From Hysterangium stoloniferum (lineage: Eukaryota; Basidiomycota; Agaricomycetes; Hysterangiales; Hysterangiaceae), in the NCBI GenBank assembly GCA_015178975.1, contig WHVD01000060.1:248001-312000 (forward strand): a DNA stretch of 64,000 nt, in the 5' to 3' direction. Numbering within the stretch: position 1 is the stretch's first letter; every line of letters starts with the position of its first letter. The notes beneath the pieces were generated by a model that was given only the letters and a program-made list of their open reading frames with translations, was not told the origin of the DNA and did not search any database. Positions 1 through 64,000 of this stretch are shown here, piece after piece. Made by a program: the position numbers and the translations under genes.

Positions 1-2
1 AC

Positions 3-110
3 AGAAGTTATCTTTAGTGAAGATTGACATCGCTAAATTTTAAAACACCGTTGCCATGTGGGTTATTTAATGAACGTTTAACCAACGATTGTGTGCCACA
101 TTTTGTAAAC
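3..110. repeat. Left arm of an imperfect inverted repeat flanking Copia-1
   Basis: This segment matches the reverse complement of 5198-5314 with indels. Shared blocks include AGAAGTTATCTTTAG, TTGACATCGCT and TGGGTTATTTAATGAA. The copia element at 193-5004 lies between the two arms, with its target duplication GATTA in the intervening DNA. Removing the copia leaves an element of roughly 0.5 kb with ends of about 110 bp facing each other, as in a MITE or a non-autonomous DNA transposon. The outer end may lie outside the window, so no target duplication can be given for the older element. Confidence 0.65.
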
Positions 111-192
111 TATAAAGCACTCCAACTTTTATACAATACTAGTAGTAGATAGTAGTCGTAGTAGTGCTACGATAAAGGCACCTGGCTGATTA

Positions 193-417
193 TGAAGATT
201 AACGAGTGTAAGATGAGTTGTTATTCGTTACGCTAATTCTCGTATATTTATATCGTACAGGTGGATAGAGTTTATCCACCTAAGTGGATCAATACATCAT
301 AAGTCGCATCATAATATGGATCACCTATTGCATCATATACACGACTCCACTCGCTCCAGTTCAACGTTCGTATACACACGGCTCCACTCGCTCCAGTTCA
401 ACGCTCGTATCTCAATA
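193..417 (-). repeat. Copia-1 3' LTR
   Basis: This LTR is identical to 4780-5004. It contains an internal near-tandem duplication of about 34 bp (around 345-410, core CTCCACTCGCTCCAGTTC), present in both LTRs. The polyprotein stop codon at 412-414 lies just inside it. Directly upstream in element orientation is the purine run GAGGAGGAG, the likely plus-strand primer. Confidence 0.93.
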
Positions 418-2651
418 CTCCTCCTCGAGTGTTGAAGTTCCAATACCTAGTCGGCGCGTATGATAAGAATGAGTCGACGGTGGTAGCGATTTCGTCAAAA
501 TATCCGCGATCATTTCCTTCGTATGTCGATAGATAAGTTGTACCGTTCCGTTTTCGATTAAGTGTCGAATAAAGTGGTATTTAACCTCGATGTGTTTCAT
601 TCTCCTTAAGGCGCGTTGATTTTGAGCAAAAGCAATCGTCCCTTGATTATCCTCGAAAATTGTCGTTGGTTCTTCATAAATGATATCCAACTCTTCCAAA
701 AAATGTCGCGTCCACATAACTTCGCGTGCTGCCTCGGATAACGCGTTGTATTCAGCTTCCGTCGAAGACAGCGCTACTGTCGACTGTTTTCTTGAAGACC
801 AAGATACGGCCCCTGATCCTAAAAATACAACATATCCTCCAGTCGACTTTCTATCCTCTGTATCGCCGGCGAAATCCGCATCCGAGTACGCGTGTAAACA
901 AAGTGCTCCTCCTCCCAAACGAAGGTCGCGATCTCGAGTGGTGTATAGATATTGGAGAACTCGTTTCGCTAAGTTCCAATGTGCTCTTGCTGGGTTTGTT
1001 GAATATTGCGATAATTTGTTCACAGAGTATGCAATATCGGGACGTGAAACCGTGGCAGCAAACATCAGACTCCCTATGATTTCGCGATATGGGAGTTTCG
1101 CCATTTCCTCGCGTTCTTCTTCTGTTTCCGGACATGTAATGGATTGGAAGTCGACTCCCAGGGCGATAGGGGACCAAACTGGTCTTGAATTCTGTACGTT
1201 GAATTTCTTCGCAACGTTTTCGATATATTCCTTTTGCGATATGAATACTGACTTCGAATCAGTATCCCGACGAATGCTTGTTCCCAAGATCCAGTGAGCG
1301 TCTCCTTCGCTCGAAATTCCAAATCGATCGCTAAATGCCCTTTCGAGATCTAGGAGCCGTTTTTCGTCACCAACGGCTGTTGCATCATCCACCCAAAAAG
1401 CGACTATAGCCCAACTTCCGTCGTCCCACGTTTTGAAGAATGCAGCTGTATCGAAATCGGAGCAGTACCAAGTAAGTTCCCTAACCATAAAGTTGTATAA
1501 CGTTTTTCTCCACTCATTGCCTCCTTGTTTCGTGCCATACAGAGCCTTCAATAACGGTAATGGTAGGTGCTCCTTTCCAAGTTCTTCAAACCCTTCCGGT
1601 TGCCGAACCCAAACCTTCTCCTTCATTGTCCCATGTAAGTACGCCGATTTAACATCGAATTGACGAATGGTTGAATTCGTTATTCCTCCCAGTGCCAGTA
1701 AAATTCGGAACGTTTCCCATTTCATAACAGGTGCGTATGTCTCGTTGAAATGTAGACCAGGAATCTGACTGAAGCCCTTGACAACAATCCGAACTTTTCG
1801 TTTTACCAGTTCGCCATTTTTGTACGTTCCGCGACATACAGTTCCCGTTTTTAAGATTCGCGTTCCAGGTGGCGGTTCTTCGGGTGGTCCGAACACACCG
1901 TGATCCAACATATTCTGCCATTCTGCTTGTCGCGCCTTCTCCCAGGCAGCTCCTTCTTCTCCTGGCATATCGAGTGCTTCTTGGATCGTCGGATTACTTC
2001 CTATAGCGGAATACATGATGAGTCCATTATTGGGTCCAGATTCGTCCTCATCTGCTAATATCGTGCTTCCAGCTATTTCTCTTGTATGTCCGGATCGTGA
2101 CATTCCACGCGGGATATCAGGTACGTTTGAAACTAGCTGCGACTGATCTGATGATTTGCTGATTTCTTTTCTTTTTTTATCAGTGGGTCTAGGACGCGGA
2201 GGAATCCGTATCGTGAGCTTAGGGTGTGGCTCGTTCGGCGTCACCTTTGATTGAGGTTCGTTATTCTCCTTTGCATCTGCAATATTCCTGAATGACCCCT
2301 CGTCTCCATATGGAACAGGTGATGGCAATGACATTGCATTTTCGTGGAATATCGCATCACGTACCTTCTCGATACGTGTAGACCCAGGATACCAAACCAG
2401 GTAGCCAGTAGAATATGGTTCATATCCAACCATATATCCCATTTTGGAACGTGAGTCCCATTTCTGCCGTTTTTGCCTAGGAATAGCGATGCTAACTGGG
2501 CTGCCGAAAATTCGTAAGTGGGATAGGTCCGGTTTTTCTCCAATAACACGTTCGATTGGCGTGGTTCCGTCATTGGCATGAGTCGGACTTCGATTTTTCA
2601 GGTATGCCATAGTCTTAACAGCTACTGACCAAAGGGATTTAGGCAATTTCG

Positions 2652-2730
2652 ATGAGTATAGCATGGATCGTGCCCCCTCTGAAATCATTGACGCGTATAA
2701 CATAGATCGTGCGCCCTCTGTAATTGTGCG
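2652..2730 (-). repeat. In-frame tandem duplication of about 13 codons in Copia-1 integrase
   Basis: Just after the integrase catalytic Glu (E511), the motif SEGARSMLY is repeated 13 residues apart (about residues 518-540), as two adjacent near-identical stretches of DNA. The duplication keeps the frame. It looks like the same replication-slippage process that made the 50-bp duplication in gag. Its effect on integrase is unknown; it lies between the catalytic core and the C-terminal region. Confidence 0.75.
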
Positions 2731-4319
2731 TATACCCCTTTCCGCAATTCCGTTTTGCTGAGGCGTGTAAGGGACTGAGGTGAACAACGATATTCCCTTG
2801 GACGACAAATATCTCTTGACTTCCAAGTTAATGAATTCGGTCCCGTTGTCTACCATTATGCCTTGGACTTTCGCATCAAACTGCGTCTCGAGTTTCTGTA
2901 CGTATTCTCGTATTTTCTGTATGGCCTCCGATTTGGTTGCTAACGTTTCAATCCATATAGCACGTGAGTAGTCATCAACGGTTATTATAAAATATCGTTT
3001 CTTATCAAAGCTCATTGTCTCCATCGGTCCGGCTAAATCCATGTGAATAAGTTCGCCAAGTTTCTTCGCTCGATTTCGGCCTGTTTTGAATGGAATTCGA
3101 TGTTGTTTTCCTTCTATGCAAGCGATACAGTCTGCTTCGAATTCCCCAGGATCATCAATTTCCATTCCAGATGCGAAGTTCTTTGCCAAATTTCGGATAG
3201 CGGCTGTGTGTAGATGTCCTAATCGCTGATGCCATAACATCAAGTTGGTTGGCGATTTCGTGGAGTACGCTACAGGTATGTTGTCCAAGTTTTCTTGTAA
3301 TTCACCTTCTGATATATTCGTATATCCACATATTGATGACGAGGCTGGAATCGTCCTGAATTGGAACGGGTATACATTCTCTCTCTCGACGGCTTCGCCT
3401 AAGGTTCGTCCATTTGCGTCAACGATTCTCGAACCGTTTAAATCCAAATCAACTTGGTATCCGTCTTTGAAAAGCTGTGCAGGGTTCAGTAACCGTACCT
3501 TGGCATCAGGTGTCCATTCGACATTTGGGATTTCACCTATGAATCCCGGTCCAAAGCTTGATACATTGATTTTCAAAGTTCCGACACCCTTGGCATAAAT
3601 GTAACCGCCATTCGCTGTCTGAATCTTCTTCGGCACATTATATGCCATAAAATCGTGTAAGTCCTGGATATTTGGCACATAATGTCCTGACGATGCGGAA
3701 TCCAGGAAATATTTGTATTGAGTCGCATTTTTGCCCGTGAAGAATACTGAATCCACTGCAGTAAATATCCCTCGGCTCGAGATTGAGGTTGAAGAGTTAT
3801 CAGGTGCGTTTCCCTGCCCTTTCTCCTGCTTTGATTGTACTCCCGATTGCTGAAAGTTCTTCTTTTTCCTTTTTGGACAGTTTCGTGCCCAATGGGATAA
3901 GTCTCCGCACTCATAGCATCCTTGCGAATTTTTATTATTTGGCCTGCCACGTCCCAGGTTCCCACGTCCACGCTGGAATCGTCCCCGGGACCTGTGTGAA
4001 TCACTTTGAGCGTGAAATGCAGAACCGTCTGAATACCCGGGGCGTATTTCTTTTCGTATTTCTATCTGTCGAAGCTTATTAACGATTTCTTCGACAGTAT
4101 CCTTATCGTAGTCGATTGTCGTCGACATGATATCGAAGTCTTCCGGGAGTGTGCTCATAAAGAGGCTAAGGTAATCGGGGTCTGCGATGCTATGTCCTGC
4201 TTCTAACAACTTGATTCGTATAGAATCCATTTGGGCCTTATATTCGATTATTCCGGTTCCATCGTACCTCATGCGTACGAGTTCGGAGAGTAACGTTGCC
4301 CGGCTGTTAGCAAGGCGTG

Positions 4320-4419
4320 TTCCGTAAGTATTTTTTAGCTTATTCCAAGCATCAACGGGATTATCATTGTTCCGTAAGTATTTTTTAGCTTATTCCAAGC
4401 ATCAACGGGATTATCATTG
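4320..4419. repeat. 50-bp perfect tandem duplication (2 copies) in Copia-1 gag
   Basis: 4320-4369 and 4370-4419 are identical (each begins TTCCGTAAGTATTTTTTAGC). The duplicate adds 50 bp to the gag reading frame and separates the N-terminal gag codons from the rest of the polyprotein. Because both LTRs are still identical, the duplication arose during or after the last retrotransposition. Confidence 0.95.
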
Positions 4420-4766
4420 GTCATAATAGCTACCCTTGGTTCGTCTTCTACGCGCAACATTATTTCGCTATACGCCCTCTTCTTTCGAAGCACCCAGGCT
4501 TCTTCGATGTCCAATTCATCTTTCGTTGGGGCGTCCAATTTAGCGCGTGTGGGATCTCCCTGTTCTCCAGTGACCACTTTCCACTGATTCAGGGATTCGA
4601 GTACGGTCTTCATGCTTGCGCTCCATGTAAAGTAATTATCTTTTCGCAGCTTCGGAAAGACTTGATATGCGCTCCCAGTACTCGATTCATAGTCTTTGAT
4701 CTTCTCCAAGGTAGACATGGTAATAATCCTAAGTGGTTCGAAGTTCTTTTACTGATAAGAAGGGCC

Positions 4767-4779
4767 GGGGCCCATAACC
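4767..4779 (-). other. Copia-1 primer-binding site, half initiator tRNA-Met type
   Basis: Immediately inside the 5' LTR, in element orientation, the sequence reads GGTTATGGGCCCC. This is complementary to the anticodon arm of eukaryotic initiator tRNA-Met (GGGCCCATAACC) rather than to a tRNA 3' end. Drosophila copia and yeast Ty5 are known to use such a cleaved half-tRNA primer. The same motif follows the LTRs of Copia-2 and Copia-3. Confidence 0.85.
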
Positions 4780-5004
4780 TGAAGATTAACGAGTGTAAGA
4801 TGAGTTGTTATTCGTTACGCTAATTCTCGTATATTTATATCGTACAGGTGGATAGAGTTTATCCACCTAAGTGGATCAATACATCATAAGTCGCATCATA
4901 ATATGGATCACCTATTGCATCATATACACGACTCCACTCGCTCCAGTTCAACGTTCGTATACACACGGCTCCACTCGCTCCAGTTCAACGCTCGTATCTC
5001 AATA
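4780..5004 (-). repeat. Copia-1 5' LTR
   Basis: Identical to the LTR at 193-417 over 225 bp. It is followed on the plus strand by the target duplication GATTA (5005-5009). As the 5' LTR of a minus-strand element it should carry the promoter; I did not identify a clear TATA element. Confidence 0.93.
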
Positions 5005-5197
5005 GATTACGGCATAGTGACATCACAGTGGTCATGTTAAAATTCATGGTCACGGCGACCGCTGTATAAAACAGTATACCGAAAATACATGTAGCCACTG
5101 AAATCAAACCCAAATCGATGGATTTAACATTTGGTAGCATCCCGAACATCCTCTAAACCCAACCATCAAGACACCTATAGCAATTGGACACTGGAGC

Positions 5198-5314
5198 GTT
5201 TGACAAATACACTGAGGTGGCACATGATAATTTATTGAAGTTTCATTAAATAACCCACAAGGGTAATGGTGCTTTAGGACTAAGCGATGTCAATTTTCTC
5301 TAAAGATAACTTCT
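5198..5314. repeat. Right arm of the inverted repeat flanking Copia-1
   Basis: Partner of 3-110. Read on the reverse strand it begins AGAAGTTATCTTTAG and contains TGGGTTATTTAATGAA like the left arm. Together with 5010-5197 it is the remainder of the older element that Copia-1 entered. Confidence 0.65.
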
Positions 5315-6497
5315 CGCCGCCGAAGTTCACGTGGATTCATAATGCTATCAACCTATCCATCTGCTGCATAAAAAGGATGAGTGTTTCTGACTCATTTAGA
5401 CCCATTTCCAATCTGAACGAGGTCTAGAATATCGCGTCAGCTACATGAGAAGCCGTGAGACCCATCCCATAAGGCTTAAGGTACGTTGGAGAGGTTGAGT
5501 TGTTTGTTGTCAAGTACCATCAACTCCCACGCCGGCAGCAAATGCCACCTCCCTCACGTTTCAACTAAGTTTTACATAAAAGTAGGCTCGCGACCAATCT
5601 ACTAAATTAATGGGAAGTCTAGCAGGTCTTATGCGAAATGCATATTTTTTCGCCGGTTATATTTTACAGGAGGAACAGATGAAGTCAACCCATACCCTAT
5701 AACCTATACCGAAAAAGATTTAACATCCCCTGATCCTAATGCTTTAATACCCATCATTACGATCTCCATACACTGTTTACAGTACCGATAGCACGCGTAG
5801 TTATACGCCCCATCTTCGATATATTGAGGTCAGAAAGAAGTACATGGACTGGCGAGTGTTTGGGAAGACCCGAAAGAGCATAAACCGAAACTTATTTTTA
5901 TTCATAGACACAGTATAGATAGTCGTCAAGCGGCTAACCTCTAAGACTGCCCAATCGCCAGAATGTTCGGCCAAATTTTGACTTCTAAATGGCATCCCAT
6001 CCAATTCCGGACCATCGAAAACCATGGCCGCCTTGACTTTACCTCTCGACCAAGGAATCGAAAGGGTCGCAAAATGTGGGGTTTCATATCAATGGGGGAC
6101 GAGGGTCAAATTACTAAATATCTGGACATGTTATTATGTGGTATGACTCATCCCGGATGGATTCTGTGGTGCGCAAGTAATACTTCACCCAGCTTTGATC
6201 ATCTATGACACAGTAATTTGCTTCGGTTCGGAATGCGCAGTGATTTGGAACAGGAAGTTCTGTATAGTCACCCGATCATATCTCGTCGCACAATATAGAT
6301 TCTTGTGTTTCATGGTGCTGCATTCGTTAGGAGGTAACACAAACGCACCCAGCAACTTCCACTCAAGGTATTCACTGTACGATCCCAGACATGATGATAC
6401 CCTCTAATTATGTTGTTGCTGATAGTCTTAGGAGTCAGTATGTTAGGAACTCAATGTGGGTGGTAACTCACTTACAATGACGGTTAATGATTCACTA
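5315..6497. other. Intergenic DNA with no supported feature
   Basis: Several short open frames occur on both strands, but none has a recognisable domain, splice-linked neighbour or convincing length. I see no tRNA, no repeat unit and no match to other parts of the window. Confidence 0.5.
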
Positions 6498-7110
6498 TTA
6501 CCTAGGCCTGATATTCCTGAGTACTACCACAATGTCACAGAGGAGCGTTGTGATTAATGGCATCGTGCTTTTGAGTGGGCTTGCATCGGCATGTTGCACG
6601 GTGGCATTCCAATTCCCCTTCGAGTTGAGTTTATATGTCCCCGTTGTACGCCAGCTAATCACGTCGAGTTCACAGAGGTCGGCCTCGCCTGACTGTATAT
6701 TTCTTTGAAATGAATCTGGCGGATTACCATAGCACCAGTCAATCTCCTGAACGAGAGCTTGATAATCGCAGCCACTGTGTATTACACTCGGCATTCTCTC
6801 ATCGCAAGGAAGCAGAGGGAGACGGCGCATAAAGGATCCGGTGCGAGAAGCAAGTAACTCTGCTGTCTCCTGAATGTATCCATCAGTGCACGAAGCATGG
6901 CAAGAGCACTGCGCACGCAAGGAATATATCAAAGCAAAATAAAACTGATATTGATAGTGCACCTCTTACCAACAACCTTTCGAGGGTTCATGTGATAAGG
7001 AATAACAACCTCTGTGTGCAAGACGAACTCATCAATGCAAAGTTGAGCAAATCACGGGGCTCAGCCAAGAGTGAAACGACCCTCCACCATCCTCTTGATC
7101 TTTCGAGAGT
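6498..7110 (-). pseudogene. Possible eroded gene, perhaps F-box type (unrecognised)
   Basis: A 154-codon frame (6498-6962) has no ATG at its start. A plausible acceptor (GCGCAG) near 6914 could join it to upstream sequence through a donor GTAAGA near 6968. Upstream, one frame reads EPRDLLNFAL and another, after a shift, reads EVVIPYHM. These resemble the core of fungal F-box domains (compare HPRDLLSLAL and NIIIPYHI in the F-box gene at 13836-15059). A frameshift between the two pieces and truncation near a 20-bp C run suggest decay. The downstream 154-codon part is not recognised. This could be chance, so confidence is low. Confidence 0.25.
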
Positions 7111-7128
7111 GCTGTTGTAGTAAGCCTG

Positions 7129-7148
7129 CCCCCCCCCCCCCCCCCCCC
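7129..7148. repeat. Homopolymer run of 20 C
   Basis: Twenty consecutive C residues on the plus strand. Such a run is prone to length error in sequencing and can form G-quadruplex-like structure on the other strand. It sits at the 5' edge of the eroded gene candidate. Confidence 0.95.
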
Positions 7149-7765
7149 AAAGTCTAGTACGCACGAGTGTTGTAATTCACCATTGTTTTCCCCCTGTGTG
7201 CCTATTGAAATTTTGGAACTTAAAAATGAGCTACTTTAAACTTGAAGACAGGGGAAACAGGGAGAGAAATGTGAAAAAAGACACGAACAGTTGTCATCGC
7301 CGTATGCGTTCCGCGAAAGTAGTTATCTATCTAGTATTAACACAGAACTATAACGATCCAGCAACTTTTTTACTTGCAAATGATACCCAAATGATACCCT
7401 TAAAGAATTGAAACGATTAGGTATGAAAGTTTATATTTGCACAACGACATGGACAATATGTCATTTGACTAATTTGGCCGCTGTAATTTTCATGCCCGAC
7501 ACAATAATGTTCTGCACATAACAATTCGATCCTTGCTATAACGAACCGGTCCCGGTGGATAAGCCATCGATAACGACTTTTATTATTTACACTTCTGCTT
7601 CACCAACTTCGAGATGAACCAAGAATTATTTGCCCTATTAGATCTGAGCCTGTGAAAATTGCCCGTTGTGTTAGTTTGCCGTGCACGATAGCTAGCTGTG
7701 ATTTTTTCTCTCTTTCTAACAGTTGTGCTTAATGCAATAATTATCTCTAATACATCTTATAATGA
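7149..7765. other. Intergenic DNA, nothing identified
   Basis: AT-rich sequence between the C run and the solo LTR. Only short open frames without recognisable motifs are present. Confidence 0.5.
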
Positions 7766-7770
7766 TATTC

Positions 7771-7973
7771 TATTGAGATACAAGCGTTGAAGGTATAGGC
7801 ACCGGAACGAGTGGAGCCGCGCATATGATACAATAGGTGATGCGGCTTACGATGTGGTTTATGATGTATTCGACCCACTTAGTGGATAAACTCTATCCAC
7901 TTGTACGATATATATATACGAGAATTAGCATGAAGAATAATAACGAACAACCATTCTCACTCGTTAATCTTCA
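7771..7973 (+). repeat. Solo LTR of the Copia-1 family
   Basis: 203 bp, opposite orientation to Copia-1, starting TATTGAGATAC and ending AATCTTCA as in the reversed Copia-1 LTR. It is flanked by the target duplication TATTC at 7766-7770 and 7974-7978. It has diverged from the full-length copy and lacks one of the two internal CTCCACTCG-type units. It is best explained by recombination between the LTRs of an earlier insertion. Confidence 0.93.
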
Positions 7974-8271
7974 TATTCAATCGACAATTTAACATTTCAA
8001 CTTCTTCTTTATACTTATGCATGCATGGGATGAATGGACATGTAAGTGCTCGACAGATCCCGTTTTGTGCATGCTTCAATCTTCTATGCTCCTTTCCAGT
8101 CTAAACGTGTGCCACCAGGCTTAACTATTGATGTAGGGAGATACTTATATGAACAAAACCTTCTATTGTTGTTCAGCCCAGTACTCAAGTTGACAGCAAA
8201 ATATGTAATCAGAAACTCATTGTTTGGTCCACGACCAGCCTTCCTAATTGTACAAAGTGAGATATTTCGGT

Positions 8272-9978
8272 CTAAGCGAACTTGAAAGCTACATATTCGT
8301 TGAAATTATAACTCTGAGGGTGCTCTGTAAATGTGAACCACTCTGGTGCTAGATGAATGAGGGTTACTCCGTCTCGAGTCAGAGTAGCACCTTGACGGCC
8401 GGGGTGACTGGGAAACTTCAATTTCGTCACCCCCGCGAGGATTCTGAAAGTTTCAGACTTTTTTCCCGAGATCAGAGTGACATGTGAGGGTCCAATGGCG
8501 AAGACAACGGCCCATAAATAGTCCGTAGTCTTAGAAAGTACCATATATCAATAAATCGACATTCATAGTTTCAGCACAGTAGCATACCCAGTCAGCGTGA
8601 TTAGGCTTTGGTACAGTGGCATTGGGAACAACAGCGGCCGATGCATGAGGCCGCGCCCAAATGAATAATTCGTCTCGCGTAACAGTGGGATAAACCCCGC
8701 ATTTAAATGCCATCGCATAGTATCTTGTCATTTTGAGCCAACCTAAGTTCGCAAGTTTTTGATATTAAGATCCATGACGGAGCGAAGGCGAGGGTGGAAA
8801 CAAACCCATATGGTCAAAACCATCCACCCAGGCATGCGAGTTGGGCTGATCCTTTCTGATAGGCCCGATATAGTGTGATTCGCCGTAATCTATGAAACCG
8901 CACGATCCATTAAACAAGTAGTTAAACGTGATTCACCGCCATACCGTTCCAAGAGATGATTTGGACGATATCAATGAACCGTCGATTGTCAATCAACATT
9001 TCCCATCTCGTATTATAGAGCCAATCGTCACTACGGTATATCCAGTTTTTATTCCATGAATCAGGACCATAGTGCTAAAGTACCCATCAGTGGAGGCTTG
9101 GAAGGGTTTTTTCACGCATTACCGTGAAGAAACATGGACTAACTGCCGCCATGTAAGTTCTGCCGTGATTCTTATCAATATGGTTTCTGTCGCTATCGAA
9201 ATTCACGGGGTGATTCCCCATAGGCCAAGCACCATTCCACTAATGGAGCCGCATCGATAGATATAATAGGCTAGATTGATACGCCTTACGTGGAAATTAC
9301 CTCCAACAAAGGCCGCCTGATGAGGTCCGCTGAAGTATGCTGGTATGAAATGCAACTTGTACTAAGGGATAAGTAGAGTCTTATTACAGCTAGCCAATGT
9401 GGTGACTTCACCTGCGGTTTTGCTGTCGACAAGACGTGATTCCATCCCAATTCTGAATTTTCATGACCGAAATTACAGTTTTCTCCAGCAAAGGTACTGA
9501 CGACGGCTTTTCCGTTCCACTGGAGATAGGAAGGATGGCGTGTGTATTTATCTAAATACACTTGCAGGGCACGGGCATCCGAGAGGGTTGATCCGGGAAA
9601 CGAGCTCATGTCGAAGGAAATGAACAACTTGAAATGAGTAGAAGCCAACTCATCTGCGGCAGAAAATGCATCTGCCAGTCGATCTGCTTGCCAGGGATCT
9701 CTTCCGATATTGAGTGCAAAACCGTCGATTCCATGTGATGAGGCTAGTTGAATGTCCTCTAGCCAGTCCTTCGGACAATATGACTACAAGATGGTAGTTT
9801 TTTGTAAAGCTAACATTGGCGGACGATGCGATGACAAACTGGTAGCTTACATAGGTATTTCCAACCATATGATGAGCCACGACAAGCTTGCATGGGTGGC
9901 TTTCTCCTAACAGGCTTCAGAGTTAGGAATCGAAAGAAGGGCCATTAATGACGTCAACGCACTCTCCTCCTCTGCCAT
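8272..9978 (-). CDS. GH71 family alpha-1,3-glucanase (mutanase-like)
   Basis: Hydrolyses alpha-1,3-glucan of fungal cell walls. The hand-built model joins 9978-9963, 9906-9851, 9783-9412, 9361-9290, 9239-9123, 9074-8945, 8889-8806, 8742-8588 and 8529-8272. This gives 419 residues, eight introns of 48-67 bp and one continuous frame. Family motifs in order are: VVAHHMVGNTY; DWLEDIQLA; GIDGFALNIG with DPWQADR; KLFISFDMSSFPG; WNGAWPMGNHP; RTYMAAVSPCFFTHYG; KNWIYRSDDWLYNTRWE; SWNDYGESHYIGPI; SHAWVDGFDHMGW; FIWARPH. Length fits a GH71 catalytic domain without extra binding modules. The chosen ATG gives no signal peptide. An in-frame ATG at 10014 lies further upstream, and a secreted form would need a 5' exon I cannot see. 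Exons from 9783 on are secure; the first two are tentative. Confidence 0.88.
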
Positions 9979-10552
9979 GAAAGACTGTCTTAGTATGAGA
10001 TTGGGTTGTTGCATCTGAAGCGAAAGCAGTTCGAAAGTTGGTTGGTTGAAGGGCAAATTACATTGGTTCTATTATAGTGTTTTATGTTAGTTTCTTATAC
10101 GTAATGGCACAAATCGTACGGCACATTTTTATAATACAAAGAGGGCTTAAAAGTTACTTGGACAGAGCGTGACCGATGTCACACGGAGATACCGATCATG
10201 GGTGATGTAAAGACATCTTACAACACATTTCAGAGAAAAAAACCCGTGGGAGTTGCTGAGCGAATCGCATATTCTTGGAATAAGTAAGCGCAGTGCACCG
10301 GGTCCTGGTCAAATGTGACGTTTTTCTATCACAATTCGAGATTGCAGGACTCCCTTTCATCTCCTTTTTTGGAGTTGATCACTCTCGATTACCATATAAT
10401 TCCGGATCATAACCAAGTCGACAGGCTTAATCGGTGAAAAGACCGCCATCTTCCGACCAGCAGAAAATAAAATATTGTTCACAAGGACAAAATTGATGTT
10501 CTACAATGTCAAAAAAGTATCTAACATCAATGTGTCACATGGTCTCAATAAT
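9979..10552. other. Intergenic region upstream of the GH71 gene
   Basis: About 0.57 kb between the GH71 start and the stop of the next minus-strand gene. It should hold the GH71 promoter and the terminator of its neighbour. No clear TATA box, repeat or ORF is supported. A missing 5' exon of GH71 could lie here. Confidence 0.5.
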
Positions 10553-11653
10553 TTACGCCTCCCTCATGCTCATGTTTACTGTTCTCCAAACCACTCGCTC
10601 CTGTTCAAGTCGCTGGCTTGTAAATGGAATAGCCCAACATGCAGATAGTCCACACCACCCCCATAATAGTGCTGTAGATGCGCCTACAAATATTTCCTCT
10701 TTTGTAAGGAAAAGTATGGGCATTTGTAGTCCAGTTTGGATGAGAAATCCCGTTCCAATGACAAGTGTGAGATCTAGGATAAGCTTCCGGAACAAGGGGG
10801 ACGACTCATATCGTACGTTCAGACGATCCCGAAATGCGGCTCCGCCAGCGCCATCTACTGCTGTAATGTCTTCAATACTGGCATAATATAGTCAGCAAAA
10901 TATGTAAACACTGGAAATCGGTGTCACATACATGGTATATACACCCGGCCGACAAGGAGTGCCTGCTGGTAGTGATGACGTCCGGAATGGTATGGGGACT
11001 TTAGCAAGTGTAAGGAAATACGTCAGGACCATTTGTGCGGCAACAAAGCCGAAAAGAGCAACAGGTCCTAGCATATACCAGCGCATCGACAATTCAATGC
11101 CCGCCATTACACAGAAAACTGTGACTAGGCCAATACCAAAGACTAGACGCAACAAGTTAAAAAGTGCTGACGAGCAGAAAATGAGACTCGGAAGGCACTC
11201 ACGGAAGTTCCATTGGTAATTATCTAGAGTCCATTTAGAGCAATTGCGGGGGGCGCGTTCTCTACCTCGGCGTAGTAGCAGCCTGAGTCGCCAGGGCCAG
11301 TGGATTACGGTAAAAGTTGTTGTTATTTCAACGATGTTTATGAGGCCTACTCTCGAGATGGATGTTCCTTTATTCGCCGCATTCTATGCATCAGAGATGA
11401 CCGTAGGACCGCAACTAAAGTGCTCACCATATCTGCAGATATAATAAGCAATTGCTGGAAGCAGACCATTCAATAGCAGTGTTATGGTCATTGCAATTGT
11501 GATTGATTTCTTTTTGGATCCAATGTCGTATCCCAAGTATGGAAATTGTGGTGCTTTGGCTTGACCATCCTCCTGAACCATGACCTCGGATGAACCATTG
11601 CTTTTGGAGGTTTGGAGTGGATAGCGGTAAGGTGTTGCGTATGAATGCGACAT
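10553..11653 (-). CDS. Uncharacterised fungal multipass membrane protein
   Basis: Model 11653-11428, 11367-10932, 10877-10553 (introns of 60 and 54 bp), 328 residues in one frame. The N terminus is soluble, then come hydrophobic segments near SITIAMTITLLLNGLLPAI, LRLVFGIGLVTVFCVMAG, LGPVALFGFVAAQMVLTYF and FVGASTALLWGWCGLSACW. A conserved-looking loop reads RPGVYTIIEDITAVDG followed by NVRYESSPLFRKL. I recall this loop from uncharacterised membrane proteins of many ascomycetes and basidiomycetes, but no function is known to me. The second intron (GTATGT...CCAG) is secure. The first (GTGAGC...AAAG) is the only acceptor that keeps the frame and is less certain. It is not a transporter family I can name. 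Confidence 0.75.
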
Positions 11654-13835
11654 AGAGTTAAAGTACGAATACTATGGAATGTAGGGCAAGTAAAATGCCA
11701 GTATGAATGATTTCCAAACATGCTTGGAACTTATATTGGGGGAAGCAGCCCGGGAAAATTTGCGCACAGCATTCCGATAGGTATTTTCGGCAGCACATCG
11801 GTCCAAACAGAAATGGGCGTCTTGTCAAGATAATGACATAAGAGGCCCAATATGGTTGCAGTGTCCTCGCTTATGAGGTCTTAACGTAATTTATACACTG
11901 TCATAGTACGGACATAGAATCACACAGCGTTGCGATCCACTCGACGGCAAGACCTAGCCAGGGGCACCCTGGCGGTATGCAGTCCTCTAACCTATCTAAA
12001 CGTGCTCTGGATGTCGAGCGGAATTGGGCTTAACGAAGAAATTTGCATATTTATGATTAAGATGGGAGGATTGTTCGGGTAGTAATATTTTGATGTTCGG
12101 GATTTTTTGTCATGGACCCATTCCTGGTTAGAATTTTTATGAGCACGCATTCGATAGACCGAGATGTCGCCATGGCACTCTCCTCAACAGGGTTGCCGCC
12201 TTTACTTTCGCTTCTTAGCTCCGAGATTTGACGAGGGGCACACACCGTGATAGCCAGCACTTGGAACTCAAATAGCTCTATTGTAGGCTTTCATTGCATC
12301 ACATGATTCCTTCTTGTGCCAGACGTTACAATCTTCGGATGGCTGGTTCCACTAAAGCTAAAGTCTAGTTGTTGTGAGGCACGGCAAAGTCGTGCCATCC
12401 ATCAGGTGCCAATGGAACCAGGCACGAACGCTAATGCGCGGTCTTTACTGACCGAGACATTCAAGCCGAGCGCCGCCGGAGAAAGCCCCGGATCGAAAAT
12501 CTCAAGAGATGAGTGGGATATAAATCCCGCCAGTCAACTATCGATCCTTAACCGACTTTAACTCGGTTAAGGATCCACCATATGATTAACAGGTTTAGGA
12601 TCCAACAATCCTTCAGCAATTTAATGTCGGCTAAGGATCCGCAATTTCAGATCCTTAACCGAGTTCAAGTCAGCTACTGAGGAGCTGATGGGTGACTGCC
12701 GGGTTTATATCACACTCAGCCTCCACCAAGGTTCCTTTGGGCATGGCATAAGAGGTAGTGTTCTGAGATACATGGGTTCTCTTTCCAAAAGTACAAACTG
12801 TTACATTTTCACCTGCGATACTTTCCTGCTTGAACGAGAATATATGGACCTTTCTATTGATCAGAACCATCACGTAGTGTAAGAAAGGAAAGAGAGAGCG
12901 TGCGTGATGGCGGAAGGCAGGAACGGTTATTCGCAATAAATGCCAGCTTCCTTTCTTTACGCTTATCACCGGATTACGTTTACAAAGGCCTGTATTAGCA
13001 ACCCAGAATAGGTAAGAAATGAAAGGGTTTCCGTGGGTATTGGGTATCGATTATCAAGACGGTGTGATGAAATTAAATATATTAGTTATTGGTAGTCACC
13101 TACCTGGCCATTTAACTAACCTCTACCGCGAGGAAATACTGAGATACGCTGTATTTTTCTTGCATTTATTATTCTCCCTATACCAACGCGTCTTTGCGGT
13201 CTTCATTTGCTGTAGACCAGCCATGTGCAAATGGGCATGTTGAACACATACTCTAACGTTCGTTTTTCAACTATTTATTCCTAGATCCAGCCAGTGGAAT
13301 ATTTCTCATGCTCGTCTACCGGCCACGGAACGACATCGTCAATCATACTCCATGTGACATCATATACACACGCATTTACATATTTGGCTACAGCTTGAGC
13401 TAATAGCCTTAACAGAAACTTGTCTTATACTGGGACACAATTCCTACAACAAGGTTACTCAAATAAATGTTGACTATTATTATCTTATAAATAGTAAGGA
13501 GTAGCAAACACATCAGTAGACGTATCACCCCAACTTTCCCTAGCATTGTCGCCAGCTAAAACCCTACAATCCTTGTGGGAAGAGAACTCGCCGGACGAGT
13601 CTCTAATTATTTCAACACCTAGCGTACTTGCGGCAGCTTGGGATACATATTTAAGTTTAGGCACGACGGCTAATTTTTCAGCGACAGAGTGTGATGTGAG
13701 GTGGTCGGTATGACTATAAGGGTTAATGTACAGATGGGTAAGTTCCGTTGAACATGATAGAGCCTTTGCATAGGAGCTGCACTGTGAGGCAGAAATGAGA
13801 TGATTAGCATTAATTTCCCGAGTACAAGCAGTATT
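11654..13835. other. Long intergenic interval with small repeats only
   Basis: About 2.2 kb with no supported gene; the open frames are short and show no domain. The one structure is a cluster of TTAAGGATCC-type repeats near 12543-12672, listed separately. Part of it must serve as promoter for the membrane protein gene that starts at 11653. Confidence 0.5.
12543..12575. repeat. Short hairpin and related GGTTAAGGATC repeats
   Basis: GATCCTTAACCG and CGGTTAAGGATC form a 12-bp stem with a 9-nt loop. A third copy in the first orientation starts at 12650, and a variant (CGGCTAAGGATCC) lies at about 12628-12640. The GGTTAAGGATCCG core reappears at about 19462 beside the duplicated NPR2 3' end. They may be remnants of a small inverted-repeat element. 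Confidence 0.55.
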
Positions 13836-15059
13836 TCATACCGTCTCGCCAGACGGGGTACCAAACCGCAGTCGATGTAGTTGTGGGGCGGCTTTCACAA
13901 GCGTCGCAATACTCGACGGCCTTTGTGTCGTAGTTATCCATAACCGGCGGAGGCATTTCATATCAGTGATGTCATCTATGTCGTATAGGGCTAAATCGAC
14001 AGCCAGAAAGGATAGGCGATTGCGCATATCTGAGGGGATCATGACAGACAGAGGTTGGGAGTCCAGACACAATTGGAGTGAACGAAGTTTGGGAAGTGCC
14101 CCAGGGCGGAGGCTATCTGGCACAATGATACCTGGTTCATCCATACACAGACTGACTAGTTGGTCATGTCGGGCGAAGAAAGAGGCTAATAAACCTTTCT
14201 GCACTTCCTCGTCGGGAACAGGTCGGAATAGAAGGATATTCCTCAGCATTAAATGCTTGAGCATGCGCCAGTGACCGTCTCGGAGGAGAGATAGAAATGA
14301 GGGGCGGAATGGTTTGCTCCCCCATAAGGATAATTCTTGTAAGCCTGGCGAATTGTATAAAACGTTGAGGACAGCGGCGACTAGGGCTCGGTTAGAACTT
14401 CCCACCATCAAGGACATCCGCGAAAGTCCACTGGCATGGCTAATCTATCGGACAAGGGCTGAGATTAGATACTTTAGGAAGAATGAAGAGTTATGGCTCA
14501 CATTTTTCAGACTGGATTCTGGCAGTCCAGGTGAATGAGGTGGCGAAATAAAACCAATAGCGGCTTGAAACTCCGTCAGATTTGGGCAGTTTTGATACAT
14601 AACAGCTAAAAATGCTGAAAGGTATTCAGCAGCATACGCATAACTCCTTATGACTCCAAAACGACGAAGGTTGGGCATATGAACTATAGCAGCCGCAAGA
14701 GGAAGCAATGCGTCCGCATGGTCCCACTTTCGGTATCTACGGGTCGACGGCGCACCACCAGGGATAATTCCGGGAACGATGACTTTCTTTGCAACTGCTA
14801 AGCGTCTATGCTCGCCTTCTGGTATTATTTCGATCTGGCGTATGCGAGCAGCTAGGTGGGGATGGTCTGAGAGATATTGCCACAGATATTCCCGACATGG
14901 GTCGCATGCGATATGGCGAAACTGGATGTGGTATGGAATGATGATGTTCTTCAGTGATGAATTGCTCAGTGCAAGAGAAAGAAGATCACGGGGATGTTCG
15001 ATCTCAGAAACGATATGCTCAACGATTTCAATGGGAAGATCACCGAGAAAGACGGGCAT
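13836..15059 (-). CDS. F-box protein with leucine-rich C-terminal region
   Basis: Model 15059-14502 and 14444-13836 with one 57-bp intron (GTGAGC...GATAG), 388 residues. The first ATG gives MPVFLGDLPIEIVEHIV; an upstream extension to 15071 would need a TTG start. Residues about 5-45 form an F-box (LPIEIVEHIVSEI, HPRDLLSLALSN, LKNIIIPYHI), expected to bind Skp1 and recruit substrates to an SCF ubiquitin ligase. The remainder contains irregular leucine-rich stretches (NLRRFGVI, LQELSLWGS, LKHLMLRNILLF, LRSLQLCLD, LRRLWITT), as in the large lineage-specific F-box families of Agaricomycetes. The substrate cannot be deduced. The gene faces away from NPR2 across about 0.7 kb. Confidence 0.85.
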
Positions 15060-15744
15060 GAGCAAGTACAATCAAGGGAACGAACAAAAAACCTTTATTT
15101 AAACGTTGAAAGACTGCGGCGTGGTGGACTGTGAACCAAAACGCGTAGCATTCCAAGTGACTGAGGATTCGCTGCGTGATCCTGTGTCCGCAGCACCACG
15201 TGATATGTTTTGAAATCAAATTGTGTCAAGTTTTGTTCAAGCTGCAATTGATTCTGCTAAATCTGATTCAAAACAATAAATTGCTGATTCTCGAGGAGCA
15301 TCCCTTCGCATCGAAAGTAAATACTAAATACCGATCACTGTTGAGTTATTACATAATATCAATTTTTTGTTATTACGCATATAGTAGCTACTGTACTCTC
15401 CTACGTTTGTCAACCCAATCACTCGTGCCACACATTTCCGCTAGTGACTACCTCTGAAATATATATTATATTAAAACGAACTGTAGTATGCTCCTGGGAG
15501 TCTTAGTGACGTAATGGGTGTGGGTGTGACCGGTGTGACGGCTCCTTCTGCGCAGTGAAAGCCTTTGCTCGCAACCATCAGAATCTGTGGCTAACTGCAA
15601 CATAAAGCGCCACATACCTCATAACCCAGTAACATAACACCCAGCCACATCTAAGAAACAAGCTAGTTAACGAAGTATCTAATTAAGTAACGCGGTTACT
15701 TCAGTTTTTTTATCAGTCATTTACTGTCTAATCAAGCCGTTGAG
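15060..15744. promoter_or_regulatory. Divergent intergenic region between the F-box gene and NPR2
   Basis: 685 bp separate two divergently transcribed start codons, so both core promoters must lie here. The sequence is AT-rich in the middle (about 15220-15480), with a TATATATTATATT stretch near 15460. I cannot assign specific factor sites. Confidence 0.5.
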
Positions 15745-18220
15745 ATGCGTGATGAAGATGATTTCTTTCTCCCGCATATCGAATCGGTATTCTATGCGAC
15801 ATTCCATGAAAAGAGGGGTCCCCAGATTCTGTACCAAGTACCTGAAAATCTTATTTCGCAACCGAGTAGCAGTATTCAACCATCTACATCAGCCAGTGTC
15901 TCTCGCACAAATCTACATAGTCAACACACACGAGTATACAATGATGTTTCTACAAATGCCCCTCCATCGTTACTCACTGCTTCACCCATTCAAAGTACAC
16001 GAGTATTCCATGATTCATACAACTCGGCGGCATCACTGAAATCATCCATGTCAACACCACCTCCGGTACTTCCCCATTCAAGTAGTGACCCCTCTGGACT
16101 TTTTTCCAAAGTGGTCGAATCTCCCAGCCCTGTGCATCGGCCTTCTAACGCAAGCTCGGTGTCAACCCTTGATATGTCATCACCACCTTCACCCTCATCA
16201 CACCGCTCCCAAAACGCATTGCGTGATTTAAGGCCGATATCATCACCCACTTCTCCGTATAAACCGCCATCTACTGTAGGAACAAGAACAACACCTCTGT
16301 TGAATTTCTCCGATATATCTCGTTTTGTGATTCCCACTCAGGATATGTGTGGGCGACTTATCATATGTTCGACTCAGAAACATCGCGTTATTGGATTCCC
16401 TGTTTGTTTGGAAGCTGAAAAATACCAGCGGGTTCATTTTCGGTACAATCTCTGCTTCGTTTTTGAGAGAAAGGCGGACTTGAGCTGCTATGAGCCGGTT
16501 GTTCGGAAGATAACTCGTGTTCTTATGGCATGTGAGGTACCTTGCCCTTCTTTTTCCGTAGCTATGAGCTGACGTTGTCCCCGTCTCAGGAAGAGTCCTC
16601 CTTTCTCTCAGATCCTAAAAACTCCTCTCAAATACATTCCATACTCGAGCAAATTTACGAAGATCTGAATTCGTATCACGAAACGTCAATTATAATTGAC
16701 AAATTTAATTCGATAGAAATTAAATTGTTTCCGTTCTATCCCAATCCACCTGAAGTATTTGACTGGTCGGTTCCTTTGGCACTCATCGACATTTCAGAAC
16801 GCATTAAGCACAATTGGGATCTGACAGTAGCCAAGGTATTATCGTCTCTTTTAGGTCTTAGTGTGTTGCCTTTTGACGCCCTAATCAAATAACAGGTATG
16901 TGAGTACATCAATGGCATTAATCACGTCAGCCGCATCGCATATCTGGCCGACTGTAGTATCGAATTGACACGTCAAGCCGTCTCTCATTTATTGTGAGTA
17001 ATACACGATTTCCTCAAAGATAATTATCTGATTTAATACCCTTTGCAGATATTATCAATGCATCATGATCATTGATATATTCCAGTATAGTAATATATAC
17101 ACCTTGCAAAAGTCCCTGAGATGGCTTGCCGATGACTCGAACGTAAAGAGTGAGTGTGGACCTTACGTTATGAAACCCGGTAGGTCATTATTACTATTTT
17201 GTGACCGGTTATAATCTGATTTCCTCATTAGGACAAGATCCACCCGAGTGGCCAAATCTTCTGTTCTTGTACTCATGCCTCAAACCTGGTCGTACGGTGC
17301 TTGAGTGGGACGAGGAGCATGGCGTCAGGGCACAAGGGATCGATCTGCGGCGATTCGTGACGTTTGGTGTTATCAAGGCGAGCATTTATATTTAATCCCG
17401 GATATTCTCGCTTTTTCACACGCCTTTTAGGGATTTCTGCGGCGCATACACAGGTGGCCTATTATAATGTCCGGAAAACCGGTTGACAACACGACGCCGG
17501 AGTCTCCAACTACTGACTCGAAACTAGCCGCTGGAAGGAAGAGAGGGAAAAGCTTTAGTAACTCAGCGCCCTCTAAACCAGACAGACCTCGTTCGCCGGA
17601 GCTTAAAAGAGGCAAGAGTGATCCTCGTTTGAAAGACTGAGCTTACACGTCTTACATGACAAACAGAAAGATCGCAATCGCAATCTCAGGTGCCCCCGTC
17701 TGCGCACAACCGATCGTTACGACTGTTAACTGAAGCTGAAGAATACGCTCGATCAGTGCGAGAGGAAAACCCATCCCCAGAACTACCGATTCTTCTCCGC
17801 CGTGGAAGTGGTATATCTCGTGACGTATCCGAATCAAAACGTTTAATTGGCTCCGATCCTCCAAAATTAAAGCGACAACCCTCAGGAAACATAACAGCCA
17901 ATGGAAACTTTAACCTGCTACCGAAAAGCAACTTCCCTGCTGGTGTCGACATGCGCAGATCGTCACAGTTCAGACCGATGAAATATCGCAGCACGCCATC
18001 ACCTGACACTGGAAGCCATTCGCAGGCTAATACCGCCGTAGTGGCGACCTCACCGCAGTATCCGGCCGATTTGGAGAAGCTCCTCGATGGAACTCATCAC
18101 ACCGACGAAATTGCAACCCATTACCAATCCGGATGGCCCAGGATCGAAAGATGGCTAATAGCTCTCGGTGGAGGACAAGGAAACGGTGATTTTGGAAGGG
18201 TTGCAATTATTTATAGATAA
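15745..18220 (+). CDS. NPR2: Nitrogen permease regulator 2 (NPRL2 homologue), SEACIT/GATOR1 subunit
   Basis: Npr2 acts with Npr3 and Iml1 as the GTPase-activating complex that inhibits TORC1 on nitrogen or amino-acid starvation, at the vacuolar membrane. Model: 15745-16536, 16590-16835, 16896-16993, 17049-17179, 17232-17377, 17431-17617, 17667-18220 (717 residues). Landmarks: SVFYATFHEKRGPQILYQVP near the N terminus; a Ser/Pro-rich insert (about residues 35-185); MCGRLIICS; NLCFVFERKAD; YEPVVRKITRVL; LEQIYEDLNSY; LKLFPFYPNPPEV; INGINHVSRIAYLADCS; QCIMIIDIFQYSNIY; GFLRRIHRWP; and a C-terminal LLDGTHHTDEI. It is longer than human NPRL2 because of low-complexity inserts. The intron at 17378-17430 starts with GC (GCGAGC...TTTTAG). 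The last intron (17618-17666, 49 bp) is my best frame-keeping choice. Its 3' end is partly duplicated at 19322-19471. Confidence 0.93.
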
Positions 18221-19084
18221 TGGGAGAACATTTCACCCTATCTAGATGAATTTGAGCGGGAATGTTTGCCCGCGGAATGCATCATGGTTGACGACACTCC
18301 GAGTTTTGACGGTGCTCCATGATTCCTTTCGACGGCATCACGTCCGCTGCGAGGTTCAACCTCACGCAAGCTGGTCAAGACTCGCAGAGCAAACAAGGCA
18401 TATAATTGTGAAGGTCACATTGTGTGTGGCCCAGTCGCACAGACGATAGAGAAAAATCATCTTGGATTCAAGTATGAGTGCGTTGTGATGAAAGCATCCG
18501 TTGTAAAGTGTAATTATATATATATTTAAGATGCGGACAAATCGCATATATACTGTAAGGGAGTGTGACACCCTACACTGCGATTTGTTAATATATGGTT
18601 CCATTATTGTCCACATCCCATTGTTCTCACCTCTCATTGTTCTCCACAAGTATATATATCTACATGTGGATTTTGAATGAAGTAGTAGTGGTTTATTCCC
18701 CGTCACTCATTCTAGTGTCTGTCTGCAGCTGCAGTAGATACCACACAAATTATTTTCAATGTCATATTCGGGTCTGCTGGTTTCGAAATATAAGATCTGT
18801 TATGTCATTTTCTTTGCTAGCATAATAGACTACTTGATTTGAGTAGTCATAGAGTCACTTATTGGGATATACCTGCAACAATATAGCGGAAAATGAAGAC
18901 GGTGATTACACGGCAAGAGATGACCGAAGAACTATAGGACATTCCAACAGTAAGCCTTTCATAGCCACGACCTGCCCATGCAAAGCGAAACCAGTACTAC
19001 TACCTTACGAACGGGGCTTAGCCAATGGCTGATGGAATGAGGATCCCACCCTCAGGTTCACGGACAAAGTACTGATCAGTAATT
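18221..19084. other. NPR2 3' flank and duplicated downstream flank of the MBOAT genes
   Basis: 18221-18345 (ACTCCGAGTTTTGACGG and neighbours) recurs, diverged, near 29062-29145 and 35412-35495. From about 18770 to 19084 the DNA matches the 3' flanks of the MBOAT copies at 26500-26760, 29280-29590, 32960-33262 and 49890-50065 (for example AATAGACTACTTGATTTGAG and GACAAAGTACTGATCAG). No gene is supported inside. Confidence 0.7.
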
Positions 19085-19322
19085 ATGTCTAGAATAGAAA
19101 AAGGAAACAGCGAGAGCGCGTATGACAAGCACTCTCGCAATTCCGAAAACAATGATTGTACAGACGAAACAAAGGCAACCCCATAACCCGCCGGCACGCC
19201 TCTTTGTTGATCTGTCCCATTGATATTAAATTGCCCATTTGCGGTGAAAGAAAGAAGAAAAAAGCCATCAATCCATGGCCTGTTATATATAAAGGTAAAC
19301 TATGGAAAATTTTTGAGGCGAT
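19085..19322 (-). pseudogene. MBOAT copy A: C-terminal fragment of a wax-synthase-like gene
   Basis: Only the last quarter of the gene survives. A reading frame with NLISMGQINKEACRR corresponds to AIEYQWGRSTKRHAGG in the open copies, with shifts and substitutions around it. Homology to copies B and C stops abruptly at about 19322 (after GAGGCGATAA). There it is joined to a copy of the NPR2 3' end on the opposite strand. It cannot encode a working enzyme. Confidence 0.85.
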
Positions 19323-19471
19323 AACAATTCTCGGTGGAGGACAGGGAAATGGTGATTTTGGAGGGGTTGAAGTTATTTATAGATAGTGGAAGAACATTTT
19401 ACTCCTACTTAGATGAACTCGAGCGGGAATAGTTGCCCGCGGAATGCATCATGATTGATAACACTCCGAGG
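19322..19471 (+). pseudogene. Duplicated fragment of the NPR2 3' end
   Basis: Matches 18155-18306 in the same orientation. It encodes a diverged copy of the last Npr2 residues (GGGQGNGDFGGVEVIYR against GGGQGNGDFGRVAIIYR), the stop codon and about 80 bp of 3' flank. There is no upstream coding sequence or start. The left boundary coincides with the truncation of MBOAT copy A, so both were joined in one rearrangement. Confidence 0.88.
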
Positions 19472-19597
19472 TTAAGGATCCGTAGTTATATTATAGTTGC
19501 TAGACCTAATATAAGTCTCCGCCATTCAGCCCAGAAAATCTAATTTTGTCTCGCGCTCAGCCCCCTCTGTCCCGACTTTTGTGATAAAACCGACTTA

Positions 19598-19897
19598 GTC
19601 TCAGAATTCTATAATTAATGCACCATTAACTCTATAAAGTAGAATGGAAACATTATTGATTAACAAATTGCACATTACAAACTTTTTAAACCTCAATACA
19701 ATATCTCATGGTGTTTCTCTTACAAATATTCACTAATTTAATGATCACAATATTAATAGCCTAGATTAGACTCGACATTATAACAAATATGAAAGTTACA
19801 AAGTGCTTAAATGATAACATGCCACTACATATATAGGAGTGGCACATGTCGATTGAGGCAACAATGGCTCCCTCCCACTTCACGCAAAGTAATGAGC
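19598..19897. mobile_element. 300-bp insertion revealed by the paralogous empty site
   Basis: The flanks match 31213-31260 almost directly, but here 300 bp of AT-rich, CG-poor DNA intervene. The 5-bp sequence ACTTA stands on both sides (19593-19597 and 19898-19902), while the paralogue has a single copy near 31258. The ends are not TG...CA, so this may be a small DNA element or an eroded solo LTR. Confidence 0.65.
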
Positions 19898-19902
19898 ACT
19901 TA

Positions 19903-20202
19903 TGTAACTCCCGTACCAATTTTTATTTGTCTCAAGACCCCAAGGATCAGTGATAATCTAATGATTTCTAGCTAAAATAGTTACAAAGTAGCCATTACAG
20001 GAACTCAACCAACATACATGGCTGGATGTTGTGATCCTGGTAATTTTTTCTAGAGCTTGTTCCTGATCTAATCTCTTCTGGAGTTTAGTACCCTTATGAA
20101 CTGCTACAAATATTATCTTTCTTGCAAAACAGCCTTTGGTGCTGATCCATCTATTCTTTAATGGCCATGTTTCTGATGAAAATGAGGTGGAAATTTGGGT
20201 GT
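19903..20202. repeat. Segmental duplication block, part 1
   Basis: Aligns without large gaps to 31262-31570 (for example TGTAACTCCCGTAC, GATTTCTAGC and TTCCTGATCTAATCTC). This is the left part of a duplicated unit whose other parts are 21327-21365, 22239-22344 and 24926-29165; the material between those blocks was inserted later. Confidence 0.85.
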
Positions 20203-20966
20203 TGTTAGGACTGGAAAATTCACTGGGCTCTGGACCCTATCCTACATGCACCCAACTTGTTATATCAAGTTACAGCTAAACTGGAAAACCTGCCAGGACC
20301 CAGATGTCAAGCCTGTCTATGCCTGACCCTCTGTGTGTTGTGCATCAGTCACCGGACCCTGCTGGGACCTGCACACATCAAAGCCTGTCTATGTCCAACC
20401 CCATTTCCACACACCAGTCACTGGGCTCTGCCCAAATAATTTGACAGCTCTCTAACTGAGCCCCATTCCCATTATGGTCTAATGTCCTGTCATGTTTTGG
20501 ACTCCACCTCCATTCCATTCCATTCCTAACACCTAATTTGGTGTTTACTTATCTCTCATTTCATGATTACTTGTTTGGATCTCATTATTACTGGATTAGG
20601 TATAACATACATTCCACAGTCTATATAGTCTGGCAGATGTTGTACACACAATCCAGTCAGAAAATCAGCTTAGATCCACCCAGTAATCTACTGTACTTAC
20701 ATTTTCCGCTCCATTCCTCTCATTGAAACACACCATTATTTACCTCATCAGAGCCCACAGGCTCTGACCTATCTATCGCTTGACCCCATCACCACCTGAC
20801 CCCTTGACCTCGTCAGAGCCTGTGGGCTTCCTGACTGGTCTTTCGACCTATCAACCCCTGACCTATCAACTACACCCAGACTCCCTGGGATTCCCATCCA
20901 CCTGTTTGAAATTGGATGCCACAATCTTGTGAGGGTGCAGCCTATAAGCTGAAGCCAAGTCCTACC
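20203..20966 (+). repeat. Large-LTR family X, plus-strand copy, 3' truncated
   Basis: Starts TGTTAGGACTGG. It shares long stretches with the LTR at 59074-59849 and, inverted, with 21366-22238 (TCTATATAGTCTGGCAGATG, CAATCCAGTCAGAAAATCAG). It stops after the motif GCTGAAGCCAAGTCCTACCA, lacking the last ~55 bp present at 59849. No clean target duplication remains. The paralogue near 31565 lacks it, which confirms it is an insertion. Confidence 0.8.
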
Positions 20967-20986
20967 AAGGGCACATAGTCTCTTGG

Positions 20987-21326
20987 TTTTCTTGGAACAC
21001 TGTGTTTTCTTGGAACACTGTGTTTTCTTGGAACACTGTGTTTTCTTGGAACACTGTGTTTTCTTGGAACACTGTGTTTTCTTGGAACACTGTGTTTTCT
21101 TGGAACACTGTGTTTTCTTGGAACACTGTGTTTTCTTGGAACACTGTGTTTTCTTGGAACACTGTGTTTTCTTGGAACACTGTGTTTTCTTGGAACACTG
21201 TGTTTTCTTGGAACACTGTGTTTTCTTGGAACACTGTGTTTTCTTGGAACACTGTGTTTTCTTGGAACACTGTGTTTTCTTGGAACACTGTGTTTTCTTG
21301 GAACACTGTGTTTTCTTGGAACACTG
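20987..21326. repeat. Minisatellite 1: 18-bp unit, about 19 perfect copies
   Basis: Unit TTTTCTTGGAACACTGTG repeated head to tail with no variant copies seen; the last copy is 16 bp. Because 18 is a multiple of three, all six frames stay open, which produces spurious long ORFs. The paralogous locus at about 31590-31630 has a single diverged precursor (GGAACACCGTAGTTTCTTAG), so the array is an expansion that postdates the segmental duplication. Confidence 0.97.
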
Positions 21327-21365
21327 GTTGGAAGGTGAAGATATTCCAGGGATATCCCAGTGTCC

Positions 21366-22238
21366 TGTTAAGAGTCGTGTGTGGAGCTTATTGGAGGGTT
21401 TCCAGAGAAACCTGTAGGAAAGCTGGTAGGACTTGACTTCAGCTTATAGGCTGTACCCTCACAAGATTGTGTTGTCCAATGTCAGATGGGCGGACGGGAA
21501 TCCTGGGGAGTCTGGGAGGGGTTCATGGGTTGAGAGGTCAGGGAGTTGACTGTGGGAATCCCACAGAAGTTGAGGGGTCGGGTGGAGATGAGTTGGAGGT
21601 CGAGATAGATAGGTTGGAGGTCAAGTGATAGATGGCTCGGAGCCTGTGGGCTCCGACAAGGTAAAGTGGTGTGTTTCAAAGAGGAGATTAGAGCAGAAAA
21701 TGTACTTGAGATTACTGGGGAGAATCTAAGCTGATTTTCTGACTGGATTGTATGTAGAACATCTGCCAGACTATATAGACTGTGGAATGTATAACATAAC
21801 AAATCCAGTAATAATGAAAACTAAACTAGCAAACATAAAATGAGATAAGTAAATACCAAACTTGGTGTTAGGAATGGAACGGAGTGGAGTGGAGTCTGAA
21901 TTGTGACAGGTTGTTAAACCATAACAGGAATGGGGTGGGAGCAGAGTCCAAAGTGTGACAGGTCATTTGACCATAACAGGAACAGGGCTCAGTTAGAGAG
22001 CTGTCAGGTTTTCCAAACGGGGTCTGGTGACTGGTGTGTGGGAAAGAGTTGGAGATAGACAGGAGTGGGTTCCAATGGGTATTCCAGTGACTGATACATG
22101 AAGTGACGAAGGTCGAGCATGGACAGGTCTGACATCCGGAGTTTGGTGGGTATTCCAGTAAACTGATAATTGGTGCATGTAGGGTGTGGGTGCATATAAG
22201 TTAGTGCCCAGAGTCTGGTGGGATTTCCGGTCATAACA
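21366..22238 (-). repeat. Solo LTR of family X, minus strand
   Basis: 873 bp with TGTTA at one end and TAACA at the other. It is flanked by TGTCC (21361-21365) and TATCC (22239-22243), a target duplication with one substitution. The paralogue at about 31655-31670 reads straight through (GGTGTCCTCACAGC), giving an empty site. It is inverted relative to 20203-20966, so the two form a large hairpin with minisatellite 1 in the loop. Confidence 0.9.
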
Positions 22239-22406
22239 TATCCTCACAGCTCCAATGTCCTGGTAAAAAACTTTGGAAAATGTAGTGGAATGGTATCATA
22301 GACATTACATACAGTTATTTGTCTGGGGCACCAAACTGGCATCAAATAAGTGAAAGGAGCATGGTGGGTGGTGGGCGTTTTTGGGCGCCGCAGGCCCTAT
22401 TTGTGA

Positions 22407-22499
22407 GGGCGCGGAGCGCCCGAGCTTTTTCCCCAATTTGTGAGGGCACGCAGCGCCCGAACCTCACTGTCTGACTAAGCTGAGGGCGCGTTAGCGCCC
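22407..22499. repeat. Three GGGCGC...GCGCCC hairpins
   Basis: Hairpins at 22407-22421 (loop GGA), 22444-22458 and 22484-22499 (loop GTTA), each preceded by GAG or TGAG. They resemble the short GC clusters of some organellar genomes. They are confined to the 2.6-kb insertion. Confidence 0.8.
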
Positions 22500-22518
22500 G
22501 AAGTCTCTTATTAGTCAG

Positions 22519-22960
22519 CGCGGGGGCATTTTTGCACACGCGGGAGTATTTAATGACGCCGCGGGAGCTTTTCTCACGGCGCGGGAGCATTTATGGCGCC
22601 GCGGGAGTATTGTTACAGGCGCTGGAGTGTTTTGTCACGTGCACGGAAGTATTGTTACACGCGCGGGAGTATTTTGTAATGCCACGGGAGTATTTGTCAC
22701 ATGTGCGGAACCATTTCACAGCCTAATGAAGACATTTCCCACGCACGACTCGCCAAGGAACATTTCCTGCGCCCTTCATGTAAGCATTTCCCACGTCATT
22801 TCCGGGGGAATTTCCCGCGCCCTTCACACAGTGATTTTCCATACCTTCGCGGAACTATTTCCCGCGCCCCTCAGGCATTTTCCATACATTTTGTGGAACT
22901 ATTTCCCACGCCCCTGTAAAGCCATTTCCCCGGAGAAGGATGGTAATCCCCGGAGGAGGT
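22519..22960. repeat. Irregular GC-rich repeats in two orientations
   Basis: The first half (22519-22720) repeats a motif like GCGCGGGAGTATT every 25-30 bp with differing linkers. The second half (about 22770-22930) carries the opposite-strand version, such as ACTATTTCCCGCGCCCC. The block is therefore roughly palindromic on a larger scale. Overlapping ORFs here have no recognisable product. Confidence 0.7.
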
Positions 22961-22969
22961 CTACATGTT

Positions 22970-23390
22970 AATTAGAATAAAATACAATAAATCAAAATAA
23001 CATAGGATAAAATACAAATAAAATAGGAAAAATCGAAATAAATACAAAAAATAAATGTAAAATGCTTAAAAATTGAATTAAACTAAAGCAAAATGTAATA
23101 AATCAAAATAGAATACAATAAATCAAAATCAAATACAATAAATCAAAATAAAATGTTTAAAAATATAATAAAATAGAATAAACCAAAGTAAAATGTAATA
23201 AATCAGAATAAAATACAATGAGTCAAAATAAAATGCAATAAAACAAAACAAAACAAAACAAAATAAAATAAAATACAATAAATAACACTAAATTCAAATG
23301 AAGTACAATAAATTAAAGTAAAATATAATAAAATAAACTAAATTACATAAAGTAAAATAAACTACAATACATGACAGTAAGATCAACTCA
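22970..23390. repeat. A-rich, short-period low-complexity DNA
   Basis: Loose repeats of AAAATACAATAAATCAAAAT with variants, almost free of G on the plus strand. No gene is supported. It separates the GC-rich part of the insertion from minisatellite 2. Confidence 0.9.
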
Positions 23391-23399
23391 ATGTTTGAT

Positions 23400-24236
23400 T
23401 GAAACCATTGCTGCTTTTGAAACTATTGCACCTTTTGTCACTATTGCACCTTTTGTCACTGTTGCACCTTTTGTAGCTGTCATTTCCATTTGTCACCATT
23501 GTTTCCATTTGTGAACATTGTTTCCCTTTGTGAACGTTGTCTCCCTTTGTGAACATTGTCTCCCTTTGTGAACGTTGTTTCCCTTTGTGAACGTTGTGTC
23601 CCTTTGTGAACGTTGTCTCCCTTTGTGAAAGTTGTGTCCCTTTGTGAACGTTGTTTCCCTTTGTGAACGTTGTGTCCCTTTGTGAACGTTGTTTCCCTTT
23701 GTGAACGTTGTGTCCCTTTGTGAACGTTGTTTCCCTTTGTGAACGTTGTTTCCCTTTGTGAACGTTGTGTCCCTTTGTGAACGTTGTGTCCCTTTGTGAA
23801 TGTTGTTTCCCTTTGTGAACGTTGTTTCCCTTTGTGAATGTTGTTTCCCTTTGTGAACGTTGTTTCCCATTGTGAACGTTGTTTCCTTTTGTGACCGTTG
23901 TGACCTTTTGTGACCGTTGATGCCTTGGTGAATGTTGTGTCCTTTTGTGAATGTTGTGTCCTTTTGTGAATGTTGTGTCCTTTTGTGAATGTTGTGTCCT
24001 TTTGTGACCGTTGTGTCCTTTTGTGACCGTTGATGCCTTTGTTACCATTGATGCCTTGGTGAACGTTGTGTCCTTTTGTGAACGTTGTGTCCTTTTGTGA
24101 CCGTTGATTCCGTTTGTGACCGTTGATTCCGTTTGTGACCGTTGATTCCGTTTGTAACCGTTGATTCCGTTTGTAACCGTTGATTCCGTTTGTAACCGTT
24201 GATTCTGTTTGTAACCGTTGATTCCGTTTGTAACCA
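23400..24236. repeat. Minisatellite 2: 19-bp unit, roughly 44 copies
   Basis: Period 19 bp, typical unit GTGAACGTTGTTTCCCTTT. Variants come in blocks: CCTTTTGTCACTATTGCA-like at the left, CCCTTTGTGAACGTTG in the centre, CCTTTTGTGACCGTTG and CCGTTTGTAACCGTTG at the right. The gradient suggests local unit-by-unit duplication. Three units make 57 bp, which explains the 19-residue repeat in the apparent minus-strand protein; this is not evidence for a gene. Confidence 0.95.
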
Positions 24237-24242
24237 TTCTCT

Positions 24243-24780
24243 GAACACTTTCCGTTCTAAGAACACTTTCCGTTCTCTGAACACTTTCCGTTCTCTGAAC
24301 ACTTTCCGTTCTCTGAACACTTTCCGTTCTCTGAACACTTTCCGTTCTCTGAACACTTTCCGTTCTCTGAACACTTTCCGTTCTCTGAACACTTTCCGTT
24401 CTCTGAACACTTTCCGTTCTCTGAACACTTTCCGTTCTCTGAACACTTTCCGTTCTCTGAACACTTTCCGTTCTCTGAACACTTTCCGTTCTCTGAACAC
24501 TTTCCGTTCTCTGAACACTTTCCGTTCTCTGAACACTTTCCGTTCTCTGAACACTTTCCGTTCTCTGAACACTTTCCGTTCTCTGAACACTTTCCGTTCT
24601 CTGAACACTTTCCGTTCTCTGAACACTTTCCGTTCTCTGAACACTTTCCGTTCTCTGAACACTTTCCGTTCTCTGAACACTTTCCGTTCTCTGAACACTT
24701 TCCGTTCTCTGAACACTTTCCGTTCTCTGAACACTTTCCGTTCTCTGAACACTTTCCGTTCTCTGAACACTTTCCGTTCA
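24243..24780. repeat. Minisatellite 3: 18-bp unit, about 30 near-perfect copies
   Basis: Unit GAACACTTTCCGTTCTCT. Only the first copy (ending CTAA) and the last differ. It adjoins minisatellite 2 directly, sharing CCGTTTGTAACC-like sequence at the junction. All frames are open because of the 18-bp period. Confidence 0.97.
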
Positions 24781-24826
24781 AACAATGAGTCTCAGAAATA
24801 CTTAAAAGTTGTCGACGCGGGGGGGT

Positions 24827-24905
24827 TTGGGGGGCTTCGCCCCCCAACAAGCTGGAGCCCGCAGCGAAGTTGTGGGGCCGGTCGCGAAGCGACCGCCCCG
24901 CAGCG
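24827..24905. repeat. GC hairpins at the right end of the composite insertion
   Basis: A 9-bp stem with loop TTC (24827-24835 with 24839-24847) is followed by GGTCGC-GAA-GCGACC (about 24880-24894) within a longer GC-rich imperfect fold. The loops TTC and GAA are complementary. Similar in style to the hairpins at 22407-22499. Confidence 0.8.
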
Positions 24906-25715
24906 TAGCAAGGGTTCCTAAGCTTGTTCAAGGGTAAAGGATCAGTGTGGTTTACCTTTGGGGCTTCACTTTTGGGCTCTATTGCTCTTATGGATAATCT
25001 GGGACTGGTTTGATGGTATTGCAAAGGTATATAGGGGCATTTTTTGAGTCACTTTATAATGTGCTCAAGCTGTTTATCTCAAGGCCAATCCGATATTTGC
25101 CTCCCAAGGTCTAATGGTCCTTCATGTTTTAGCTGCTTCACACAACCACGTTTGTTTCTTGTTTTATGATCTGAAATAAATAAAATAAAATCCAGAATTT
25201 AGTCCTGATTGAAAAAGCTCTGAGGGTAATTGGTCCTACCTAACCACCTTGTGATCAGCCATTGTATGTTTCCACATGTACAGTGAAAGGATGGACACAG
25301 TATTTACCTATTTGCATGAATAAATCAAAGAAACATTTTGGCATTGATAGATCAACAACTGGAGGTTAGTTACTTACTGTATCAAAGAAGGCAATACACT
25401 GATTGTGGACAAGTCAAATGACATGGCTTACCTACCTTTCATCAAAGACAAAAATTTTGTTTGGTGCCATCTTTCTCATAGATCTGTCACCCCCGAGGCC
25501 ATATACCAAGGTGTTCATCCTAAACATGTCTGAATGCTCAATGTGGTTCAGGAGAACAATTTATAAAGTCTCATGTTGAATACTGCTTATCACAATTATA
25601 CATCTTCAACAACACATCATGTGTTGATTTATATGGCATGGGGAGGGGGGAATATTACCAGTAAATGAGCCCTGGATGGTAGAAATCAAACCAGTGGTTG
25701 GGTTGTAGCCTGAAA

Positions 25716-25843
25716 TGTTAAAAGTGTAGAAAATGAATGGCCAGACTGGGGATTGAACCCAGGGCTTCTGCATATATAGCAGGGGTGTTAACCATTACAC
25801 CACCTGACCCTGGGAAGCACTGCTAGCATTACTCAATCTAACA
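25716..25843 (-). repeat. Solo LTR of Copia-3 (128 bp)
   Basis: Ends TGTTA...TAACA, with target duplication TGAAA at 25711-25715 and 25844-25848. The length equals that of the Copia-3 LTRs at 53480-53607 and 60360-60487. The paralogous site near 32505 (GCTTAAAGTCACGACGG) is empty. It contains the tRNA-like sequence 25739-25809. Confidence 0.95.
25739..25809 (-). ncRNA. tRNA-like cloverleaf inside the Copia-3 solo LTR
   Basis: Read on the minus strand, 71 nt fold as a tRNA. Acceptor GGTCAGG with TCTGGCC (7 pairs, two wobble). D arm GTGT-AATGGTTA-ACAC with G18G19. Anticodon arm CCTGC-TATATAT-GCAGA (four pairs). T arm CTGGG-TTCAATC-CCCAG (5-bp stem, 7-nt loop). TGGTGTAATGG fits the A box and GGTTCAATCCC the B box of a Pol III promoter. 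The D arm resembles eukaryotic tRNA-Gln. Position 33 is A, not the invariant U, so it is probably not a decoding tRNA. No CCA is encoded. Confidence 0.75.
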
Positions 25844-26760
25844 TGAAATCGCAACGGAATACCCTAGGACAAGGGACGGAAATGTCAGTCACCCAGAACA
25901 TAATAGCCACTCTTGTGGAACCGAAAGCTATAATAATGGAAGCCAAAGGCAATGGTGTTTGGCACAGAGGCCCCAAAAGCGGAGATCGAATGTCTATTTT
26001 AGGGATCGAAATGGCTCCTGGGAGACAATCATAGGTCATGCGTTGTAGTTTGAAGATACGAACAAATTAAGGAGTGCATATGTTGTTAAAGTTTGTTTGG
26101 TGCTGTTCCCGGATTGTATAGCTTTCCGTTTGTCTGAGTGGGGTGATGGTACTCGTTGTAAACGGATAAGGACTAAAGAAATACAAATAGACTTTATGTA
26201 ACCGCAGCAACCCGAGCCCTACCCAAATCCCGGAAACGTCAACATATGTGCCACACACATTATTTAGGATTTCATATTTGTTGAAATAGGCTCTCCAGCT
26301 CTAGCCTATGTCAAGCTTATGTCAAGCTTACACGACCATACCACGCCGTATCGTATCTTACACGTATATCATTGTCTCATTCCCATATTAGCCGAAACCT
26401 ATTTAATTACCATAGTTGCAGTTTTCATACCTCAGTCGAATCACCCATCCGTGTCGACTGAGCGTATATATTACAATATTGGGGTTTGGGGTCTGCGGGC
26501 TCCGAAATATAGGATCTGGCATAGCATAATAGACTACTTGATTTGAGTAGTCATAGGGTCGTTTATTGGACTATACCTGCGACAATCTAGCGAGAAATAA
26601 AGGGCAGTGATTAAAAGGCAAGGCATTCCGACAGTAAACCTTTCATAGCCAACCCCACGCCCTGCCCATGTAGAGCGAGGCTGGTACTACTATCTTGCGC
26701 ATGGGGCTAATTGCTAATGGAATGAAGATCGCACTCCCGAGTCCGCGGACAAAGTATTGA

Positions 26761-28009
26761 TCAGAAACTATTTGGAGCATTAGAAAAAGGAAACAGTACT
26801 AGTGAAGACGCGTATGACAAGCACTCACATAATTTCCCGCCGAAAACAATGATTACACAAACGAAACAAAGGTAACCCCATAACCCACCGGCGTGCCTCT
26901 TTGTTGATCTTCCCCACTGATATTCAATTGCAATAAATACGGCATTGGCGGTGAAAGAAAACAACATTTTGCCATTCAATCCATGGCCTGTTATATATAA
27001 AGGTAGTTCATGGAGAAGTCCTGAGGCGATAAATATACCAAGGACAGTCATGAAACGTCTTGGTAAACCAAACCGCATTGCAATCCATTCTCCCGGATAT
27101 CCACCTGAAATGTATAACACACGCCGAAGAAACTGATGCCACCTTGTACCCCAGAACTCGTGGAGGGAGTGGCTCGTGAAAAGTGGATACGGGTGAAAGG
27201 TAGGAGGCCAAATGTGTGTGGATTGCGAGAAAATGCCAACCCCGACTAGGGTGAAAGTATAGTATATCATTTTGATCGAGCTCTCAATGAGATGCATGAC
27301 AAGCAAGTGGTAGATAGTCGCGGTCAAATAACGCGCTGGCCATGAAAGTGATGCTATGAAGATAGATCCTCCGCCGGGGATGTTGACACCTGGAGTTAGT
27401 TTGAATATAGTGTCAATGAGATCGACTTGTAAGAAGTTCTTTATCAGCTCCCTAAATGTGGCTAGGAGAAATGGTTTTTTCTCGAGAGGGCGGAATTCAA
27501 CGGGATACCGGATGGTCTCACCGTATTCAAGTCCAACACCTCGTGCAGTGCAGATTATATAGAAGGCCCGTTTGATGGAATCCACAACATGGCCAACAGG
27601 TGACTTCAATGCCTCTTCGTTGATTGGGTTGGATTTCTCGATCTTGGGGAATTCACAGAAACCGTGATTGCGATCATCATAAAAGGCGAGATCGACTGCT
27701 TTAAGTGAAAAAAAAATGACAATCAAGTAGGCTAGGTCGATTCGATGAATAAAAGATTGAAAGGGTTCGTGGTAATGCTCATTCACCTTTTCCCAGGTTA
27801 AAAATCGTAAATTGTGGGCCAATCCAAACGTAATAAAATGCTGAACGGAGGGATGTGAATAATGCGAGGGGAAATATAAGAATCCGGAGGAGACGAGTAT
27901 TGGCTCGTTCGACTAGATACGCCAGGCATAGAAGAGGGAATATGGGTTGTAGGAGATTAGGCCATGTAACACTGTCGATGTTCACCTGCGCCGCTGGTTT
28001 TGGAACCAT
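26761..28009 (-). CDS. MBOAT copy B: wax-synthase-like membrane O-acyltransferase
   Basis: Model 28009-27787 and 27698-26761 with an 88-bp intron (GTGAAT...TTAAAG), 386 residues. Multipass protein of the fungal wax-synthase domain type (MBOAT_2), expected to transfer acyl groups to a lipid or terpenoid alcohol in the ER membrane; the substrate is unknown. Key sites are FWGTRWHQ (about residues 256-263) and the conserved His in SGLLHELPLY (about 304). Compared with copy C the 5' end has lost about 13 bp, which shifts the frame of the first hydrophobic segment. Translation would then have to start at the internal ATG at 28009, so the protein may lack its N-terminal membrane segment. Confidence 0.85.
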
Positions 28010-29589
28010 GGAGCGAAAAGCAACATGGAAACAGAGTGCTACACTAGAAGTAAGCAGAGCCGTGTCAACATTTTGGAAGTGTCCACGAGAAAGCTGGCTA
28101 AACGCACTTTTCTAGTACAGTCGTCATCATGTTGGGGATAAATTGGGGTGACGAAATAAAGTAGTATGCGACTGTTCTATAGGACCTTTATCTAATCCAG
28201 CCAAGCCCCAAGGCTGGTTGGGGGCCATGATCTGGACTACCCCACATCAGGAAAATGGACCAGCGCGCCTGAATGTTGGTGGAGTGGACCGTTGTCAATG
28301 AACTACTTTTGGTGAACTGTAGAATCCTTTCAAGGAGATGACCTTTCAAAAATTAATAAGCATAAGAACTCTTCTGAGGTGTGGCGAATTGCTCGTTTTT
28401 CACAAACCAACTTTCATGCTTCACTGGGGGTTCTGAGTCCGGCTTGTCGGGAAACCAGTCCTTCGAACCCCACAACATTACTCCGCATCAACATTGAACT
28501 TTGTTGATTTTTGTTGCGAATAGAGGCTAGCGCGTGCTACAGACTGTGATCCGTCTAGAAGGATTCGTTTCCTGGTTATATCCGATCATGTCTTACAACC
28601 ATTTCGTTCATCATGTTTGACAGATATTTCCTTTTCTTCCCATTGTTCTGACTACACCGACCGATACACTATACACTCGATATATTTATTATAGGTACCA
28701 TCTTTCGATATTAGTCCCTATTACATTTCGTGTCAACTGAGCTATTATATTTCTTATAATTTTGAATTTGACCTGGTTCGATTTTTTTTTTTTTTGTGAC
28801 TTCTGTTGGTTTCAAATTTGCTCTTAGATAGACCATCTGTTTGGTTCACAAGTCAGCTAGTTTTGGTTTTGGTTAAACTTAAATTTGATAGGTTTAAATT
28901 TGATCGGGTTTGGAGTCAATTTGATATGGTCTTTGACATTTGACAACCATTCTATCTGTATGGTTATATGCCAGCTGAGCCTCTGGTGTCATATATGCAA
29001 CCACTCAGGGTTAGATGGAGGTGAATATCTGCATTGTAATATTTTACAAATGGTTGTACCATTCGAATGTCTATCTGCAGAAAGCATTATCAGTATTGAG
29101 ACTCCGAGTTTTGAAGGTGCTTCATAATTCTTTTCGACGGCACCCCGATCATAGAATGAGTTTTTTATGACGAGAGGATCCGTGAAAAAGTGTAGTTGTC
29201 GTTTGCACATACGGACGAAATAAGATAAATGCGCCTATGTGCCACAGACTATTCATAATTTCATACTGTGGCCTGCTGGGTTCGAATATAGGGTCTAATA
29301 TGTCATTTATTTTGCTAGTATAATAGACCGCTTGATTTGAGTAGCTATAGAGTGGTTTATTGGGATATACCTACAACAATCCAGTGGGAAACGAAGACGA
29401 TGGTTAGAAGGCAATGTATGACCGAAGAACTACCATAAAACATTACGACGTTAAACCTTTTATGCCCAATCCCACGACCTGCCCATGTAAAGTGAGGCCG
29501 GTACTATCATCTTGGGCACGGGCTAATGGCTGATGGAATGAGGGTCGCACCCCCAAGTCTGCGAACAAAGTACTGATCAGAAACTATGT

Positions 29590-30870
29590 AGAACATTAAA
29601 ACATGGAAACAGTTAAAACGTGCATGAAAATCACTCACACAACTTCGCTCGGAAAACAACGACTGTACAGAGTAGATGTAGGTAACACCACAATTCACTG
29701 ACACGCCGCTTTGTTGATCTTTCCCATTGATGTCCAATTTCTATAAAGACGGCACGAGCGGTCAAAAAAAAAGAACGGGTACATGATGGAGACGAGCAGC
29801 TCACGGTGGTTTGAGTACAGTTCGTGGTAAAGTCCTGAAAGCAACATATATGTATATATGTCAAGAACAGTCATGAAACGTTTTAGTAAAACCAAAACAC
29901 TGTGCAATCCTTTTCCCCGGATATCTTCCGGAAACGTAAAGCGTATGTCGAAGACACTGGTGCCATTTTGTACTCTAGAATTTGTTTAAGGATTAGCTCG
30001 TATAAAGAGGATATGGGTGAAACAATGGATGACAGAAAATGTTAACCCTGATTAGCGTGAAAGCATTGTATAGCAATTCGGCCAAGCTCTTAATGAGATG
30101 TATGATAAGCAAGTGGTAAATATTCGCAATGATATAACGCGTTGGCCAGGGGAGCGATAATACGAAGATAGACCCTCCGCCAAGGACACTGACACCAGGC
30201 GTTAGCTTGAATATACTGTCAATGCGATCCGCTTGTAAGAAGCTCTTTATGAGTATTATAGCTGTAGCCAGGAAAAAATATTCTTGCCAAGGCAGCGAAA
30301 TTCGACAAGATACTGGCTGCCTTTGCCCTACTTAAGTCCAACACCTCGGGCATTACACATTATGTAGAAAGCGCCTTTGATAGACTCCAGAACACGAGTT
30401 GTAGGTGGCATAAACGCCTCCTTGTTGCTTGGATTGCTTTTCTCGGTCTTGAGAGATTCACTAAAACTATGTACGTGATCATTCCAGAAGGAAATATCGA
30501 CTGCTTTAAGTAAGAAAAAAATATGACAAATGAAGTAGGCTAAGGCGATTCGATGAGCAAAAGATTGCAGGGGGTTCGCGGGAATGCTCATTTATCTTTT
30601 CCCAGGTTGAAAACGGTAAATTGTGGGACAATCCAAATGTGATAAAATGCTAAACGGAGAAATGTGAATAACGCGAGAGGAAATATAAAAATCCGGAGGA
30701 GACGAGTACTAGCAGACGTAGAAGAGGGAATATGGGTTGCAAGAGATTAGCCCATGTGATACTGTCAATGTTCACTTGGTCCGCTGGTTTTGGAACCAGG
30801 AGCGAAAAGCAGCATGAAAAGATTGCACCACGCTAGAAGTAAGCAGAAACGTCACACTGACCCGTGTCAA
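29590..30870 (-). pseudogene. MBOAT copy D: degenerate wax-synthase-like gene
   Basis: Homology to copies B and C runs along the whole gene, but the frame is broken many times. Fragments include KAVDISFWNDHVHSF and IKGAFYIMCNARGVGL. The splice donor of the single intron has changed from GT to AT (AAAAGATAAATGAG where the open copies have AAAAGGTGAATGAG). The region around FWGTRW is unrecognisable. It is flanked by the same 3' DNA as the other copies. Confidence 0.88.
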
Positions 30871-31005
30871 CGTTTTGGAAGGACTCATGAGAAATTGAAT
30901 AGTAAACGCACCTTTGGAGTCAGTGGCCATGTTGGAGGATAAATTGGGGCAATGAAATTAGGTAGCATGCAAGTGTGCTATAGAACCTTTATCTGAAGCC
31001 TCAAG

Positions 31006-31220
31006 GCTCACGAAAACTTAATCTGAATCATGCCACCATGCAAAAACTCATTGGCTATCCCCCATTATTTTATTCGTTGTCACAGCTTGGATCAATGCTT
31101 CTTGGAGGTCATTATTTCAATCCAAGAAGCTTGTCATCGGTCTTCGAATCTTCCACGAGATATCTTTGCCACTAGGAGAGACCAACGATGGCACATTGAC
31201 CTAAGTAATTCCGTCTGGCA
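31006..31220. repeat. Duplicated noncoding block, partner of 36361-36560
   Basis: Both begin GGCTCACGAAAACTTAATCT and run through GAAGCTTGTCATCG and CCAACGATGGCACATTGAC with moderate divergence. It lies just upstream of segmental duplication copy 2, as 36361-36560 lies downstream of it. Confidence 0.85.
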
Positions 31221-31244
31221 CTCAGCCCTCTCTGTCGCGATTTT

Positions 31245-34200
31245 TGTGGTAAAATCGACTTATGTAACTCCCGTACGAATTTTTATTTGTCTCGAGACCC
31301 CAAGGATCGGTGATAATTTAATGATTTCTAGCAGAACTAGTTACAAATTAGCCATTGCAGGAACTCAACCAACGTACATGTCTGGGTATTGTGATCCTGG
31401 TCATTTGTTCTAGAGCTTTTTCCTGATCTAATCTCTCCCGGAGTTTACCTTTGTGAACTGCTACGGATATTGTTTTGCTTGTCACAAAATAGCCTTTGGT
31501 CCTGATCTGTCTATTCCCCCACGGCCAGGTTTCTGATGAAAACGAGGTGGAAATTTGGGTGTTGTCATAGGTTTTGAAGGGCACGTAGTCATGGAACACC
31601 GTAGTTTCTTAGAAAGCCACGGTTGGAAGGTGAAGATTTCCCAGGGACACCCCGGTGTCCTCACAGCTCCAATGACTTTGAAAAAAACTTTGGAAAATGT
31701 AGTGGAATGGTAGGATAGACATTACACACAGTTAGTTATTTGTCTAAGGCGCCGAACTGGCATTTAAGGGTAAAGGATCAGTGCGTTTACCTTCGGGGCT
31801 TCACTTTTGGGTTCTATCGTTTTTATGAATAGTTCGGGACTGGTCTGATAGTATTGCAAAGGCGGACGGGGGCATTTTTTGAATGCGCTCGAGCTGTTTA
31901 TCTCGAGGCCATCCGATATTTGCCTCCCGAGGTCTAGTGGTCCTTCATGTTTTAGTTGCTTCACACAATCACATCTGTTTCTTGTTTCATGATCTGAAAT
32001 GAAAAACAAAATCCAAAATGTAGTCCTGATTGAAGAAGCTCTTAGACTAATTGGTCCTACCTAACCCCCCCCGTGATCGGCCGCTGAATATTTCTACATG
32101 TGCAGCGAAAGAATGCACACAGTATTTACCTGTTTGCATGAATGAATTAAAGAGACATTTTGGCATTGATGGATCAACAACTGGAGGTTCGTTACTTACC
32201 GTATAAAGAAGGCAGTACGCTAATTGTGGACAAGTCAAATGACATGGATTGCCTACCTTTTAAAGGCAAAAATTTTGTTTGGTCCTACCTTTCTCATAGA
32301 TCTGTCACTCTAGAGTCCATGCCCTAAGGTGTTCATCCTAAACATGTCTGAACGCTTAATGTGGTTCGGCGGCGCGGTTTACAAAGTATCGTGTCGAATG
32401 CTGCTTATCACAATCATACATCTTGAAAAAAAACATGGTTCGTTAATTTATATCGCATGGGAGGGATATTACCAGTAAAATGAGCCCCGGATGGTGGTTG
32501 GGTTGCAGCTTAAAGTCACGACGGTATACCCTTGGAGGGACGGAAACGTTAGTCACCCGGAACATTATAGGCACTCTTGTGGAACCGAAAACTATAATAA
32601 TGGAAGCCGAAGGCAATAGTGCTTGGCACAGAGGCCCAACCGAATGTCTATTTTAGGGACCGAAATGGCTGCTGGGAGACAATAATAGGTGGTGTAGTTT
32701 GAAGATACGAATAAATCAAGGATACGTACATATGTTGTTGATTTTCTTGGTGCTATTCCTAGACCGTCTAACTTTCCGTTTGTCTGAGTGAGGTAATGGT
32801 ACTAAACATTGACTAAACAAATACAAATAGACATTATGTAACCCAAATCCCAACCGCAGCAAACCGAGCCCTAACGGTCGTAATCCCTCGCTAACCCAAA
32901 TCTCAGAAAACTCAACATATGTGCCACACATATTATTATTTACGATTTAATATTGGAGTCTGCGGGCTCCGAATATAAGATCTGCTATGTCATTTTTTTT
33001 GGTAGCATAATAGACTACTTGATTTGAGTAGTCATAGAGTCGTTTATTAGAATATACCTGCGACAATCTAGCGAGAAATAAAGGCAGTGATTAAAAGGGC
33101 AAAGGATGACCGGAGAACGATGGGACATTCCGATAATAAACCTTTCATAGCCAACCCCACACCCTGCCCATGTAGAGCGAGGCTGGTACTACTATCTTGC
33201 GCATGGGGCTAATTGCTAATGGAATGAGGATCGCACCCCCGAGTCCGCGGACAAAGTATTGATCAGAAACTATATGGAGCATTAGAAAAAGGACTCAGTA
33301 CTAGTGAGAACGCGTATGACAAGCACTCACATGGTTTCGCCCCGAAAACAATGACTACACAAACGAAAAAAAGGTAACTCCATAACCCCCCGGCCTGCCT
33401 CTTTGTTGCTCTTCCCCACTGATATTCAATGGCAATACATACGGCATTGGCAGTGAAAGAAAACAACATTCTGCCATTCAACCCATGGCCTGTTATATAT
33501 AAAGGTAGTTCATGAGCAAGTCCTGAGGCAATAAATATACCAAGGACAGTCATGACAATTCTTGGTAAACCAAACCGCATTGCAATCCATTCTCCCGGAT
33601 ATCCACCTGAAGTGTATAACACGCGTCGAAGAAGCTGGTGCCATCTTGTACCCCAGAACTCGCGCAAGGAGTTGCTCGTGAAAAGTGGATATGGGTGGAA
33701 GAGAGGAGGCCAAATGTGTGTGGGTTGCGATAAAATGCCAACCCCGATTAGCGTGAACGCATAGTATGTCCCTTTGATCGAGCTCTCAATGAGATGAATG
33801 GCAAGCAAGTGGTATACAGTCGCAGTTATATAACGCGCTGGCCATGAAAGCGATGCTATGAAGATAGATCCTCCGCCGAGGACGTTTACACCTGGAGTTA
33901 GTTTGAATATAGTGTCAATGAGATCGACTTGTAAGAAGTTCTTTATCAGCTCCCTAAATGTGGCTAGGAGAAATGGTTTTTTCTCGAGAGGGCGGAATTC
34001 AACGGGATACCGGATGGTCTCACCGTATTTAAGTCCAACGCCTCGTGCAGTGCAGATTATATAGAAGGCCCGCTTGATGGATTCCACAACATGGCCTACA
34101 GGTGACTTCACTGCCTCTTCGTTGGTTGGGCTGAATGTCTCGACCTTGTGGAATTCACAGAAACGGTGTGTTTGATCATCATAAAAGGCGAGATCGACTG

Positions 34201-35500
34201 CTTTAAGCAAACAAAACGTGACAATGAAGTAGGCTAGGTCGATTCGATGAGTAAAAGATTACAAAGGGTTCGTGGTAATGCTTATCCACCTTTTCCCAGG
34301 TTGAAAACAGTAAATTGTGGGCCAATCCAAACGTAATAAAATGTTGAACGGAGGGATGTGAATAATACGAGGGGAAATATATGAATCCGGAGGAGACGAG
34401 TATTGGCTCGTTCGACTAGATACGCCAGGCATAGAAGAGGGAATATGGGTTGTAGGAGATTAGGCCATGTGGTACTGTCGATGTTCACCTGCGCCGCTGG
34501 TTTTGGAACCATGAAGCGAAAAGCAGCATGAAAAGAGAGTGCTACACTAGAAGTAAGCAAAAACGTCATAGTGACCCGTGTCAACATTTTGAAAGTGCCC
34601 ACAAGAAAGCTGGGTAAACGCACTTTTCTACTATAGTCGCCATCATGTTGAGGATAAATTGGGGTGGCGAAATAAAGCAGTATGCAGGTGTTCTATAGGA
34701 CCTTTATCTAATTTAGCCCAAGCCTCAAGGCTGGTTGGGCCTTGATCTGAACTCCCCCACATCAGGAAAACGGACCAGCGCGCCTGTATATTGCTGGAGT
34801 GGACCTCCTGTCAATGAACCTCTTTTAGTGAATTGTATAATCCCTTTCAAGGAGATGACGATTCAAAAATTAATAAGCATAACTGAGCTGCGGTGGGTTG
34901 CGAATAGAGACTAGTTCGTGCCACAGACTGCAATCCGTCTAGAAGGCTTCGTTTCCTGGTTATATCCGATCATGTCTTACAACCATTTCTCATGTTTGAC
35001 AGATATTTCCTTTTCTCCCCATTTTTCCGATTTCATACAACTACACCGACCGATACACTATACCTTACTCGATACATTTTTTATAGGTCCTCATAATATT
35101 AGTCCATATTACATTTCGTACCAACTGAGCTATTTATTTCTTATAATTTTGAATTTGATCTGGTTCAAATTTCTTTTTTGTTCCTGGGTACTCATCTGGT
35201 TGGTTCTCAGCTGGTTTTGGTTTTGGTTAACTTAAATTTGATAGGTTTAATTTGGGGTTTTGAATTTTGTGTTGTCTTTGACATTTGACGACCATTCCAT
35301 GTGTATGGTTATATGTCAGCTGAGCCCCTAGCATCATTTATATGCAACCACTTATAGTTGGATAGGGGTGAAGCTCTGCATTGTAATATTTTACAAATGG
35401 TTGTAGCCATTCGAATGTCTGTCCGCAGAATGCATTGTTAGTAATGAGACTACGAGTTTTGAAGGTGCTTCATAATTCTTTTCGACGGCACCCGTGTTGA
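31245..35500. repeat. Segmental duplication, copy 2 (largely without later insertions)
   Basis: Aligns to 19554-20202, 21327-21365, 22239-22344 and 24926-29165. The absence here of the 300-bp element, the two family X LTRs, the expanded minisatellite, the 2.6-kb composite insertion and the Copia-3 solo LTR gives empty sites for all of them. Contains MBOAT copy C. Confidence 0.88.
33263..34587 (-). CDS. MBOAT copy C: intact wax-synthase-like membrane O-acyltransferase
   Basis: Model 34587-34290 and 34200-33263, one 89-bp intron, 411 residues. This is the most complete copy. An N-terminal hydrophobic segment (VTMTFLLTSSVALSF) is followed by VNIDSTTWPNLLQPIFPLL and VWIGPQFTVFNLG before the intron. 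FWGTRWHQ falls at about 281-288, and the likely catalytic His in SGLAHELPLY at about 329. Several further hydrophobic segments follow. The family transfers acyl groups from acyl-CoA to alcohols; in fungi relatives also act in terpenoid or sterol acylation. No neighbouring biosynthetic gene indicates the substrate. The frame is open and splice sites are canonical. Confidence 0.92.
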
Positions 35501-36240
35501 AGTATTAGCGTTACATAAGCCATCTTTGGTAAGCTTGAACACACTGCACTACAAATCCAGCACCCCCTTACATAAGCAACTGCTGTTCAAACTTCTATCC
35601 CTTCAGCAACAGCAAAAGAAAATATAAATTAAATATGACTCCTAGGAAGTGTTTAAGGATATATTAAGTATTATTGCTAGGAACTACATTTCTAAAAAAT
35701 AATTTAGTTAAAAAAATATTCTTCAAAAAGATATTATTTTTTCTTGTATTTTTTTTGGTGTTCTCTTGCAAATGCTGTTATTTTCCATTTTCAAAGGGGG
35801 CAGGTCACATGACCTCTTAAGTGCCCAAATATAGTAAGTGCCAAAATACCCCACAACAACAACCCAGGTCAAAAATTTAACAAAAACCAGTCTCAATTGA
35901 TATTATGTAAGGTATGTATATTTTGTCTTGCACTTCACATTTAAATGGCAAACTGATCAGCCAGATTTATAGATGCTTATATTAAAGGACTCAATGGTGC
36001 ACAAGCTGTAGGGAAATAGAAAATTCCATGGACATTGAGTTCTGCCAGATAATATCCTCAGAATGTTTGAGGAAGGTTAATCCTGATCTCTTTTAATTTT
36101 AGAACATTTTTGTCATATTTTTTTAGCTTTGCTCCTTTAAAAAAATTTTTCTACATGGACATTTGGCACATCACATGACACAGGCACACCTATCACATAA
36201 GATGCTGGATTTGTGGTGCCCCTATCTTAGGTGTATAGTC
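35500..36240. mobile_element. Possible small DNA element
   Basis: AT-rich, CG-poor DNA that breaks off sharply from the duplicated block at about 35500. Near its two ends lie inverted matches around CACTACAAATCCAGCA (about 35555) and TGCTGGATTTGTGGTG (about 36205), both next to TACATAAG or CACATAAG. No ORF. Exact ends and target duplication could not be fixed. Confidence 0.4.
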
Positions 36241-36360
36241 GCTTACGGATATTATAAATTGAAAGGAGACTGATGCGTAGCCTCTCAGTGAAGGTTTATC
36301 ACTCACTGAGAGGTTACATTTAGGAGTGCGCAAATTAACTTTAACACCCCGATTGTACAC

Positions 36361-36560
36361 TGAAGGCTCACGAAAACTTAATCTGAATTATGCCACCAGG
36401 CAAAAACTCATTGGCTATCCCCTATCATTTTCTTCATTGTCACAGCTTAGATTAATGCTTCTTGGAGTCATTATTTCAACCCAAGAAGCTTGTCATCGAA
36501 TTCTCCGTGAAATATCTTTGCCACTTAGGAGACACCAACGATGGCACATTGACGTGAATG
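36361..36560. repeat. Duplicated noncoding block, partner of 31006-31220
   Basis: Shares GGCTCACGAAAACTTAATCT, AAAACTCATTGGCTATCCCC and GAAGCTTGTCATCG with the earlier copy. A 12-bp hairpin (CCTCTCAGTGA with TCACTGAGAGG) precedes it at about 36279-36314. Confidence 0.85.
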
Positions 36561-38208
36561 AAACGGCCGCTAGTAATCAGCGTCTTTCAGGTTCCTTTCC
36601 ATATGCACGTTACCGCATACAGGCGAACTCTCACATGCGTTTTGAGTCATTCACCCACTGTTTCATAAAGAGCTCTGAATATTATTTACCGTCGTATGGG
36701 AAAAGCCATTACTTCAATCGGAAAAACCTTCTCAAATGTTATCCTCTTTCGAAGGCAAACCACTCAATCTTTCAGAACAATTTTCCGCTGGTTGCAAGAG
36801 GTTTGTCCCTTGAAGCTCACATTGAGGCTTGATGAAAGCCAAACGTGGCGAGTCCCACTAGTGATGGCTAGCGTTGCAGTTCCTTGGCATGGGCGGATTG
36901 CCACAAATACACGAAGCTTAGCCGACTTTGTAGTCATCCAACCGTTGTCTCATAGAGGGCTCTGAATATGGCTTACTCTTGAATATGTTACCTCTTGGGT
37001 TTAGTTTAGGTCTGCATTATGCCAGTCTCGTATATCGAAGAGACTTTTACTCATAGGGAGCAAGGGATTTACAAGATAAGTACATGTGTTCTATTTGCTA
37101 TTGAATTTGACAAAAAACATGAGGGCATTTAAATACGTTGCAGCTTTGATCTACTCTTGATGATCCTCTGTCGTTTTATCCGAGATGGACGATTAACTAG
37201 ATTAACATTTTTCCCGTTACTGGTAAGTACTAAGGAGGCCCGACGACGATCAACTCCAACCAAAGACAATGTTTTCTTTCGCGTCGGTTTGCCAGTAACG
37301 ACCGAATGCGATCAAAAGATGGATCCGGATTGACCGCTCTGGAGTGTAAAAATCATAGCACCGTCTATTTCGTAGTCGTGGGGCATCCCGGGAAGTGGGG
37401 CTAGATACTGAAAGTTAACCCTGACAAGAAGTCATGAAACAAATTTGGCCCCGACGGCCTATCATGTATATGTCAAATAACAGTGGAGGATAGCTATAAA
37501 GAATAAGGAACTGACCGACTGGTAAGTAAGAGGAAAACTGAATGGGTAAAGCTAATTTCATCAGGAAAGTGGGAAGATCAGTAAGTATGCCGTCTATATT
37601 GTCTAGAGCCATCTAGGAGAGCTAGCTCGCTAGACTCAGCTAGACACCCTACTTTCGCGAGATCCCTATTTACTAGTCGGTATAACAGCTTACTATAGAT
37701 CTAGGGAGTCTAGATAGTGGGTATAGACATTCCCAAATCCCTGATGTTGAAGCTCTATCTGCTTGAGCAGGATCTGCTGATTTCTAAGACCGACTACTTA
37801 CTCAAGTTCAGTAGTCATATGTTATCACTGGGAGGTCATTGCAACGATTTGCATGTCGGTTTATTAGATCTGATGCTTATACGAGCGTGCACAAGGTGCC
37901 GCCATTCTCCGTGTGGTTGCCAGAGGGCTGTGCCAACCGAGAACATTGGGTCTTAGTATATAAAGTAACTTATCGTTCATGTACTTCACTACTCATCGAT
38001 TTGCCTCCTACAAGACATGGAGGTTAAATGGAAATCATATTCGCCTTTGGTTGTGATTCCTGGGAGCTTCAAGAATTAATTTCAACAATACAATATTCCG
38101 ATAAACATTACATCGGCTATTTGATCAATAGATATAAACGATAGATCTACAAAAAAAATGAAAATCGAAATGAACACCTCTGGTACGAGCAATCGACGAG
38201 ACTCGTAA
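36561..38208. other. Intergenic interval, nothing identified
   Basis: About 1.65 kb with only short open frames and no recognisable domain, RNA gene or repeat shared with the rest of the window. It begins where the duplicated DNA ends. Confidence 0.5.
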
Positions 38209-38874
38209 CTATCGACTATTTCTGAGATAAATCATGCCGTCAATAATTGCCCATGTTAATATTATTTGATCCAAAAATTTCGAATCTTTTGCATATTCAG
38301 GTTGCACCTCCAGGACTGACATTTGTGCATTGGATCGGAAGAACTTGAAAGAGTGTCGATATGGACGCCAATGTGCAACCAGCATACCTGTTGCTTCGTG
38401 GCGAAGCTGAAAGAGAGAGATATTAGACTCGGCAGGCTGACAATAGGCGTAGGACCAACTTCGAGAGTACTGAATTTTACTTTCCAGCGTAACAGTGTAT
38501 TTTCGGGGCCGCTGAAAATCCGTGAGCTATTGTCGAGAGGTTAGAGAACACCTATTTTTAAAAGTAACAATCAAGACATACTTGTCAAACGCTCTATCCG
38601 CTTTCAGAAAAGAATTAACATTGACTTCGCGCTTCCCGAATGCAATGGAGATTGTTTGGGGGGTCCAGAGAATACTGGCGATTTCTTCCAACCAAAAATC
38701 TGGTAGGTCGCTTAGGTAAGAACGTTGTTGCACTACGCTTCGTACAGATGATCTTGAACAGGTGTTATCTGGGCTGCTAGGCGTTTCAACTGTGTAGCAC
38801 ATGTGACCTTGTTCGTCGGTCAGAATAGTCGCAAAGCGAGATTTATGAATGCGTAGGACGTTCATGAGTACCAT
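38209..38874 (-). CDS. DUF6593-type protein
   Basis: Model 38874-38582, 38526-38481, 38406-38209 (introns 55 and 74 bp), 178 residues in one frame. Recognised from the family pattern. An N-terminal strand pair reads ILTDEQGHMCYTVETP. EIASILWTPQTISIAFGKRE and VNSFLKADRAF follow. Then comes a short second exon with RIFSGPENTLLRWK. The third exon has MLVAHWRPYRH, MSVLEVQPEY and a C-terminal LDQIILTWAIIDGMIYLR. This is typical of Agaricomycete DUF6593 proteins, small beta-rich proteins without a known function, sometimes in large paralogous sets. No signal peptide. The start is only a few bases from a solo Copia-1 family LTR, which may have replaced the native promoter. Confidence 0.8.
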
Positions 38875-38880
38875 AAGAGG

Positions 38881-39050
38881 GTAAAGATATATGACTGTAG
38901 ATAGTTGTTCTTTACCCTAATTCTCGTACATATAAATGGTACAGGTGGATAGAGTTTATCCACTAAGTGGATCGATACATCATAAGCCACATCACCTATT
39001 GTATCATATGCGCGGCTCCGTGCCTATACCTTCAACGCTCGTATCTCAAT
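38881..39050 (-). repeat. Diverged solo LTR of the Copia-1 family
   Basis: About 170 bp in the same orientation as Copia-1, containing TACAGGTGGATAGAGTTTAT and ending AACGCTCGTATCTCAAT. The left end is eroded and the flanks (AGAGG and GGAGG) no longer match exactly. It stands directly upstream of the DUF6593 start codon. Confidence 0.85.
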
Positions 39051-40247
39051 GGAGGGCAGCCCAAGAAAGCGATCATGTGAGAATATTTAAAAGACACACG
39101 GCATGCCGTCGAGGGGAGCGGAATAAGCAACTTGAACATTTCCTTAGAATTATATTACGATCCGTGACGAGGCACCGTGTCCAAAGCCAAGAAGTGAGTT
39201 TGGCACTGGTACCTCATTGCATCGCATTCCACTGTGATAGCAGTCCTTTTGAAAAATACTTGCCCCTAAGCGCTACCAAGATCAAAGAGATTATCAAAAC
39301 CATAACTTAACGTGCCAGGAACAGGTATAGAATACAAGCGTCCATAAAGCTGCTGTTAGCTTGGCTGTAAGCAGCAAGGAAGGACGGAATTAAGATGAAT
39401 GCAAAAAGGTTCCGACGCATGATTTCGACGGAACGGCGTTCGGCACGACGGCGGCTAACGGATCTGGAAGGGCAGTTTTGGAACACGTGGCATCCGAATT
39501 TGCTGAGCCAATATGTGTAAATCATTTGAGTTGGGAATCGACCAACAATTTATAGGCTCATTGCTCGTGGATTGACCATCTCTTTGAAACATCATGCCAC
39601 TGTCAACTTGAATATTGACATGCAAGTCGTCTTAGCCTCTAAGTTCAACAACTCTCCTGCTTTCGAGTATCCATTCCTGGAAATGCATACCACCCCAAGC
39701 CACCCCGCATCCTAGCCCCCCGCACCCCAGCCACTGTTTCTGTAAACCTTTCAGATGCATCCCATATAATTCATACTAGGATAACGCGTAGCCTATATAC
39801 CATATACACATAGAATTCCGGAAGTAGCTACATAGGCCTTACAGGCTTGAAGATACTATAAACACGGAACTTATCTATCTATCGTTCCTGGACATGCCCC
39901 AGCAGTAAAATCGAAATGGAATGCATACATTGAACATCGATGGAATAATGAAGTTAAATAACTCGAGTTTTCTTTTTTTTTGCAGATTTGTTGAGACTGT
40001 GAGGAGACGAGGTTGGCAGCTGATCAACTAGAATAGGAAAACAGTACGAAAACGTTTATGGTACAAGGTGTACATGCATATTAATTAAAAACTGAAATGA
40101 ACAATTTTATCAGGAGTTTGCCATTTAGATCACTTGCTTATCATATTCTAAATGGGTCTTAAGAATGGTTCCTGCTTGTAGCCATCCACTGCGTTCAGCT
40201 TCTCATCTGCTTGGTGTATATCCATTTTTGGTTGATCCGACATATTT
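39051..40247. other. Intergenic DNA upstream of Copia-2
   Basis: No supported gene. A short minus-strand frame (about 39307-39420) starts MRRNLFAFILIPSFLAAY, which looks like a signal peptide, but only about 15 further residues follow and no spliced continuation was found. The last 110 bp belong to a short host frame discussed under Copia-2. Confidence 0.45.
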
Positions 40248-40252
40248 GTTGC

Positions 40253-40636
40253 TGTTGGATAACACCGTAGAACCTCCCTTGCTATGGATGAACAAGAGTA
40301 CGCAGGGTCGAAGTAATAAGAGACCACGTGGACACATAAGGAACCAAGGTGTAGCCACATGTCTCGTTGCTCTCTTTATCTCATATTCCCCTTACTTAAT
40401 ATTTCCTTTGTTCCTATCACTAATTGATATATTCAGTATATGTATATACTGTAGCCAGAACGTATCCACACGTCAGTCCGTTATACCCATATACGAGACT
40501 GAGGTGAGCCGCTTTACTTTTATTTATGCGTTTTGGTATACTTACATGTACTTTAGTTTATTATTAGGTATTTTATATACCAGTCCGTTATACCCATATA
40601 CAAGACTGAGTTTATTATTAGTCTTACTTTCTAACA
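40253..40636 (+). repeat. Copia-2 5' LTR
   Basis: 384 bp. It holds an internal repeat: CAGTCCGTTATACCCATATAC occurs twice in each LTR (about 40474 and 40581). Differences from the 3' LTR include an extra TATG-type insertion near 40440 and single substitutions, several of them C/T or G/A. Confidence 0.93.
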
Positions 40637-40647
40637 GGTTATGGGCC
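40637..40647 (+). other. Copia-2 primer-binding site
   Basis: GGTTATGGGCC directly follows the 5' LTR and is complementary to the anticodon arm of initiator tRNA-Met, as in Copia-1 and Copia-3. This implies priming from a cleaved half-tRNA. Confidence 0.85.
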
Positions 40648-40695
40648 TATCCTTTTAAGTAGGACTACCATCATCCTCGTTTTCCATTCTTACCT

Positions 40696-43600
40696 ATGAC
40701 TACCCCACTTTCCACGGATGCTCTTGCACCTTCTATTACACTTATCCGCACTAATATCTCATACACAGGACCAAAACTCAACAAGCTTAAGTCGAATTAC
40801 CGCCCTTGGTTTCGCACTGCCGACCTCTTTATCACCCTCACTGGGTTTTCTGGATATGTTGATGGTACAGTCCCTGAACCTGACCATACCGAGCCTCGTG
40901 CCCGGGCCAATTGGTTTGTGAATAACTCCCTAGCTGCAGCATTGATTGTTTCCACTGTTGAGTTATCTGAACAGGAATACCTGGATCATAAAGATGGTGC
41001 GAAGGCCTGTTGGGAGGCTATCCGGACACGTCACCAAAGTGAAGGGCCTATATGCCAAGTGCAATTACTTCAGGATGCCCTCACTGCCTGATGCACCCAT
41101 TCCACCCCCCTACCAGTCACCGCCGAGAAGATTTGCTCCTTAATTGATCGTGCCTACGAGATGGGTGACATTTCTAAGGATCTTTTGAAATGTATTGCCC
41201 TCCTGGGTTCCCTTGGCACTGATTTTGGCAACATCCAGTCCATTATCACTCGAGATATATCTGCATCCTCTGAATCTGCTCCTTTCACCTCCACCCAATT
41301 TTGCATCTATTTGGATAACGAGCAAAATCTTATAAATTCTGACAAATCGCATCCTACTGACTCGATTGCCCTATCTGCACAACAACCTTCAAAATCCAAC
41401 TCTATTATCTGCTCCAATTGCAAATGCCCTTATCATGAGGTGGAATTTTGTATTCATCCTGGTGGAGGTATGGCTGGCAAGACCATTGAGGAGTCCAAGC
41501 AGGCTCGTCGCCTCACTTGTGGCTCAAAATCAACTGGTTCCACTACCGCAACTCTGCCTCCCACTGTCCCTCCTACTTCGCAAACAGTTCCCCTTCAGTT
41601 ACAGGGTGCTGATGGTCGTATCTATGTTGTCAATATGAACTCATTGGACATTTCCTCTTTAGAAACACCTACTGCAAATATGGCCGTCCTTCCCTCTCCT
41701 GTCTCTTCGCCACCATTATCCTTTCCCGCCTCTTCATTCCCGACTTTGGCACAGGATGCTGTTGAATATGATGGTTGGCTAATCGTTGAGGAGGAGTTGC
41801 TCACAAATATAGATTGGTCTAAATATAGCACACCATCTACCATGATGACAATTCCTACTTCCGATATTAATCCACTCTCCCAATCAAGCTGCACACCCTT
41901 TTCCACCGATTCGCACCCTTTTTGGATGGACAGTGGTGCTTCTGTTCACGTCTCTCCTAACCATACTGATTTCATAACCCTAAAAGCTGTTACACCTCGT
42001 TCTGTAAAAGGGGTTGGCGGTTCATCTGTATGGGCAATTGGCATTGGGGATATCAAGCTTCGTATAGGCCGGGGGACGCACCTAATCCTACAAAATGTTC
42101 TTTACATTCCAGATGCTACGGTTCGACTTGTCTCCATACGATGCCTTACACGGGATTCAAATGCCATTGCACACTTTGATGACACTTCCTGTTGGCTTAG
42201 CGCGAAGTCATCCGGTACCATCATTGCTCGAGGCCACCTGCTCCCACAGAAGAATCTTTACTCCCTGTCCATTTATTCAGCTCAGGCCGAACATATTCTC
42301 ATTGCCCATCGAACACCTACACTCGAAATGTGGCATCGCCGTCTTGGGCATGCAAATTATCAAGCCATCCATGACATGTTCCGTTATGGCCTTCTCAAAG
42401 GTGTGACGCCACCCTCCCCTACTACTCCCTCTAAATGTGATTCCTGTATCCTTGGAAAACAGACAAAGACACCTGTTCCAAAGACACGTGAGGAGGGGGT
42501 GGGGCATAAAGCGTTGAGGAAATTGGAAAAAGTATGGATAGACTTATCTGGACCAAGTCCTATTGCTTCGCGTGCTGGATATCATTACATTATGAATGTT
42601 GTAGATGATTATTCAAGCTTTTCTTGGACAATCTTACTCAGACTAAAGAGTGACGCTTTCCCCCAACTTTAAATTTGGGAACATGCCCGGGAAGTCGAAA
42701 CTGGATTAAAGGTTGGAACATATCGGACGGACAATGGTGAACTTAAATGCCACGACATGGCCAACTGGTTAGCCTCACGAGGCACTGACCATCAATTTAC
42801 TGCTCCCTACACATCTGCGCATATTGGACGTGTGGAACGATTACACCGCACATTGATGGCAAAGGCAAGAACTATGCGTATATACGCTGGTTTACCTGCG
42901 CACTTATGGGATGAATTCTACTTAACAGCAACACATTTACATGTCAAAACCACCACGAAATCTTTAATGGGTAAAACACCTTGGGAACTGTGGTATGGCC
43001 GACTACCAGACTATTCCTATTTGCGAGAAATTGGCTGTCGGGCATTTGTCTTAATTCAAAACAAAACTAACCCAAAGATTTACGAACGATCCCTTGAATG
43101 TGTTCTTATTGGGTATGATGGTAAATCTAAAACTTACCGATGCTATGACCCAAAAACACAACAAATATACAGCTCTTACCATGTTCACTTCCTCGAAAGC
43201 CACGATGGCTACCCTCGTACTCCCACCATTGACCCTACTACCACCCCAACTGAATTGCCCCCTTCGCCTCACATTTATAGCCCTATCTCTTCCATGGACA
43301 ATCTTACAGACCCTTCCCCGATCTTATCTCCACATGAACCACCCATGCCTGTTGAGGCGTCACCAAATGAACCCTCTTCCTCTCGGCGCTCAAACCGTGC
43401 TACAGCAGGTCAACCTGTCTCGAGTGTGAGACTTGAATGTGCAATCCAGGACTCTAAGAATAGTGCTGAGCGTCTGTGATTGCAAAAGCAAGAGCGTTTG
43501 CGTACCATTGAAGCATTACACAATACCGCACCTGTTAGTGTCCCATCAATTGACCACAATGATGACCTGCACCACACTCTGTCATCCATCCACTTTACAT

Positions 43601-45228
43601 CTGACTTACCAAATCCTGATATTCTTGGCATTGACCCATTAACGTGTAATGACGAACCACAGACATGGGCCGAAGCCCTCCAATCGGGGGATGCTTCACG
43701 ATGGAAGGCTGGCTTTCAGGAGGAACTTGATTCTCTTCGGCATATGGGGGTATACAAACTTATCCCTCGCTCTGAAGTTCCACAAGGGTCTAAAATCAGA
43801 AAGGGACCGCCTGTCTTTCGCATCAAACGAAATGAATCTGGCGAAGCGGTTCGTTGGAAGGTGCGATTGGTATTCAAAGGTTTTGAGCAACTCTATGGTA
43901 AAGATTATCACAAGACAACCTCACCTACTGCACGCATGGAATCCTGGCGTATTTTACTCCACATCACGGCTACTCTTGGTTGGGACGCTCAACAGATTGA
44001 TATCAAAACTGCTTTCCTTTATGGACTTCTTCCTGAGGATGAGGTACAATTTATGGAACAGCCTGAAGGCTTCGTCGAACCTGGAAAGGAGGATTATGTA
44101 TGGATGATATTACAGGGCCTATACAGTATGAAGCAGAGTGGTCGAATATGGAACAAAACCATGAATGAACAGATGTTAGCGTGGGGGTTTACCAGACTCA
44201 CTTCTGAGTCTTGCATTTATTATTGCCGCACGGCTACAGGTATTGTCATTGCAGCCGTGCATGTCGACGACTTCCTTTCCATTGCTAGTACACCTGCAGA
44301 AAATGAGGCCTTCAAACAGAAAATGCGTAATGTATGGAAGATTTCCGATCTTGGATCTGTCCGTTTTGTTGTTGGTATTGCTGTTGAATGGGACCGACCT
44401 AATTATTCTGTATCCCTATCCCAGACTGCACTAATCAACAAAATCATCCGCCAATTTGGGCAAAACGATGCATCCACTATCTCTACACCTATGGATCACG
44501 GCCTCAAACTTCGTCGCTTTGATCGCTCATCATTATCAAAATTCGAGCTTGACCCTTTACTTCAACTACCCTACCGATCCCTAGTTGGATGCTTACTTTA
44601 CCTCGCCATCTCCACACGCCCTGACATCTCTTATGCCATTCAACAATTATCCCAATTCCTTGATTGTTATTCAACCTCACACTGGAATGCAGCCATTCGG
44701 GTGGTCCGTTATTTAAAGGGTACTCGGAATTTTAAGCTGTATCTCGGTGGTTCAGGCAATTTTAACCTCACCGGATACACTGATTCCGACTGGGCAAATT
44801 GTCTTGACACCCGTCGCAGTGTGAGTGGCTATACATTTACCTTAGGCTCTGGTGTCATTTCTTGGGCTACAAAGAAACAAAAAACCGTCGCTGCTTCATC
44901 TTGTGAGGCTGAATACGTTGCTGCTTTTGAAGCCATCAAGGAAGGCACTTGGCTTCGTGCCCTACTTACCGGTATTTCTTTTCCTTGTCATGGCTCTACC
45001 ACTATCTTTTGTGACAACAATGCCGCTATCAATTTATCCGAAGATCCATTACTACACTCTCACGTCAAACACATTGACATCAAATATTATTTTCTTCGTG
45101 AACGCGTTCATGCGGGTGATTTCACACTCCAATACATTCGTACCACGGACAATCTATCTGACATTTTGACCAAAGCCCTTGAACCTTCTAAGTTCACACG
45201 TCTTCGTGGCTTCTTAGGACTCAGGTAA
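40696..45228 (+). pseudogene. Copia-2 Gag-Pol polyprotein with three nonsense codons
   Basis: One frame of 1511 codons from the ATG at 40696 to the stop ending at 45228. Domains in order: Gag; CCHC knuckle (CSNCKCPYHEVEFC); protease (MDSGASVHVSP, near 41930); GAG-pre-integrase (MWHRRLGHANYQ); integrase (WIDLSGP, YRTDNGE, RVERLHR); reverse transcriptase with AAVHVDDFLS (near 44255); RNase H (YTDSDWANC, SSCEAEYVAA); and LSDILTKAL. The frame is closed at 41089 (TGA), 42670 (TAA) and 43477 (TGA), and nowhere else. Each is one C-to-T change away from CGA, CAA and CGA, which fit the aligned positions. No frameshift was found. Read-through or recoding is less likely than point mutation. Confidence 0.93.
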
Positions 45229-45298
45229 TCGGATTTCCATGCGAGGAGGAGTTTTTTGTTGTTGTTTGGTGAGGAAGAGTCTTTACGGTGAGGAGGAG

Positions 45299-45682
45299 TG
45301 TTGGATAACACCGTAGAACCTCCCTTGCTATATTTGGACGAACAAGAGTACGCAGGGTCGAAGTAATAAGAGACCACGTGGACACATAAGGAACCAAGGT
45401 GTAGCCACATGTCTCGTTGCTCTCTTTATCTCATATTCCCCTTACTCAATATTTCCTTTGTTCCTATCACTAATTGATATATTCAGTATATATACTGTAG
45501 CCAGAACATATCCACACCTCAGTCCGTTATACCCATATACGAGACTGAGGTGAGCCACTTTACTTTTATTTATGCGTTTTGGTATACTTACATGTACTTT
45601 AGTTTATTATTAGGTATTTTATATACCAGTCCGTTATACCCATATACGAGACTGAGTTTATTATTAGTCTTACTTTCTAACA
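45299..45682 (+). repeat. Copia-2 3' LTR
   Basis: 384 bp, nearly identical to 40253-40636. Preceded by the purine run GAGGAGGAG. Followed by the target duplication GTTGC. Confidence 0.93.
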
Positions 45683-45687
45683 GTTGC

Positions 45688-46845
45688 TTGTTTCTTTGTT
45701 CGGAGGCGGTGATCGGTTTATATGCTGATAAGCCGCTGTCCCGGGCTCGCAAACCCTTCCACTCGCTCATGTATTCGTACATGACGTCGGTTAAGTTTTT
45801 TTCTTTTTCCTTTTCATCTAAGTTAACGGGCTCTCCCACTCTCCTTTCTTCAGGTCAGGAGTTCATTTCGGTTAGATGTGATGATCTCCATGGATATGTT
45901 ATAGCAAGATAAGTCTAAAATTCTTTGACTAGGTTGATGTTGAGAGTTTGAGCGTGGTGTGCCCATGAGTTATGAATATTGTGTCTCCTATCTAAATGAA
46001 TGCCCACCTGACTCGAACATCGATCGATCCCTACTGTAGTGTTTCGAGGTCATTTAGGGTGTCTGATCTCATATATGTAGGCTTTTCTAAAATAGCCAAA
46101 AATAATGAAAAACAACCAAAAAATATTATTATTATTTCCCGCGCAATTCTCAAGGTAAAGACTTCAATGCATCATGAGCAAGGTGATTATGAGCGAGTCA
46201 GACACGTAGCTAGTTTAATTTTTTTTAGCTCGCAACGTTTGGCTATAAATTTTTGGTAGAAGCCGTTATTTAATATAAAAAAGACTCGTCCACTCTTGTC
46301 TCTAGTTCAGTTGGTCTCGCGTCTACCATTTTGAACATTCTTCTGTCACGCGTCACGTGCTACCACAGACTCACGTAATGAATAAGCTTTGTAATAAAGC
46401 AATGTAAGCCATTGCACGTGATGGAGGGGTAATGTTATAAGTGATTTAGTCACTTAGTCCCTGAACCACAGAACTAATAATAAGTGCCCTTCAAAGCAAC
46501 TCGAAATATCGAAGGAAGGAAGGATATGGTATATGGATTTAATAACTTATTCCCATACTCAAACGACAACTCAACAAACAAACCGCAGAAAAGACAGGAA
46601 GAATTTTAAGGAAACAGAACACACAACACTATACGAGTAAGAGCAGTAGTTGCACGGGGTATCGTATCGTAGTTATCCAAACATATCACGGGGAGAGAAA
46701 CGGGAATCCGAGTGGGAAGAAAGGAAGTAAAAGAGACATCCGACCACCGATACATAATATATAGAGCAGGAAACACGATCGAGGGTGCCATAATGTCAAT
46801 CTTTAACTGCGCCAGGCCCTGCCTTCCCAAAGTATACCCGGACAT
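45688..46845. other. Intergenic DNA between Copia-2 and the GPI protein gene
   Basis: On the minus strand, a short frame (about 45839-45690) reads EKNLTDVMYEYMSEWKGLRA. Across the insertion it could continue into the frame left of Copia-2 (stop near 40150). It has no recognisable domain and a doubtful start. The rest shows nothing supported; 46085-46140 is AT-rich. Confidence 0.4.
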
Positions 46846-48028
46846 CTAGAGCGCCATGAAACCACCCGCGAGGGCGGCAAGCGCTACGAGGCCATTGGCC
46901 ACTGAGAATGTGATAGCTCCGCTCTTGGCGTTGGCGCTGCCCATGGAGTTAGGATCCGAGCCTGCAAAATGAAACGCAACAATCAGACCAAACTGAGTAT
47001 AGGAGAGCTTGAGACTAATAGTGGGCCTTGTGCAAAGTCGCATAACAATCGCTTCGCCGTGACATTTTGCACAAGGTCACCAAGTATCAAAAGTACGCAC
47101 CAGCGTTCGAAAGAGCACCCGAAAGGAAGGCCGCGCCACACGTATTCGAGACGGCGCTGTAAAGGGTATTTTGAGCGCCAAGCAAAGGAGAGCTGCGAGG
47201 GATGGTTAGGGTTCAGAAACGAGGCTACATCTCGGCCTTAGCTTTACAACGCACCTCGCAAGACCGCCAGAATAGGCAGTGGTACTCTCGTACGAGAAAT
47301 AACTGGTCAGGATGTTCTTCGTGCACTCAGTGCAAAGCTCAGCACTCGTCATGTTGGAGTTGGCGCCCAAGAAGAGGATGCTAGCTGCGGTGAACACATC
47401 GGCGTCTGGCGTCCCGTCCGTCGCGCTCAATGGCTTCTGAGCAGCGTTGTTAAGGCCGCTTGCAGCCTTCACTGTAGCATCGTTGGCCAGCTTATTCAAG
47501 CAAAAATCTCCGGCTGCGGTCGTCGCACATACAGCATGTGAGAAGGGCACAGAAACGTACATCGCATCGTAGATGATCTTGACGTCCTCATTCGGGGTAG
47601 TCACGAGCTCCGCTGAGCAGTTTGACGCGAAATAAGTGAGCCAGGTGCGCATGGTGGTTGCTGAGCAGCCTTGGGAATTGACGGCGTCGCACAACTTTGT
47701 GAGGGATGGTGGTTGCGCCGCTGCAGCAGCGAGGGCGGGTGCGAGGCAAGATTGGATTGTGGGAGAGGCGTTAAAATCCTTGAGGAAGCTCTGGCAACCC
47801 TGGGATGCAGAAGAGGGGATAGCAACGGCCTGAAAAGAATGGTTTAAGCTGTGACACTTGCCATGAGGTGAGTTTACTTACCGGGGAGGTGTAAGCTGGT
47901 GATGTCGTTGAATTGCCTGGAGTAGTCGAGTTGTATCCACTTGAAGAATTAGATGGGGTTGTAGACCAATCGTCGGCGGCCGTAACGACGGCTGCGACTG
48001 CAAGGATTGTGAGAGTAAATTTCATCAT
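46846..48028 (-). CDS. Secreted, probably GPI-anchored cell-surface protein
   Basis: Model 48028-47882, 47829-47255, 47192-47101, 46961-46846 (introns 52, 62 and 139 bp), 309 residues. An N-terminal signal peptide (MKFTLTILAVAAVVTA) is followed by a Ser/Thr/Asn-rich spacer with N-glycosylation sites. Then comes a Cys-rich region with regularly placed Cys (GCQSFLKDF, SCLAPAL, LCDAVNSQGCSATTMRTW, SNCSAEL, VCATTAAGDFC, LCTECTKNIL, SNTCGAAFLSG). The C terminus has small residues (ANAKSGA) and then a hydrophobic tail (VANGLVALAALAGGFMAL) ending at the stop, the pattern of a GPI attachment signal. It resembles an uncharacterised fungal wall or surface family (possibly DUF7729); a catalytic role is not suggested. 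Two adjacent ATGs (48028, 48025) can serve as start. Confidence 0.87.
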
Positions 48029-48534
48029 AGTTGTAGTGAATGTGCGTGTTTAAAGAATGTGATATGAGTAACAGGGATCTCTGTTAGTTTAGTAAAGGGA
48101 GATCTGTAGTATCAGTATCGGTAGTGTGGGGAAGGAGAGGGAAGGGTAGGTAAGAATGGGTCCTTATGGGTCCTCTAAGGAAAAATAGGCGCCATTCCTG
48201 ATCTAGATGTCAAAGCTAATTCTTAGCGAGGACATGTGTAAAAGCCGTGTCTCCCGCTTAAGTTTATTTGGTGAGACTAACAATAAATTTTCTGTTCAAG
48301 GAGTCAGACACAATATTTACCAAGCAGAACAAGCAACTTGGCCTGGATAGGAGGTCGGAGCCGTTTATCAATTATTGTAGATGAGGACGGTCCCACTAGA
48401 ATAAATCGTAATAAAGTGAAATCACCTCACATGATGTCGTGTTCACACAACAAAGTCTTTGACATTTTTAATCTACACTTCGCTAATATGCGGAAATTGG
48501 AAAGAAAGGGAAAAAAAAGAGCTAGATACGATGT
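48029..48534. other. Intergenic DNA, nothing identified
   Basis: Promoter side of the GPI protein gene. No repeats or ORFs with support. MBOAT copy E homology starts at about 48535. Confidence 0.5.
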
Positions 48535-49500
48535 AAACGCCAATGACAAGTCACAAATCGTCTTGGTAAACCAAACCGCATAACAATCCATTCTCCCAGG
48601 TATCTGTCCGAAATGTATAACATACGTCGAATAAGCTGGTGCCATCTTGTACTCCATAATTCGTGTAAGGAATGTGTCGTAAAAAAGCGGATATGGGTGG
48701 AAGACAGGAGGCCATATGTCTGTGGATTGCGATAAAATGCCAACCCAGATTAGCGTGGAAGTATGGTATGCATTCGCAGTCAGATAACGCGTTGGCCACC
48801 GGAGTGATGCTATGAAGATAGATTCCCCGCCGAGGACGCTGACATCTGGAGTTAGCTTGAATGTAGTGTCGATGGGATCGGCCTGTAGGAAGTTCTTTAC
48901 GAGCTTCGTAAATGTGGCTAGGAGAAAGGGCTTTTCCCGAGAGGATGGAATTCGACCGGATATTGGATGTTCTCGCCGTATGTAAGCCCAACACCTCGCA
49001 CAGTGCAAACTATGTTATTGCAGATCCGGGAAGGATAAATCTACATAGAAGGCCCGCTTAATATACAAGTGACTTCAACGCCTCTTCATTGGTTGGGTTG
49101 GATCTCTCAACCTTGTGGAATTCACAGAAATGGTGTGCACGATCGCTATAAAAGACAAGATCAACTGCTTTGAACGGACCAAGCACGATAATGAAAAGTG
49201 CTAGATTAGCCCAACAGGTACCGGGAATGGTCACTCACCTTTTGCAACGTTGAAAATGGCAAATTGTGGGCCAACCCAGACATAAATAAAAGGTTGGACC
49301 AAAGGGGCATGAATACGATAATAGGGAATCTAAGAACCAGCAGGAGACGAGTATTAAGTCGTTGAATAAGTACGCCATGTATAGAAGGGGGGGGGGGAAG
49401 AGATAAAGCCACGTGGCACTGTCGATGTTCACTTGGTCGGCTGGTTCTGGAACCATGGAGCGAAAAGCGGAATGTAAACAGAACATCATGCTAGGAATTT
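48535..49500 (-). pseudogene. MBOAT copy E: truncated wax-synthase-like pseudogene
   Basis: Covers the 5' half and middle of the gene (KPFLLATFTKLVKNFLQAD, SIFIASLRWPTRYLTA, VGILSQSTDIWPP, then after a shift RIMEYKMAPAY). Homology ends near the position of ASGLLHEL, so the part with the catalytic His and the last membrane segments is missing. There are several frameshifts, and a G run of ten lies near 49387. The 5' exon is recognisable up to about 49485. Confidence 0.88.
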
Positions 49501-50065
49501 GACAAAAATCACAGCCACTCGTGTCAAATAGGTCATGGACCTCTAATAGACCATAAATAGACTTTTTTGAAAAAAAAAAAAAAAGTTACTCTCATGATGA
49601 TGATGATAATCGACAACTTCATGAACTTATAGCAGAAACGGCAATTACAGGTTGCAGGTCTAATCTACTACTACTAATCTTCAGTCAACTAATATCAATA
49701 AAAAGCATTTTCAACCTGGAAGCTCCTAGCGATGATGGTTTCTTCCAACTTGCGAGCCTCTCTCCAGAGGCCTGTTGGACATCATAGAGTGCCTCGGCAC
49801 TTAAAAAAGTCATGTTATTGATAAAGGTGGGTAAGAAATAAAACCGATGTCCAAGGGCAGGGGATGATCGAAGGGCCATGGGAAATTCTGATTTATGCTC
49901 TTTATATCCAGCCGCAAGACTTGGCTATGTAAAGCAAGGCAGGCATCGCGATCCTGCGTATGGGACTAAATCTTGGTGGCATGGGACTCGCACCCGCAAC
50001 TCCGCAGACAAAGTACGGATCAGAAACTGTGTAGAGTATTAGAAAATGGAAACAAGTGAGGACCC

Positions 50066-51291
50066 TTAGGAGAAGGACTGACACAACTTCGCCCCAAGAA
50101 CATGGACTGTACAGAAGACCCAGAGGGAACCCCATAAACCACCGACATGCTTCTTTATTAATCTGCCCCATTGGTATTCAATTTCCATAAAGAAACCGTG
50201 GGCAATGAAAAAAATGAGTATTTCGGTGTTCAATTCATGCCCCGTTGCATATAAAGTCAGTTGATGGAAAAATCCTGAGACGATGTATATGCCAAGGACA
50301 GTCATGAAACGTTTTGGTAAACCAAACCGCATTGCAATCCATTCTACAGGATATCCACCCCAAACATGTAACAGACGTCGAATAAGCTGGTGCCATTTTG
50401 TACTCCAAAAGTCGTGCAAGGAATGGCTTGTGAAAAACGGATATGGATGGAAGAGAGGAGGCCAAACTTGCGTGGGTTGCGATAAAATGCCAACCCCGAT
50501 TAGCGTGAACGTATAGTATACCACTTTCATTGAGATCTTAACGAGATTCATGGAAAGTAAGTGGTATATAATCGCAGTCATATAACGCGTTGGCCAGGGG
50601 AGCGATGGTATGAAGATAGATCTTCCGCGGATGACATTCGGATTTAGCATGAATATAGTATCGGTGAGATCAGCTAGTAAGAGGTTCTTTATGATCTCCA
50701 TAAATGTGGCTAGGAGAAAAGCTTTTTTCTCGAGAGGGCGGAATTCAACGGGATACCGGTTACTCTCACCGTATTTAAGTCCGACACCTCGTGAAGTGCA
50801 GATTATGTAGAGAGTGCGTTTGATGGAATCTACAACATGGCCTGCAGGTGACTTCAAAGCCTCTTTGTTGGTTGGATTGGATCTCTCGACCCTGGGGGAT
50901 TCACAGAAACGGTGCGCACGGTCACCATAAAAGGCAAGATCGACTGCTTTAAATAAGCAAAACACGAAAATGAGGTAGGCTAGGCCGATTCAATGAGCAA
51001 AATATTACGGAGGGTTCGCAGTGATGCTCACTCACCTTTTCCAATGTTTTTATCGGCAAATTGTGGGCCAACCCAGACATAATAAAATATTGAACGAAGG
51101 GATGTAAATAGCACAATCGGGAATATAAGAATCCGCAGGAGACGAGTATTAGGCCGTTGAACTAAGTATGCCATGCATAGGAGAGGGGGAATGGGTTGCA
51201 GGAGATAAGGCCATGTGGTACTATCGATGTTCACTCGGTCGGCTGGTTCTGGAATCATGGAACGAAAAGCGGAATACACACGGAACATCAT
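50066..51291 (-). CDS. MBOAT copy F: open, diverged wax-synthase-like acyltransferase
   Basis: Model 51291-51036 and 50946-50066, one 90-bp intron (GTGAGT...TTAAAG), 378 residues, no internal stop. Retains FWSTKWHQLIRR and the conserved His (SGFFHQLTLY, about residue 313). It differs from copies B and C in many residues, has two fewer residues near NPNVIRGRS, and ends about 20 residues earlier (KLCQSFS). The catalytic context changes from HELPLY to HQLTLY. The open frame at this divergence suggests selection, but the shortened C terminus leaves activity uncertain. Pairs MMF as start from two adjacent ATGs. Confidence 0.85.
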
Positions 51292-51945
51292 GCTAGGAAT
51301 TTAGCAAAAACACCACAGCGACTCGTGTCAACCTTTGGGAAATGCTCATGAGAAAAGTAAACGCACCCTTCAAGTAGAGCCCTTATAGTAATCAACCAAC
51401 TCGGGGTGACGAGTTAACGCCATATCCCAATATGTTATACGAGCAAGCTAAGCGTCGAATGCAGATCAATCTGAAGTACGCTACCATACAGAGACTCTTG
51501 GACACTTCTTTTGGTAATTGCGCCGTCGGATCAATACTTCTTGAACAGGATTGTTGATTCGGTCCAGGGAGCCTTCTGTAACGGTAGCGGACTTGAGTTA
51601 GGACGGACTTGGCATCCCTTTTTGCAAGAGCACTCTGAGGGATTACGCTACTTCTTCATAGCGGAACCCTTACATCTTCCCGCAGCTTGCGTACCGAGAA
51701 TAACTCGTTCAAATTTCGGGAGAATATTCCGGTCGGGGTGGAAGAAAATCGAGCACATCTCATGAGAATCTCTTCAGTAAAATGATTAAGGATCCCGCCG
51801 GAGGTTTCCCCCAATCTGCGAGCCTCCTGAAGTGATACGCAGCGGGAGCTATGTGTGAGGGAAAGAGGGAAGCACGTGTTTTCCGCGTTGGTATCCGTTG
51901 TCACCTATTACCCCTTATCTTTGACTCTTTTAAGTTAATGTCTTA
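51292..51945. other. Upstream region of MBOAT copy F, no further gene
   Basis: Contains the copy F promoter (about 51292-51400 aligns with the other copies) and unrelated unique sequence. Short ORFs at 51511-51904 show no domain. Confidence 0.5.
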
Positions 51946-51949
51946 GTGT

Positions 51950-52325
51950 ACTTTGGGTAGTTCGGCAGGTTAGTGCCCAGCCCAGGATTTTCCAAGCCCG
52001 AGCCCGGCGGGCTTGGTCGTCCCAATATAGTACCATTGCTTGCGCTTATCAGTTCTCTGCATCGGACAAAACTGGGATTTCCACCCCAAAATGCCATTTA
52101 GAGAGTTCAAAAAATGTACAATGTATTCAAATACATCTGTTCGAAGTTTTTTTAATATAATTTTTGTTTTTATATAACTAATAATTACTAGTAAACTGGC
52201 TTGCCAGGTCGGGCCGGGCCAAGCCGCTTTCGATGACGGCCCGGCTTCCTCTGGGTCAAGCCTGGGCGTGGTGAAGCCGGGCCAAAGCCTGGGCTTTCAA
52301 GCCGAGCTCGGCCCGACAGATCACT
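51950..52325. repeat. GC-rich GCCCGGC-type repeats flanking an AT-rich core
   Basis: GCCCGAGCCCGGCGGGCTTGG at about 51999 and a longer block (52200-52320) with GGGCCGGGCC, GCCCGGCTT, GCCGGGCC and CTCGGCCCGAC surround an AT-rich centre (52090-52190). Subterminal clusters of this kind occur in hAT-like non-autonomous elements. No ORF. No certain ends or 8-bp target duplication. Confidence 0.4.
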
Positions 52326-52439
52326 TACCCAGCCATACCATGTGCCCATATGAAGTAAGGCAGGGTTTGCGATCCTGCGGAGGGTGGTGGCTGGTGGAAT
52401 GCACCCCTTGCGCGAGATGCGGGTCAGAATCTACGTTGA

Positions 52440-53479
52440 GATCAGAAAAGAAGATAGTGATAAGCGCTCACACATTTTTTGCCTAAAGATAAGGAGTGTA
52501 CAGGTGAACCAAAAGGAACCCCATAGCCCACCGGCACGCCTCTTTGTTAGTCTCCTTCATTGATATTTGAGTTCAAAGATACCATGAGCGGTGAAAAATA
52601 TCATCATTCCGCCATCTAACTTGTGGCCCGTCAAATATAAAGGGAGCTCATGGAAAACTCCTGAGACAATATCCCACGGAGAGTCACCAAACGTCTTGGT
52701 AAAAAATTGCAATCCATTCTCCCGGATATCCACCCGAAATGTATACCATATGGCGGATAAGCTGATGCAATCTTGTGCTCCAGAATTCGTGTAAGGAATG
52801 GCTCGTATAAAGCGCATGTGGGTGGAAGAGAGGAGGCCAGGTTTGTGTGGGTTGCGAGAAAATGCCAACCCCGATCAGCGTGAGAGCATAGTATGCCACT
52901 CTGATCAAAATCCCAATGAGATGTATGGTAAGCAGGTGGTAAATAGTCGCAGTGATATAACGCTTTGGCCAGGGGAGCGATGCTATGGAGGTAGATCCTC
53001 TGCCGAGAACGTTGACACCTGGAGTTAGTTTGAATATAGTGTCAATGAGATCGGCTTGTAAGAAGTTCTTAATAAGCTCCGTAAATGTGGCTAAGAGAAA
53101 AGCCTTTTTCTCGAGAGGGCGGAATTCGACGGGATACCGGATGTCCTCATTGTACTTAACTCCAACGCCTCGTGGAGCACAGATTATGTAGAAGGCCCGT
53201 TCAATAGAATGTATAACATGGCCTGCAGGCGACTTCAGCTCCTGGTTGGTTAGGTTGTATCTCTCCACCTTAGGGAATTCCCAGAAATTGTATGCATGAT
53301 CACCATAAAAACCAAAATCCGCTGCTTTTGGATGGGCAAAGCGTTATAATTACAGATGCTAGATTGGGCCAATAAGGAAATGATTACGTAGGTTGCGGGA
53401 ATGATCATTCATCTTTGAAAATGGTAGATTGTGGGCCAACCCAGACATAATAAAATGCTGAACAAAGAGATGTGAACAG
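52440..53479 (-). pseudogene. MBOAT copy G, 3' part, interrupted by Copia-3
   Basis: A long open stretch (52684-53268) reads VGHVIHSIERAFYIICAP-like sequence through FWSTRLHQLIRHMVYISG and GGYPGEWIA. It shifts frame at about 52700, where several codons equivalent to MRFGLPRR are lost, and continues as SGVFHELPLYLTGHKL. The intron and first exon continue up to 53479. There Copia-3 is inserted. The remaining 5' end is at 60774-61010. Confidence 0.9.
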
Positions 53480-53607
53480 TGTTAGATTGGGTAATGCTAG
53501 CAGTGTTTCCCAGGGTCAGGTGGTGTAATGGTTAACACCACTGCTATATATGCAGAAGCCCTGGGTTCAATCCCCAGTCTGGCTATTCATTTTCTACACC
53601 CATAACA
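53480..53607 (+). repeat. Copia-3 5' LTR (128 bp)
   Basis: TGTTAGATTGGG...CCCATAACA, with perfect TGTTA/TAACA ends. It contains the tRNA-like region 53514-53584. Very short for a copia LTR. Confidence 0.92.
53514..53584 (+). ncRNA. tRNA-like sequence in the Copia-3 5' LTR
   Basis: Same 71-nt fold as at 25739-25809: GGTCAGG acceptor strand, GTGT/ACAC D stem, T arm CTGGG-TTCAATC-CCCAG. The A box TGGTGTAATGG and B box GGTTCAATCCC are intact. Copies also lie in the LTRs at 60360-60487 and 60643-60773; the last has a small internal duplication (GCAGAAGCCTAT). The anticodon-loop sequence TATATAT could double as a TATA element. Confidence 0.72.
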
Positions 53608-53608
53608 A

Positions 53609-53620
53609 GGTTATGGGCTC
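53609..53620 (+). other. Copia-3 primer-binding site
   Basis: GGTTATGGGCTC one base after the LTR, complementary to the anticodon arm of initiator tRNA-Met. A second match (GGTTATGGGCCC) follows the LTR at 60360-60487. Confidence 0.83.
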
Positions 53621-53767
53621 TGGCTTCTGATTGTAATACACATCACTATAAGCACTTGAATTTGGAGGCACAACAAACCAACTTTTGTGATTGGTTGAGC
53701 CTGTCACTTTTGCTTGCATAAGCAAGAAAACTCAATTTTCAGGAATTTTCCCTACACTGTGTCAAGC

Positions 53768-55019
53768 ATGACATCCTCAGAATCACTACCAAAATTCAAA
53801 CCTTTAAACAACCAAAATTATCCAGAATGGTCTGGAGAAATACATACAGTAAAGGCATGGTTGATGAAGTTGGGTTATTGGAAGATTGTTTGTGGAAAAG
53901 AAATCAAGCCAATAAATGGCAGTGATAACATTGAGAAGTGGAAAACAAAGGCAGAGAAAGTAGCTGCAGAGATATATCTTATGGTGGAAAATGATCAGAG
54001 GGTGCATTTCTGTGGATTTGAAGAAGATCCAATCAAAATGTGGGACTTGTTGGAAAGGACACATTTACAACAAAAACCAGAAGCCTATTTCAATGCTTAT
54101 GATGACCTATTCTCAATCCAAAAGGATGAAAAGGAGTCTTTGATGGATTTGGGTGTCAGAATTGATAAAGCAATGGGGACTATTCAAAACCTGCACCCAA
54201 GGGACTTCACAATTGAAAAGCTGGATGAAGAGTTACAATGCATGGCACTGATCTGGGCTCTTCCTGATGAATATGCACACCTCTCCTCATCATTATTACT
54301 CATGGAGAAGCTGGATGAGAATACCATTCTCCAGGCATTTATAAGTGAAGAATTAAATTGCAATCACCATGGAGAAATGGTTAATAGGGCCAAAGCACCC
54401 ATTAAGCATTGTCACAAAATGGTTTGCTATAATTGTGACAAGGAAGGGCATCTCAGCTATGACTGTCCAAAGCCAAGGAATAAAGAAAAGATACAGCACA
54501 ACTGGCAGTCATGCAACAGTGCTAACAAGCTGGAAGAGGAAAAAATAGAGGAAGTAGAGGAGCAGACAGGAAAGACAAGTGTCTTTTCACAACATGATGC
54601 ATGTGCAACCTTGGCTAACATCTATGATTGGAACACAGACACAGGGGCCACATCACACATGACACCCCACTACAACTGGTCCCACACCTATATCCCACAC
54701 AGAACCCCAATCAAACTTGCAGACAATAGGATTGTATACTCTGAAGGTGTTGGGAGTGTTATTTTTCAACCAATCATTGATGGAAGAGTTGGCCAGAAGG
54801 TTGAATTCACAAAAGTATTACATGTTCCAGCTTTACATAATAATCTTCTTGCTGTTCTATACCTTACACATCATAAAGAATTTGATGGACACATTTCATC
54901 CAAAACTATAAGATTTAATTGCCATGAGAATCTTTTATTCACTGCATCAATCACCAATCGGAATGTGGGCTACTTGGATGGCAAGACTATCATAAATAAA
55001 ATGGAGAATGTGCACATGT
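53768..55019 (+). pseudogene. Copia-3 gag and protease region
   Basis: Open from the ATG at 53768 until the solo LTR at 55020, with no stop. Gag (NYPEWSGEIHTVKAWLMKLG, then LLERTHLQQKPEAY), CCHC knuckle (CYNCDKEGHLSYDC) and aspartic protease (NTDTGATSHMTPH) are followed by VLHVPALHNNLLAV. The DNA contains no CG dinucleotide from 53768 to about 54958 although the frame is open. It ends inside the polyprotein because of the inserted LTR, so it is listed as part of a broken gene. Confidence 0.9.
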
Positions 55020-55768
55020 TGTTACGACTGTGTCACAACCGTGTCGCAAACTGACAGTCCCCAAGGATATTACCGTCAACTGATGTTTCAAGTTATTGAT
55101 CAAGTCATCACATCAGAAACTGTCGGTCGCCCGACACTGACATATGCCTTCATGGCGATCAAACCCCATTTACACCCCTGTCAAGTTATACTTGTACTAT
55201 CTGGTTATGCCTTGATACGTCCCTTTTTATTATGATGATCCGTTCTACTCTATGTTTCACATATGCCCGTATATACTTGTAACCTGTGGACTATTTCTTT
55301 TTCTCATATTTCCGCTCTTGGTTAACTTATGGCTTCCAAACTTATTGTAACCTTCTGGTTCCTAGTCAAGCTTATTTGTCAATAGCATTTTCTGCTCTTC
55401 TTTTAGTATTTTCTAGACGCCAATAACTCGTATATAAATCCACTGTAGTTGTAGTTACTAGTCAATCAAAATATTGACTCAGAACACCCACAAACATCTC
55501 TATAAATCTTACACTAAGTATCCCACTCCCCGCCCCTGCATGCACTTGCCTCTCTTCGGCCTCTGACCCCTCGGCCCGACACTCAACTTATTCTTCAGTT
55601 CTGATCAGTAATTCGCTGTGAGGAATTCAATAGGACTAGTTTTTGCCCACCTGAAATTTAAGGACACCCAACAGTAACTTGCAAGGGTGCAGCACATAAG
55701 CTGAAGCCAAGTCCTTCCAATCGGTCCCCATCGGCCAACTGACATTAGTCAGTTTTCTGTTCTTAACA
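55020..55768 (+). repeat. Nested solo LTR 1 in Copia-3
   Basis: 749 bp, TGTTACGACTGTG...TTCTTAACA, target duplication CATGT at 55015-55019 and 55769-55773. Rich in CG compared with its host element, so it is younger. Contains the conserved motif GGTGCAGCACATAAGCTGAA (55685-55704). Confidence 0.95.
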
Positions 55769-56738
55769 CATGTCCTCTACTTTACCTCTAGTTTTGTCTC
55801 TGTGGCATAGATGATTGGGGCACCACCACTATGAGGGAATAAAAAATCTAATGAAAAGAAACATGGTTAAAGGACTGGTACTCAATTCAAAGGCTAAACC
55901 AGATCCAATTTGTGAACCATGTCGAAAGATGCATGCCAATCCATTTCCCTCCTCAGAACATCACTACAATGAACCTTTGGAGTTGGTACATACAGATGTA
56001 CACTATATTGGTACAAGATCCCGATCTGGATGCTACTATTGGGTCACATTCATTGATGATGCTTCAAGATTCTATTATGTCATCCCAATCAAGTCCAAAA
56101 GTGGTGTTTCTTGGGTATTCAAACAGTACAAAGCATTTTCAGAAAACTTCCTTGGATGAAAAATAAAGAAACTTAGGGATGACAAGGGTGGAGAATATAT
56201 GTCAAGGGCATTCATTGAATTCACCAATAAACATGGTATCTTGCAGCAGCATACAGTCTGCAATAGACCTCAGCAAAATGGAATGGCAGAGTGTGCAAAT
56301 AGGACATTAGCAGAAGGAATTACAACCATACTAACAGTCTGAACTACCCAAGAACTTCTGGGAATACTGCCTGGCTACATTTGTACACATCTGGAACCAT
56401 TGTCCATCATCTGCCTTAAAGGACAAAATACCATATGAAATTTGGCACAAAAGGAAACCAGATATCAGTCACATCAGAGTTTGGGGATGCATTGCATATG
56501 TGCACATTCAAAAGGACAAATGACCAAGCTTGGGATCTCACATGGAAAAATGCATCTTTATTGGGTGCCCTGAAGGATATAAGGGATTGTTATTCTACAA
56601 CCCAGTGACAAGAAGGATAGTGCTCAGTGAACAAGCTGAATTTGATGAATGATACACATGGAAACACCAACTACCACAAGTTACAGATACTGGTGGGAAG
56701 GATGAATCAAGTACTAGGGATTATGTATACCTCAGGGG

Positions 56739-57281
56739 TGTTACGACCCGTTCCCGGATGTTTCAATATCCAACTTCCGATCTCCGACTACAGAACATCA
56801 TAGTTACCATATCTTCCACATTCTTCCCTTGTTCCACATTTGGTAATTTGTCTGTTGACAAGTATTCACTCGTTTGTCTGTTATATTCCCGTTTTGGAAT
56901 ATTGTCTCCCTGATATGTCTTATTGTATTCCCGTTTAAGAATACTTCCATTTCCATCTTATTATGGTCTCAGTTTGTAGTACAATAATGAGAAGATTTAT
57001 ATTAGTTTCCGCAAATTTGTACTTTACCTTAGATCTGATATTGACTTAGTTTCTTATTCCTTCTTCCATCTTTCTGTACGCTCGATATTCGGAACTCTTC
57101 GGAACTCTGAATATCCGTATCTTCCATTGTAAGTCTCACTTCTGAAATTAAGGACTTTGAGCGTTTGCATAGAGGTGCAGCACATAAGCTGAAGCCAACA
57201 TCCTGACCCTATCCGATAGTTCCCAACTTTCTGGTGACTCTCTGATAGTTCCGGAATAAGTTCCCGACACAATACTTAACA
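56739..57281 (+). repeat. Nested solo LTR 2 in Copia-3
   Basis: 543 bp, TGTTACGACCCG...ATACTTAACA, target duplication AGGGG at 56734-56738 and 57282-57286. Its 5' end and the GGTGCAGCACATAAGCTGAA motif (57173-57192) relate it to nested LTR 1, but it is shorter and diverged. CG-rich, hence relatively young. Confidence 0.94.
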
Positions 57282-58610
57282 AGGGGCTCCAGTTGTTGAA
57301 GAAGAAGATAATCCACCAACTGACTTACCAACTGCCTCTGTGGAGGATCATGAATTCCCTACACCTGAATCTGATGACAATGGTGTCACACCATCCCCCC
57401 CAGATCACAGATAATGAGGAGGAAGAAGATAATAGACCAATTGCCATTCATCATGAATTCCCTGCACCTGAACCTGAAGACAATGCTGCCACACCATCCC
57501 CCCAGATCACAGATAATGAGGAGGAGGAAGATAACAGACCAATTGCTATTTGAAAACCTTCATGCAATATAAAACCTCCTAATGAATGGTGGAAAACCTG
57601 GGAACCCAATCCTACCACTTCTGACAGTACTGATGAAATGGAATTGGAGGAGGCACATGTGTCAATTATTTCTGAACCAAGGTCATTTACAGAGGCAATA
57701 AATGGTCTACAGGCAAGACAATGGAGAGAGGCAGCCTTGGAGGAAATGAACACACACATTAGCAATGGAACCTGGACTATAATGAAACTACCACCAGGAA
57801 AGAAAGCTATAGGATCAAAATGGGTTTTCAAGGTGAAATGAAAGGCAGATGGATCAATAGAACACTTTAAGGCATGATTTGTTGCTAAAGGATACAACCA
57901 GAGACCATGATTTGACTATACAGAGATTTTTTCCCCAACAATGCACCATGCTACGTTCTAGTATTAGCACTGGCTGCAGCAGAAGGCCTCTACCTCCGAT
58001 TAGTTGACATGTCACATGCATTCATCAACAGTGATATTGATGCAGAAATATACATGGTCCAGCTGGAAGGATTTCATCAAGGAAACCCAGATACAGCATG
58101 TAGACTAGACAAGTCAGTCTATGGACTCAAGCAGGCAAGCAATCTCTGGAGCAAACACCTGCAGAGTGTACTAGAGAAAATGGACTTCAAGTGGATTTAT
58201 TTTAATCCATCGGTCTATATCTATCAATGAGGTGGAATCAAAATCATTGTTCCAATATTTGTAGATGACATCACCCTTGCAGGACCATCTGAAAAAGTCC
58301 TGGATGAATTTGTAGCTGAGTTAGCTACACACTTCAAACTCAGGGATCTAGGACCTATATCTTTCCTATTAGGCATTGAAATCACATGAGATTGAGAAAA
58401 GCAAACTATCTATCACAATGCCAGTACATCTTGAACAAATTCCAGGAATTTGGGATGTCAAACTGTCATGCAGTGGGTACACCCATAGATCTAGGGGCAA
58501 AACTATCATCAGACCAATCACCCAAAACCATGGAGGAACAGAATGAAATGTGTGACATTCCCTACATGAATGCAGTTGGGTCTGTGATGTACTTGGCCAC
58601 CACCACCTGT

Positions 58611-59011
58611 TGTGAAGGGTATGCTTTTACCACAGTTTCATTGTGGTAAAACACTCCTTTTATTTTATTTATACTTTACACATTTTATTCATATTTTTCT
58701 ATCCTTTATATTCTTTGAATATTGCACCATTTCATTAGTTCGAAGCTCTGTGTATACTTGTGGGTGCACTCGGCACCAAATAGACAGACACACCTTTACC
58801 CAAGCACCACCACTCATAAGACACAAACTAGGTCTACAGCGAGTGGTGATCAAGGTAATGTGTCAGCTACCACATAGGTAGCATTATCTGAACCAACAAA
58901 CACTTCTGGCCTCAAACTATAACAGTTGAGGCCTCCCCTTGAATCATTCTTCTTCCCCTTCTACTCATTTCTTCATATATAGAATGGTCAGAACTTCCAC
59001 CACTCTTCACA
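58611..59011 (+). repeat. Nested solo LTR 3 in Copia-3
   Basis: About 401 bp, TGTGAAGGGTATGC...CACTCTTCACA, target duplication CCTGT at 58606-58610 and 59012-59016. A different family from the other nested LTRs. The pol frame resumes directly after it (CPNIAYTAG). Confidence 0.88.
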
Positions 59012-59073
59012 CCTGTCCCAACATTGCATATACTGCAGGAGTATTGGTTTGGTTTAACTCAAACCCTGGTATG

Positions 59074-59849
59074 TGTTACAACTGGAAATCCCACCAGACT
59101 CCAGGCACTAACTTATATGCACCTGCACCCTACACGCACCAATTATCAGTTGACTGGAATACCCACCAGACTCCGTATATCAGACCTGTCCACGCTCAAC
59201 CTTCATTACTTCATGTATAAGTCACTGGAATACCTGCCAGACTCCGCTCCTGTCTATCTCCGACCCTGTCCCACACACCAGTCACTGGACCCCGCTCAGA
59301 AAACCCAACAGCTCTCTAACTGAGCCCCATTCCCATTATGGTCAAATGACCTGTCACAATTTGGACTCTGTTCTGTTCTGTTCTGTTCTGTTCCATTCAT
59401 AACACCAAGTTTGGTGTTTATTTATCTCGTTTCATGTTTGCTAGTTTAGTTTTCATTATTACTGGATTTGGTATGTTATTCATTCCACAGTCTATATAGT
59501 CTGGCAGATGTTGTACATACAATCCAGTCAGAAAATCAGCTTAGATTCTCCCCAGTAATCTCAGTATATTTTCTGCTCTATTCTCCTCTTTGAAACACAC
59601 CGCTCTTACTTGTTGGAGCCCATGGGCTCTGACCCATCTATCACTCAACCTCCGGCTTATCTATCTTGACTCCCTGACCTCTCAACCCATGAACCCCTCC
59701 TGGACTCCCCAGGATTCCCATCTGCCCATTTGAAATTGGACAAGATGATCTCATGAGGGTGCAGCCTATGAGCTGAAGCCAAGTCCTACCAGCTTTTCCA
59801 TGGGTTTCTCCAGAAACCCTCTAATAAGCTCCATGCACGACTCTTAACA
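59074..59849 (+). repeat. Nested solo LTR 4 in Copia-3 (family X)
   Basis: 776 bp, TGTTACAACTGG...CGACTCTTAACA, target duplication GTATG at 59069-59073 and 59850-59854. Same family as 20203-20966 and 21366-22238. The pol frame resumes at AHWKAVKHLL, with TGA in place of an Arg codon. Confidence 0.94.
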
Positions 59850-60359
59850 GTATGGCACATTGGAAGGCTGTCAAACACCTACTGTGATATTTGAAGGGAA
59901 CTATAGATGTGAAACTCACATATGGTCCAGATCCCTCAAATCTCGACCCATTTGTTGGCTTCAGTGATGCTAGTTATGGTGGAGACAAGGACAGTGGAAA
60001 ATCAACAACAGGCTATATAATCAAAGTAGGATTAAGAGCAGTATTTTGGAGCAGCAAGCTACAGCCAATTGTGACACTATCAACTACAGAAGCTGAATAT
60101 GTTGCAGCAGTTGCAGCAGGAAAGGAGATCTGTTGGATGCAGAATTAGGATACAAGGCACCATGTCCATCAAAACTCTTCTTTGACAACCAGTCAGCACT
60201 AACTATAGCCAAGAACCCAGAACATCATGGATGAATGAAACATCTGGACTTATGCTACTACTGGTTATGTGATATGGTAGAAAAGGAATCAATCAACCCC
60301 ATCTACCTACAAACAGATGAAATGCCAGCAGATATCCTAACCAAAGCATTACCAGAGTG

Positions 60360-60487
60360 TGTTAGATTGAGTAATGCTAGCAGTGTCTCCCAGGGTCAGA
60401 TAGTGTAATGGTTAACACCCCTGCTATATATGTAGAAGCCCTGGGTTCAATCCCCAGTCTGGCCATTCATTATCTACACTTTTAACA
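60360..60487 (+). repeat. Copia-3 second LTR
   Basis: 128 bp, TGTTAGATTGAG...CTTTTAACA, followed by a primer-site match. Marks the 3' end of the gag-pol region and the start of a deleted second unit. Confidence 0.9.
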
Positions 60488-60642
60488 GGTTATGGGCCCC
60501 ACTATGTGCTATAGGGCATGGTTCCTGTGTGTAGAGTGAACAGTTATATTTGTGAATGGTACAGTGGACAAGTCTGGACAAAAGAGCCAGATGGGACCTA
60601 TATCTGCATATAATATTGTTGAGTTCAAGCATGAAGGGAGTG

Positions 60643-60773
60643 TGTTAGATTGAGTAATGTTAGCAGTGTTTCCCAGGGTCAGGTGGTGTAATGGTTAACA
60701 CCCCTGCTATATATGCAGAAGCCTATGCAGAAGCCCTGGGTTCAATCCCCAGTCTGGCCATTCATTTTTAAAA
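60643..60773 (+). repeat. Copia-3 terminal LTR
   Basis: About 131 bp. Contains a 12-bp internal duplication (GCAGAAGCCTAT) and an eroded 3' end (TTTTTAAAA in place of CTACAC...TAACA). Followed by the target duplication AACAG. Confidence 0.85.
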
Positions 60774-61010
60774 AACAGCACAATAGGGAATGTAAGAATC
60801 CATAAGAGATGAGTATTGGCCCATTGAGCTAAGTATGTCATGTATAAAAGAGGGGGAAAGGGTTGCAGGAGATCAGGCCATGTAACACTGTCACTTAGTC
60901 AGCTGGTTCTGGCAAACCATGGAGTGAAAAGTGGAAGATAAACAGAACATCATGCTAGGACTTTAACAAAACATCACAGTGACTCATGTCAGCCTTTCAG
61001 AAATGCTCAT
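60774..61010 (-). pseudogene. MBOAT copy G, 5' part
   Basis: Continues the first exon of copy G after Copia-3. GCACAATAGGGAATGTAAG matches the copy F sequence GCACAATCGGGAATATAAG, and the region runs to the start-codon area (GAACATCATGCTAGG). It is far poorer in CG than its equivalents, in line with the methylated-looking surroundings. Confidence 0.9.
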
Positions 61011-61618
61011 AAGAAAGTTGAATAGTAAACTGGGTGGTATACTTGTTTTGCTTGGGTTCAACTAGGGTTCAACCGGGAAATGGAATGACTGCAATGTAAT
61101 ATCATCTCTTGTGCTTGGAATTTTCCTACTTGTGGCATTCATGATATGGGAGTGGCTTGTCGATCATGATGATATGGCTGCAGCTGGTCAGAGTGATGCA
61201 ACTGAGAAGATTATCCCATCAAGGTCTATTTCCTGGACCAGACCAGAGATGATTAATCATCTAAAGATTTTCAAGAATTATGATGTTTGCGCAACACAAT
61301 TCACCACTTTTAGTTCTGGAATGGTCATGCCAGTGCATGTATTGGACAAGGCTTGCAATTTTGCATCTCATCTTGAATGTCTTTTTTTTTTTCAGGTCAA
61401 CTTTTATTTCCTTGCCATCTTCTTCACTATTGTTTTGAATAAATTACTGTCATTATCAGGCTTGCAATTAATATTCTTCATGCCTGGAATAATAAGTCTT
61501 GTACATGCAGCCTCCAAACATGGACATTAACCAATCACAGGAGTGGGAACTATAGTGTTCATCTGGCTTACATATCAAAGGCTCTGCCAGGTAAATAGTG
61601 CTGCAACCCATGAAAGGC
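61011..61618. other. Unassigned DNA between MBOAT copy G and the Tc1 element
   Basis: Holds an open frame (61111-61530) with no ATG at its start, encoding GIFLLVAFMIWEWLVDHD and a hydrophobic C-terminal stretch. I do not recognise it. A low-CG composition like that of the neighbouring elements suggests transposon-derived DNA rather than a host gene. Confidence 0.35.
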
Positions 61619-61620
61619 TA

Positions 61621-61835
61621 CAGTGGGTCAAAAAACTGCCCCAATGTTTGTGCATTTTTAGAAAGATTGATATTGTGTGAAGGAATGATATCAGCAAAAA
61701 TTCTGACAAATTCACATGATATACTAGAACATGTTGGCTATCTACCAACTTAATACCTCATGTGATTCCAATCAAAGCTCTTTGCTCAATAAATCAAACA
61801 AAATAATCACTCATTGGGGCAGTTTTTTGACCCTC
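61621..61835. repeat. Left compound terminal inverted repeat
   Basis: Outer motif GGGTCAAAAAACTGCCCCAA (61625-61644); inner inverted motif at 61812-61833 (CATTGGGGCAGTTTTTTGAC). The segment between is nearly identical to its partner at the right end. Confidence 0.92.
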
Positions 61836-61979
61836 TATTATTTTCTCTGCTTTTCAATGTTACACACTAGTATAAGGTAGGGGTGGGTCATGTGAATCAT
61901 CAACATGTCATGTGATCTTATTTGTATCAATTTGGCGTGTTGAACTTTGTTCATTCATCTCCTTGACTCCTTACCACCT

Positions 61980-62932
61980 ATGAAATCCATCTCTGCTGAA
62001 AAGCATTCTTCTGTTGTTTCTCTCCTCAGTGAGGGGTATTCCCATTGTCAAATTCAACCTATGACTGGCCTGGGGAAGGGTACTATTGGCAGGATCAGTA
62101 GGGAGGTAGAGAGGGATAAGGAAAATCATCCTGGCGGCCATTCTTCCAAGCCTTTCCCTTATGATAAACAGTCAATTATCTGTCAAATCAGCTCTGGGAA
62201 GCTTGACAATGCTGTCCAAGCCACCCAATTCATAAATTCCATCATATCTACCTCTGTCACTCCTCAGACTGTTAGGAATGTGTTGAAGGAAGCTGGCTTT
62301 AGGTCAGCAACAAAGAAGAAAGTCCCTATACTCAAGGGGTCTCATTATCAGCAACATCTAAAGTTTGCCCAATACCATAAAAATTGGACTATGGAGGACT
62401 GGAAGAGGGTGTTGTGGACTGATGAGACAAAAATGAATAGGATTGGGTCAGATGGGAAGGTATATGTTTGGAAGCAACAAGAGGAACCAGTATCAGATGG
62501 GACCACCACACCAACTGTCAAACATGGAGGGGGGAATAACTTGATGGTTTGGGGGTTGATGGGCTGGAATGGGGTGGGAAGCTGATAGAGATGCAGGGGA
62601 ACATGGATGCAGTGCAGTATTGTGAGATTTTGGAGGAGGGAGTGGAGGAGAGCATTGAAAGTTTGGAGATGGCTGAGGATAAGTGGTACCTCCAACTGGA
62701 CAATGATCCAAAACATACCTCAAAAAAGGCAGACCAGTGGTTTTCTGACAATAACATCATTCCCATGAAATGGCCTGCCCAATCCCCTGATCTAAATCCC
62801 ATTGAACACCTCTGGCAACACCTCAAGGCCAAACTCCCACAATATGACATACCACCTAAAGGAGTACATAAATTATGGGACAGGGTGGCAAAGGATGGAT
62901 TGAAATACCACCAGAGACATGCCAGAAGCTAA
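61980..62932 (+). pseudogene. Tc1-like transposase with one frameshift
   Basis: The ATG at 61980 starts MKSISAEKHSSVVSLL. Helix-turn-helix region (GYSHCQIQPMTGLGKGTI) in the N-terminal third. The catalytic triad is DD34E: D in VLWTDETK, D in LQLDNDPKHTS, and E in LNPIEHLW exactly 34 residues further on. The frame shifts by one base within a G-rich run at about 62570-62582 (after MGWNGVG), after which KLIEMQGNMDA continues in the next frame to the stop at 62932. Otherwise intact, about 317 residues. Few CG dinucleotides. Confidence 0.92.
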
Positions 62933-63010
62933 TTGAAAGCATGCTAGAAGGATACAGCCAGTTTTAAAGGCAAAGGGGGGTCATACAAAGTATTAGATTG
63001 TAAAATAATA

Positions 63011-63223
63011 GAGGGTCAAAAACTGCCCCAATGAGTGATTATTTCGTTTGATTTATTGAGCAATGAGTTTTGATTGGAATCACATGATTTCTTAAGTTGG
63101 TAGATAGCCAACATGTTCTAGTATATCATGTGAATTCTTCAGAATTTTTGCTGATGTCATTCTTCCACACAATATCAATCTTTCTAAAATGCACAAACAT
63201 TGGGGCAGTTTTTTGACCCACTG
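63011..63223. repeat. Right compound terminal inverted repeat
   Basis: Inner motif GGGTCAAAAACTGCCCCAAT at 63013-63032 and outer motif ending at 63223 (TTTTTTGACCCACTG). Mirror image of 61621-61835. Confidence 0.92.
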
Positions 63224-63225
63224 TA

Positions 63226-64000
63226 TATGCATATACTGTTATTACACAGCCCAAAATTTCAATCATAATCAGTATGACACTTGTGCTGATTGGCCTCAGT
63301 TTCCTATCATTTCCTATCCAAAATAACAGTGAAGGTGTGATGGACAGATTCCTTGTGTCGTGTCGTGTAGGAATAGGCATGACTTTTGGTCCCCATGCCA
63401 TCCACACACAGTTTTTCAGCCTGACAATAAAATCACAATAATAGTGGGGTTAAATATATTCATAAGTTTGCCTTATTGTGGGCATAAATCAAAAAATCTG
63501 AGTGATGTGTTCATCAGTTCTGTTCATTTGGTGGAATGGTAGACTTGCCCAGTGTGGGACAATCCTAAATGCAAAGTCTATGTTAGAAGGATAGAATAGA
63601 AGGGGGATTGGGGCACAAAATAGTGACCTTATTGGATGAATAGACTACACACTCGGCCACAAACACACACTGGTTACAATAAGTAACCAAACTCAGACAA
63701 CCGCATGTTGGACAGGGAAACATGTGGGTACTTAGGGTTCTGAACCACAGATTCCAACAGTCTATTCATTCATCAAGACCTTATAAGCTTGGGCACATTA
63801 TCTCTAGATCAGATATAACAGTTGGCATCCCTAGGTGATATCAGATCTATCCATGTGATCTGGAGCCTTCCCCCCAAGCTCGCCCAGCATGTTTGTGATG
63901 GATTCCATGCTGGTGTCTCACTGGGCATTATACCTCTTATACCTTGGACAGTGCCAAAAGCCATAATGGTGCTATTTCTTTCCAAAAATTCCAGATACTG
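63226..64000. other. Window edge; possible start of another LTR element
   Basis: 63582 begins TGTT (TGTTAGAAGGATAG) and a CAACA end lies near 63758 (AGATTCCAACA), which could bound an LTR of about 175 bp. Downstream, short frames such as IRSIHVIWSLPPKLAQ hint at a gag-like sequence. No second LTR or target duplication is in the window, so this is a suggestion only. Confidence 0.3.

Follow-up and report, generated by a model that had tools for sequence, protein, structure and literature searches.

A Helenus-type TRIM with a tRNA-like sequence in its LTRs and two probable recombinants with a Copia element in Hysterangium stoloniferum

Introduction

Agaricus and Coprinopsis are among the organisms in which Helenus TRIMs, which carry a tRNA-derived sequence in their LTRs, have been described (Kojima 2024, PMC10886601). 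In the accessible part of that report the transcription of Helenus by RNA polymerase III (Pol III) is left unvalidated, the helper of the fungal elements is inferred from primer-binding sites and from one similar core, and it is argued that such a promoter is unsuited to a long element. The LTRs of the Cassandra TRIMs contain 5S rRNA, and the autonomous partner is called unknown in the accessible text of PMC7215508. Insertions produced by template switching are described, in the available portion of Sabot and Schulman (2007, PMC1950507), as marked by an outer target duplication and by outer LTRs that are alike.

We analyzed a 64-kb stretch of DNA from the basidiomycete H. stoloniferum (the window) and followed its repeats through the genome (111.1 Mb in 554 contigs). 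The original prediction had described short LTRs built around a tRNA cloverleaf as a tRNA counterpart of Cassandra attached to a Copia element. The comparison with Cassandra is correct, and going by the accessible text of Kojima (2024, PMC10886601) such a repeat is already described as Helenus. A TRIM with a tRNA in its LTR is already known; the new part is a gag-pol element with tRNA LTRs. Kojima (2024) was the sole report on tRNA-bearing LTRs found in the open-licence PMC literature, a body of papers that leaves subscription journals aside, and gag-pol recombinants carrying tRNA LTRs were not found described in it. We are largely confident that the repeat is a Helenus-type TRIM with Pol III boxes and that the gag-pol element bearing its LTRs is a template-switch recombinant, not a member of an autonomous lineage with tRNA LTRs.

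Results

The short LTRs belong to a Helenus-type TRIM

The TRIM is about 411 bp long and non-coding. Two LTRs of 128 bp (TGTTA...TAACA) enclose a core of 155 bp, and many LTR copies in the genome are paired around this core at a spacing of 283 bp. A probe for the LTR start, which consists of 26 places, tolerates up to 3 mismatches and extends no more than two bases into the tRNA part, matched 288 places genome-wide (145 forward, 143 reverse); the control matched 0. The primer-binding site GGTTATGGGCCC directly follows the LTR, and the polypurine tract AAGGGAGTG precedes the 3' LTR. All 12 bases of GGTTATGGGCCC are complementary to the anticodon arm of the host initiator tRNA-Met. A pattern search located genes for this tRNA at 3 places; the 2 that were read both contain the 12-base complement and are without an intron.

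Target duplications were scored on the LTRs from fetched loci (102 matches, 52 distinct). Perfect 5-bp duplications were found in 22 of 27 scored LTR pairs, a total in which one chance grouping (L064) is counted, and the LTRs are identical in 16 of these 22 pairs. The perfect duplications together with the identical LTRs indicate that the TRIM integrates like an LTR element and that it moved recently. Perfect duplications also flank 14 of 31 single LTRs, including the one at 25716-25843 of the window. This solo LTR, named in the original prediction, is real and has a perfect TGAAA duplication, but it lies on the minus strand (Table 1). The remaining single LTRs include 3' or 5' LTRs with the partner cut off or lost, plus the two LTRs of the C140 element described below; some of the LTRs without a perfect duplication are cut or nested copies.

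Judged by its anatomy, the repeat is a Helenus-type TRIM. It has two LTRs, is shorter than 1000 bp and has no coding capacity; a tRNA-derived sequence with an A and a B box lies in the LTR, a primer-binding site and a polypurine tract lie in the core, and the target duplications are 5 bp long.

Several loci show other arrangements. L119 (C512:78490-79720) and L120 (C399:459780-461000) are TRIM copies with about 0.7 kb of unrelated sequence in the core. Their LTR pairs, about 1010-1020 bp apart, were considered as a separate element and rejected as such, being the same TRIM with other core sequence. At L064 (C141:37429-40583) several Helenus copies are nested in both orientations, and one copy sits in the tRNA part of another and is flanked by GCAGG (both by eye). 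Finally, in L130 (C24:163140-165640) and L131 (C141:36000-38800) a third core, common to both loci, stands behind a Helenus LTR with its primer-binding site. This core is related neither to the TRIM core nor to the Copia of the window, and it gave no convincing gag match; it may represent another helper or a sequence picked up by capture.

Table 1. Positions of the Helenus-type LTRs and of the parts of the Copia composite in the window.
Feature	Position	Strand	Remarks
Target duplication TGAAA of solo LTR	25711-25715 and 25844-25848		Perfect
Solo LTR of Helenus-type TRIM	25716-25843	-	128 bp; many genome copies match it at 100% identity
tRNA-like part of solo LTR, A and B box, cloverleaf	25738-25809	-	ARAGORN; Rfam RF00005 46.8 bits, E 7.4e-7
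AACAG, probable target duplication 5' of composite	53475-53479	+	
5' Helenus-type LTR of Copia hybrid	53480-53607	+	
tRNA-like part of 5' hybrid LTR	53514-53585	+	ARAGORN; Rfam RF00005 44.3 bits, E 3.6e-6
Primer-binding site GGTTATGGGC and start of the homology to ordinary Copia copies	53609-53618	+	
gag frame: Retrotran_gag_2, zf-CCHC, Pol_BBD	53714-55054	+	
Rest of Copia body, without long pol frame, with extra sequence relative to C140	55055-60342	+	
3' crossover: Copia text AAAGCATTACCA into Helenus tract end GAGTG	60343-60359	+	Compared with ordinary copies and Helenus core end
Middle Helenus-type LTR	60360-60487	+	
tRNA-like part of middle LTR	60394-60465	+	ARAGORN; Rfam RF00005 48.2 bits, E 3.2e-7
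155-bp Helenus core	60488-60642	+	Primer-binding site GGTTATGGGCCC 60488-60499; polypurine tract AAGGGAGTG 60634-60642
Third Helenus-type LTR, 12-bp internal duplication, degenerate end	60643-60773	+	
tRNA-like part of third LTR	60677-60760	+	ARAGORN only; 84 nt
AACAG, probable target duplication 3' of composite	60774-60778	+	Follows degenerate LTR end

The LTRs contain a tRNA-like cloverleaf

ARAGORN called a tRNA in all four of the LTRs in the window, and no tRNA-like sequences beyond these four were found in the window by this program. Three of the four also matched the tRNA family RF00005 of Rfam at 44-48 bits, the gathering cut-off being 29 bits. The predicted cloverleaf in all four LTRs was in this way confirmed, and so was the absence of U33, since an A occupies position 33 in the anticodon loop. 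The tRNA-like part of the third LTR is absent from the RF00005 matches at the gathering threshold. Within it lies a 12-bp tandem duplication, TATGCAGAAGCC, which holds this LTR below the Rfam threshold, although ARAGORN still makes a call; the tRNA stretch of 71 nt that had been assigned to every LTR does not apply here, where the call covers 84 nt. Pair 27-43 is mismatched in the copies of the window.

No tRNA was called by ARAGORN in any of 2000 shuffled LTRs. The 72-nt RNA of the copy at 60394 folds as a cloverleaf with -22.5 kcal/mol (z -2.44); 5 of 200 shuffles fold as well, so that, taken by itself, the energy of the fold stands out only moderately. The anticodon calls of ARAGORN are Ile-TAT in young LTRs and Thr-TGT in some older ones. 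Annotators should be aware that the program labels these repeats as tRNA-Ile, and some older copies as tRNA-Thr.

The origin of the tRNA part was examined by global alignment with 30 of 62 host tRNA matches. No clear parent tRNA was found among these 30 stretches; the best scores are weak and disagree, pointing to a Met-CAT gene for the young form of the LTR and to Lys-CTT for the older form. The genome contains many intron-containing tRNA-Lys(CTT)-like genes (C112:913507-1219099, also on C68, C98, C410 and C526; L014-L038), which are often about 400-430 bp apart and some of which have drifted anticodon calls. A second Helenus family behind those tRNA-Lys matches that lie about 420 bp apart was considered and provisionally set aside, as the one stretch inspected (L025) looks like a tandem array of tRNA genes in which no LTR structure was seen. 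These genes are perhaps tandem tRNA arrays.

Conservation favors the promoter boxes over the fold

Conservation was measured in 44 distinct full-length LTRs as the number of minor rows per site. The value is 0.77 for the A box, 1.05 for U5, 1.82 for the B box and 1.88 for the whole tRNA part; it rises to 2.74 in U3 and to 3.61 in the anticodon arm, which is the most variable part measured. With 1.82 versus 1.05 minor rows per site the B box is not clearly more conserved than U5, and 18 of its 20 minor rows come from one C/T site. The consensus motifs of the A and the B box are both present in 40 of the 44 LTRs; among 5000 shuffled LTRs, 3 had both boxes at a tRNA-like spacing. The U5 of each of the 44 LTRs retains one or more T4 runs. 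A further argument for Pol III, from the lack of T4 runs in the TRIM core, was dropped as uninformative (the probability of finding none by chance is 0.49).

The stems are paired in 884 of 924 cells, and 11 of the 21 types of stem variant keep a pair. All six of the common variants (those in at least 3 distinct LTRs) keep or create a pair, as do 5 of the 15 rarer ones (split by eye). This pairing, and the fact that common variants maintain it, would suit a tRNA fold that serves not mainly as a promoter but as an RNA structure, in packaging, in processing by tRNA enzymes or in strand transfer. The common variants are one-sided, however, as are almost all changes in the stems. The double compensatory changes that the original prediction had proposed as a test are nearly absent, with one row at 27-43, which starts from the mismatch, and one at 31-39. 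In addition, the tRNA part is not a mimic of the primer; no stretch of more than 4 bases is common to it and the complement of the primer-binding site. Given the one-sided stem changes and the low variation of the A box, the promoter boxes, and the A box in particular, are better supported than the fold, and we consider a mainly structural role unlikely.

The original prediction had also allowed for a TATA role of the anticodon loop, in which case the tRNA-like part would be a Pol II promoter with TATATA as its TATA box. The motif is indeed present in the loop of 32 of the 44 distinct LTRs. It is absent from the other 12, and from 5 of the 15 distinct LTRs that are directly flanked by a perfect 5-bp repeat; a TATA box is therefore not required. 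Since the loop also belongs to the most variable part of the LTR, this role is weakened to the point where we give it little credence. The motifs, and the example of Cassandra as told by Kojima, make it probable that the TRIM is transcribed by Pol III.

The Copia family normally has another LTR

The composite at 53480-60773 has three Helenus-type LTRs around and behind a Copia body (Table 1). Its gag frame has 218 relatives; among the 120 matches listed, six name an organism, namely five gilled mushrooms (Lentinula, Agaricus twice, Phlegmacium, Candolleomyces) and one bacterial bin, which would point to a mushroom-type basidiomycete as host. The family of the Copia body has at least 39 other copies in the genome (the best 39 of 66 candidates were scored). 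Another, ordinary LTR without a tRNA was found at 20 of 20 fetched 5' ends of these 39 copies; the one that was measured is 271 bp long, and ARAGORN reported 0 genes in it. The original prediction had treated the tRNA LTR as typical of this Copia family, which it is not. The LTR at 60643, which had been listed as a Copia LTR, is part of a mini-element joined to the Copia. The predicted attachment to gag-pol holds at the two loci found, but the Copia family otherwise has a tRNA-free LTR.

These two loci emerged from a probe for the LTR/Copia junction of the window, for which the best 40 of 464 candidates were scored (41 rows). The junction is spanned in two of these rows, which are the window and C140; the match is confined to the Copia side in 33 others and to the LTR side in 6. 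No lineage of several copies sharing one junction between LTR and body is present among the 41 rows, and the two spanning loci differ in their 3' crossovers and in their bodies. A pattern of 33 places, made of the LTR end and the primer-binding site, was found at 10 places genome-wide; the junction of the window escapes it by one extra base. C140 is the one place shown to run into the Copia body of the window, C24 and C141 run into the unrelated core described above, and five places resemble, by their letters, the ends of ordinary Copia LTRs. At C58:158041 and C113:467220 other text stands behind the pattern. When a probe for the 3' junction of C140 was scored in 40 rows, only C140 matched fully and 39 rows stop at or before the crossover. 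No further copies of either hybrid were found among the rows scored.

Two hybrids with different crossovers and bodies

C140 begins with AGGTA and a Helenus LTR, continues through the primer-binding site and the Copia body to the crossover, and ends with a Helenus core, a second Helenus LTR and AGGTA. It has two LTRs, and AGGTA is its own 5-bp target duplication on both sides. The 5' junctions of both hybrids are at the shared primer-binding site, exactly so in C140 and with one extra base in the window. Toward the 3' end the ordinary copies read ...GGAAATTGAACAGATATGGGATT..., then a polypurine tract (AAGGGGGTG in several of them) and then their own LTR. The crossover of C140 lies around AACAG, where the Copia text nearly matches the Helenus LTR end plus primer-binding site (AACAG, then TATGGG). 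That of the window lies earlier in the Copia. AGCATTA is common to the Copia and a Helenus core end, and the window follows the Copia for a few bases past AGCATTA before GAGTG of the Helenus tract and the full LTR.

Gag-region identity reaches 98.3% between C140 and two young ordinary copies, against 92.7% between C140 and the window; the window is closest (95.1%) to C212, the LTR of which is tRNA-free. On these identities the two bodies are assigned to different Copia subfamilies. The different crossovers, combined with bodies from different subfamilies, are taken as two recombination events, and recombination between Helenus and Copia most likely occurred at least twice, in different subfamilies. 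Over 129 columns each, the LTR pair of the window hybrid differs by 11 substitutions and one gap and that of C140 by 5 substitutions; by this measure both hybrids look older than the youngest TRIMs. Neither of them shows a long pol frame today.

The window composite is less decisive than C140. Counted by eye with the tail and the 12-bp duplication excluded, its outer LTRs differ at 4 positions, the first and the middle at 7, and the middle and the third at 5, so that the outer pair is only marginally the most alike. Its far AACAG is recognizable if the end of the LTR is assumed to have suffered a deletion and base changes. The composite fits the marks of Sabot and Schulman weakly. A locus with three LTRs, a degenerate far duplication and barely distinguished outer LTRs could also have come about by nested insertion, by later DNA recombination or through an assembly error. 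Such causes, as opposed to reverse transcription, would have to place both 5' junctions at the primer-binding site and to produce in C140 an element with two LTRs and matching AGGTA flanks, and we regard them as very unlikely. That a true Copia lineage owns the tRNA LTRs and that the mini-elements are its deletion derivatives might be suggested by the two gag-pol elements with tRNA LTRs at both ends, but it is highly improbable in view of the 33 rows with the Copia side only against 2 that span the junction, the other LTR at all fetched Copia 5' ends, two hybrid bodies that are not each other's closest relatives, and a TRIM core whose relationship to the Copia body goes no further than the primer-binding site.

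Discussion

The TRIM and the Copia family have in common the primer-binding site GGTTATGGGCCC, a nearly identical tract (AAGGG[GA]GTG) and the ends TGTTA...TAA[TC]A; between the TRIM core and the Copia bodies only 10-14 bp are shared, at the primer-binding site. These common signals and the recombinants make the resident Copia the likely helper of the TRIM.

We propose the following mechanism for a Helenus-type TRIM that recombines with its helper by template switching. The A and B boxes would recruit Pol III inside the 5' LTR. The weak T4 runs in U5 would be read through in the 5' LTR and would stop transcription in the 3' LTR, and the tRNA-like part would thereby lie in the terminal repeat (R) that is used for the first strand transfer. 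The TRIM RNA would then be packaged and copied by Copia proteins. A hybrid would require that Helenus and Copia RNAs are co-packaged in one particle. During minus-strand synthesis the reverse transcriptase could leave the Helenus RNA for the Copia RNA where the two have a microhomology, or close to it; when the plus strand is then transferred at the common primer-binding site, the Copia body would receive a Helenus LTR at its 5' end.

A much stronger version would hold that the capture of LTRs between TRIM and Copia is recurrent, that it yields gag-pol elements under a tRNA promoter and that at least one hybrid was transcribed by Pol III and transposed again. We give this only the faintest chance. 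If it were true, a protein-coding retrotransposon could pass, at least briefly, to the control of Pol III. Through the two natural hybrids a single TRIM is linked to a single Copia family. The hybrids are also relevant to the prediction that a tRNA-type promoter is unable to drive a long element: the LTR of the TRIM is present in about 288 copies, and no further copies of the hybrids were found. This lack of further hybrid copies among the rows scored agrees with the length argument of Kojima, with the proviso that two events are few and that a long pol frame is missing from both.

Compared with Helenus, as far as the accessible text of its description goes, the TRIM of H. stoloniferum has the same A and B box in the LTR, the same short non-coding core, the same 5-bp target duplications and presumed Copia helper, and the same fungal type of primer-binding site against the anticodon loop of the initiator tRNA-Met. 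It differs in two respects. Kojima expects no long stretch common to the LTRs of TRIM and helper, whereas here two gag-pol bodies carry the whole TRIM LTR. Moreover, the core match given there (Copia-9_PGr / LTR-1_PTrit) is long, whereas the one found here covers the 10-14 bp at the primer-binding site.

With Cassandra, in the available account, the element has in common a small-RNA gene with an internal Pol III promoter (a predicted one here) in the LTR of a TRIM. The gene is a 5S there and a tRNA here; in the window Rfam matched only the tRNA family at the gathering threshold, with no match to a 5S family.

Template-switch elements and, reportedly, LTR swapping are known from plants. The Triticeae complexes, in the accessible part of their description, are likewise three-LTR composites with an outer target duplication, formed by a switch between two packaged RNAs. 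They arise within families such as Angela, whereas the partners here are a tRNA-type TRIM and its Copia. In soybean, LTRs are said to have been swapped between autonomous and non-autonomous elements. That is likewise an exchange of LTRs between a helper and a dependent element, but the soybean case reportedly involves no small-RNA promoter, while the LTR presumably exchanged in H. stoloniferum carries a predicted one.
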